Shown: positions 1-36,350 of the stretch, in pieces | Layout: each line of letters opens with the position of its first letter | Numbering within the stretch: the stretch's first letter is position 1 | Virus record (IMG/VR): IMGVR_UViG_3300021178_000094 | Span: 1-36,350 of that record | Origin: a virus | Direction: 5' to 3' (one strand) | Length of the DNA stretch: 36,350 nucleotides | Position numbers and translations under genes: made by a program | The notes under the pieces: model-generated | The model's input: only the letters and a program-made list of their open reading frames with translations | The model's database searches: none | What the model was told of the DNA's origin: nothing

Positions 1-786
1 GTTGTCGTGGAAGACGAAATCGTTCGAGACGGCAGGCCCGAACAGGACGCATCTGCCACAGTTGTAAACCTCATTGTTGTACTCAAGAATATGGTCGCCC
101 CAGCCGTCGATGCCGTGGTTCATGTCATGGATGGTGTTATGGTCCACGGTCTCGTTATTATTCCCACAGCAGAAGTAGATGCCCTCGATCCCCTCGCTGT
201 TCGCGTTGGCGTCTCCCGAGCCTGGCTGGATCACGTAGCCGGGGCCAATATGGAAATTCTTGACTTCGGTATTAGCGCCCTGAAAATAGACTTGACGAGT
301 CTGTTGCTGCTGCTGAGTGCAGACCGCTCCTCCGGAGAGGCTCGCCCCCAAGCACCCCGCGTAGCTGGCCGTCCCATTCAGCGTGTTGGCGATGATTCCG
401 TTCGTGCCGCCGTCGATCACATACCAAGTCCCATTGGTGCGGATCGCGCCGCCAAGGTTGTGATACGGCGCGTACATCGCGGCGCCGGTCTCGAACTTGA
501 TGGTGATCGGGTTGCCGCTGGCCCCGTTGTTATTACCGAGAATCCACTGCTGGCCGTTGGTCGCGGAGTTCCATACACCACAGACGTGTAACACGTTCCC
601 AGCGACGAAGCTCGCTGCCTGATTATTGTTTACGCCATGCGTGGCGTCATTGAAGGCATAGGCGTTCGCGCAGCTTGTCCCGTTGTTCGCACCCGCCGCA
701 GTTTGCCCGACAAAGATGTCAGACGCAAACAGAGATGATGGGAACCCTAACAGTGAAACTAATAACAGCGCGAATAACTTTCCCAC
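1..786 (-). CDS. Secreted right-handed beta-helix (pectate-lyase-like) spike protein, 3' end cut by window edge
   Basis: Reading the minus strand from a GTG at 786 gives an open frame of 262 codons that runs off the window. A purine-rich SD (GGGAAGAGGG) lies just upstream. The N-terminus is a clear Sec signal peptide (MGKLFALLLVSLLGF..., likely cut after SSLFA). The mature part begins DIFVGQTAAGANNGTSC and contains short Asn/Gly-rich turns with N-x-x-x-NFHIGPGY, DHNTIHDMNHGIDGWG and EYNNEVYNCG segments, the ladder pattern of parallel beta-helix polysaccharide lyases and tailspikes. It is the last visible gene of the tail block, 18 nt after the 121-residue gene. Role as a receptor-binding or capsule-degrading spike is inferred from fold and position; catalytic residues cannot be assigned because the C-terminus is missing. 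Confidence 0.75.
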   Translation of the reverse strand, partial: MGKLFALLLVSLLGFPSSLFASDIFVGQTAAGANNGTSCANAYAFNDATHGVNNNQAASFVAGNVLHVCGVWNSATNGQQWILGNNNGASGNPITIKFETGAAMYAPYHNLGGAIRTNGTWYVIDGGTNGIIANTLNGTASYAGCLGASLSGGAVCTQQQQQTRQVYFQGANTEVKNFHIGPGYVIQPGSGDANANSEGIEGIYFCCGNNNETVDHNTIHDMNHGIDGWGDHILEYNNEVYNCGRCVLFGPAVSNDFVFHDN

Positions 787-804
787 TAGGCCCTCTTCCC
801 TTCT

Positions 805-1170
805 CTACAATCCCGGTGCCGATAAATCTTTCAGCGTGAGGTAAAGTGCATACTGAGCACCAGTAGGCATCGTGACCACCGTAGTCAAATAAGTGATGCT
901 CGCCCCTTGGAACATATGAATTGGGAGAGTCTTAGCGGAGCTAGTGATGCCAGCATGGCCGACCGCTAGAACAATAGAGGTATCTGTCTGGTTACCATAC
1001 TTATCGCCCCATGTAATCGACAAAGTTACTGTCCCATTTCCAGCAGAACCGCCTCCGCTTGATAAATAGGCGGATAGTTCAAAATCGCCGCCTTCTGTTG
1101 TGCTGAATAAGGTAGTTGAAGTAAGGCTACTATTTGCGCCCTCAATCCATCTTTTAGCAACGCTTTGCAT
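805..1170 (-). CDS. Small beta-rich protein, free-standing copy of the adjacent giant fibre's C-terminal domain
   Basis: 121 residues. ATG at 1170 follows AGGAG, and that SD overlaps the TAG stop of the upstream fibre gene, so the two are translationally linked. The sequence is Thr/Ser/Gly-rich and predicted all-beta. It resembles the last ~120 residues of the 2405-residue fibre: both have an S-T-x-L-x-S-T-T entry, a G-x-Y/F-x-x-x-x-Y strand, a T-V-x-L-x-I-x-x-x-D-x-x-G-x-x-T strand pair, a G-A-S-I-x-Y segment and a closing x-L-Y-L-(T/S)-x-x strand. A tip, head or trimerisation domain supplied in trans is the most natural reading, but no function has been shown. It has no signal peptide, unlike its two neighbours. 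Confidence 0.7.
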   Translation of the reverse strand: MQSVAKRWIEGANSSLTSTTLFSTTEGGDFELSAYLSSGGGSAGNGTVTLSITWGDKYGNQTDTSIVLAVGHAGITSSAKTLPIHMFQGASITYLTTVVTMPTGAQYALYLTLKDLSAPGL

Positions 1171-1179
1171 AATTGTCTC

Positions 1180-4100
1180 CTATTGAACTTTTTCGACCGA
1201 TAAATACAAATTTCCCACCATTGGACCACCGGTTCCACAAGGGGCAGCCGTCGTGCTGTAATTAATCGAAGCCGCACCAGTGGAGCGCACAATCTGAGCA
1301 TTCTCACCGTAATTGGCGGTTGAGGTAGTTGTCAGGACGCCCGTAGAGGGGACCGCCCCACTTCCATTGATGTTAACCGGGATAGTCTTAGAGCCTTGAT
1401 CGTCTGTGTAGATCAAGTTCACAGTGTACGATCCCGTCGTGCCGCAGGCCGTAGTGATGTCGATGTAAACATTGACCCGGTATGTACCAGCCGGACAGAT
1501 AGTGGTCGAGCAAAGGCTTGTCGATCCCACTGAGGTTCCTGACCCTGTTACCACTGTCGTCGAGGCAATCGGCCCATTCCCGCCGCCGCCGATATGCAGT
1601 TGTACCAAGGGTAGCGTCGTGCTCATTGCCGTAGCTGCGGTACCGCTGCCAGATGCAATGGTGAGTGTTCCTGAAGTTGCAAGCACGGTGCCGATGTAAG
1701 CGCCAGGCACCGGGCAGGCATTCGTCCCATTGTCGTGCGCTTGGCCATCGGTGGTCGTTCCCATGCATAGAATGTCCCCGATGGTTACCGCTCCGTCCGT
1801 CTTGACCAACATCTGGCCGTCATGAATATAGGAAATCGGCGCGGCAGTTGAGCTGGCGATTCCAATGATATTCACCGAAGGATTCGTATGCGAACAATCA
1901 GTGATCGTGTAGGCCGTAGTAGAAGCACACAGCACATCTCCGACTGCGGCAATGGCCGAGCCCTTCAAGGCTCCAGCGCCGAGCTGTAAGACACCTTGTA
2001 GTGCCGCCGCATTTGGCGTGGCCGCAGTGAGTAGTCCTCCCATGAGAATCGTATAGCCAGCTTTCGCGGCCGAGGCAGCACTGCTATTGTTACTTCCATC
2101 TAGACTTAGGCCGCCAACGTTACCGCCCGCGCTGGAGGCACCGAGTCCACCTTGCACCGAAATGTTCGTTCCTGCTGCTAGGCCCTGATAGCCTCCCACT
2201 GACTGATATGTGCCATTGAGCAGGATAGCCGCTTCCTGAGTCGCGCCTGCCGCGCCCGCTGACATATTAAGGAAGAAGCTCGATGCCCCGGTGGACGCCG
2301 TATTCGTGATCGCCAAATTAATTACATTCTCGCTCAGCCCAGAAGCATTCAATGTCTTCGCAATATTGATGGCAGGGACCGAAGTCGTGCCGGTCGTGGT
2401 CTGCGTGATGCTCAAGGCCGCCGTGGGGAAAACAGTCGAAATCGCGCCCATCGTGATCGCTAGCGGTGTCGCGGTCGAACCAGCAAGTGTCGTGATTTGA
2501 TGCTCTACGGCTCCCGATGTAGTAGCCGCTGTCGTCTCCCCCGTGGTCAAGCAGGTCGTACCCGAAGTTAAGGCACAGTTAATTACGAATGGATTGTTGC
2601 CGTTCGCGAGAGTTGTAATCGCGCCCGTCGCGCTCACTACGCCATTAAGTGGTAGGCCGGTTGCGTTCGTTAAAGTGCCCGATGCTGGAGTCCCGAGCAC
2701 TGGAGTAGTAAACGTCGGAGACGTGGCAAACACTAAATTCCCCGTCCCTGTGGCTCCCGTGCTGGTCACTCCTTCCAACGTGACGTGACCGCTTACGGTC
2801 ATACCCCCAACCACCGAAACCAATCCCGCTGTTCCCGCCGCTCCTGAACCACCGGTTCCTGCCGCACCAGGAGTCAAGACGATGCTACCGCCATTCGCAT
2901 TTGCTCCCGTACCAGATCCAGCACCGCCCGCGCCCGCTGTAATATTGATAGCTCCGCCCGCACCTCCCGTTCCTGCCGTGGCTCCCGATGCCGCGCCACC
3001 AGTGCCACTGTTGATGGAAATGATTGATCCAACACCGCCGGTTCCCGTAGCAGTGGTATTGGCTCCGCCTGTCAACCCAACGATATTGAATAGCGTTCCT
3101 GCGGAAAGTCCGGGGCTAGTCGACGAGGAGGCGATTGCCGTACCAGTAACCTGGAATTGGCCAGTCACTCCAGCGGTGCCCGACCCTCCAGTGCCAGCCG
3201 CGCCCAAGGTAACAACGACGTTTCCACCATTTGAATTCGCGCCTGTACCTAGCGAGGCTCCGCCGTTGCCGGAAGCTAAATTGATAGCCCCACCATTTCC
3301 ACCTACCGCATTGGTCCCAGTTCCAGCGCCTCCAACACCGCTGTTGATAGTCGCAATTGACCCGATGCCGCCGGTGCCTGTCGCGTTAGATGAGGCACCG
3401 CCCGCCACGCCACTAACTAGAAACAGTGTGCCAGCGGCCACGCCCGAAGCGTTCGCGGTTGAGGCTGGAGCGTTACCAGTGATCTGGAACTGCCCAATTG
3501 TTCCCGCAGTGCCCGTGGCACTGTTCGTCCCAGGTGCGCCGAGGGTCCAAACGACGCTTCCACCACTGCCAGCCGTGCCTGCTCCCGTTCCACCATTTCC
3601 GCCAGCGCCTGTAGTCCATGCAAGGCCGCCGCCATTACCGCCGTTATTTGTTGCCGTGCCGCCCGCAACACCGCCCACGCCTTCGGTCATCGTGTAGGCA
3701 CCGCCAGCGCCACCGTTTCCGGTGGTTGAGCCACCTGCCGAACCTGCTCCGGTAAGCATGGCAAATCCAGCGCCTGTGCTGCCGGCATTCGATGCTCCTG
3801 CTAATCCACCCGCAGCAGCTGACGTAATACTCAGAATATTAGGAGCAGCCGCGTTTGCTGGCCCATTGGCCCCCATCGTGATCTGCAATGGGATCGCAGT
3901 GCTCGTGGTCAGGGTTGTAAGTTGTAACTCCGCAGCGCCTGCTGTCGTTGCTGCGCTTGTCTCGCCTAACGTATGGCAGGTCGTCCCGCTGGTCAAAGCG
4001 CAGTTGATGACTAGCGGGTTATTGCCATTAGCGATTGTGGCGATCGCACCGGTTGCGCTTACGACTCCATTCATGGGCAACCCAACAGCATTCGTCAGAG

Positions 4101-7100
4101 TTGCTGCCGAAGGTGTACCTAAATTAGGTGTGGTTAATACCGCATTCGTGATCGCCGTGCCGCTGGTCAGGGTAGTAGGTAGGTCTCCTGCAGCAATCGC
4201 CCGGAATGCAGGATCGGTGGCAGTTGCAAATAGAGCATGGGTGGTCGTCGTATCAGCCGCTGTGGCAACCGCAGCCGTCGCTGCGCCCTCGCTTACCAGA
4301 ACGCCGTGTGCAGTCGATCCAGCTGCAAAGCTCCCAACGAATAGTCCGTCACCGCGAAGGCTGGCGGTTGTCGTGCCGCTCCCGCATCCTGTATCCGTGG
4401 CCGAGCAACCCGTATTTGCTTTGAAGAAGAAGAATCCTGTGCCAGCAGCCGTGGCATTATTGAACTCGTCCATCGTACCTGTGGCTGCCGTAGAACTCTG
4501 AAAGAGGCGCTGGACGCTATGTGCAGCGGTTGCGGACATCACTACGAACTTAGCAAACGGCGATTGATTGATAGCCGTACAAGCTACCGCTGAGCCGATC
4601 ACAGTCTCTGCTTGCGGGCCAGCCTGCTCGCAGACTTGCAACTGAGCCACACCAAGATTGCCGACTCGAAATGATGGTTGAGTCGAGGCCATTCCGCCTG
4701 AGGTGGTATCGATGTTGACCACCGCCGCCGTATTCGTATCGCTGGCTGGACCGATGAAACTGAAATTCGCGGTACTGCCTCCTACGGTCGTAGACGGTGC
4801 TACGCTGAATGGCGTAGTGCTAGTATTGGTTCCAGGTGTCAGTCCGGCGAAGGTGCTTCCTCCGCCCGTACCACAAGCCGCTCCGGCCGTATTCAACGTA
4901 ATGACGCTGCTAGCCACTGTGAACTTCACGCAATCATTGTTGGCAGGTGTCACCGTCGATGGCATCACCACGGCAATGTTGTCCACGCCATTCGCGCCAG
5001 CATGAAACATCTTGTTTGTCGTGTCGTAGCTGATGACGCCTGCCGTGGTCGAGGAGGCTCCCGCAATATTCGGTACACGCACCGCAGCAGCGCTGGTTGC
5101 GGCACTGGCATCGAATAGGGCATTCGCACCGGCAGTCAAGGTGTGACTGACAATCGACCAGTCAGCAGAGTTCGCGGTCGTCTTATTCGCGGCTGCTGCA
5201 TAAACGAGGCCCGCATTCGAGTAGTTCGACGCTGCGGTAACTAAGTTCGCGGCGAGCACTCCAGAGTCGGCAGGAATATTCGATGCCCCGAAACTGACGA
5301 CATCTCCGCTGGTCCCAGAAAACGCCGTCCCATTGATCTTTGTGACTGTGAATGCACCCGTGTTCGCCAAGGTCACATCGCCGCTGGCTGCTACATCCAC
5401 GGGGACATTTGATCCATTTCCGACGTAAAGATGAGCACTTGTTAGAGTCGCGGCAATGAGTTGGCTACTCCCGTTTGAGGCCAGCACCGCAGCAGAGGTT
5501 GGAACTACCGCCCCATTCACCTTTCCAACCGTGGTGGCCAGTGTCCCTGCAGTATTCGTCACGTCTCCGGTCAGAGCCGGGAATGCTTCCGCCGCTAGTC
5601 GGTCATTCGCATCTGTCGGCAGAATGCTGGCCGAAATATAGTTCGCGTTATCTGGGCTGTAGACGAACGCGCAAGACGGCGTGTGAGTCGAAACCTGGCC
5701 TAGCAATTTGATCGTCGCGTTCCCATTGATAGTTGAAGTTGTGGGCGTGTCGGTCGCAACGACTGTGCCCGTATTGCAGTGGATGAATGAGAAGCTGCTG
5801 CCGAATCCCGTGCTGCCAGCCTGGGGAACTGTTACCGCAGTAGAAGTAGTATTGTTGGTCGTGTCGAGCAGCGACACGCGATCCGTGACCGCTACGGTGT
5901 ACGTAGCGCCACTCTGCACATTCCCCGGAACGCCAGCCAATGACCATACCGGCGCTGTCGCTAGTCCTCCGGAGGGAGTCGAGATCAGTATCTGAGGAAC
6001 GCCACTGGGAGTCGTGGGCCCAGCTAGCCTTGTTACCGCACCCGCTGATCCACCAGAAATCATGTCACCCAACGTGGTCATCGGATTCGATAGCGTGGCA
6101 ATCGATAGGCAAGAGAACAGATCAGTGGACTGGGTATAATTCAGGGCGTTCGATGATCCGTTGCAGTCTGTGATCGTCTTCCATGTCAGGGTATTCGACG
6201 CGGTCGCGACCAGAACTTGATGAACTGCCGCTCCGGAAGGAACGGAATTCCCATTGATCTTGACTACTGTGACGGCATTCGATCCTGAAGTCGTGGCATC
6301 GCCACTCAACTCGGTTGCCGTGAATGGATTTCCGCCGCGGATTAACCCCGTAAGAGCGCTGCCCGTCCCTGATCCGCCATTCGCAGTTGGCACTACCGAG
6401 AATGTTGCAGTTGGCGCAGCACCCGCTCCGCCACCAAGCACGAAGTCTCCGCTTGGCAGGACGGCTGAAGAAGATTCTACGGTCGCAGAGCTAAAATACG
6501 GAATTCCTCCAGAGTTCACAGTGCCTGAAACCGTGACTGGATAGACCGTACCTAAATCGGTCGTGCCACAAGTGAACCCGGCAGCATGGGTAAAGTTCAG
6601 GTGGTTGCCACCAGAATCGCCGCAGGCTGGGACGGAGAGCCATGTTCCGGTCGCTGAGGCTGAGGTACCTAGAAGTTGATCCGCAGCGGCATTGGTGGGT
6701 ACCGACGTACCATTAACCTTCAAAACAGTCACTACGTTTGATCCGGACGTGCTCGCATCCCCACTGAGTTCTGATCCCGTAAACGCTGATGATCCGCCTC
6801 GCAAAATTCCCGCGAGTGTCGAGCCTGTTCCCGATCCGCCTTGCGGAATGGTGACCGCAGCATTGTCCGTCAAGACATTGGCACTGGCATTCGGAAATGT
6901 GAAAGTCTTCGCCGAGGTCGCTGGCCCTGCGACTGTAAAGAATCCGTTTGCCGTTCCGCCTTGAGCAGAAGACAGCGGAGACACCAAGTGTGTAACCGTT
7001 ACCTGGTCACTTGTATTGATGTCCACGCCTGAAGCCACTACATTGACCGCAATATTGTTGGCATTCTTCATCTGCAAACGCAGAGCACTTGAATCGGCCC

Positions 7101-8397
7101 ACAACCACGAAGAACCTGCTGAGCCTGTCGGTGCGGCGATCTGGGTCATCACCAGCGGCCCCGCACTAAGATTGAAGCCACCGGTCCCGCTATAGGCGAG
7201 TGTGGTTCCATTATCAGTCAGCAGCGAATTTCCAATGGTTGCTGAAGCGGTGAATTTGGCCAAGGCATTCGCTGCACCCGCGCCGCCGATAGAACCAGTC
7301 GCGCAGCTTGCCCATACTTCCGTGGTCCCATTCGAGGTTAAGCACTGCCCATTCGTTCCAACTCCTAAACGGCCTGCAGTATTTACTCCCGTTCCGACAA
7401 TGAGGTCACCTGCTGTAGTAATGGGGGAAAGCGCGTTGAAGGCCGCTGACGCTGTGACCTGCCCCGTACCCCCTTGAGCTATCGTTACGGCAGCATTCGT
7501 GGTGAGGGGAATCGCGTCCGCCCCATTCTGGAAAATATGAAATAGTCCAGATGTTGAATCCAGAATGATGTTCTTTGTGCTGCTGGCAGTTGCTCCTGCG
7601 GCCGCCGGGAGTTTGAACGTTCCAGTCCCAAGAACACTAAAATCAATCACAGCTCCAGAAGCTATGTTGAATGTAGCTCCGGAACCAATCGTCATCGTGG
7701 CCGTTGTGTTCGTGCCACTCGTTAGAGTATTGAATGCCGAAGTTCCAGACCCGCAAGCCGCTCCGGCAGTGTTGAGCGTAATGACGCCAGAAGCTACCGT
7801 GAATTTGGCGCAGTCGTTATTTGCGGGCGTGATTGACGCGGGTAGAACGATGTTAATGTTATCCACACCGTTGGCACCCATGTGGATGTTGTTGTTTGTG
7901 GTGTCGTAACTGATAGTTCCTGCGGTAGTAGAAGAAGCTCCCGCCAAATTCGGTATGCGAAGTGCGGCGGCGGAACTGGACGCGCTCATGTCCAAGGTCA
8001 TCGCAGACGTTCCGGTATTCACCGCATTGTTGTGAACTAGCGGAGAGCACGTTAGAACCCCACTTCCCGTATTGACCGTGCAATCACCGCTGAGGGTAAA
8101 TGCGCCAAACACTCCGGTGTTGTTGAACTGGATTTGCCCTGCAGTTCCGCCTGGGGCCGTGCCCGCCGATGTTGCGAACGCCGTCCACGTGTTCGCCGCC
8201 GTGCATCCGTAAAAGGTGTTGTTGCCGAGGTTATAAAACACCTGATCGGGATTGCACAGCGCGGGATTCGTGTTTCCTGAGGTAAAACGTACAGACGTTC
8301 CCAAGCCTCCCACGCCTTGCGAGAAGGCAGGGAGACTTAGGAAACTGAACAGTAGACAGAATCCGAGTTGGCGAAAGATTCTCATGTTATTGCACAC
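1180..8397 (-). CDS. Giant exported tail-fibre protein (2405 aa)
   Basis: Two starts are possible: ATG 8397 (overlapping the previous gene by 11 nt) or ATG 8385, immediately after that gene's TAA. The second gives a cleaner Sec signal peptide (MRIFRQLGFCLLFSFLSLPA, cleavage near FSQ). The rest is very low in charge and rich in Gly, Ala, Ser and Thr. It carries repeats known from phage fibres: GGTGQ...AFNALSPITTAGDLI and G-T-P-x-x-x-T-L-T-N-A-x-G-L-P modules, two copies of a PNxAGASSTTAGxISYDT block, two copies of an NGVVSATGAI...NCALTSGTTC block, and about three ~85-residue Gly-rich repeats (DNA ~2800-3800). The C-terminal ~120 residues look like a compact beta domain. Probably a host-contact fibre or adhesin. 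The very long proline-rich frames on the plus strand here are only its antisense. Confidence 0.85.
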   Translation of the reverse strand: MCNNMRIFRQLGFCLLFSFLSLPAFSQGVGGLGTSVRFTSGNTNPALCNPDQVFYNLGNNTFYGCTAANTWTAFATSAGTAPGGTAGQIQFNNTGVFGAFTLSGDCTVNTGSGVLTCSPLVHNNAVNTGTSAMTLDMSASSSAAALRIPNLAGASSTTAGTISYDTTNNNIHMGANGVDNINIVLPASITPANNDCAKFTVASGVITLNTAGAACGSGTSAFNTLTSGTNTTATMTIGSGATFNIASGAVIDFSVLGTGTFKLPAAAGATASSTKNIILDSTSGLFHIFQNGADAIPLTTNAAVTIAQGGTGQVTASAAFNALSPITTAGDLIVGTGVNTAGRLGVGTNGQCLTSNGTTEVWASCATGSIGGAGAANALAKFTASATIGNSLLTDNGTTLAYSGTGGFNLSAGPLVMTQIAAPTGSAGSSWLWADSSALRLQMKNANNIAVNVVASGVDINTSDQVTVTHLVSPLSSAQGGTANGFFTVAGPATSAKTFTFPNASANVLTDNAAVTIPQGGSGTGSTLAGILRGGSSAFTGSELSGDASTSGSNVVTVLKVNGTSVPTNAAADQLLGTSASATGTWLSVPACGDSGGNHLNFTHAAGFTCGTTDLGTVYPVTVSGTVNSGGIPYFSSATVESSSAVLPSGDFVLGGGAGAAPTATFSVVPTANGGSGTGSALTGLIRGGNPFTATELSGDATTSGSNAVTVVKINGNSVPSGAAVHQVLVATASNTLTWKTITDCNGSSNALNYTQSTDLFSCLSIATLSNPMTTLGDMISGGSAGAVTRLAGPTTPSGVPQILISTPSGGLATAPVWSLAGVPGNVQSGATYTVAVTDRVSLLDTTNNTTSTAVTVPQAGSTGFGSSFSFIHCNTGTVVATDTPTTSTINGNATIKLLGQVSTHTPSCAFVYSPDNANYISASILPTDANDRLAAEAFPALTGDVTNTAGTLATTVGKVNGAVVPTSAAVLASNGSSQLIAATLTSAHLYVGNGSNVPVDVAASGDVTLANTGAFTVTKINGTAFSGTSGDVVSFGASNIPADSGVLAANLVTAASNYSNAGLVYAAAANKTTANSADWSIVSHTLTAGANALFDASAATSAAAVRVPNIAGASSTTAGVISYDTTNKMFHAGANGVDNIAVVMPSTVTPANNDCVKFTVASSVITLNTAGAACGTGGGSTFAGLTPGTNTSTTPFSVAPSTTVGGSTANFSFIGPASDTNTAAVVNIDTTSGGMASTQPSFRVGNLGVAQLQVCEQAGPQAETVIGSAVACTAINQSPFAKFVVMSATAAHSVQRLFQSSTAATGTMDEFNNATAAGTGFFFFKANTGCSATDTGCGSGTTTASLRGDGLFVGSFAAGSTAHGVLVSEGAATAAVATAADTTTTHALFATATDPAFRAIAAGDLPTTLTSGTAITNAVLTTPNLGTPSAATLTNAVGLPMNGVVSATGAIATIANGNNPLVINCALTSGTTCHTLGETSAATTAGAAELQLTTLTTSTAIPLQITMGANGPANAAAPNILSITSAAAGGLAGASNAGSTGAGFAMLTGAGSAGGSTTGNGGAGGAYTMTEGVGGVAGGTATNNGGNGGGLAWTTGAGGNGGTGAGTAGSGGSVVWTLGAPGTNSATGTAGTIGQFQITGNAPASTANASGVAAGTLFLVSGVAGGASSNATGTGGIGSIATINSGVGGAGTGTNAVGGNGGAINLASGNGGASLGTGANSNGGNVVVTLGAAGTGGSGTAGVTGQFQVTGTAIASSSTSPGLSAGTLFNIVGLTGGANTTATGTGGVGSIISINSGTGGAASGATAGTGGAGGAINITAGAGGAGSGTGANANGGSIVLTPGAAGTGGSGAAGTAGLVSVVGGMTVSGHVTLEGVTSTGATGTGNLVFATSPTFTTPVLGTPASGTLTNATGLPLNGVVSATGAITTLANGNNPFVINCALTSGTTCLTTGETTAATTSGAVEHQITTLAGSTATPLAITMGAISTVFPTAALSITQTTTGTTSVPAINIAKTLNASGLSENVINLAITNTASTGASSFFLNMSAGAAGATQEAAILLNGTYQSVGGYQGLAAGTNISVQGGLGASSAGGNVGGLSLDGSNNSSAASAAKAGYTILMGGLLTAATPNAAALQGVLQLGAGALKGSAIAAVGDVLCASTTAYTITDCSHTNPSVNIIGIASSTAAPISYIHDGQMLVKTDGAVTIGDILCMGTTTDGQAHDNGTNACPVPGAYIGTVLATSGTLTIASGSGTAATAMSTTLPLVQLHIGGGGNGPIASTTVVTGSGTSVGSTSLCSTTICPAGTYRVNVYIDITTACGTTGSYTVNLIYTDDQGSKTIPVNINGSGAVPSTGVLTTTSTANYGENAQIVRSTGAASINYSTTAAPCGTGGPMVGNLYLSVEKVQ

Positions 8398-8890
8398 ATG
8401 GTTCGGGCTTCACTTCTTCTTGGCGATGGACTTCTTCCATTTCCATCTGAATGTCGAATTCTTGCAGTAAGAGAGTCTGTTCGATTTCTCCATTTTCCCC
8501 GAGCAAAGGAAAAATCTGCCCAACGGCGGCATATTTATCGAATAGAACGAGTGCCCCAATTTTCAGTCCTGATTTCTGCAACTCTGAATCAGACGAAAAG
8601 GCCTTGATTCTTCCAACCTCAGAGTTCCCCTTGGCTGAATCTGGGATAAGGATGGTGGAATTGCTCGCCAACTCTACCTGCGTAACCAAGATGCGTTTAT
8701 TGAAAGGCTTTCCGCGATAGTAAACGCTTGGTTTCTTTGGCGCGAACAAGGCGGAGTTGTCTACCGTGCTCGGAACAGTTTCTTCCTCTGGGGCCACGGA
8801 CGGCTTTAGTTCTCCCGGTCCAAATCCGCCGCTAAACGTTGCCGACTTCGCGCCTCTCGCTAGTCTGTCTCCCGATCCTTCGATTGCCAT
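8387..8890 (-). CDS. GroES-like co-chaperonin (phage-encoded)
   Basis: 167 residues, ATG 8890 directly after the upstream TAG with AAGGAG. Residues 1-58 are a Gly/Pro/Glu-rich tail. From about residue 60 the GroES/Cpn10 pattern appears: GKPFNKRILV (GroES 'plgDRilVk'), a mobile-loop-like NSTILIPDSAKGNSEVGRI (compare I-V-L-P-x-S-A-K-x-x-x-x-x-G-x-V), then KIGALVLFDKYA ('vkvGDrVlfskyaG') and LLLQEFDIQMEMEE ('llreeDilavve'). GroES is ~95 residues, so this protein has long extra N- and C-terminal tails. T4 gp31 is the precedent for a phage co-chaperonin that replaces GroES on host GroEL to fold the capsid protein. No groEL gene is visible. Assignment rests on motif order only, with no alignment. 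Confidence 0.72.
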   Translation of the reverse strand: MAIEGSGDRLARGAKSATFSGGFGPGELKPSVAPEEETVPSTVDNSALFAPKKPSVYYRGKPFNKRILVTQVELASNSTILIPDSAKGNSEVGRIKAFSSDSELQKSGLKIGALVLFDKYAAVGQIFPLLGENGEIEQTLLLQEFDIQMEMEEVHRQEEVKPEPCVQ

Positions 8891-10549
8891 CTATTTCTCC
8901 TTTTCGAGTTTTTGTTTTGCCGCTCCACGCCGTTCCATCTTTTGTGCCAGTTTCGCCGCCTCTTCCTGCTGCAGCAACGTGCTAGCTCTCTGCTCCGGCG
9001 GTACGGCGTTCTCCAGCATTGGAATGGCTCTCGGCTGTTCGGGGCGACGCATAATCTGTTCTGCCTCAGGCTCTCCAAATTGTTGAGCGGGAACACGCTC
9101 AAGCGCCGCAGAGGGCACCGGAATGGCTCTACCTGCTGGCTGTACAACGGGTCGAGCAGCAATCGGCGCTGGGGCGCTTATGCTCGGAGCCATTGGCTCA
9201 GGTACGGGCTTCACGTTCCCAGCATTCAGCACTCGCGCAATGCCTGTACGCACTGGGGCGGAGCCGAGAGTACGTTGCAAAATCTTGCCTGCCGTCCCCG
9301 CAGTATTTGAAGCCGTCTTGCTGAAAATGTCCTCTCCCCGCGCCTGATTCACTTTCTTCTGAATCCCCGAACGTGCATCGGCCAAGTCTTGCATCCGTTG
9401 ATTCAGTTCGGCTGCTTCCGGGACTTTCTCATTTACGGCATCTTTGATCTTCCGCGCCGCCTCACTCAAGGCACGTGCCACGCTTGCCTCAACTGGCTGA
9501 GTGTTTTTGTAAGCTCCGAGATTCTGTGCCTGGTCTTGAATCTGAGATTTCAACTCGTTCATCTCGCGTGGCGTGCCTTGTAGTTTCCCGTATTGTGTTT
9601 TGAGAGCCTGTCGCACACCTTCAAGCCGTTCCGTTGGCGTTCCGCTTTTCTTGGCTTGTGCAATGGCGTTGTCAATTGCTTCATCGACCATTGGCTCGGC
9701 ATTGATAATCGCTTTAGCGTTCGGATGATTCTCGAGAATGTTATTTGCCGCCTGCTTCAGTTCTCCGAGACGGGCATCCGCTTTGGCGACAAGTCCCTTC
9801 TTCGTTCCTACGAGTCCTTCGTTGACCAATCCCCGCTCTGGATTCGCGCCTGTGCGAACGTCGCCTGCAGTCTCACCTACATTCTCATACGTAAGTGGCC
9901 CAACAATCTTTTGCGCTAACGCTCCACGCGTGGCAGCAGCAGTTGGAATTGGCTTTCTTAGCACGGAGCGCACAATGGGCGAGGCTTCCGCCATAAGTTT
10001 CCCGCCAACTACCGTGCCAGCCCCCGCGCCGAGAGCTTCCGGAGCATTTGCCAATACGTCGTCTAGACTAACTTTCCCCGATGAGTAATCCTCGACTGCA
10101 TTCATAACTGGTTTCACAGCCAGCCGATGAACTCCCAGAGCAATTCTCCCGCTGGGGTCATACATCGAAGGCAGCAATGGCTCGTCGGGTTGTGGTGTGT
10201 CAGTCAGAGCATGATAATAAGGGCGAGGATTGAGCATCCCGCCAAGGGTCTTGACGCCATTGTAAAGTTCTCGTCCTAGAGCTTTCGGGTATTCCTTCAC
10301 AATCGGATCAATGATTCCGCCGGGACCAATGCCGGGCGCATCAGGCCGCAAGTTCTTAGGATTCGGAGCAAGAGCTGACGTGATGGCAGTGTCAGCTTTA
10401 TCAAGCATGCCGGATTCGGGAGGCGCAGTCGGCTTAACTGCTTGAGTTCCCGCAGCCCCGTGCTGTCGCGCCAAAGCGTCATAATCAATGGCTGGTTGTG
10501 CCCCATGTTTCTGTGCTAGGGCATCGTAATCAATCGGAGCCGCGCTCAT
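8891..10549 (-). CDS. Putative internal/ejected virion protein with IDYDALA repeats
   Basis: 552 residues. ATG 10549 overlaps the upstream stop (ATGA) and follows AGGG. The N-terminus holds two tandem copies of I-D-Y-D-A-L-A-x-x-H-G-A (about residues 6-17 and 21-32). A Gly/Pro-rich region and a hydrophobic stretch (APEALGAGAGTVVGGKLM, about residues 169-186) follow, then a long Ala/Lys/Glu-rich helical region (about 245-400) with coiled-coil character. The C-terminus is Pro/Ala-rich and ends in a charged helix. No enzyme motif was recognised. Location between other helical, Ala/Gln-rich proteins and downstream of the adaptor and nozzle genes suits an internal core protein that is ejected with the DNA, as in T7- or P22-type podoviruses. 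That role is inferred. Confidence 0.6.
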   Translation of the reverse strand: MSAAPIDYDALAQKHGAQPAIDYDALARQHGAAGTQAVKPTAPPESGMLDKADTAITSALAPNPKNLRPDAPGIGPGGIIDPIVKEYPKALGRELYNGVKTLGGMLNPRPYYHALTDTPQPDEPLLPSMYDPSGRIALGVHRLAVKPVMNAVEDYSSGKVSLDDVLANAPEALGAGAGTVVGGKLMAEASPIVRSVLRKPIPTAAATRGALAQKIVGPLTYENVGETAGDVRTGANPERGLVNEGLVGTKKGLVAKADARLGELKQAANNILENHPNAKAIINAEPMVDEAIDNAIAQAKKSGTPTERLEGVRQALKTQYGKLQGTPREMNELKSQIQDQAQNLGAYKNTQPVEASVARALSEAARKIKDAVNEKVPEAAELNQRMQDLADARSGIQKKVNQARGEDIFSKTASNTAGTAGKILQRTLGSAPVRTGIARVLNAGNVKPVPEPMAPSISAPAPIAARPVVQPAGRAIPVPSAALERVPAQQFGEPEAEQIMRRPEQPRAIPMLENAVPPEQRASTLLQQEEAAKLAQKMERRGAAKQKLEKEK

Positions 10550-12012
10550 TTAATCCCTGCTTCCTGCTTGAATTTGTCAGCGGATGCCTGATCTGGAAAT
10601 GAATAACTTTTCCCGTTAGGAGCTGTGACATCGATGCTCTTCCCAGCTCCACTAGCCGCCCCTTTTGCTGCGCTGCCGGGCTGATCTCCGGCGTCATGCT
10701 GAAAAGTAGCCAAACTCTTCCTAGCATCCCCTGTAGACGCCAAGATTGCATCGGGCCCATTTTTGAAGCTATTGAGGATAGAGTTAGCAGCCGCTTCGAC
10801 ATGCTGGGCATTACGCATAGCATGAGCACCAACCATTGCCATGCCCATCTGTTCTTTGATGGTATGCAAGCGGGCAATATCTTGGTCATCAGTGCCGATT
10901 GCTTCTTTCAGTCCAGTCCATCGCCCCGCAAGCTTCCCGAACAGGTCAGGCCGACGCTTGACGATCTCTTCCAACTCATCCAAGTTCTCGTTCATGTTCC
11001 GCGCAAGATCAGATCGCCGCGTCTCATCTGCAGTGGGTTTACTTCCTTTCAAATCGCCACTGAGAGACTCTGTGCCCTTGGGAACTTCCATCCCCGGCTT
11101 GAGTTCGACTATCTTTCCATTGACTACTCCGAGTTGCTGTTGAGGACGTTGCGGGGCCTGCCCTGCTTTCGCAAACTGCTCTCTAGCCATAAGCCGATTG
11201 TGTGCGCTGTCGGGAAGATGATTGTCCGTTATGTAGTCATGGTAAAACTGCTCAAAATCGTTCCCCGGTTTCTCTGGTTTTACGTCTTGCTTCGCTTGGT
11301 TCACCGCCGTGTAAGCTTCGAGGTAACTATAAGGCTGATTCGTTTTCGGATTTAGGCGAGGTTGGCCATTTTCTCCCGTCATCAGATCGTGAATCGTTGT
11401 CTCTTCTGGCGTCAGACCTTCTTTAGGGTTGCCGACAACTTGTGCCTGTTCGTGCGCCAGTTCTCCACGCGCCTCAGCTTCTTTTGCCTGCGATTTCTCA
11501 AGGCCGGTTCCCGCTTCTTCTTTTGCCAGCCCTGCTTGCCTTCCTTCTTCCGCATTGGCTCGCGCAGTCGCTACCCGCTGATTCATTGTTGTTCCCGGAA
11601 TTGCAGCGGAGATTCCAGGGGCGGCAATAGTGCCTACAGTGTCGAGCGCACGCGCTCCTCCAGCGCCAATCTCGCCTAGTACACGCAAAATCGGGTTATG
11701 GATGTTTTGAGCCTTTGTCCAAAGCGAAGCAACTCCAGTTTGAATTGGAGTTCCGGGATGCATTTCATGCGAAGCCAAGCCTTGATTCTCCAAATCTTCC
11801 GTGCTCCCCGCAGCAGGGCTTACAGACATAGGAATAGCCCGCGCCGCCGTAGCAGAGCGTAGAGAACGAGCTTGATCCTGCATTTGGTCATCTGGAGCCA
11901 TTGGGATCGGTTTCGCTCCAGCAGCGGAGTCCGGAACGAGCGGAGGTATGCCTGTAGGGATGGCCCTGCGAAGATCAGGCTGATCGTCGTCTTGGATTGG
12001 AATGACTGGCAT
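10546..12012 (-). CDS. Putative internal virion protein, helical, Gln/Ala-rich
   Basis: The open frame extends up to 12069, but the likely start is ATG 12012 (MPVIPIQDDDQPDLRR). It follows GGAGG by a short spacer and overlaps the upstream gene's stop as TAATG, giving 488 residues. The protein has a Pro-rich start, an Ala/Gly segment (ARALDTVGTIAAPGISAAIP), a charged helical stretch rich in Glu/Ala/Lys (about residues 140-200), and a second helical region (ENLDELEEIVKRRPDLFGKL). It ends in a small domain of the type V-x-x-P-N-G-K-S-Y-S-F-P-D-x-x-x-A-D-x-F-K, which looks like a short ligand-binding or cargo motif. No recognised family. Probably part of the ejected core. Confidence 0.6.
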   Translation of the reverse strand: MPVIPIQDDDQPDLRRAIPTGIPPLVPDSAAGAKPIPMAPDDQMQDQARSLRSATAARAIPMSVSPAAGSTEDLENQGLASHEMHPGTPIQTGVASLWTKAQNIHNPILRVLGEIGAGGARALDTVGTIAAPGISAAIPGTTMNQRVATARANAEEGRQAGLAKEEAGTGLEKSQAKEAEARGELAHEQAQVVGNPKEGLTPEETTIHDLMTGENGQPRLNPKTNQPYSYLEAYTAVNQAKQDVKPEKPGNDFEQFYHDYITDNHLPDSAHNRLMAREQFAKAGQAPQRPQQQLGVVNGKIVELKPGMEVPKGTESLSGDLKGSKPTADETRRSDLARNMNENLDELEEIVKRRPDLFGKLAGRWTGLKEAIGTDDQDIARLHTIKEQMGMAMVGAHAMRNAQHVEAAANSILNSFKNGPDAILASTGDARKSLATFQHDAGDQPGSAAKGAASGAGKSIDVTAPNGKSYSFPDQASADKFKQEAGIK

Positions 12013-12569
12013 TATCCTCCGCCTGCTCCTACTACCGATCCTGCCGTCTGCAATCCCAGCTTGGTCCAATCAAAAACATTCTTGTCGGCTGCTGCCTTCC
12101 CACCAGTCCAAGCGTTGATGGATTCATCCGCCAATCCGAGCGATTTCAGTGCTGCACTCAAATCCGTTCCGTACAGGCTCTCCAACCCTCCGGCTCCTGC
12201 CTGTCTCTGTCTCTCTTTCAACTGTTCGTTTGCAAGATCAGTGCCGAGCACGTTGTTCGATTGCTGACGCATTCCGGCCCGCGCTGTGCTGTCAATCACC
12301 CCCGGCACGGCAGCCGTATTCCCTGTCCGCGATGCATTCAACATCGCCGCTTCGCCTCCAGCACCCACTGCTCCGGCGGTTGCCTGACCGCCTTGAGTAA
12401 TCATCTTGCTCAAATCTTCTTGGCCGAAACCTTGAGGATTTCGCAGTTCATTTTCTAAAAACGGTGTAAGCTGGCCTCCAATCCCAGATGCTAGCCCGCC
12501 ATACTGATTCGCCCATGAATTGTCGATGCCTACTTGATTCTTGGCAGCATTTGCGCTCCCTTTTGACAT
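12012..12569 (-). CDS. Small Ala/Gly-rich internal virion protein (T7 gp14-like by position)
   Basis: The frame is open to 12650, but ATG 12569 (MSKGSANAAKNQVG) overlaps the stop of the GNAT-like gene as TGATG and has AGGGCGG upstream, so I take 185 residues. The sequence is rich in Ala, Gly, Gln and Asn, with amphipathic helices (NEQLKERQRQAGAGGLESLY). It ends in a Gly-rich hydrophobic tail (TKLGLQTAGSVVGAGGG) that could contact membrane. Phage internal core proteins with an A-x-x-x-x-F-x-W-x-K-L-G-L-x-x-A-G end are common in podoviruses. The match is one of composition and position, not of a diagnostic motif. Confidence 0.62.
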   Translation of the reverse strand: MSKGSANAAKNQVGIDNSWANQYGGLASGIGGQLTPFLENELRNPQGFGQEDLSKMITQGGQATAGAVGAGGEAAMLNASRTGNTAAVPGVIDSTARAGMRQQSNNVLGTDLANEQLKERQRQAGAGGLESLYGTDLSAALKSLGLADESINAWTGGKAAADKNVFDWTKLGLQTAGSVVGAGGG

Positions 12570-12988
12570 CAGCGGACCGCCCTTCCGCGAATCCGAGCCA
12601 AGCAATCCTTCACGGGTAGAAAATAATGCGTCCAGAGCGCTTTTCTCCACCCAAAACTCATCAGCCGCCGCCCAAATGCTCGAAATTTCGGATCGCAGGC
12701 CACATAAGCCTCTTTTGCTCCCCGTTTTTCCAGTTCCTCAGCAATAGGAAGGTGCAAACTGGCAAACACTCGCATCCGTTCGCCTGGAGTAGCCCACGAG
12801 GGATCGAAAATCCCGAAAATCTGCGCTTCTAACTGCGCTCCAGCGAATCCAACCACGTTTCCCTCATGATCTTCAACGATTTGCACCGCTACCATGTCCT
12901 GCAAGTCAGGAAAGGCGAATCCATAGCCAACTCTGGCATGAATTTCACGCAAAATTGCGATGTCCGACTCTCGTAAGTCTCGGAACAC
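12569..12988 (-). CDS. GNAT-fold N-acetyltransferase-like protein
   Basis: 139 residues from a GTG at 12988. AGAGG five bases upstream supplies the SD and lies directly after the promoter-like element at 12996-13011, so the leader would be extremely short. The protein opens FRDLRESDIAILREI, then has VEDHEGNVVGFAGAQLE (GNAT strands 2-4 pattern: x-V-x-x-x-x-G-x-x-V-G-F). An ATPGERMRVFASLH segment follows where the acetyl-CoA loop is expected, then an EELEKRGAKEAYVACDP helix/strand and a closing FGWRKALWTHYFLPV. The acetyl-CoA loop is not a classical Q/R-x-x-G-x-G/A, so cofactor binding is uncertain. GNAT-like genes sit among tail genes in various podoviruses. Substrate unknown. Confidence 0.65.
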   Translation of the reverse strand: MFRDLRESDIAILREIHARVGYGFAFPDLQDMVAVQIVEDHEGNVVGFAGAQLEAQIFGIFDPSWATPGERMRVFASLHLPIAEELEKRGAKEAYVACDPKFRAFGRRLMSFGWRKALWTHYFLPVKDCLARIRGRAVR

Positions 12989-12995
12989 ACAACCT

Positions 12996-13011
12996 CTGCA
13001 CTAGATAAACT
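12996..13011 (-). promoter_or_regulatory. Putative phage late promoter, copy 1 (GTTTATCTAG element)
   Basis: Minus-strand AGTTTATCTAGTGCAG in the 34-nt gap between the Fn3-like gene (ends 13023) and the GNAT-like gene (starts 12988). One of five near-identical copies in the window, all intergenic and all on the minus strand. Its 16 bp plus a flanking CTC/GA are identical to copy 5 at 30514. TTTATCTA resembles an extended -10 box; I see no consistent -35. It would start the unit GNAT, internal proteins, GroES-like, fibre and spike. Confidence 0.65.
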
Positions 13012-13022
13012 GAATTTAGAGG

Positions 13023-13550
13023 CTATCTGGTAATGGTGCGGCCTGCTCCGTGCCCACCACCTGTTTTCGGGGTACCCGTGCCTGATCCTTGGGCTGGAAA
13101 CAGAGACAAAGAGGCACTGCCTGAAACAACGATTGGACCTGGAGCGCGTACAGGAAGAGCGGGAGAACCGCCAGCGGGGTATTGCGGATATGCTCGGAAG
13201 TGCCAAGTACCGTTAGGTAGCAGGAATTCTGCTGTCCGCCACGGACCAAGATCCCGGCCACGGGGATTGGTGAAATTCGGATCAGTATCGTATTCCAGAT
13301 GGTAGTGCACGGCTCGCACGAGTCGAGGATTGTTGTCGATGATGGCTACGTCGATTTGACCAGTCCCCAGATGTTGAACTTGAAGCTGGGAAATCGGCGA
13401 TGGCACTACATCAGAACCATTCGGATCGTTCGCCAATTGTGCCGAAGTGTTCGAATGTCCCCGTAGCAGATCATCAATCGCCTCGGCCACGCGCGTCAGG
13501 TTTACGTCTTGGCGGATGTGATTCAGCGATTTGACTATCAGTAAGGGCAT
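13023..13550 (-). CDS. Tail-associated protein with fibronectin-III-like domain
   Basis: 175 residues. ATG 13550 overlaps the nozzle gene's stop as TAATG, so the two are translated together. Residues 1-60 are helical (NLTRVAEAIDDLLRGHSN). Residues about 70-145 look like an Fn3/Ig-type beta sandwich: RLVRAVHYHLEYDTDPNF, GPWRTAEFLLPNGTWHFRAY and GPIVVSGSASLSL strands. The C-terminus is a Gly/Thr/Lys tail. No enzymatic motif. Position at the end of the adaptor-nozzle unit suggests a structural tail accessory protein. Confidence 0.62.
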   Translation of the reverse strand: MPLLIVKSLNHIRQDVNLTRVAEAIDDLLRGHSNTSAQLANDPNGSDVVPSPISQLQVQHLGTGQIDVAIIDNNPRLVRAVHYHLEYDTDPNFTNPRGRDLGPWRTAEFLLPNGTWHFRAYPQYPAGGSPALPVRAPGPIVVSGSASLSLFPAQGSGTGTPKTGGGHGAGRTITR

Positions 13551-16500
13551 TACAGATTACTTCCTCGCACTGGCGTTACCGCATCCTGTTTCGCAGTCAA
13601 GACAAGATGCTGTAGTAGAAATGCAGCATCCGTCTGCCCCGCCAGTGGTACTGGGGCGAATTTGTAGGCCACGCGCAACCCGCGAACATTTAGCGGCCAT
13701 TCTAAATCGTTCAACAAATTTGCAAGGGTCAAGGGGACCAATGGCATGCCAGTCGGTGATCCACTCGGTATCCACTTTTGATTTACCGAATCCCATGCCG
13801 TTGGTATCGGCCCCCACGGATTATTTAGGTTGTTCACCAAGGGCGTCACTTGAATCTGACCGACTCCAGTCACGTAGGCTGAGAGGTAAGTATCGAGCTT
13901 GCGATGCAATCCTAGACCTGGAGCGTTCTGCTCAATGTCGTGGTTAAAGAAGAAGTAGGTCGTGTAGAAGCTGAATATTTGGCCATAGTCATCGTCTGTG
14001 TACTTCGCTGGATTCAACGAATAGAAGTTGCCAAAGTCCTGCCCTCCGAAATAAATCTGCCGAGAGAGATCGGGATTTGTTAGCATGGCAGCACAGTTCA
14101 TGGGCGCATTCCAACGCGTCCACTTGCGGCACAAGTCTGTAGCAATCATTTTCCCAGAGTATGACGTGTGGATCGGATCAGGAACGTTATACGCTGCATC
14201 CACCGATCTGTAGCTCATGGGAAGAATAAAATTGATTTTCGTCGCGCCATTCCTCGGTACTCCTAGGTAGGTAATGCGCTCTTCAGGATCGTTCAAGGCC
14301 CAAATGCTTGTGGGATTTGATTGATTGATGCTTTCCCATGTTGGCTGAATTTCCTGAGAAATCTTTTTAGGCGTGGCACCCGAAAATACTTTCCATCCCG
14401 AACGTCCAGCCCACCACGCGATGTCTTCCGTGGCCGTAACTGCGTTTGGGCCAAAGCAATCGCATTCATCCGCAAAGTTCGAAATGCCCCAGCCGTTCGG
14501 TTCGGTCTGCCCATTATTCTGAGTCTGATACATCGGCCCGTCAGTGAGCGCGAAAAGGTAACTGCGCTGCTTGAGTAATGCAGTGATCTTCGCTGCACTG
14601 TCAATGCCGATAACTCCCGTGGTTTGATCGTATCCAAATTCATTGTCGAAATAACTAACGCGCAGTTGTTGAAATAGCACCGGTTTGCTCGCGTCGATTA
14701 TCGACAATTCGTCAACGATGACCCGATTCGTATTGAGAACACCGTTCAGATAGATGCGAAATAGGGTGTCCGATGGCAGCGTGGAAGGTATTGCAGCGTT
14801 GAACGGAGCAACCATCCAACCAAGTGAACCTGTGGGCATGCCAGCACGGGGGAATGTGGCCGTGATTTGGAGGCCAGTAGATGGCGAGAATAAATCCACC
14901 ACGAGACTCCCAACAGTACTTGACCCAATGCGCTTGGCCTGCAGGCGGACCAGATAGGACGAACTGGGCACAACGATCGGAGCACCAAAAAAATCTTGTA
15001 CTGCTGGCTGAACAATGATCCCATCAGTCGATCCGCCAATGCCGAAAAGTTCAATTGCGAAACCCAGATTTGCTGAATCGCTGGCAACTAGCGTGGCAAA
15101 TCCAAATACTCCTGGAGGGATTGTCCAACCGGGAGGTGGTTGATCTGTCGGACTATATAGCGTGAATGTGACGCCTGTCTGTACTCCCGCTGAGGTCGTA
15201 AGCGTGAGGTGTTGGCGATCTGCCACGGATTGCACAACGTATGAAATATTGTTGATTACAATGGATGCTCCGGCTGCAAACGTAGAGAACAGATCACCGC
15301 TATCCCATGCGACGGCGGTTCCATTCGTATCGCATACCCCAACAGGAGCGTTGTAGCCTCCGTCGAATCCCATATTGCTGAGATTCTTCAGATTGTTGAC
15401 CTCTCCCCACCAGCACATGCGCCCTTCATATTCGATACATCCTAAACACGGCGCTAGGACGATTTGATTGAACAAGTCATTCCCTTGAACATCGATGGGC
15501 GTTCCTGCGACCAACTGACTGTCGGAGAAATCGAGGATTGCAGTCGTGGTTGTGTTGTCATTGATGATTGTGCCAAGCGACAGAACGGGAGAAACACCCG
15601 CAACGGAGGGAATCACGGCCGGGCTGACATAGAAGAATGATGACCCGAACGCCGGCGTGAATGCGATGATGCGTTTTGCTGTCCCCGGTGGCCCGATTAA
15701 AATATCTTGCGCTGACAATAGATTCGGGCCGCCAGTTATGGATAATTGAATCGGCACTGAAGCTGGAGTGATTGCCCCATTCACTGACTCGAACATAAGA
15801 ACAGCGCTGCGCGGGCCGGGCGGAATCTGCGCTTCCAATTGAGCTTGTGGAGTTCCTCCGGTTGAAGTTAAGTTCGCATCGGGTCCAAGTTGGAAATATG
15901 TAATGAAGTTGTTGCTGTTTGCGTCTACGCCAACTGAGAGAATCTGGAACGTCCCGTTCCATGTTTGATAAACACTACCGCCAGAGCTAGTCGCCACCGC
16001 GCCATTACCCCAAGTCGGATCACTAATCGTAAATACGGTCGTTCCTCCCGTCGCGGAGATAACCTGAAACACCTGATGATACCCAGGCGGAAAATCTGTT
16101 GTGTCAGTCGCACTGATGAACAACAGGGTGCCCGATGGAAGATTCGTAAGCTGTGTCGAAATCGTAACTGTTACTAATCCTGTGGTATCGCGTGCTATAG
16201 CGGTGATCGTCCAGTTTGGTCCGTTGATTTGCGAGTTGTTTAAGTTGAAGATTTTGGCGTATAGACCAGCCTGAAAATTGGGGAGATTTGTGCTTCCGAA
16301 ATATGCTGTGACTATATTTGCCGACCGAGTAAAATAATTTCCCGGAAGTGTAGCCGTTCCACTTTGCGAAGTCAGATTGACTCGAATCGAACCTGTCCCA
16401 ACGCCGAGCGTAAACGTGCTCCCGGAAATTGCAATAACCATTCCTGTGGTATTCGCTAGAGAACTGTTCGTTCCCGTGCATCCCGTCACTGTGATTTGCG

Positions 16501-17194
16501 TATTCAACCACGTGAGCGGCACGGCCCCAGTGCAGGTATAGGTCAATGATGTATAGATTATCTCAGATAGCGTGTGATGGGGGACTTGGATCGTAAATAC
16601 CTTCGCTCCGCTACTTACGACAGTCGTGACAGACAACGTACCAGTGGGAGACGTTTGCGCGAGCCCGACTGGAAGCGTAGGCACTTCCGTGAAGGTTGGC
16701 GGTACGCCTGGGGCATCTTGCGTGACCCGCCAAACATTTTGCCCATCAAAATATCGCGGAACATCAGCACCACAAAATGGACTTTGCGAGAATGCGTTCG
16801 AGAGGTTTTGATTGAAAAACGCGAACCACTGCTTATCGAAAGCAGTGACTGAACAGAACCGAGACCCTACCGTGATCGATCCGAGTTGAGTAGGCGAACC
16901 ACCAGTAGAAGGCTGCTGCCAAAGATTTCCCGAAGAGTACAACCAAATTCTAAGAAATTCCCCAGAGGGCATCGCAAACTCAGTCAACGACATCGTATCT
17001 GATGTAGGCTCTGGCGTGGGCTGAGAAAGAGTACGGTTGAAAGCTGGGCGAGTACCGACCGAGCCGGGCAGATAAACTATGTCTTGATTATCGGGTGAGA
17101 GTCCTTCCGGAAGATCGCTCGCAGCCATATCCTCATAGAGCGACGAGAATAAGCTAAGCGCTTGATTGTAGCCCTCGCTCGCATTCATTGCCAT
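13550..17194 (-). CDS. Podovirus nozzle / tail stabilisation-type protein (1214 aa)
   Basis: ATG 17194 directly follows the adaptor gene's TAA (AAGGAG upstream; a second in-frame ATG lies two codons later). The N-terminus LPEGLSPDNQDIVYLPGSVGTRPAF is the 'pole/tip' opening found in P22 gp10- and T7 gp12-type tail proteins. The middle ~500 residues are a Thr/Ser-rich series of beta domains. The C-terminal third is the beta-propeller-like part, with LFALTDGPMYQTQ, IAWWAGRSGWKVFSG, the aromatic YFFFNHDIEQ and LNPAKYTDDDYG. It is twice the size of a usual nozzle protein because of the inserted beta domains. Neighbour genes (adaptor before it, internal proteins after) fit. Exact family membership not tested. 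Confidence 0.78.
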   Translation of the reverse strand: MAMNASEGYNQALSLFSSLYEDMAASDLPEGLSPDNQDIVYLPGSVGTRPAFNRTLSQPTPEPTSDTMSLTEFAMPSGEFLRIWLYSSGNLWQQPSTGGSPTQLGSITVGSRFCSVTAFDKQWFAFFNQNLSNAFSQSPFCGADVPRYFDGQNVWRVTQDAPGVPPTFTEVPTLPVGLAQTSPTGTLSVTTVVSSGAKVFTIQVPHHTLSEIIYTSLTYTCTGAVPLTWLNTQITVTGCTGTNSSLANTTGMVIAISGSTFTLGVGTGSIRVNLTSQSGTATLPGNYFTRSANIVTAYFGSTNLPNFQAGLYAKIFNLNNSQINGPNWTITAIARDTTGLVTVTISTQLTNLPSGTLLFISATDTTDFPPGYHQVFQVISATGGTTVFTISDPTWGNGAVATSSGGSVYQTWNGTFQILSVGVDANSNNFITYFQLGPDANLTSTGGTPQAQLEAQIPPGPRSAVLMFESVNGAITPASVPIQLSITGGPNLLSAQDILIGPPGTAKRIIAFTPAFGSSFFYVSPAVIPSVAGVSPVLSLGTIINDNTTTTAILDFSDSQLVAGTPIDVQGNDLFNQIVLAPCLGCIEYEGRMCWWGEVNNLKNLSNMGFDGGYNAPVGVCDTNGTAVAWDSGDLFSTFAAGASIVINNISYVVQSVADRQHLTLTTSAGVQTGVTFTLYSPTDQPPPGWTIPPGVFGFATLVASDSANLGFAIELFGIGGSTDGIIVQPAVQDFFGAPIVVPSSSYLVRLQAKRIGSSTVGSLVVDLFSPSTGLQITATFPRAGMPTGSLGWMVAPFNAAIPSTLPSDTLFRIYLNGVLNTNRVIVDELSIIDASKPVLFQQLRVSYFDNEFGYDQTTGVIGIDSAAKITALLKQRSYLFALTDGPMYQTQNNGQTEPNGWGISNFADECDCFGPNAVTATEDIAWWAGRSGWKVFSGATPKKISQEIQPTWESINQSNPTSIWALNDPEERITYLGVPRNGATKINFILPMSYRSVDAAYNVPDPIHTSYSGKMIATDLCRKWTRWNAPMNCAAMLTNPDLSRQIYFGGQDFGNFYSLNPAKYTDDDYGQIFSFYTTYFFFNHDIEQNAPGLGLHRKLDTYLSAYVTGVGQIQVTPLVNNLNNPWGPIPTAWDSVNQKWIPSGSPTGMPLVPLTLANLLNDLEWPLNVRGLRVAYKFAPVPLAGQTDAAFLLQHLVLTAKQDAVTPVRGSNL

Positions 17195-17947
17195 TTAGCG
17201 CCGTCTCCTTGCCCTCGTTCCCCTGAATGGCTGACGGTTATAGGCTCCGTATTGCTCTTTGCGTGAGGTTGGACTGATAAGCAATCCTACTTCCGATTCG
17301 GCCCACACCTGAAATGTCTGTGTCGCCGTCCCTCCCCGCGACTGCGATAGTATTTTTGCAATCAAAGCACCCATGGCCATTTCGCAGTCTGCGATTGGGA
17401 TTTGCTGTGCCGAATCAGTCAGCCGTGGAGTGGCGTAGAGATACTTCAACTTCAAATCGTTGGCCTGTGTTGCTCCTGGTAGATATAGGATGTCAGATTC
17501 CCAATCCCAGATGCCAAACGAGGCAACTTGTGCGCGCGTGGAAATTGAATCCGAGGCTTGCTTAACAGGCTGCCAACTGTTGATAGTCCCGTTTTGCCGT
17601 TCCCAGATTTCCAGAGGCTCAACCAGATCAGCTGGCAGAAATGGACTTGCACGTTCTGTAATGCCATCGAAATATCCGGTATAGCTGAGTTGGACTTGCA
17701 CCGTTGGGTCGGAGGTTGCAACTTTCACAAGATTTGAGACGAATCCGTATTTCGAATAGGTATTCACCCCAGCTCTAGTCAGCATCTTCCGCAGAGTCTT
17801 GTGCGCGAGGTCGCACATGGGCAATACGAATGGCTGATTGCTGGCCAGAATATCTCCGAGAATAGATTGCGCCGCATCGTTACACAGCACGCGGGCCGCG
17901 ACGAGTGCGTCGGTTACCGTCGGATATGGGGCGACTTGAACCGGCAT
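17195..17947 (-). CDS. Head-tail adaptor (connector) protein
   Basis: 250 residues, ATG 17947 after GGGAGA. It starts with an Ala-rich helical segment (TDALVAARVLCNDAAQSILGD) and a helix holding HKTLRKMLTRAG. A beta section follows (VQVQLSYTGYFDGI; ADLVEPLEIWERQNG; DILYLPGATQANDLKLKYLY) and then ATPRLTDSAQQIPIADCEMAMGALIAKIL, the helix pair typical of P22 gp4/T7 gp11-like adaptor rings. The C-terminus is very basic (RGTRARRRR). It sits immediately before the nozzle gene, the usual adaptor-nozzle order. It would dock on the portal ring. Confidence 0.72.
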   Translation of the reverse strand: MPVQVAPYPTVTDALVAARVLCNDAAQSILGDILASNQPFVLPMCDLAHKTLRKMLTRAGVNTYSKYGFVSNLVKVATSDPTVQVQLSYTGYFDGITERASPFLPADLVEPLEIWERQNGTINSWQPVKQASDSISTRAQVASFGIWDWESDILYLPGATQANDLKLKYLYATPRLTDSAQQIPIADCEMAMGALIAKILSQSRGGTATQTFQVWAESEVGLLISPTSRKEQYGAYNRQPFRGTRARRRR

Positions 17948-18808
17948 CTACTCTCCCATTTCTTTTTTCACTGCATCGTGGGCCGCTTTATTGATGATGT
18001 TTTTGCAATTCGCGCAGAGTGGCAGGCCGGGTTTTTGTACGTTGCCGCACCATTTGCACGTTTCCATCGTATCGCCCATAGTGATCGTGGCCCATGGTCG
18101 CGATTCTTTCTTGTTAGTGATCTCGTTGAAGGCTCGCAAACAATCGCGATGAAGTTGACTGATGTAACGTCTCTGCTCAGGAGACCCCTGATACCAGTTG
18201 TCAGCTTCGAGAATACGGGCCTGCAATTCGTCAACCAGTTTCACGGTAGCTTCGGCAATCATTTCCTTCTGTTTATGTTGCGGCACGAGAAATTCCTGCA
18301 GAAGTTGCTCACCCGCTACTTTGGATGCCGCGCCTAGCTTCCTGCGCTTCTCGTCTGGGAGATATTCCACGTCGAATGGACGTGTGCTGATGAACACGCC
18401 ATAGCGGGTCAGATTGCTGTTTGGGTGAGTGATGTCATAGCGAGGCGAACAGCCGCAGATGTCTTCGGCAATATCCATTCCACCTTCAATGAATGGCTCT
18501 TCAGACGTAATCCCTTTGCGCACCCACCGCACAATCACTCCAGGAATGAGAGCAGGAACGGACACCTGCTCATTCCATTTGCGTTTGGGAATAGTGATTG
18601 TTCCAAGCTGCCCTTGCGGACGTGGCCATTCGTGAATCGGGCTGACATTGTAGAGATAGATTGGGTTGAGTCGGCCTTCTTCGATGTTCTTCCGCTCAAA
18701 TGGCGTCAGTGGGCGTCGTCCTGTTCGGTTTCGGCGCACCATTTCCTGACTGACAGGGGTAGCTTGCGCATCGGTTCCAAACTGTCCTGGTGTTAATAGC
18801 TCTGGCAT
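17948..18808 (-). CDS. Conserved unknown with C-terminal zinc ribbon
   Basis: 286 residues, ATG 18808 with AGGAG, ending directly before the adaptor gene. It reads like a globular, charged cytoplasmic or virion protein: early PLTPFERKNIEEGRLNPIYL, then beta segments (GTITIPKRKWNEQVSVPALI) and a helical region (ASKVAGEQLLQEFLVPQHKQ). It ends in a zinc-ribbon pair C-K-W-C-G-x9-C-A-N-C about 30 residues from the C-terminus, then a Lys/Ala helix. I do not recognise a named family. Position between an exported fibre and the adaptor suggests a virion assembly or head-completion role, which is unproven. Confidence 0.65.
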   Translation of the reverse strand: MPELLTPGQFGTDAQATPVSQEMVRRNRTGRRPLTPFERKNIEEGRLNPIYLYNVSPIHEWPRPQGQLGTITIPKRKWNEQVSVPALIPGVIVRWVRKGITSEEPFIEGGMDIAEDICGCSPRYDITHPNSNLTRYGVFISTRPFDVEYLPDEKRRKLGAASKVAGEQLLQEFLVPQHKQKEMIAEATVKLVDELQARILEADNWYQGSPEQRRYISQLHRDCLRAFNEITNKKESRPWATITMGDTMETCKWCGNVQKPGLPLCANCKNIINKAAHDAVKKEMGE

Positions 18809-18828
18809 TCTCTTCTCCTGTTGTGTGT

Positions 18829-19509
18829 CTATGCTAGTTTTTGCCTAAATCCAGGCCGAAATTTCCGCGCATCGATAAATACACGTGCCCGCTCAATCCG
18901 GCGTGCATAATCCTCAATTTCTGCCGCCTTGTTCACAAAACCTTTTCCGTATCCGAGCGTCAGACCTTCACGAACAGTTTGCCGCTCTGCCCACTGCTCA
19001 TCGAAACGCTTATCTTTCTCGCGCTCTTTTCGCAGTTCTTCATCCCGTAGAGCGATGCGGATGTCAGAATAAGTATTGATTCGCCCCATCCACACGGCCC
19101 GAGCTGTTAGCTCAACTAACCCAGGCTCTAGCGGAACAAATCCAGCCCAGCCTTTAATTGCTCTGCCATTCTCGTCTTTCGCCTGAAATACTTCACAGGA
19201 TTCGTATTCACCATGTGAAGGAAAAGGACCAACCGCATAAAATCCGTCTGGCGTGACATTCTCGCGGTCCCAGAGTTCTGGTGTTCCATACATCGACGCT
19301 GGCCGCCATCTCTCCAAAATCCATCGCGGTGTCAATCCATACTTAGAAGTGCGGCGATATTCATGTACGCCCTTGTCCTGCCAGAATCCTCCGATGATGC
19401 GAGTGCGTGATGGTGCCCATACGACTCTGAAGTTCGGCTCACCATAGCGGTTGACGCCGAATTTCTTCAGCCCTTCCGTCATGTTCGGAGGTGCAAGAAT
19501 CAATCTCAT
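18829..19509 (-). CDS. Conserved unknown, charged, next to fibre gene
   Basis: The frame is open to 19611, but residues before 19509 overlap the fibre gene and look non-coding. ATG 19509 (MRLILAPPNMTEGLKKFGVN) gives 226 residues; an in-frame GTG two codons earlier is an alternative. The SD is weak, so translation may depend on the upstream gene ending 12 nt before. The middle is Trp/Gly-rich (RIIGGFWQDKGVHEYRR; TPRWILERWRPASMYGTPEL), and the C-terminal half is a long charged helix (DEELRKEREKDKRFDEQWAE). No enzyme or membrane motif seen. Confidence 0.62.
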   Translation of the reverse strand: MRLILAPPNMTEGLKKFGVNRYGEPNFRVVWAPSRTRIIGGFWQDKGVHEYRRTSKYGLTPRWILERWRPASMYGTPELWDRENVTPDGFYAVGPFPSHGEYESCEVFQAKDENGRAIKGWAGFVPLEPGLVELTARAVWMGRINTYSDIRIALRDEELRKEREKDKRFDEQWAERQTVREGLTLGYGKGFVNKAAEIEDYARRIERARVFIDARKFRPGFRQKLA

Positions 19510-19520
19510 GGTCACTTTAA

Positions 19521-21668
19521 TCAGTTTGGATTTCCGAATAAAAACGCAGCCCACGTTGATGAATTGCTTGAGGCCGCAGTGATGGTTACGGTAGTCCCAG
19601 AAACGGTACAACCACCAGCGATCACCGTGGCAGACTGCACTGTGACCAAACAGCCAGGCGTCCCGCTATAAGCGGCGGCTAAAGCGACGGTGCAAGATGT
19701 CCCAGAGGACATAGCACACATACCTGCGAAATTCCCTGTTGCCACTTGATTCAGATGAGCACCAATTGCGGTATTGCCGCTGAATAGATTCGGCGCCGTA
19801 CTCGGAGCTTGCCAGAACCCGTGCGGCGTTGGGTTGCTCGCGCCACCCGTGGTTTGATCCGCCATGTAGAAACCATAGATATTAGTGACATGAGTGGTCC
19901 CCAGGCTGGGAGAGTCAGCGTAATAGGCGGTACCAAAAGGAGCAACTACCGTGGAATTCTTAGTTAGTAGCTGCCCATACACACCGCCAAGCAAGGTCGA
20001 GTTCTGCCCGCCATTACCTGAAGTGTTTGCTCCTATTCCAACAACTCCGAAGGCATTCGCAACCGATCCGGTATTTCCAGTAACCCTCGCATAACCAACT
20101 GTTCCGGCCAGCCAATTGTTTGCACCAATCGAATGAGCATAGCCATATACGCCAGCTAGGGCTGGCGAACTCAGCGATGACGATTGGGAGCTTACTTCGC
20201 CGAATACACTAGCATTCAGACCTCCGGTTGATGCGGGAACTCCCAAGCTACTCTGTGTGGCCTCGCACCCGCCCGGAAAGGCTACAATGTCAAACGTTGC
20301 AGAGCTTGTCCCTGTACAGGTGTTCGGAGACATCGTTGTGGTAATTCCGATTGTATTGGCACCCACCGGCAAGACAGTGAACTGTTCAGTCGTCTCTACG
20401 GTCGTCCCGTTGTCGCTAATTGAAGAATTTCCTAGCGATGTCCCAGAACCCGTCCACACTGGGATTGTCTGAAGCGTACCGCTTCCCGTCACCCCGGTAC
20501 CTGCCGTAGCACCCAGCACCCATCCCGTATTCGTGTTGCTTCCCGATTGCTTAATCCAAAATGCTCCAGCCCCAGGCGTGCGGTCGAAGTAGAATGCTCC
20601 AGGGTTTCCAGTGATAACTCCGTTCGGTGTTCCCGTGCCTGCACTTAAGCAGTTATTCGGGACGTAAAGAATCCCACCCGTTCCGTTTGCACCCCAGCAT
20701 AGTAAGTTGACATCGACGCCCGATCCTGCGAAGGCTGCGCCATTTGCCGCGTGACCGGTCGCTAGATATACGGTATTGTTCTGCGAGCCGCCACCTTGCC
20801 AGCAATTCGCATTCCCCGTGAGCGTCCCTGCGATCGTGGGGCTATCGCAGAACCATCCAACGATGTCGCCCGTCAGCGTCGATCCTGCCGTAATGATTGG
20901 TATATCAAATGCTTGGCCGATCATCGTTCCGGCAAATGACGTATTACCTGTCAGGATTGTACGAAGTCGATCCGCGCGTGCTGCTCCCGTCCCAGAATTC
21001 CCGCCTGCCACCGTTACCGTCGAAGCGCGTGACCACATCGAAGTAGCAACTTGCCCAGAAGCAGGAACTTCAAACGTGCCATTCACTTGAAGGCCATAGG
21101 GATTATTCGCCCCAACATTTTTCATGTCGGTTTGGAAGTAGAAGTTCCAAGCATGAGGAGCACCGGGATTCCCCGTCGAGAGCCATGCGAAGGGATTGGA
21201 AGCTACAGCACACGTTGCATCCGTGAGTCCGTTCGCATCTAAGGACCCGCACGTGGTGTTAGAGAATAATCCTCCAACCCCTGCAATCGAGGGGAACAGG
21301 ATCGGTTCCACGTCAGGAACAACAATGCCCTGCCCATAAGACTGATAAAAGCGGAATCCGGATGTCGCGTAGATTGTGGCTACCCCATACCCATTCGTCT
21401 GTCCCGGATTCGTGCAGCCGGTGCCGCTAGTTGGCCCAAGTATCGTCGGATTCAAAGTGCAAGCCGTGCCCAACGTGACATCAGTATAGGTTGCCTGCAG
21501 GGAAGACGATCCGCAAGGCGTTGCTGTGGTTGGCTGTGAGGCACAAAGAGCGATGCTAGCCCCGGCAATGGCCTGCCCTGTGGGAGTTTGGATGGTAATC
21601 GAAACAAATGAGCCTTGTGCCCATGAACAGGACGCCAAAAACAGTAAAGCGAGCCATTTGAATCGCAT
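19521..21668 (-). CDS. Exported (possibly lipoprotein) tail-fibre-like protein, 715 aa
   Basis: ATG 21668 lies six bases after the promoter-like element at 21675-21690. The N-terminus is MRFKWLALLFLASCSWAQG: a Sec signal in which L-A-S-C also fits a lipobox. Residues about 20-60 (FVSITIQTPTGQAIAGASIA...) match a carboxypeptidase-regulatory/Big-type beta domain. The body is low-charge Gly/Thr/Ser/Asn sequence of the fibre type. The last ~90 residues (IGAHLNQVATGNFAGMCAMS...) form a Cys-containing beta domain ending NSSTWAAFLFGNPN. It heads the transcription unit that also carries the adaptor and nozzle genes. Fibre or decoration role inferred. Confidence 0.72.
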   Translation of the reverse strand: MRFKWLALLFLASCSWAQGSFVSITIQTPTGQAIAGASIALCASQPTTATPCGSSSLQATYTDVTLGTACTLNPTILGPTSGTGCTNPGQTNGYGVATIYATSGFRFYQSYGQGIVVPDVEPILFPSIAGVGGLFSNTTCGSLDANGLTDATCAVASNPFAWLSTGNPGAPHAWNFYFQTDMKNVGANNPYGLQVNGTFEVPASGQVATSMWSRASTVTVAGGNSGTGAARADRLRTILTGNTSFAGTMIGQAFDIPIITAGSTLTGDIVGWFCDSPTIAGTLTGNANCWQGGGSQNNTVYLATGHAANGAAFAGSGVDVNLLCWGANGTGGILYVPNNCLSAGTGTPNGVITGNPGAFYFDRTPGAGAFWIKQSGSNTNTGWVLGATAGTGVTGSGTLQTIPVWTGSGTSLGNSSISDNGTTVETTEQFTVLPVGANTIGITTTMSPNTCTGTSSATFDIVAFPGGCEATQSSLGVPASTGGLNASVFGEVSSQSSSLSSPALAGVYGYAHSIGANNWLAGTVGYARVTGNTGSVANAFGVVGIGANTSGNGGQNSTLLGGVYGQLLTKNSTVVAPFGTAYYADSPSLGTTHVTNIYGFYMADQTTGGASNPTPHGFWQAPSTAPNLFSGNTAIGAHLNQVATGNFAGMCAMSSGTSCTVALAAAYSGTPGCLVTVQSATVIAGGCTVSGTTVTITAASSNSSTWAAFLFGNPN

Positions 21669-21674
21669 AGGTGC

Positions 21675-21690
21675 CTACTCTAGATAAACT
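21675..21690 (-). promoter_or_regulatory. Putative phage late promoter, copy 2 (GTTTATCTAG element)
   Basis: Minus-strand AGTTTATCTAGAGTAG. It lies four bases after the T-run of the capsid terminator and six bases before the start codon of the 715-residue gene. A promoter at this exact point would restart transcription after the terminator. Variant: WG = AG and YAG = TAG, as in copy 3. Confidence 0.65.
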
Positions 21691-21694
21691 TTGC

Positions 21695-21729
21695 AAAAAA
21701 GCGCCGCAAGTCGGGAAACCTGCGGCGCT
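21695..21729 (-). terminator. Rho-independent terminator after the capsid gene
   Basis: On the minus strand an 8-bp GC stem (GCGCCGCA with TGCGGCGC, with a further near-pair inside) and a ~12-nt loop is followed at once by TTTTTT. It starts about 38 nt after the capsid stop codon. This is the only classical intrinsic terminator I found between structural genes, so capsid mRNA is cut off from the downstream fibre unit. Confidence 0.88.
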
Positions 21730-21766
21730 CGATACCTCCCCCAAATTGTACTTCTACTGCGCCGCG

Positions 21767-23282
21767 TTACAGATTCGACGGTCTTGCCAAAGTGTCTGAA
21801 AATGCACCACTTCTTGGCCTTGAGGTCGCCGTTTGGAAACCGGTCACGAAATAAAAGGCTTGCGCCGTCGCGACCCCACCATCGTTCCCATACAGCGGGA
21901 ATACGGTGATGCCGTCCACATCAAACAGAGCGCAGGGCTTTGATTCTACGCGAAACCAGTACTTCATGCAGATCAAGTCGAGACGTGCAGGAAGGGCATG
22001 GATGTTGGTGATGAGCTCACGCCCAGCCAACGTCTTGATGCGCTTCTTCTTCATGTAATCCATGCGCTCGTCGCCGCCCTTTTGACCTTCCTGCATGGTG
22101 TACGCAGTCACGCCAGAGCCGGTAGTGAAGCCGCCGGCAGAGGTAGTAACCATGCCGAGCAATTCCCATGAGGTCACTTGGTCTACGTTGCAGTGCGCGA
22201 TGATTTCGTCAAGGTCTTCAGTTTCAACGCCGGTCGCGCGTTGCATGTAGCTTTCAAGTGTGGCAATGATCTGCGGAGTCAATGGCCCCGAAGATCCATT
22301 TAGGTAAGGAGTGGTCAAGATTCCTGGATAGCTTGCTCGCGGAACGCTAAACCAATTCCCCGTATTCGAGGAGAAATTGATTGCGGGAATGCCGTTGAGC
22401 GAAGTGTTTGCGGAGCCTGAGGAACCGTTAACCAGAAGCAGATCGCCAGCCGTAGTGCCTGGCGGGAAGGTCCCGATCAGGTAGAGGATGTTGTTCACTG
22501 AATCCACGGTGAGGACGGTGATAGGGCCGCGAAGTGTTCCACCCAAAGATGACCACACCTGATAGGTATTCTGGGATTGGAAGTTGTTGGCGTTTGAAAC
22601 AGTGAGCTGCCCTGCTGTAGCTGCGCCGCTGGTTGCGACGGTGCCGAGAGTCCCAGAACCATCCGAAGAGGCTACAAGCCCTTCAAGGTTAGTGCGGAAT
22701 TGCCGCAGGTTCAACTTGAACGAATCTTTGAAAACATCGACTACGGACTTTTCTTTCGAGTCCGTCTCCCACTCGGCTTCCTTGGTGATTTGAACGGCCT
22801 GGTTGAAGTAGACAGGGGTGGTGACGCCATTGTCGTACTTCTCGCCCGCCCCCGGTCCCATCGAAGAGCCGTCAGGGGTGAACTGATTGAACAGCGATCC
22901 TGGGTAGGGCAGGAAAGGAATACGCGCCAATCGACCGCCGACTTCAAGCAAGTCGGTGCGCACGGCAAGCCGCGTCAGGAACGTATCATCTTGTTGGAAT
23001 TGCTTCGTTGTTACTCTGCCCGAAGGCAGGAGCCAGTCATTTCTGCTGGCTTCATACGGTTATATTTTCCCGTATGCTCGGAACATTGCATCAGCACCTC
23101 ATAAATGCCGTCTCTTCGCTTGTTCTCTCAGCCCGCTTTCGCTTGGCCCTCGTTGGCATTTCAGCGTTCGAGTCAATCAGAAGAGATTTTACTACCCCCA
23201 ATTCTCAAAAAGGGTAGACGGAGTCGCGAACTTTCTCAAGTTCGACGCCGATTGCAGCTGCCGCATTTAGGGGCGGAGCCAT
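21767..23282 (-). CDS. Major capsid protein, two exons: join(23282..23211, 23002..21767) after removal of an intron
   Basis: Exon 1 starts at ATG 23282 behind GGAGG (23294-23290) and encodes 24 residues, MAPPLNAAAAIGVELEKV..., then RDSVYP. The frame then hits TGA at once. Exon 2 begins QFQQDDTFLTRLAVRTDLLE at 23002 and is open to 21767. Removing 23210-23003 joins the two in frame to give 435 residues. The joined N-terminus, L-E-K-V-R-D-S-V-x-x-x-F-x-x-D-D-T-F, is the N-arm pattern I know from a phage capsid family, followed by GxxxARIPF...FNQFTPDGSSMGPG. Later come an SYPGILTTPYLNGSSGPLTP segment and the spine-helix region around TGVETEDLDEIIAHCNV. It lies after the scaffold gene with its own promoter-like element and terminator. 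An exon-2-only product would have to start at GTG 22963 without an SD and lack the N-arm, so splicing is favoured. Confidence 0.85.
23003..23210 (-). ncRNA. Group I self-splicing intron candidate inside the capsid gene (208 nt, no endonuclease ORF)
   Basis: 5' splice site: exon CUACCCU (23217-23211) pairs with GGGGUAG (23198-23192), putting the last exon U opposite a G, the group I rule. 3' splice site: the intron ends in G (23003), and exon 2 CAAUUC (23002-22997) pairs perfectly with GAAUUG (23204-23199), which abuts the P1 guide; this is P10. Further helices drawn by hand: P3 AAAUGCC/GGCAUUU (core GACGGCAUU); P4-P5 GGCC-AA-GC-GAAA-GC-G-GGCU with an unpaired AA like J4/5; P7 GAACA/UGUUC; then hairpins CAUACGG/CCGUAUG, GCCAG/CUGGC and CUGCC-UUCG-GGCAG in the P9 region. 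Order P1-P3-P4-P5-P7-P3'-P8-P7'-P9-P10 fits. P6 and P8 are weak and the subgroup is not assigned. Confidence 0.85.
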
Positions 23283-23343
23283 ATGTATGCCTCCAAAAGA
23301 AATGAATTTGCTTCATCTCCTCTGTCTGGTAGGCATCAATGCG

Positions 23344-23377
23344 GTTTCGGCCTCTCGGCCACGGGTCTCCGGTCCCG
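23344..23377 (-). ncRNA. Structured mRNA leader motif, copy B (upstream of capsid gene)
   Basis: On the minus strand: CGGG-(8 nt)-CCCG stem, GT, then GGCC-GAGA-GGCC hairpin, then GAAAC. The same layout occurs at 25256-25292, where the second stem is GCGG/CCGC: both sides changed, pairing kept. It lies between promoter-like copy 4 and the capsid start codon, in a 122-nt leader. Function unknown; a 5' stability element or regulator is possible. Confidence 0.6.
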
Positions 23378-23404
23378 GTAAGGCTGCCGTCCGTACAGGG
23401 GTAT

Positions 23405-23420
23405 CTACACTAGATAAACC
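23405..23420 (-). promoter_or_regulatory. Putative phage late promoter, copy 4 (GTTTATCTAG element), capsid gene
   Basis: Minus-strand GGTTTATCTAGTGTAG, 122 nt before the capsid ATG in an otherwise non-coding gap. It is followed by ATACCCCTG, a string also seen after copy 5 (GAGATACCCCTG), so the conserved block extends downstream in these two copies. With the terminator at 21695-21729 it makes the capsid gene a transcription unit of its own. Confidence 0.65.
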
Positions 23421-23579
23421 GATGATGGGAGAAAATGGGGCGATTCGCTCACGGTGCCAACTCAAGTACCAAGCAGCGGGATTCAGCTTGGCGACATTTC
23501 CCCAGCTTTTGTGCCAGCTAGGCTCTAGGAAGAAGTACGCTGCCTTCGGCCCTTAGGCAGTTCTTCCCGTGAGCAAATA
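23421..23579 (-). other. Structured spacer between scaffold stop and capsid promoter
   Basis: About 160 nt without a convincing gene. It contains a hairpin CCAAGC/GCTTGG (23469-23491) and a larger one (23528-23567) built of GGAAGAA/TTCTTCC outside and CTGCC/GGCAG inside with a 5-nt bulge on one side. Neither is followed by a clean T-run on the minus strand, so they are not good terminators. They could weaken read-through from the scaffold gene or protect its 3' end. Confidence 0.5.
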
Positions 23580-25046
23580 TCAATATGTGTAGACCGTATT
23601 TTGGTCTCCCTTTTTTATCCACACTCGTTTCCCGCCATGAACGCCTTTTAGCCCGAACGCAAAGATTTCATCAGCCTTGTCGCGTCCACCGAATTTCGCC
23701 CGCATCGCGTCCCAATCTACTTGACGACCGTCGCCTGGAGAAAGCGTCTGCAAGCCTTGCCCAGCGCTTGCACCTGCTCCAGATTCTCGGCGTTGCTGGC
23801 CTTCGGCTTTGCGCTCTTGCTTTTGCCGAGTTGACATCCCTGTAATGCCAGCATACTTGCGCCACACTCTACGAGCTGCCAAGGGCATCATGCGATCTGC
23901 CGCGGATTTCACCATCTTCAACCACTGCTCGGTCTGGCCGGCTTGGATCAGGGCTTGACGTTTCTTTGATCCATCAGCATCTTTGGCCATCAGTTGCGCG
24001 AATTCCCGATGGATGTCACCGATTAAATCCTGTTGTGCTTGGCTTGAAAGTTTCGTATTCCCTGCAACAATCTTTAGCGCGTTTTTCGCGCCAGATTGCA
24101 GAATGGGATTGGCCTTGCCAGCTAGACCTTGTTTGTAAAGAGCGGCTTCTTGCTGCTTGAGCACCTGTTCGCGTGCAGTCAGTTTGCTTGTATCAGGTTG
24201 CGCGGCTTGCTTCTCTGGTGCGCGGGCCGCCTGTGCTTTGACTCCATTGATCCGCTCTACCAGCGTCTTGAAAGCATCCGAATCTTTTACGCCTTCAATT
24301 TGGGCAAGTTGGTTCAGTGCTGCGATCGGTGATAGCCCAGTAGCTTCGGAAGGTTGCAACATCGTCGCCATGAAAGTCTGTGCGGCATCGTGCGCCCATC
24401 CAGTCTCATCTACGGACTGCCACTTTTTTAGGATGGTGGGCATATTCTTCGCCAAGCCATCCACGTTGTCATCTAGCCATCGGTTCACGACTTCCGCATC
24501 GCCAGCATTGAAACCGCTCAGGAATGTGGCGGTCTCGCCCATGTCCTGCTTGATCGTGTCCCAGCCCCCAAAGGTCTGAATGTCACTCAGCAGTTCGGCA
24601 GCTTTTTCCGGGGTTTCAAAGTGCTCCTGAAACCGTTTCACCATCGAAACGGCTTTTTTGACCGTCTTGAACAGTTCCGGCTGGGCCTGCAGAGCTTTCT
24701 TCAGTTGCTGGTAGGTCTCAGAACCGAATTCTTCACGAGAACCTGCTTGTAAATCGGTATCGCCTTCAGTCTCAAAGTCCTGATCCGAGAAGTCCCCGAA
24801 GTCTGCTTCAGCCCCATCAAGAGAGGCCCCAGAATCACCATCTCCGCCTGTTTGTAGCCCCGTAGAGCCATCTCCCGCCCCAGAAGTACCAGTGATGGCC
24901 TTGCCGCCTCCAGAATCGCTTCCTGTGCCCGCACCGGCCCCTCCAGGCGGAGTTGTGGCACCCGTTCCGCCTCCTGTAGTTGACGCGCCAGCAGCAAAGA
25001 ATGATGTGCCTGCGAAAAGTAGATGGTTTATAAGCCAGCGGATCAT
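23580..25046 (-). CDS. Scaffolding protein
   Basis: 488 residues. ATG 25046 overlaps the 62-residue gene's stop (ATGA), with GGAG upstream. After an unusual hydrophobic start (MIRWLINHLLFAGTSFFAAG) comes a Gly/Thr/Ser/Asp linker, then an acidic, mostly helical protein (TYQQLKKALQAQPELFKTVK; KKAVSMVKRFQEHFETPEKA). A Gln/Lys/Ala helical region with coiled-coil character follows (ALYKQGLAGKANPILQSGAK), and a basic C-terminal part ends GLKGVHGGKRVWIKKGDQN. Composition, length and position between portal and capsid genes are those of podovirus scaffolds. A basic C-terminal coat-binding end is typical. A protease role is not suggested by any motif. Confidence 0.75.
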   Translation of the reverse strand: MIRWLINHLLFAGTSFFAAGASTTGGGTGATTPPGGAGAGTGSDSGGGKAITGTSGAGDGSTGLQTGGDGDSGASLDGAEADFGDFSDQDFETEGDTDLQAGSREEFGSETYQQLKKALQAQPELFKTVKKAVSMVKRFQEHFETPEKAAELLSDIQTFGGWDTIKQDMGETATFLSGFNAGDAEVVNRWLDDNVDGLAKNMPTILKKWQSVDETGWAHDAAQTFMATMLQPSEATGLSPIAALNQLAQIEGVKDSDAFKTLVERINGVKAQAARAPEKQAAQPDTSKLTAREQVLKQQEAALYKQGLAGKANPILQSGAKNALKIVAGNTKLSSQAQQDLIGDIHREFAQLMAKDADGSKKRQALIQAGQTEQWLKMVKSAADRMMPLAARRVWRKYAGITGMSTRQKQERKAEGQQRRESGAGASAGQGLQTLSPGDGRQVDWDAMRAKFGGRDKADEIFAFGLKGVHGGKRVWIKKGDQNTVYTY

Positions 25047-25231
25047 GCGATCTCCTTCTCCTTAGATGGGTTGGGTCCGTTAGATTGTTGAGCGATCTCA
25101 CGATTGATGACATTCGCAAGGCGATCCAAATGGATTCGCTCGGGTACTCCGTGTTCCCCATGAGAATTCCCGATGGTGCAGGCATCAATAAAACGATACA
25201 ACTGCTCAGCGGAAATATTCGGCAATGTCAT
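25043..25231 (-). CDS. Small protein coupled to the scaffold gene
   Basis: 62 residues, ATG 25231 with GAGAGGA upstream, first gene after promoter-like copy 3 and the leader motif. Sequence MTLPNISAEQLYRFIDACTI then HGVPERIHLDRLANVINREI and a polar tail: two short amphipathic helices, no membrane segment. Its last codons overlap the scaffold start, so it is a real, coupled gene. I do not recognise it; an assembly or regulatory helper of scaffold is only a guess. Confidence 0.62.
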   Translation of the reverse strand: MTLPNISAEQLYRFIDACTIGNSHGEHGVPERIHLDRLANVINREIAQQSNGPNPSKEKEIA

Positions 25232-25255
25232 GCTAATTTCCTCTCAGAGAGCCCA

Positions 25256-25292
25256 GTTTCGCGGTAGCCCGCACGGGTGTCTGTGGTCCCGT
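25256..25292 (-). ncRNA. Structured mRNA leader motif, copy A (upstream of the scaffold unit)
   Basis: Minus-strand ACGGG-(10 nt)-CCCGT stem, G, GCGG-GCTA-CCGC hairpin, then GAAAC. It matches copy B at 23344-23377 in the CGGGACC start, the AGAC before the closing strand, the order of stems and the final GAAAC, with compensatory changes in the second stem. It sits between promoter-like copy 3 and the start codon at 25231. Confidence 0.6.
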
Positions 25293-25308
25293 CGCTGCTC
25301 AGGTCTTG

Positions 25309-25324
25309 CTACTCTAGATAAACT
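25309..25324 (-). promoter_or_regulatory. Putative phage late promoter, copy 3 (GTTTATCTAG element)
   Basis: Minus-strand AGTTTATCTAGAGTAG, starting two bases after the portal stop codon and 77 nt before the 62-residue gene. It would drive the 62-residue gene and scaffold as a separate unit. Confidence 0.65.
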
Positions 25325-25325
25325 A

Positions 25326-27821
25326 TCACTGCACGGCCGGTGGAGGAGAATTCTCAGGCGCAACGGCAGGTTTCGGTTTCTTCCCTGCAGCCATGTGCTT
25401 CTCGGCCATATCTCCCGCCATGTCCGCGGACAAATCCAATCCAGCTTGGGCACCCACTTGCAGCTTCCCGCTCGGCCCAAGGTCGGAAAAGTTGATCGTC
25501 TCGCTCGGAGATTTCGCTGGCTTTGGCACCTTCGCCAACTGTTTTGCCTGCTCCGTAGCTGCAAATGCCTCCTGCTGTTGTTGTTGTGCAGCCTGTTGTT
25601 CTTTCTGCATTTGAGCTTTATGGGCCAGCATGTGAAGACGAACGTTTAAGTAGCCTTCTGCGTTGTCCCGTTTCGCCTGCTGGCCCGTCGCAGAATTCAT
25701 CCAGTTTTTGCAGACTGTATACTCCGCCGTGGAATCGTCCACTTCCGGATCAATATCGACTGACGATTGCAACATCGCTTCTGGCGGTGGTTGTGGAGGC
25801 GGAGCTTGGCCACTGATTGCGGCTGCTGCTGTAGCCTGCTGCAAAGCTTGCACTGCCTGCATGTTCGGGATCGGCGGCTCTTCCAGCATCTGCTTGATTT
25901 CGGACATTTGCTTTTCTTCGGAGTCCGCCCCTGGTACTTCCAAATCCTGCAGACCGAGCACATCTTTGGCCAGTGCCATATTCTTTGGCATCGCCATCAG
26001 GGGCGCGGCGAATGGCAGTTGTAGAACTTCCTGCAATGCTTCCTTACGTTCGGAATGAGTGTTTGGGTAAGATTCGTCTCCATCTGGCACGCAGGCCCAA
26101 TTGCCATCCCGCAAATCTTCAAGATCGACGAGTTTGTCATCAACTCTGATCTTGCCTTCTTCGTCCGCTTCCGAAGCGCGGAAATATGCCCCTATACGGA
26201 TCAATTGCAGCATTGATTTCGCGTAGCCTTCGCGAAACGCAGACCACGCCAAGCCAGACTGTCCCTTTGACGCTGCCTGCAGCAGTTTGATTCCGCCGAG
26301 AGTTGAATTCGATGGATCAGATTCTCCAATCGCCGCAGGATATAAACCAGTCAGAGACTGCGGGATCGTCGAAAAGATTGCCTCGTACATCGCCACTTCA
26401 TCTGCGGGCGCCTGAGGCGCCTGTTCTTCGAAGAAAGCATTTTGTGCGGATTGGCCAGGTTGCAATTCAATCGAGTAGTGTGCTCCCGGCCCTGCCTTCT
26501 GTTTGGAAATTGCCTGGAGATTTATGCCGGAATTCTTGTCACACCATATGGCCGGGATCGACTTCATTGCTCGTTCCATCTTCAGATCTGTCAGATCGTT
26601 TAGAGCATCTTGCACCGACATGATGATGTAACCGCATGACGGCGTAGCCTGCCCGTCCCCAGGCAGAGGATGCACGTCGGTCCAATGGTCATCCATGGAT
26701 TCATTGCGTGAGCAGCAATACGTTTCACCCACGAACTCGACTAGCGCTCCGTCTGGGTAGTTGTCCTCAAACCATCTGCGATCAATCTCATTGTCAATTT
26801 CCGCGAAGAACGATGGCCGGAACCACGTGCGTTGCCATGTGGGTAATTGAGCTACCGTATCGCCACTCTGCGTCAGCAGTTTAATGCCTTGCGTGGTCGC
26901 GATTCGCGTCGTGCGATCGAAGTTGTACTCTCCTGGCCCAGGCTGGCCTGCAGTGATGCGTTTCGCGATCCACGGGTACATCGACTTCGCCGAAGTGATG
27001 TCAATTTCAAACGCTAACTGCCGGAACATGAATTGGGAGGAATGCCGCATATTGATGGGCACTTTGCATTCAAGCACTCCATAGGCTTCGATGAGTTCGC
27101 CGCCGTTAGCGATGCGCGGTTTCTTTCCCGGCGGAGGATTGCCTTCGCCCACTCCTTCCATGGCTTCTTCGTCGTGCGCTTCATCTTCATACCCGAATCT
27201 TGCTCCATCCGTCACCCAACGCGAGTAGAACGAAACCCTTCCGTCAGTCCAGGAAAGTCGCGCCGCATTCATCCTAAAATCTTTGATGTAGTTCTGCGCT
27301 TCAATCTTTTCCCGCATCGTATCCGCAGCGGAGGAAACGCGTAGCGCATTCGGCGCGTCCACTTTCTTCGCTTCCATGCGTATTTTCCAAGGTTCGGAGA
27401 CTACCGTGATATGCCCGCGACCGTACTGTTGGTAGATGTTAATGGGGTAATGCAGAGAGATGTCGCCAGCATCGCCTTCCTGTGAATTCAGCGGGCCAAG
27501 TCCCGACATCAGGCTAGGCTGCTCCCAGATATTTTCCTGCTCGTTCCAGCACACATCAAACATTCCACGCCAGTAAAAGCGTTGCTCGGCAGCCTTCTTT
27601 ACTTCCTCGATGCGCGCAAACTGATCGCGAATCGCAACCTTACGGCAGAGTTCGGCGAAGATCGACTGATACTTTTTCGGGATGAGTGTCGTTTCCGATT
27701 CGTTGTTGCCGTAGGATTCTTTGAGTGGCTGACCTTCGACGGCAGAGAGTTCTCCCGCAGAATATTTTTCTGCAAGGTCTTCCATGCTTTGCTGTTTGTC
27801 GGGTTGATCGGGGAGCGGCAT
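25326..27821 (-). CDS. Portal protein
   Basis: 831 residues, ATG 27821 with an AAGGGG upstream. It reads as a podovirus portal: N-terminal helices (YQSIFAELCRKVAIRDQFAR), clip/stem features with HYPINIYQQYGRGH, FAEIDNEIDRRWFEDNYPDG and CGYIIMSVQDALNDLTDLKM. The crown/tunnel region carries IPQSLTGLYPAAIGESDPSN, STLGGIKLLQAASKG and MLQLIRIGAYFRASEADEEG. The C-terminal ~180 residues are a Gln/Ala/Pro-rich barrel-type extension (MQKEQQAAQQQQQEAF...). It is longer than most portals because of this tail. It follows the small virion genes and precedes scaffold and capsid, the normal order. It forms the DNA entry ring and the terminase dock. Confidence 0.85.
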   Translation of the reverse strand: MPLPDQPDKQQSMEDLAEKYSAGELSAVEGQPLKESYGNNESETTLIPKKYQSIFAELCRKVAIRDQFARIEEVKKAAEQRFYWRGMFDVCWNEQENIWEQPSLMSGLGPLNSQEGDAGDISLHYPINIYQQYGRGHITVVSEPWKIRMEAKKVDAPNALRVSSAADTMREKIEAQNYIKDFRMNAARLSWTDGRVSFYSRWVTDGARFGYEDEAHDEEAMEGVGEGNPPPGKKPRIANGGELIEAYGVLECKVPINMRHSSQFMFRQLAFEIDITSAKSMYPWIAKRITAGQPGPGEYNFDRTTRIATTQGIKLLTQSGDTVAQLPTWQRTWFRPSFFAEIDNEIDRRWFEDNYPDGALVEFVGETYCCSRNESMDDHWTDVHPLPGDGQATPSCGYIIMSVQDALNDLTDLKMERAMKSIPAIWCDKNSGINLQAISKQKAGPGAHYSIELQPGQSAQNAFFEEQAPQAPADEVAMYEAIFSTIPQSLTGLYPAAIGESDPSNSTLGGIKLLQAASKGQSGLAWSAFREGYAKSMLQLIRIGAYFRASEADEEGKIRVDDKLVDLEDLRDGNWACVPDGDESYPNTHSERKEALQEVLQLPFAAPLMAMPKNMALAKDVLGLQDLEVPGADSEEKQMSEIKQMLEEPPIPNMQAVQALQQATAAAAISGQAPPPQPPPEAMLQSSVDIDPEVDDSTAEYTVCKNWMNSATGQQAKRDNAEGYLNVRLHMLAHKAQMQKEQQAAQQQQQEAFAATEQAKQLAKVPKPAKSPSETINFSDLGPSGKLQVGAQAGLDLSADMAGDMAEKHMAAGKKPKPAVAPENSPPPAVQ

Positions 27822-27836
27822 TTCGCTTTGCGCCCC

Positions 27837-28241
27837 TTATCTCTTGATCGTGGCAGTCACGTTAACGGCATTGGAAGGAGCGGCGGCCACGTAGATACTC
27901 ACGAATCGAGCGTTGGAAAACGGCGCATCAAAATGGACGGACTTGTTGTTCGGATCAAGATTAGCCTGCGTGATCTGGAACGTAGTGTCGGGCAGTGAAT
28001 AGTCCGCTGCAACGTCTTTTGCCGAGAAGGTTACATTGAATGTGAAGGTTCCAGGATTCGCGCTGAACAACAGATCAACGCTGATAGGAGTGCCCCCACC
28101 TTGGGGATAGTTGCTTATTGCAAGAGCCTGCGAGCGTTCACCAGTAGTGACTAGCTCTGCGCTGAACACATCGACTGAACCACCGGGGTAGATGGCGGTT
28201 ATGGGCAGCGTTGCGCTCGATTGCACATAGGCCGGACTCAA
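27837..28241 (-). CDS. Small beta-rich virion-type protein
   Basis: 134 residues. The start appears to be TTG 28241, overlapping the TGA of the upstream gene, with GGGAG eight bases before it. Sequence: hydroxyl-rich strands such as TFTFNVTFSAKDVAADYSL, FQITQANLDPNNKSVHFDAP and FVSIYVAAAPSNAVNVTATI. An all-beta jelly-roll or decoration-protein fold is likely. No motif gives a function; it directly precedes the portal gene. Confidence 0.58.
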   Translation of the reverse strand: MSPAYVQSSATLPITAIYPGGSVDVFSAELVTTGERSQALAISNYPQGGGTPISVDLLFSANPGTFTFNVTFSAKDVAADYSLPDTTFQITQANLDPNNKSVHFDAPFSNARFVSIYVAAAPSNAVNVTATIKR

Positions 28242-28555
28242 TGCTTCGCTCCCATAAATGCTTTGGCCATCCGCGCCCTGCGTCCCAACTTGCCACTGTC
28301 ATTCGCGTGCTCTTCGGCGAAGGCTGCTGTGCTTTTCCCTGCACGCGCCGCAGCGCCAGAGAACGCACCCTTGGTGCCAGCATGCTCTTCGCGCTTACTC
28401 TCTGCGGCCATCCAGTTCTTCTTTGCCACGCCTACGTGCTCCGGTAAATGCGTAAAATCTGTTGCCGCATCCCATTCTTTTAGCTTTCCTTCGCCACCTA
28501 CTTTCTCAGGATGAGCGTGAAGGAATCGCTGTTGTGCCTTGCTTGCAAAAGGCAC
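28238..28555 (-). CDS. Small basic protein of the 'PF-x-SKAQQRF' phage family
   Basis: 105 residues from GTG 28555, directly after the upstream TAG. The opening PFASKAQQRFLHAHPEKVGG resembles a short protein family I know from many phages (P-F-K-S-K-A-Q-x-R-x-x-x-A...), usually annotated as hypothetical. The rest is Ala/Lys/Glu-rich and basic (SGKLGRRARMAKAFMGAKH), suitable for nucleic-acid contact. Recognition is from memory of the pattern; the function is unknown. Confidence 0.65.
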   Translation of the reverse strand: MPFASKAQQRFLHAHPEKVGGEGKLKEWDAATDFTHLPEHVGVAKKNWMAAESKREEHAGTKGAFSGAAARAGKSTAAFAEEHANDSGKLGRRARMAKAFMGAKH

Positions 28556-28873
28556 CTAAGCCCCCGAATCACTCACGTCCAGCACAAACGTTCCACTCCC
28601 AGCATTCGTCGGCGTCCCAGAAACGGTAACGTTACCCGTGCTGGCGTCGATAGCAAATGAAAGGCCGGGAGGCAGAGGGTTTGGGCTTGCTGGGTCCACT
28701 ACGGGAGCCTGATACGGTGGAGTGCCTCCAGAGACTTGCGAGACTGGCGTCGGAGGAACAGAAACTCCAACAGTCTCGTCAGGAAGCGACACCGTTGACG
28801 GATTTGCGGCAAGTGCCGGAGGCGGGGCGGGATTAATATTCAGATTGACGGTGATCTTGACGGTCTGCGGCAT
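28556..28873 (-). CDS. Ig-like-fold small protein
   Basis: The frame is open to 28942, but ATG 28873 (MPQTVKITVNLNINPAPPPA) has GGAGA upstream and gives 105 residues. The second half has the bacterial 'putative Ig' signature: SGGTPPYQAPV, PLPPGLSFAIDASTGNVTVS, then GTPTNAGSGTFVLDVSDSGA (G-T-P-x-x-x-x-x-P-x-G-L-S-F-D-x-x-T-G-x-x-x-G-T-P). Phages often carry such domains on surface or decoration proteins that bind sugars on the cell surface; that role is inferred. Confidence 0.7.
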   Translation of the reverse strand: MPQTVKITVNLNINPAPPPALAANPSTVSLPDETVGVSVPPTPVSQVSGGTPPYQAPVVDPASPNPLPPGLSFAIDASTGNVTVSGTPTNAGSGTFVLDVSDSGA

Positions 28874-28905
28874 GCCATCTCCTGTAAAGATGAAGAAATT
28901 CAGTA

Positions 28906-29205
28906 CTATTGCTTTCTCGTGGTGGCACTCTTCGCGCCCCATGAAGCACCCTTCTTTTCTGGAACAGGTTCAGTCTTCGACTCCGGTACTTCGACTGGAG
29001 CTTGCGGAGCGTTATGTGCGGCCATAATCGCAGCCGCGCCTTCTGCGTCTACCTTCGCTGCAGCCTCTGGCCACGTCAACCCTTCACGGCCCATAATCAC
29101 ACGCACCGCAGAATCGTATTGTGCCTGTTTCTCCCCAGCATCAACATGCTCTTGCTGTGGTACAGGGCGAGTTTTCGGCACTCCATTCTCATCGACCAAA
29201 GCCAT
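28906..29205 (-). CDS. Small charged protein, unknown
   Basis: 99 residues, ATG 29205 behind a GGAGG. MALVDENGVPKTRPVPQQEH is followed by an amphipathic helical middle (QAQYDSAVRVIMGREGLTWP) and a Pro/Glu/Lys tail ending GASWGAKSATTRKQ. No recognised family or membrane segment. It lies between the exported 298-residue protein and the Ig-like gene in one close-packed unit. Confidence 0.6.
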   Translation of the reverse strand: MALVDENGVPKTRPVPQQEHVDAGEKQAQYDSAVRVIMGREGLTWPEAAAKVDAEGAAAIMAAHNAPQAPVEVPESKTEPVPEKKGASWGAKSATTRKQ

Positions 29206-29214
29206 GAAGTCCTC

Positions 29215-30111
29215 CTAGTTCGAGCCTACTGGCGTGTAGCCCCACGCCTTGACGCGCACGGCTCCGGCACCAGGGTTGCCGCCAGCGCACGTGATGACCA
29301 TTGACTTGTTCGCAGCCATGCTGTAGCCCGTGGTGGTAGAGGCTATGCCAGTCGTCCAAGCCGCTCCGGTATTCGTTGCAACCGTACCCGCAGTCAGGCC
29401 AGTATTGTTCGCGGTCCACCGCGCAGCAGTAGTGCCATCGCCGATTTCCCAGCCTGTACATGCTGAGGTAATGGTCGTGGTCACACGCCCAGTAACACCA
29501 AGCACATAACTCCCGATGGGGAAGAAATTTGAGGGTGCCCCAGTGGTAGCGCCGGTGGTAGCTTGCGAGTACGTTGTTGTCGTCGCCCCTGTCGCTAGGG
29601 CGAGAACTCCTGTGTCGAAATACCAAAAGACGTTACCGCCACCATTATTTGCAGCATCGTTCACCGCTTCCTGATACCCTGAATCTCCAGAAACAATGAT
29701 GTCGCCCTTGCCGTGGGCGTTCGCAAATGTGGCGGTGAGAACGCATGACCCTTGAGCCGCCGCGTTCGTGTTGACAGCTCCGCAACCAGTCGCGGACGAT
29801 GGCGTAACCGTCTCAGTCGTGGCCCCAGAGCCAATCGTGATTGCTGGCAACGTGGAATTCCCGAAGATGGCTACACGGCGACCATCTGCCAATGTGATAG
29901 CTGGCGCATAAAGCGAGATGGAATACGTCCCACCAGCGGTAGAACCTAACCCAAACACGGCAATCTGCCAGGCACCGTAAGCGGGAGCATCGTAAAATTC
30001 GCCCGAGAATGACGATTGGTTCGTAACTGGGCTCGTCAAATTCAACTGAGCAGATGCCACGAGGCTTGCCAAACATACCGCCAAGCCGATTATCAAATTT
30101 CGTAGTTTCAT
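29215..30111 (-). CDS. Exported virion/decoration-type protein (298 aa)
   Basis: ATG 30111 with GAAGGG about nine bases before. MKLRNLIIGLAVCLASLVASA is a classical Sec signal peptide with A-x-A cleavage before QLNLTSPVTNQSS. The mature part is Gly/Thr/Ser/Ala-rich with two or more Cys pairs (SSATGCGAVNTNAAAQGSC; SACTGWEIGDG), low in charge and predicted beta. C-terminus: VRVKAWGYTPVGSN. It resembles the other exported Gly/Thr-rich proteins of this phage in composition, suggesting a related surface or fibre role. It lies upstream of the portal, unlike the fibre genes. Confidence 0.68.
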   Translation of the reverse strand: MKLRNLIIGLAVCLASLVASAQLNLTSPVTNQSSFSGEFYDAPAYGAWQIAVFGLGSTAGGTYSISLYAPAITLADGRRVAIFGNSTLPAITIGSGATTETVTPSSATGCGAVNTNAAAQGSCVLTATFANAHGKGDIIVSGDSGYQEAVNDAANNGGGNVFWYFDTGVLALATGATTTTYSQATTGATTGAPSNFFPIGSYVLGVTGRVTTTITSACTGWEIGDGTTAARWTANNTGLTAGTVATNTGAAWTTGIASTTTGYSMAANKSMVITCAGGNPGAGAVRVKAWGYTPVGSN

Positions 30112-30137
30112 GGTTTTAACCCTTCTCCTCGTGAAAG

Positions 30138-30485
30138 TTAGCCCAGCAAAGTCTTGATTGCTTCTTCCGACCCCTCTGACCCGAAGTCCGAGTCCATGCC
30201 ATCGTTGTCCACGTCTTCGTCTTCCCCGCCCGGAATGTGGTCATGTAAATGCGAGATTAGGTCTTCCTTGGAATCGTGCTGCGTCACGCTGCCATCTTCG
30301 TGCTTGACGTGGTAAGGTGGCCCGTCATTGTGTTTAATGGCTACGATTTTCCCGCCGCCTTTGTTGATTTCCTCGCCACTCTCTGCGTTGGAAGTGCCGT
30401 CCTGCGAAGCGGAAGCGTCGTGCTCTTTGCCGGCTCGATATGCTTGGCCGTGAGTTCGGTACTGCACACCATTTGCAGAGGGCAT
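30138..30485 (-). CDS. Acidic small protein, unknown
   Basis: 115 residues, ATG 30485 behind AAGGGA, first gene after promoter-like copy 5. Basic and polar at the start (VQYRTHGQAYRAGKEHD), then a short beta motif KIVAIKHNDGPPYHVKHEDG with the pattern of a small SH3-like or phage 'peptidoglycan/DNA-linked' hypothetical. The end is very acidic (PGGEDEDVDNDGMDSDFG). No family recognised. Confidence 0.6.
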   Translation of the reverse strand: MPSANGVQYRTHGQAYRAGKEHDASASQDGTSNAESGEEINKGGGKIVAIKHNDGPPYHVKHEDGSVTQHDSKEDLISHLHDHIPGGEDEDVDNDGMDSDFGSEGSEEAIKTLLG

Positions 30486-30513
30486 AGGGTAAGGTCCCTT
30501 CTCAGGGGTATCT

Positions 30514-30529
30514 CTGCACTAGATAAACT
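30514..30529 (-). promoter_or_regulatory. Putative phage late promoter, copy 5 (GTTTATCTAG element)
   Basis: Minus-strand AGTTTATCTAGTGCAG in the 63-nt gap between the coiled-coil gene (ends 30549) and the gene starting at 30485. It is followed by AGATACCCC and a CCCT-GAGA-AGGG hairpin (30507-30496) just before the start codon. Its AGGG/CCCT stem with GGTCCC on the plus side loosely recalls the leader motif at copies 3 and 4. It would drive the unit ending with the portal gene. Confidence 0.65.
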
Positions 30530-30548
30530 GAAAGGCTGGAGAAAACTG

Positions 30549-31025
30549 TTACTTGGAGGATTCGGTGTCCGACTTTCTCACCCCAGCCGCGATCAGGCGG
30601 GCATTGTCGGCAATCTGCTGCCCAGTTTGGGTTATCAGGGGCTTGCGTTTCGAGGCTTCATAAGCACGCTTGCGGTCGGACCAGCGCTGATGGCCGGGCA
30701 TAACTTGGATCGGCTCCTCTTCCGGTGGTTTGACTTTGGCTAAGGGGCTTTCCACAGAGCCTAGGGCGGTGATCTGACTCTGGAGGTCTTGGGCTGTGCG
30801 ACCGATAAGGGATTCCAATTCGGAGTCTTTTTGGGCGAGGGCATCTTGGCCGAGTTCAAGAGTGTGCAGTTTCTCTCGCAGTTGAATCAGGTCGCCGCAA
30901 TCTGTCTCGTAGGCGATCATGCGGCGATTAAGCTGTTCCATCAATTTATTGAATTTGTCGATTCTACCGCCTTGAGGTGCTTCAATCTCAAGCCAACCTC
31001 GCAGTTTCTCAACTAGGCGCTTCAT
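30549..31025 (-). CDS. Coiled-coil protein, unknown
   Basis: 158 residues; start ATG 31025 overlaps the stop of the 56-residue gene (ATGA). Residues about 20-85 form a heptad-like helix (FNKLMEQLNRRMIAYE...LREKLHTLELGQDALAQKDS), followed by Pro/Glu-rich sequence and a basic end (ADNARLIAAGVRKSDTE). No membrane or enzyme motif. It is the last gene of the unit that begins upstream of the terminase. Confidence 0.6.
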   Translation of the reverse strand: MKRLVEKLRGWLEIEAPQGGRIDKFNKLMEQLNRRMIAYETDCGDLIQLREKLHTLELGQDALAQKDSELESLIGRTAQDLQSQITALGSVESPLAKVKPPEEEPIQVMPGHQRWSDRKRAYEASKRKPLITQTGQQIADNARLIAAGVRKSDTESSK

Positions 31026-31192
31026 GGCAATCCTCCAGCCACATTCTTATCGCTCTGACTCCGAAAGCACTGAAAGCAGATGTCATGATCCTTATCCGCC
31101 TTTACTGAAGCGCGCGGCGAACGTTGCTGCTTGAATTTTGCAGGCCGCGTGCCGCAGAGCTTACAGAGGCGGGTTGTCTTTGGAAACTTCAT
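31022..31192 (-). CDS. Small zinc-ribbon protein
   Basis: ATG 31192 (MKFPKTTRLCKLCGTRPA) gives 56 residues; the frame continues to 31225, but those residues overlap another gene. Two C-x-x-C pairs (CKLCGT and CFQCF) separated by about 25 mostly basic residues form a treble-clef/zinc-ribbon-like site. Neighbours overlap: its start overlaps the 46-residue membrane gene by 32 nt, its end overlaps the coiled-coil gene by 4 nt. Small zinc ribbons are common in phages; partner unknown. Confidence 0.55.
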   Translation of the reverse strand: MKFPKTTRLCKLCGTRPAKFKQQRSPRASVKADKDHDICFQCFRSQSDKNVAGGLP

Positions 31193-31301
31193 GCAAGGTT
31201 CCCGGCATGTAGTTGCCGACTTCACACCATAGCGAGAAAAGGCTGAGGGGAATCGCCACGCAACACAGTCCGATGATTAGAATGCCTAGTTCGTGCGCCA
31301 T
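31161..31301 (-). CDS. Small single-span membrane protein
   Basis: ATG 31301 (MAHELGILIIGLCCVAIPLS) gives 46 residues. Residues 5-25 are a clean transmembrane helix followed by WCEVGNYMPG and a short polar tail. The start overlaps the end of the upstream zinc-ribbon gene by 16 nt, and the SD is weak, so translation is probably coupled. A lysis-type or regulatory membrane peptide is possible; nothing identifies it. Confidence 0.45.
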   Translation of the reverse strand: MAHELGILIIGLCCVAIPLSLFSLWCEVGNYMPGTLHEVSKDNPPL

Positions 31302-31489
31302 ATCGAGTTCAAGAAATCCTGCAGGCGTGACCGTTTTTGTCGCTCCCAATCACAAGAATAACAGCGTTCGAAGAGCATGTCGTATTTGCTCGGATTTTTT
31401 TCTTGGCCCTCACCGCAACGTGGACACCACTTCATCAAGAATTGGCCGGTAGCCCGGTTGAGCACGAGTTCCATTGGCGTAGTCAGCAT
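31286..31489 (-). CDS. Small zinc-ribbon protein downstream of terminase
   Basis: Starts at ATG 31489 (or 31492; ATGATG overlaps the terminase stop), with GGAGG placed best for the second ATG. About 67 residues: a helical start and QFLMKWCPRCGEGQEKNPSK, then CYSCDWERQKR, so C-x-x-C...C-x-x-C in a zinc-ribbon spacing. Basic C-terminus. Coupled to the large terminase gene by overlap. Role unknown; nucleic acid or terminase binding would fit. Confidence 0.55.
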   Translation of the reverse strand: MLTTPMELVLNRATGQFLMKWCPRCGEGQEKNPSKYDMLFERCYSCDWERQKRSRLQDFLNSIWRTN

Positions 31490-33075
31490 CATCGCCTCCG
31501 AGGTCGTTTACCCAAGTAGAATACGCCTGAATTTGTTTCCCGCTCTTTTTTATTTAGCTCCAAATGTTTTATGTAGCGATCCGCCCCTTCTATTGGGACG
31601 CCCTTCAGTGCCTCTGCTAAACGTACCTGATACGGTTTGTCATGAGGCTTCCCAATCCGCCCGTAAAGCGCGTGACCTGCCCCGTCAATCATGTCTAGAC
31701 CTGGAAACTGTGCAATTTTCTCTCGTCCTAATTCCGTGCCTTCTTCCCGTGGCGCCAGGGGAATGTTCTGGATCAGTCGATGGCAGGAGCGCGCAATTTG
31801 CAATGCTGGCATATCCACAGCGTGGCCATCTGAAGTCTCGCCACAGTTTACTTTATTCTTCAGCAGCTGATAGAAAAGTTGCTCTCGCCCAACTTTGTCC
31901 GTGCCCGCATTCACCGGGAATGGCAAGCCTGCAGCCTTGAGCTTGCTTCCCATTCGCAATGCGATCGTGTTCGCGTCCGTCTTTTGATGGAAGGCGTCGT
32001 GAGAATAATAGAAGTGCTCGAATTTCGGCATCTTGCCATCTGAATCCATGCTGTGATAAATGATCGACTCGGCCAAGGTCTCTGGCGGCTCGTGTTGCGT
32101 CACGTATTCTCGGTAGATTCGCACAATGCCGAAGTCATCCATGTAACACCAATAGCACGTAGCCCAATGCTCAAAGCCCCAGTCTCCACCCATCCACCGC
32201 TTATGCCAAGGTTTGATTTCGACCGCTTCGTCTTCGTAAACATTTGAGTTCGGGTCCCAAGCGCCGGAGAAGTAGCCACCAGCCACGCCCCACTCCCCGT
32301 ACATCAATGCGCGCTGTTCGGCCAGCGGGTAGTTCGTTAGACTCTTCAGCCATGCCGTATCAGCAACTGCAATCGGATTGTCAAGATAAGTGAACGGGAA
32401 GTACTCGTAATCGCTGGGATTGTATTCGCGGCGCTGCGTTTCATCCATCTCTTCATAGGGAACTTTGTCAACGAAAATAGCCTTGCACCACCCAGCTCCG
32501 GGACCGATTGGATTTCCTGCCCCGCCCTTCGTGGCGAAAGGACTCACAGGACAACGATTCCACGCTGAAGTCGCCGTCCACTGCTTAAATGTAAATTCGC
32601 AAATTTCGTCGTAGTCGATCTTCAGCCACTGACCTTGCCAGCCATAAGCATCGTGCTCGTACTGCATCGAACCGAAATTCGTTTCTGATCCGTTGTGCCA
32701 AGTGACGATTTTCTTTGTCTCGTGGTAATTGCGATAAACTTCACGCGGGAATTTCTCGCGAAATCGCGTCACCACTGTGTCGTCCAACTTTGGGTTGGTT
32801 CGGCGCAAAATCAGCGTATGGACTTGCTTCGCTTCTTCTGGATCAGTGAAGGAGTAGCACTCCATCATGTGATCCATCAGCATTCCCAGGGTTTTCCCAC
32901 CATAAGCGGCACCGCCCGTAAGCCTGTGCTTCGTGGGGCTGCGATGGTAGGCTAGGAGCTTTGGGTAGGGCTTGTAGAGAAGAGTGGGCTTGCCATCTTT
33001 GCCGGCATAGTAAAGTTCATCTTGAACGTCTTGGGCAAAACGTTCGTAGCCAGCTTGACCGACCGAAGCAGTCAT
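31489..33075 (-). CDS. terL: Terminase large subunit
   Basis: 528 residues. ATG 33075 overlaps the upstream gene's stop. ATPase: Walker A-type GGAAYGGKT at residues 54-62, Walker B IDYDE at 153-157 with the catalytic Glu157. RNase-H-like nuclease: first Asp in GGDWG (residue 298), a second candidate in YYSHD (360), and a C-terminal MIDGAGHALYG. It powers DNA packaging through the portal and cuts the concatemer. Small-terminase candidate and sigma-like factor lie upstream, zinc-ribbon gene downstream. Length is normal for the family. Confidence 0.93.
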   Translation of the reverse strand: MTASVGQAGYERFAQDVQDELYYAGKDGKPTLLYKPYPKLLAYHRSPTKHRLTGGAAYGGKTLGMLMDHMMECYSFTDPEEAKQVHTLILRRTNPKLDDTVVTRFREKFPREVYRNYHETKKIVTWHNGSETNFGSMQYEHDAYGWQGQWLKIDYDEICEFTFKQWTATSAWNRCPVSPFATKGGAGNPIGPGAGWCKAIFVDKVPYEEMDETQRREYNPSDYEYFPFTYLDNPIAVADTAWLKSLTNYPLAEQRALMYGEWGVAGGYFSGAWDPNSNVYEDEAVEIKPWHKRWMGGDWGFEHWATCYWCYMDDFGIVRIYREYVTQHEPPETLAESIIYHSMDSDGKMPKFEHFYYSHDAFHQKTDANTIALRMGSKLKAAGLPFPVNAGTDKVGREQLFYQLLKNKVNCGETSDGHAVDMPALQIARSCHRLIQNIPLAPREEGTELGREKIAQFPGLDMIDGAGHALYGRIGKPHDKPYQVRLAEALKGVPIEGADRYIKHLELNKKERETNSGVFYLGKRPRRR

Positions 33076-33290
33076 TTAGTGCAGAAGGGAACCCGAAAAG
33101 CTGTGCTGCCAATCTTTAGAGGCGTTCCAAGTTGCAAGCGTCTACCATCTGGCCCATAGAGGACTGGCCCACTCAGTGCATTAAATATCTCGCAGTCGTG
33201 CTCGAATGCCTCTCTGAGTTCTATCCGCATTCCAGATTGGGCAAGACCCCAGAATATCGGACTACTTAGGTCATCGTCCATAACTATCAC
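33072..33290 (-). CDS. Small unknown protein before terL
   Basis: Up to 72 residues from GTG 33290 (overlapping the preceding TGA); ATG 33281 three codons later is an alternative. Sequence: DDDLSSPIFWGLAQSGMRIE then a beta-like stretch with GPVLYGPDGRRLQLGTPLKI. It ends by overlapping the terminase start by 4 nt, indicating coupled translation. No domain recognised. Confidence 0.5.
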   Translation of the reverse strand: MIVMDDDLSSPIFWGLAQSGMRIELREAFEHDCEIFNALSGPVLYGPDGRRLQLGTPLKIGSTAFRVPFCTK

Positions 33291-33565
33291 TGCAGTCCGA
33301 TCTTCGGATCGTCTACCTTGGGTTGCTCCACCACCACAGCCTTCATCAACTCACATCGCTCCGGCGAGAATGGCATCTTGAATTTCAGCACCATCTCAAT
33401 CTCACCGTTTACAGGATACGGGCCGTCCCCACTTTGGAGTATCGTGGCCGGGGTTACGCCCATGACGTAGAAGAAGCCAGCTGGTTCAGGAAGGTCGAGG
33501 CGTACAAGCTTCCCTTCGCGGATCGGATTGCCGAGTTTGTCGGTAGGCCAGATTTTGTCAGCCAT
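33287..33565 (-). CDS. Small unknown beta-rich protein
   Basis: 92 residues, ATG 33565 within the end of the previous gene (8-nt overlap), SD-like AGGTTGGTAGC upstream. Pattern: KIWPTDKLGNPIREGKLVRL, AGFFYVMGVTPATIL, GEIEMVLKFKMPFS. This is a barrel-like small domain (G-x-L-V-R-L-D-L-P-E-P) seen in phage hypotheticals. No function assigned. Confidence 0.55.
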   Translation of the reverse strand: MADKIWPTDKLGNPIREGKLVRLDLPEPAGFFYVMGVTPATILQSGDGPYPVNGEIEMVLKFKMPFSPERCELMKAVVVEQPKVDDPKIGLQ

Positions 33566-33782
33566 TGGTTGCTACCAACCTCCCATGAGTGTGCGCCCAC
33601 TGGCGGAACTGGAACTCGAATTCCTCGGGAGAGTAGATGCCCTTCTGCACCAGCAGCTTATTCATGGCATAGACCGTCGCATGAAAACGCTCATCTCGCG
33701 ACAGCGTTGCCATCGCCTCAGCCATGCTCACCAAGTCGTCGAGCCTGTCTTGCTGCAACCGACTACTTCCAATGTCATCCAT
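33558..33782 (-). CDS. Small helical protein, unknown
   Basis: 74 residues, ATG 33782 with GGAG eight bases before, overlapping both neighbours by 8 nt. Mostly helical: LDDLVSMAEAMATLSRDERF, HATVYAMNKLLVQKGIYSPE, EFEFQFRQWAHTHGR. The second half resembles short helical adaptors of phage terminase neighbourhoods, but no family is certain. Confidence 0.52.
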   Translation of the reverse strand: MDDIGSSRLQQDRLDDLVSMAEAMATLSRDERFHATVYAMNKLLVQKGIYSPEEFEFQFRQWAHTHGRLVATNG

Positions 33783-34098
33783 TCGCTTCTCCGCCTTTCG
33801 ACTTCACGATGCCGTTGATAAGAGTGAAGCCGCCTGCCAAGTTCATCGCTACTGACTGTGATGGCTTCCCATCTCTTCGATCTGTGAGGTATTTCAGAGA
33901 CTCCATGCGAATGCGTGGATTCTTATCGCCTAATAGCTTTCCCCACTGCTCGACTTCGTTGATTGCGCCAAGAATCCTTGTTGCTGTTGATTGTTCTGCT
34001 TTGGTTCCGTTAGTTTCGATGAATTCAACGGCTCTCGCTAACTTGGTAGCTAGGCTAGGTTTGCGTCCCGCCCCTGGTCTGTATCCACCCTTCGGCAT
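33775..34098 (-). CDS. Terminase small subunit candidate
   Basis: 107 residues, ATG 34098 inside the end of the sigma-like gene (49-nt overlap in another frame). MPKGGYRPGAGRKPSLATKL is the P-G-A-G-R-K-P DNA-binding opening found in many small terminases. It is followed by a helical NGTKAEQSTATRILGAINEV and KNPRIRMESLKYLTDRRDGK ('x-R-x-x-A-L-x-Y-L-x-D-R-x-x-G-K-P'), also usual for the family. It lies 700 bp upstream of terL with only small genes between. Recognises the packaging start site if the assignment is right. Confidence 0.75.
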   Translation of the reverse strand: MPKGGYRPGAGRKPSLATKLARAVEFIETNGTKAEQSTATRILGAINEVEQWGKLLGDKNPRIRMESLKYLTDRRDGKPSQSVAMNLAGGFTLINGIVKSKGGEANG

Positions 34099-34748
34099 CT
34101 TGATTCAGATTGAATAATTCCGATTTCCTGCCTCACTCTATACAAACCCGCCGCTAAACGACGGTCTACCCAGAATTTTGTACGCCCTAACTTCGCTGCG
34201 ATTGCCTGCTCTTTGATGGCCTTTAATCCATTGAGTCCAAAATAGAACTCTAGCACGAGTCGTTCTGCTTGCGTCAGAGAATTCAACGCAGAAATGATCT
34301 TTTCGCTGTCTTGTTTGATTTGTGTGGATTCAGCGAGTCCATCACGGCCAGGGAGGGTATCGAAGTAGTCGTGAGTGTGAGAGGGCTGCCGAACAATAAA
34401 GCGTTCATGTCCGGTACGCGCCCCTCCACCGCCGCCCGCATTATGCGGTGGTTGCCACTCTTTTGCCAGGATCTTATTCCGCTTGTCGAATGCCGTGATG
34501 ATGGCATTGATAATCAGCCGCTGCACGTAGTAAAACTCGTTCCAATACTTGGGCGGGCACTTTAGAAGTTTGATGTAGGCTTCCGAAGCTAGGTCTTCAA
34601 TGTCCGCTTGGCAGTGGTTGACGTTGGTTTCTTCCTCTCGCGTCTTTTTCCAGCGAAACACGAATTTGCGGGCATAAAATCCACATAGCCGACGATAGTG
34701 CTCAACGAACTGCTCCTTCGTTTCGAGCGCAAGTGGTTCAGTAGGCAT
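34050..34748 (-). CDS. Sigma-70-like RNA polymerase sigma factor (phage-encoded)
   Basis: 232 residues, ATG 34748 overlapping the end of a 27-residue membrane peptide gene. Region 2-like helices: about residues 48-95 (ADIEDLASEAYIKLLKCPPK ... YYVQRLIINAIITAFDKRNK). Region 4-like HTH: about 150-208 (IISALNSLTQAERLVLEFYF, then KAIKEQAIAAKLGRTKFWVD and RRLAAGLYRVRQEIG). The Q-A-E-R-x-V-L-x-x-x-F start and the helix-turn-helix after it are diagnostic for sigma region 4. There is a Gly-rich linker (about 104-109). It is the best candidate to read the five GTTTATCTAG elements, in the way T4 gp55 reads TATAAATA; this link is inferred. Confidence 0.75.
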   Translation of the reverse strand: MPTEPLALETKEQFVEHYRRLCGFYARKFVFRWKKTREEETNVNHCQADIEDLASEAYIKLLKCPPKYWNEFYYVQRLIINAIITAFDKRNKILAKEWQPPHNAGGGGGARTGHERFIVRQPSHTHDYFDTLPGRDGLAESTQIKQDSEKIISALNSLTQAERLVLEFYFGLNGLKAIKEQAIAAKLGRTKFWVDRRLAAGLYRVRQEIGIIQSESRCRRVDTDQGRDANLA

Positions 34749-34821
34749 ACGTAAGGCAGGCCAAAAATACTAGTACTAGCACCACAAAAGCAACCACTGC
34801 CAGAATCAAAACTTTGGACAT
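34738..34821 (-). CDS. 27-residue single-span membrane peptide
   Basis: ATG 34821 (AGGGA upstream) to TGA 34738. MSKVLILAVVAFVVLVLVFL followed by ACLTYAY: almost the whole peptide is a transmembrane helix with one Lys at the N-terminal side. Its end overlaps the sigma-factor start codon in another frame (11 nt), so it may act as a leader for it. Not covered by normal size cut-offs. Similar tiny hydrophobic peptides occur in phage early regions; function unknown. Confidence 0.5.
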   Translation of the reverse strand: MSKVLILAVVAFVVLVLVFLACLTYAY

Positions 34822-34905
34822 GGAAAGATTCCCTGAGAATCTTAATACACGGCATCCTGTTGAGATGCAAGAGTTTTATCTGTGCAAAACTTTGCAGGGC
34901 GAAGT

Positions 34906-35559
34906 TTAGAGCGTTACCTCAGAGAAGCTAGAAGCCGCTCTCTGCTCCAACGATTCGTCTGCCGATCCATTCTGCGATCTGCGGGACGACGGCGTTGCCG
35001 AGGGCTTTAATTCTGTCCATCCTTCCGGGTATCCCATGAACGTCTCCGCGCCAACGGGATGCACCGCAACGTTCCAATCCAGCCATCTCAGTTCCGATGG
35101 CAAATCCAAGCCCCTGGCCGAAGATTCGCGCATCCGCGCCGTCCGCGCCGTCCGCGCCCCGAAGCGATAATCCCGAGCGCACAACGTTGGCAATAGTTTC
35201 TTTATCGCCGTCGCCAGTCCGTCGCCGCTGTTCTTGCTCGCGCCCTTCCGATTGTAATTGCCGTGAACGGTCAGGGTAGGCAACAATGAAAACTCGGTCG
35301 CGCTCATGCTCGGCACCGAAGGCGTAAGCTGGTAAGCAATCCCATTCCGCGTCATACCCGCTCTCGGCCAAGTCCCGCAGAACGCTGCCCATCCCTCTAG
35401 AAAGCAGCGCTGCCACGTTCTCCACGACTGCGTAGTCGGGTCGTACCACGCGAATGGTTCGTATCTCTTCCCTCCACAAACCAGAACGCTCTCCTCCCAG
35501 CCCCGCGCCCTCGCCGGCAAAGGAAACGTCGGTAGTAATATACTTGGCAAAATGAGCAC
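34906..35559 (-). CDS. Overprinted open frame of the 'WPRxGMTRNG...MGYPxGWT' phage protein family
   Basis: 217 residues from GTG 35559 (a TAA lies two codons before). The sequence has the hallmarks of a phage protein family usually found with Dcm-type methylases: SWRTWQRCFLEGWAAFCGTW, then PRAGMTRNGIAYQL, LLPTLTVHGNYNRKGASKNS, GDGLATA, and MGYPEGWTEL plus PSATPSSRRS. It occupies the same DNA as the broken methyltransferase in a second frame; for example VENVAALL corresponds to RTWQRCF and ALGNAVVPQ to PSATPSSRRS. No stop over 217 codons and family-like motifs throughout argue it is coding. Function unknown. Family recognition is from memory. Confidence 0.55.
   Translation of the reverse strand: MLILPSILLPTFPLPARARGWEESVLVCGGKRYEPFAWYDPTTQSWRTWQRCFLEGWAAFCGTWPRAGMTRNGIAYQLTPSVPSMSATEFSLLPTLTVHGNYNRKGASKNSGDGLATAIKKLLPTLCARDYRFGARTARTARMRESSARGLDLPSELRWLDWNVAVHPVGAETFMGYPEGWTELKPSATPSSRRSQNGSADESLEQRAASSFSEVTL
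34928..35530 (-). pseudogene. DNA cytosine-C5 methyltransferase remnant lacking the catalytic N-terminus
   Basis: From DVSFAGEGAGLGGERSGLW on, the frame reads as a C5 methyltransferase: VVRPDYAVVENVAALLSRGM (ENV, motif VI), LRDLAESGYDAEWDCLPA, GAEHERDRVFIVA (motif VIII), then a variable region, then RMDRIKALGNAVVPQIAEW (motif X). The part before is missing: no motif I and no P-C-Q with the catalytic Cys. The frame instead runs upstream only to the TAG of the small protein ending at 35603. Thus it cannot methylate DNA. The frame itself has no internal stop. It fully overlaps the other frame at 34906-35559. Confidence 0.7.
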
Positions 35560-35602
35560 TTGGGGTTAGGCTGTAGTCCTGCCGTGACAGGACAGGCGGC
35601 CA

Positions 35603-35752
35603 CTACTTCTTCGGTCGCCTTTTCTTGTTCTTCTGCCGCGCTTCCCGCTTGAGCAGTTCTTCCTTCGACACGCTCAATACCTGCCGCATCGCATTGTCGA
35701 ACCTCTCAAAGTCAGTCTTGCCGGGAACATGTGGTGCTGGTAGTGGTTTCAC
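35603..35752 (-). CDS. Small basic conserved protein (49 aa)
   Basis: GTG 35752 (VKPLPAPHVPGKTDFERF) to TAG 35603; an in-frame ATG at 35770 would add six residues. The protein goes on DNAMRQVLSVSKEELLKREA and ends in a very basic tail (RQKNKKRRPKK). It resembles the short 'K-P-L-P-x-x-x-V-P-G-x-T-x-x-E-R-x-D-x-x-x-R-x-V-L-x-V-S-K-E-x-L-L' proteins seen next to phage and toxin-antitoxin-type loci in many bacteria, whose function I do not know. Either start lacks a good SD. Confidence 0.6.
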   Translation of the reverse strand: MKPLPAPHVPGKTDFERFDNAMRQVLSVSKEELLKREARQKNKKRRPKK

Positions 35753-35772
35753 GGCGCGATTATACCCCATGC

Positions 35773-35808
35773 GGCAATAGCCCAGCGGTGATCTGCTAGG
35801 CTATTGCC
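35773..35808. repeat. 9-bp inverted repeat / hairpin upstream of the small basic protein
   Basis: GGCAATAGC at 35773-35781 and GCTATTGCC at 35800-35808, extendable outward through CCC-AT / AT-(A)GGG with small bulges. It lies immediately upstream of the ATG at 35770. No T-run follows on either strand, so it is an operator or RNA hairpin rather than a terminator. Confidence 0.55.
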
Positions 35809-35820
35809 ATAGGGTTTATA

Positions 35821-36138
35821 CTAAGGCTGCATTCCCGATACAGCCAGCATCATTCGGCTCACCACGGCCCCGCAAGGGGCCTTTGTGTTGTCGCCAGAAA
35901 CTACGGCAAGCCTCGGCGGTAGCTTCCGGCTATACCCCTCCTCATGGTCGGACTCCGTTGTAAACTCTGATTCCCCGTGCGTTAAAAAATAGTTACCGCA
36001 ATCAAAGTGCAAACGATATAATAAAAACGCACGAGGGTTCGGTGATGCCCCGCCGCGCTTGTGCGCGACGGGGCTATTCACCACAGTGATGTCGGTGTTG
36101 GTAGCACCGACAATCACGAGGGTCATCAGATATACCAT
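35821..36138 (-). CDS. Doubtful 105-codon open frame over the hairpin-rich region
   Basis: ATG 36138 has a good SD (AGGGGG) and a hydrophobic start (MVYLMTLVIVGATNTDITVV), but the rest looks like translated non-coding DNA (RGGASPNPRAF, SRKLPPRLAVV, NTKAPCGAVVSRMM). The frame also spans two or three strong hairpins. It could be a short leader peptide or a chance frame. I rate the hairpins as the more credible feature here. Confidence 0.25.
   Translation of the reverse strand: MVYLMTLVIVGATNTDITVVNSPVAHKRGGASPNPRAFLLYRLHFDCGNYFLTHGESEFTTESDHEEGYSRKLPPRLAVVSGDNTKAPCGAVVSRMMLAVSGMQP
35866..35890 (+). terminator. Terminator-like hairpin, plus orientation
   Basis: GGCCCC-GCAA-GGGGCC followed by TTTGTGTTG on the plus strand. 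A perfect 6-bp GC stem with a tetraloop and a short T-rich tail. No plus-strand gene precedes it, so it may instead be a hairpin in the minus transcript; the tail is weak. Confidence 0.4.
36017..36117. ncRNA. Possible structured RNA: two long hairpins after a TATAAT box
   Basis: On the plus strand TATAAT (36017-36022) precedes hairpin 1 (36041-36082: GGTGA-GCCCCG-CGCGC, loop TTGT, GCGCG-CGGGGC-TCACC with single mismatches) and hairpin 2 (36086-36117: GTGA-TGTCGGTG / CACCGACA-TCAC). Both fold equally well on the minus strand, so orientation is open. A plus-strand small RNA or a structured leader of the minus transcripts is possible. No -35 box is convincing. Confidence 0.4.
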
Positions 36139-36200
36139 GATGATCCCCCTTTCTCTCCTTCGCCTTTCGGCTGGGGGAGCTTGTAAAAACCCTTGAATGG

Positions 36201-36222
36201 CGGGCCGCCTAAAAACGGCCCG
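36201..36222. repeat. Hairpin directly after the winged-helix gene
   Basis: CGGGCCG (36201-36207) and CGGCCCG (36216-36222) with an 8-nt loop, three bases past the stop codon of the partial gene. On the minus strand the loop itself carries TTTTT but no T-run follows the stem; on the plus strand TTTCTAGTTTCT follows. It may act as a 3' end or attenuator of the upstream transcript. Confidence 0.4.
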
Positions 36223-36225
36223 TTT

Positions 36226-36350
36226 CTAGTTTCTGGTTGTCTCCCTTCGCACGGCTTCGTAGATGTGCGGTATACGCCCACTGCCTTCACGAACCAGACG
36301 GACGAAACCCTTTGTAACAAGGCCGCGCAGTACTTGATTGACCGCGATGG
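36226..36350 (-). CDS. C-terminal end of a winged-helix DNA-binding-type protein (partial)
   Basis: The last 40 residues before TAG 36226 are visible; the start lies beyond the right window edge. AVNQVLRGLVTKGFVRLVRE then GSGRIPHIYEAVRRETTRN has the recognition helix-wing layout of a winged-helix domain (x-L-x-x-L-V-x-K-G-x-V-x-x-x-x-x-G-x-x-x-x-Y-x). Likely a transcription or replication regulator of the phage early region. No more can be said from 40 residues. Confidence 0.55.
   Translation of the reverse strand, partial: IAVNQVLRGLVTKGFVRLVREGSGRIPHIYEAVRRETTRN

What the first reader, a model, noticed from the sequence alone, without database searches (positions are those of the whole stretch)
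23003..23210. Minimal group I intron splitting the major capsid gene
Sequence: the capsid gene starts behind a perfect SD but stops after 25 codons, and the conserved D-D-T-F part resumes about 200 nt later in an open frame. A 208-nt segment can be removed so that (i) the frame is restored, (ii) the last exon-1 base is a U facing G in a 7-bp P1, (iii) the intron ends in G, and (iv) exon 2 CAAUUC pairs perfectly with the GAAUUG abutting the P1 guide (P10). P3, P4-P5 with a GAAA loop and free AA, P7 and three P9-region hairpins can be drawn. Known: group I introns occur in phage genes, usually larger and often with a homing endonuclease. An endonuclease-free ~200-nt intron in a capsid gene, placed in the N-arm, would be near the lower size limit and makes capsid output depend on splicing.
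Basis: partly seen in the sequence, partly recalled or inferred. Interest (0 to 1): 0.93.

Follow-up and report, generated by a model that had tools for sequence, protein, structure and literature searches.

The report
Compact self-splicing intron in phage capsid gene
An uncultured phage carries a 208-base group I intron (a piece of RNA that should cut itself out) inside its putative major capsid gene, and it belongs to a large family of similar compact introns in phage structural genes that the standard RNA database model largely fails to detect.

Summary
The finding holds. On the minus strand, 23210-23003 is a 208-nt insertion. It sits exactly between codons that are adjacent in the two nearest capsid relatives found (89% and 73% identical), both of which lack it. 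It begins UUU UGA and is not a multiple of three, so it must leave the mRNA for the gene to work. Exon 1 still evolves as protein (9 synonymous vs 1 nonsynonymous codon differences). Rfam's group I model gives no hit, but dozens of IMG/VR phage contigs carry homologues. An alignment of 43 supports a group I core with the P3/P7 pseudoknot: 97.8% of cells paired, 35 of 43 pairs with two-sided changes. A covariance model built without the window finds it at 147.6 bits (E 1e-32), and also finds the RT-PCR-proven mycobacteriophage introns of LittleE (capsid) and BAKA (tail). P1 with U·G, P10 and the terminal G are present. Introns in phage capsid genes are known, so this is a new member of a known kind. 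The wider surprise is the family: abundant in uncultured phages' capsid and portal genes, often several per gene, mostly missed by RF00028. Splicing is inferred, not observed.

The parts
23290..23294 (-). Shine-Dalgarno GGAGG of the capsid gene
   Evidence: sequence
23211..23282 (-). exon 1, MAPPLNAAAAIGVELEKVRDSVYP
   Evidence: vs L002 9 synonymous and 1 nonsynonymous codon differences over 20 codons
23003..23210 (-). 208-nt group I intron without an open reading frame of its own
   Evidence: absent from L002 and L003 at this exact site; CM hit 23193-23017, 147.6 bits, E 1.1e-32
23211..23217 (-). P1 exon strand CUACCCU, ends in the splice-site U
   Evidence: sequence; P1 recurs in 48 of 72 relatives vs 6.0 expected
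23192..23198 (-). internal guide GGGGUAG, pairs with CUACCCU (terminal U·G)
   Evidence: sequence
23199..23204 (-). P10 guide GAAUUG, pairs with exon-2 CAAUUC 23002-22997
   Evidence: sequence
23180..23186 (-). P3 5' strand UCUCUUC
   Evidence: 6 of 7 pairs with two-sided changes, 100% paired
23111..23117 (-). P3 3' strand GAAGAGA
23149..23172 (-). P4 (CUCG/CGAG) enclosing J4/5, a 2-bp P5 with GAAA loop (23165-23156), J5/4
   Evidence: L5 is GRRA throughout the aligned set, though the search pattern itself required it
23130..23148 (-).
   Evidence: 7 of 7 pairs with two-sided changes
23121..23127 (-). P7 5' strand G-a-GAACA with bulged A and the G of the guanosine-binding G-C pair
   Evidence: 4 of 6 pairs with two-sided changes, 100% paired
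23080..23085 (-). P7 3' strand UGUUCC
23092..23110 (-). P8 CGGCAUUU-AUG-AGGUGCUG
   Evidence: 4 of 4 aligned pairs with two-sided changes
23086..23091 (-). J8/7 AUGCAA
   Evidence: GCAA invariant in the 43-sequence alignment, though GCAA was part of the filter used to choose the sequences
23053..23076 (-). P9 hairpin CAUACGG/CCGUAUG
   Evidence: 6 of 7 pairs with two-sided changes
23031..23051 (-). P9.1 hairpin AGCCAG-CAGAAAUGA-CUGGCU
   Evidence: 6 of 6 pairs with two-sided changes
23016..23029 (-). P9.2 hairpin CUGCC-UUCG-GGCAG
   Evidence: fold; not tested by covariation
23003..23003 (-). terminal G of the intron (omega-G)
   Evidence: sequence; boundary set by relatives, frame and P10
21767..23002 (-). 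exon 2, QFQQDDTF... to stop, 411 aa, putative major capsid protein
   Evidence: phrog_14242 major head protein: window exon 2 E 2.8e-5, best of three homologues 9.4e-7

Best explanation
A compact group I self-splicing intron interrupts the putative major capsid gene after codon 24 of exon 1. Inferred mechanism: the transcript pairs the last seven exon-1 bases with the intron's guide (P1, terminal U·G). A guanosine bound in P7 attacks after that U. The freed U then attacks after the terminal G 23003 while P10 holds exon 2, joining ...UAC CCU to CAA UUC and restoring a 435-codon frame. Unspliced mRNA yields only a 25-residue peptide. The intron encodes no endonuclease, so it is either immobile now or mobile only with help from elsewhere. 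It belongs to a family common in uncultured phages' structural genes, other members of which carry endonucleases. Shown by sequence: insertion, boundaries, structure, homology to proven introns. Inferred: splicing in this phage and its efficiency.
For: Empty sites in two relatives, L002 and L003. Insert of 208 nt (3n+1) with an immediate in-frame TGA. Exon 1 under protein-level constraint. Covariation in 43 sequences including the P3/P7 pseudoknot: 97.8% paired, 35/43 pairs with two-sided change, score 0.655 vs 0.202 shuffled and at most 0.123 slid. CM built without the window: 147.6 bits, E 1.1e-32, sole hit. U·G-ended P1 in 48/72 relatives vs mean 6.0 and maximum 12 in 200 permutations. The same CM finds the RT-PCR-verified BAKA and LittleE introns at 51.2 and 44.3 bits (PMC3706429). 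Other family members flank capsid and portal exons, and Endo VII/HNH/GIY-YIG genes occur in or next to them.
Against: RF00028 does not hit the window at E up to 10. The fold energy of the region is only mildly better than shuffled (z -1.9). No RNA data exist for this phage. The capsid assignment of exon 2 rests on a weak profile match; the structure prediction failed (pLDDT 28). Sequences for the covariation set were chosen by conserved motifs, which inflates conservation in P5, J8/7 and P7' (not in P3, P6, P8, P9, P9.1).
Confidence: 0.95

Rival explanations
1. No intron: the capsid gene starts at GTG 22963 and the upstream ATG frame is a leader peptide or chance frame.
For: A 398-aa frame opens at GTG 22963.
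Against: Both relatives begin upstream and encode the exon-1 peptide joined to QFQQDDTF, which lies upstream of that GTG and is invariant. Exon 1 and the start of exon 2 differ from L002 almost only at third codon positions.
Confidence: 0.02
2. Translational bypassing (ribosome hopping), as in T4 gene 60, rather than RNA splicing.
For: The insert starts with a near-immediate stop and the flanking frames join cleanly.
Against: No matching take-off and landing codons (CCU/CAA). The insert has a covarying P3/P7 pseudoknot core, P1 and P10, and homologues proven to splice.
Confidence: 0.01
3. A dead or non-splicing insertion: a mutant genome, or an assembly chimera, with a broken capsid gene.
For: Single metagenomic contig; no read-level data.
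Against: All core pairs, P1, P10 and the terminal G are intact, exon 1 shows constraint, and the boundary exactly matches group I rules.
Confidence: 0.02

Closest known systems
Mycobacteriophage LittleE major capsid intron and BAKA minor tail intron (Cluster J; PMC3706429)
   Same: Same covariance model detects them full length (44.3 and 51.2 bits). Exon 1 ends in U, intron ends in G, virion structural genes; splicing verified by RT-PCR in that paper. BAKA (265 nt) has no endonuclease.
   Different: LittleE is 819 bp with an endonuclease frame. BAKA has a longer P5 and P8 and a different gene. The window intron is shorter (208 nt) with a 2-bp P5.
Rfam RF00028 Intron_gpI (group I catalytic intron)
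   Same: P1 with U·G, P3/P7 pseudoknot, P4-P6, P7 with bulged A, P8, P9, P10, terminal G.
   Different: The model does not reach the window at E up to 10, nor the five family members tested, though it finds other introns on some of those contigs. The same model is reported to miss archaeal IA3/IB4 introns (PMC6125680).
IC3 tRNA introns such as Azoarcus tRNA-Ile (from memory, not tested)
   Same: Similar size (about 205 nt), similar P7 with bulged A, no endonuclease.
   Different: Sits in a tRNA gene; longer P5 and a P2, neither of which is seen here.

Membership tests
Group I intron | Insertion in a gene, exactly absent in relatives | tested here: met
   L002 and L003 empty sites
Group I intron | P1 with exon-terminal U paired to G of the guide | tested here: met
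   CUACCCU/GGGGUAG; 48/72 relatives vs 6.0 by chance
Group I intron | P3/P7 pseudoknot with P4-P6 and P8 | tested here: met
   covariation
Group I intron | P7 guanosine site (bulged A followed by G-C) | tested here: met
   G-a-GAACA/UGUUCC; that G-C pair is invariant in 43 sequences
Group I intron | Terminal G and P10 with the 3' exon | tested here: met
   G 23003; GAAUUG/CAAUUC
Rfam RF00028 model | Scores above the Rfam gathering cut-off | tested here: not met
   no hit. This is a limit of the model rather than a defining feature of group I introns: RF00028 also misses known subtypes (PMC6125680) and scores the proven BAKA and LittleE introns below its cut-off
Group I intron | Guanosine-dependent self-splicing | not testable with these tools
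   needs RNA work
Named subgroup (IA-IE) | Best match among the 14 subtype models | not testable with these tools
   GISSD subtype alignments not available here
Mobile (homing) intron | Intron-encoded endonuclease | tested here: not met
   208 nt with no endonuclease frame; endonuclease genes occur in or next to other family members

The most novel reading that the evidence does not exclude
The window intron belongs to an uncatalogued, abundant subgroup of compact group I introns, with a vestigial 2-bp P5 capped by a GRRA loop. This subgroup has spread through capsid and portal genes of uncultured phages, often as several introns per gene separated by very short exons, and has stayed unseen because the standard Rfam model misses it and almost no isolate carries it.
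Probability: 0.4. Interest if true: 0.72.

Novelty: new member of a known kind. Interest (0 to 1): 0.6.

Why it matters
The most abundant protein of a virion appears to depend on removal of a 208-nt ribozyme, which implies very efficient splicing. The family behind it shows that phage capsid and portal genes are intron targets more often than isolate genomes suggest; reviews stress nucleotide- and DNA-metabolism genes (PMC12350094). Gene callers truncate such capsids, so viral catalogues probably hold many wrong capsid N-termini, and a covariance model for this family would help correct that.

Tried and rejected
RF00028 searches of the window, gathering and relaxed: nothing. The single-sequence fold is ambiguous. 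P3 as AAAUGCC/GGCAUUU: not supported by relatives. Pattern GAGAACAAGCGAAGAGAC: one chance hit in L004. blastn of the window intron against isolate phages: only chance-level matches; of two relatives: none. tblastn of the capsid against isolate phages: none. AlphaFold of exon 2: unusable. Capsid profile against PDB: none. Automatic 3' splice-site calling across the family was unreliable in multi-intron genes, because the frame filter fails on very short exons.

Full report
The window is an IMG/VR virus record of 36,350 bases. On its minus strand a gene starts at ATG 23282 behind GGAGG, and its frame ends at a TGA just inside the proposed intron. Downstream, an open frame runs from CAA 23002 to the stop ending at 21767, 411 codons. 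Exon 2 and its two homologues match only one PHROG, a major head protein: window E 2.8e-5, best of the three 9.4e-7. The genome also has a terminase match at 31489-33075. The capsid label is therefore likely but rests on a weak profile match. AlphaFold gave an unusable model and no PDB sequence matched.

Empty-site test. A viral-contig search for the capsid found two relatives, L002 (89% identical) and L003 (about 73%). Both have a contiguous 5' end: L002 MAQPALNAAASIGVELEKVRDSVYP-QFQQDDTF, L003 ...NAAASIGVELEAVRDAVWP-QFQQDDTF. The window carries the same peptide, MAPPLNAAAAIGVELEKVRDSVYP, then 208 nt, then QFQQDDTF. Between window and L002, 20 exon-1 codons show 9 synonymous and 1 nonsynonymous differences, with 10 of 11 changes at third positions. 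Exon 1 is therefore still selected as protein, although the insert breaks the frame. No family intron was found anywhere on the two intron-less relatives' records.

What the insert is. Rfam gave nothing. A pattern joining the suspected P7 strands found two IMG/VR loci, L015 and L028, whose P3, P4, P6, P8 and P9 differ in sequence but pair. L015's intron holds an HNH-like frame by inspection. Of 130 motif places, 91 also had the J8/7-P7' motif in range, and 61 of these remained after removing near-duplicates.

Covariation. In 43 aligned sequences the structure listed under parts, with the P3/P7 pseudoknot, has 97.8% of cells paired, 35 of 43 pairs with changes on both sides, and a covariation score of 0.655, against 0.202 when shuffled and at most 0.123 when slid. 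P7 varies with compensation at four of six pairs; the pair just after the bulged A, which would bind the guanosine cofactor, is G-C in all 43. The motif used for selection fixed parts of P5, J8/7 and P7', so the fair evidence comes from P3, P6, P8, P9, P9.1 and the 5' strand of P7, which were not selected on. A covariance model from 42 relatives without the window finds the window once, at 147.6 bits, E 1.1e-32. The alternative P3 AAAUGCC/GGCAUUU behaves like random pairing. BAKA's longer P5 at the same place in the model alignment supports that naming.

Splice-site rules. A U·G-ended P1 of adjusted score 6 or more exists in 48 of 72 distinct members. Pairing one member's guide with another's 5' flank gives 6.0 on average and 12 at most in 200 permutations. 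So the guides track their own exons, as splicing requires. The window's P1 is 7 bp and its P10 6 bp.

Link to experiment. The same model finds the introns of mycobacteriophages BAKA (minor tail gene, 51.2 bits) and LittleE (major capsid gene, 44.3 bits) over its full length. Splicing of both was shown by RT-PCR, and for LittleE also by protein sequencing (PMC3706429). RF00028 sees these only at 28.6 and 30.7 bits, below its cut-off of 50. It misses the five family members tested, although it finds other introns above its cut-off on three of the same contigs. Published work states that the Rfam model gave no significant archaeal hits while IA3 and IB4 models did (PMC6125680), so an Rfam miss does not argue against group I.

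Distribution. ORFs flanking the family introns include major head proteins and portal proteins; endonuclease VII, HNH, GIY-YIG and one LAGLIDADG gene also appear, as expected for homing introns. Only 2 of 84,980 GTDB species genomes carry the main motif, an Acidobacteria fen MAG and a Methanoregulaceae MAG. Two members had no blastn match among 50,697 isolate phages. In 36 loci the model finds 63 matches, many in tandem. In L112 two introns leave an exon of roughly 30 nt between them (read by eye).

Mechanism. Inferred from group I chemistry: guanosine attack after the P1 U, then exon ligation after G 23003 guided by P10. Unspliced mRNA gives a 25-residue peptide, so capsid output depends on splicing. 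No RNA evidence exists for this phage.

Verdict. The intron is real. It is a new member of a known kind, in a gene class where such introns are already proven. The family's abundance in structural genes of uncultured phages and its near-invisibility to the standard model are the more interesting result. Whether it is a new subgroup could not be tested, because the subtype models were not available here.

Noticed in passing
window 34906-35559 (-) and 34928-35479 (-): Two overlapping frames on the same strand both match DNA methyltransferase PHROGs (phrog_1008 E 5.7e-20; phrog_363 E 3.4e-34), which suggests dual-frame coding or a shifted or fused methylase.
   Followed up: partly
L112:11698-12092, L131:1221-1936, L049:13382-13824, L068:6986-7405: Tandem introns of the same family close together, in L112 with an exon of only about 30 nt between them; 63 model hits in 36 loci.
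   Followed up: partly
L033:680-898 and 1630-1869, L059:6550-6759, L049:5574-5769: Other group I introns detected by RF00028 on the same contigs, so these phages host at least two intron types.
   Followed up: no
L028, L034, L071, L096, L098, L116, L134 introns: A second version of the J3/4-P4 segment (UAUACGGCG/CGCC instead of UUGACUCG/CGAG), a natural sub-clade marker.
   Followed up: no
L150:7510-7683, L151:6254-6427: The only two GTDB genomes with the main motif are an Acidobacteria fen MAG and a Methanoregulaceae MAG; both contigs may be phage sequence binned with a host.
   Followed up: no
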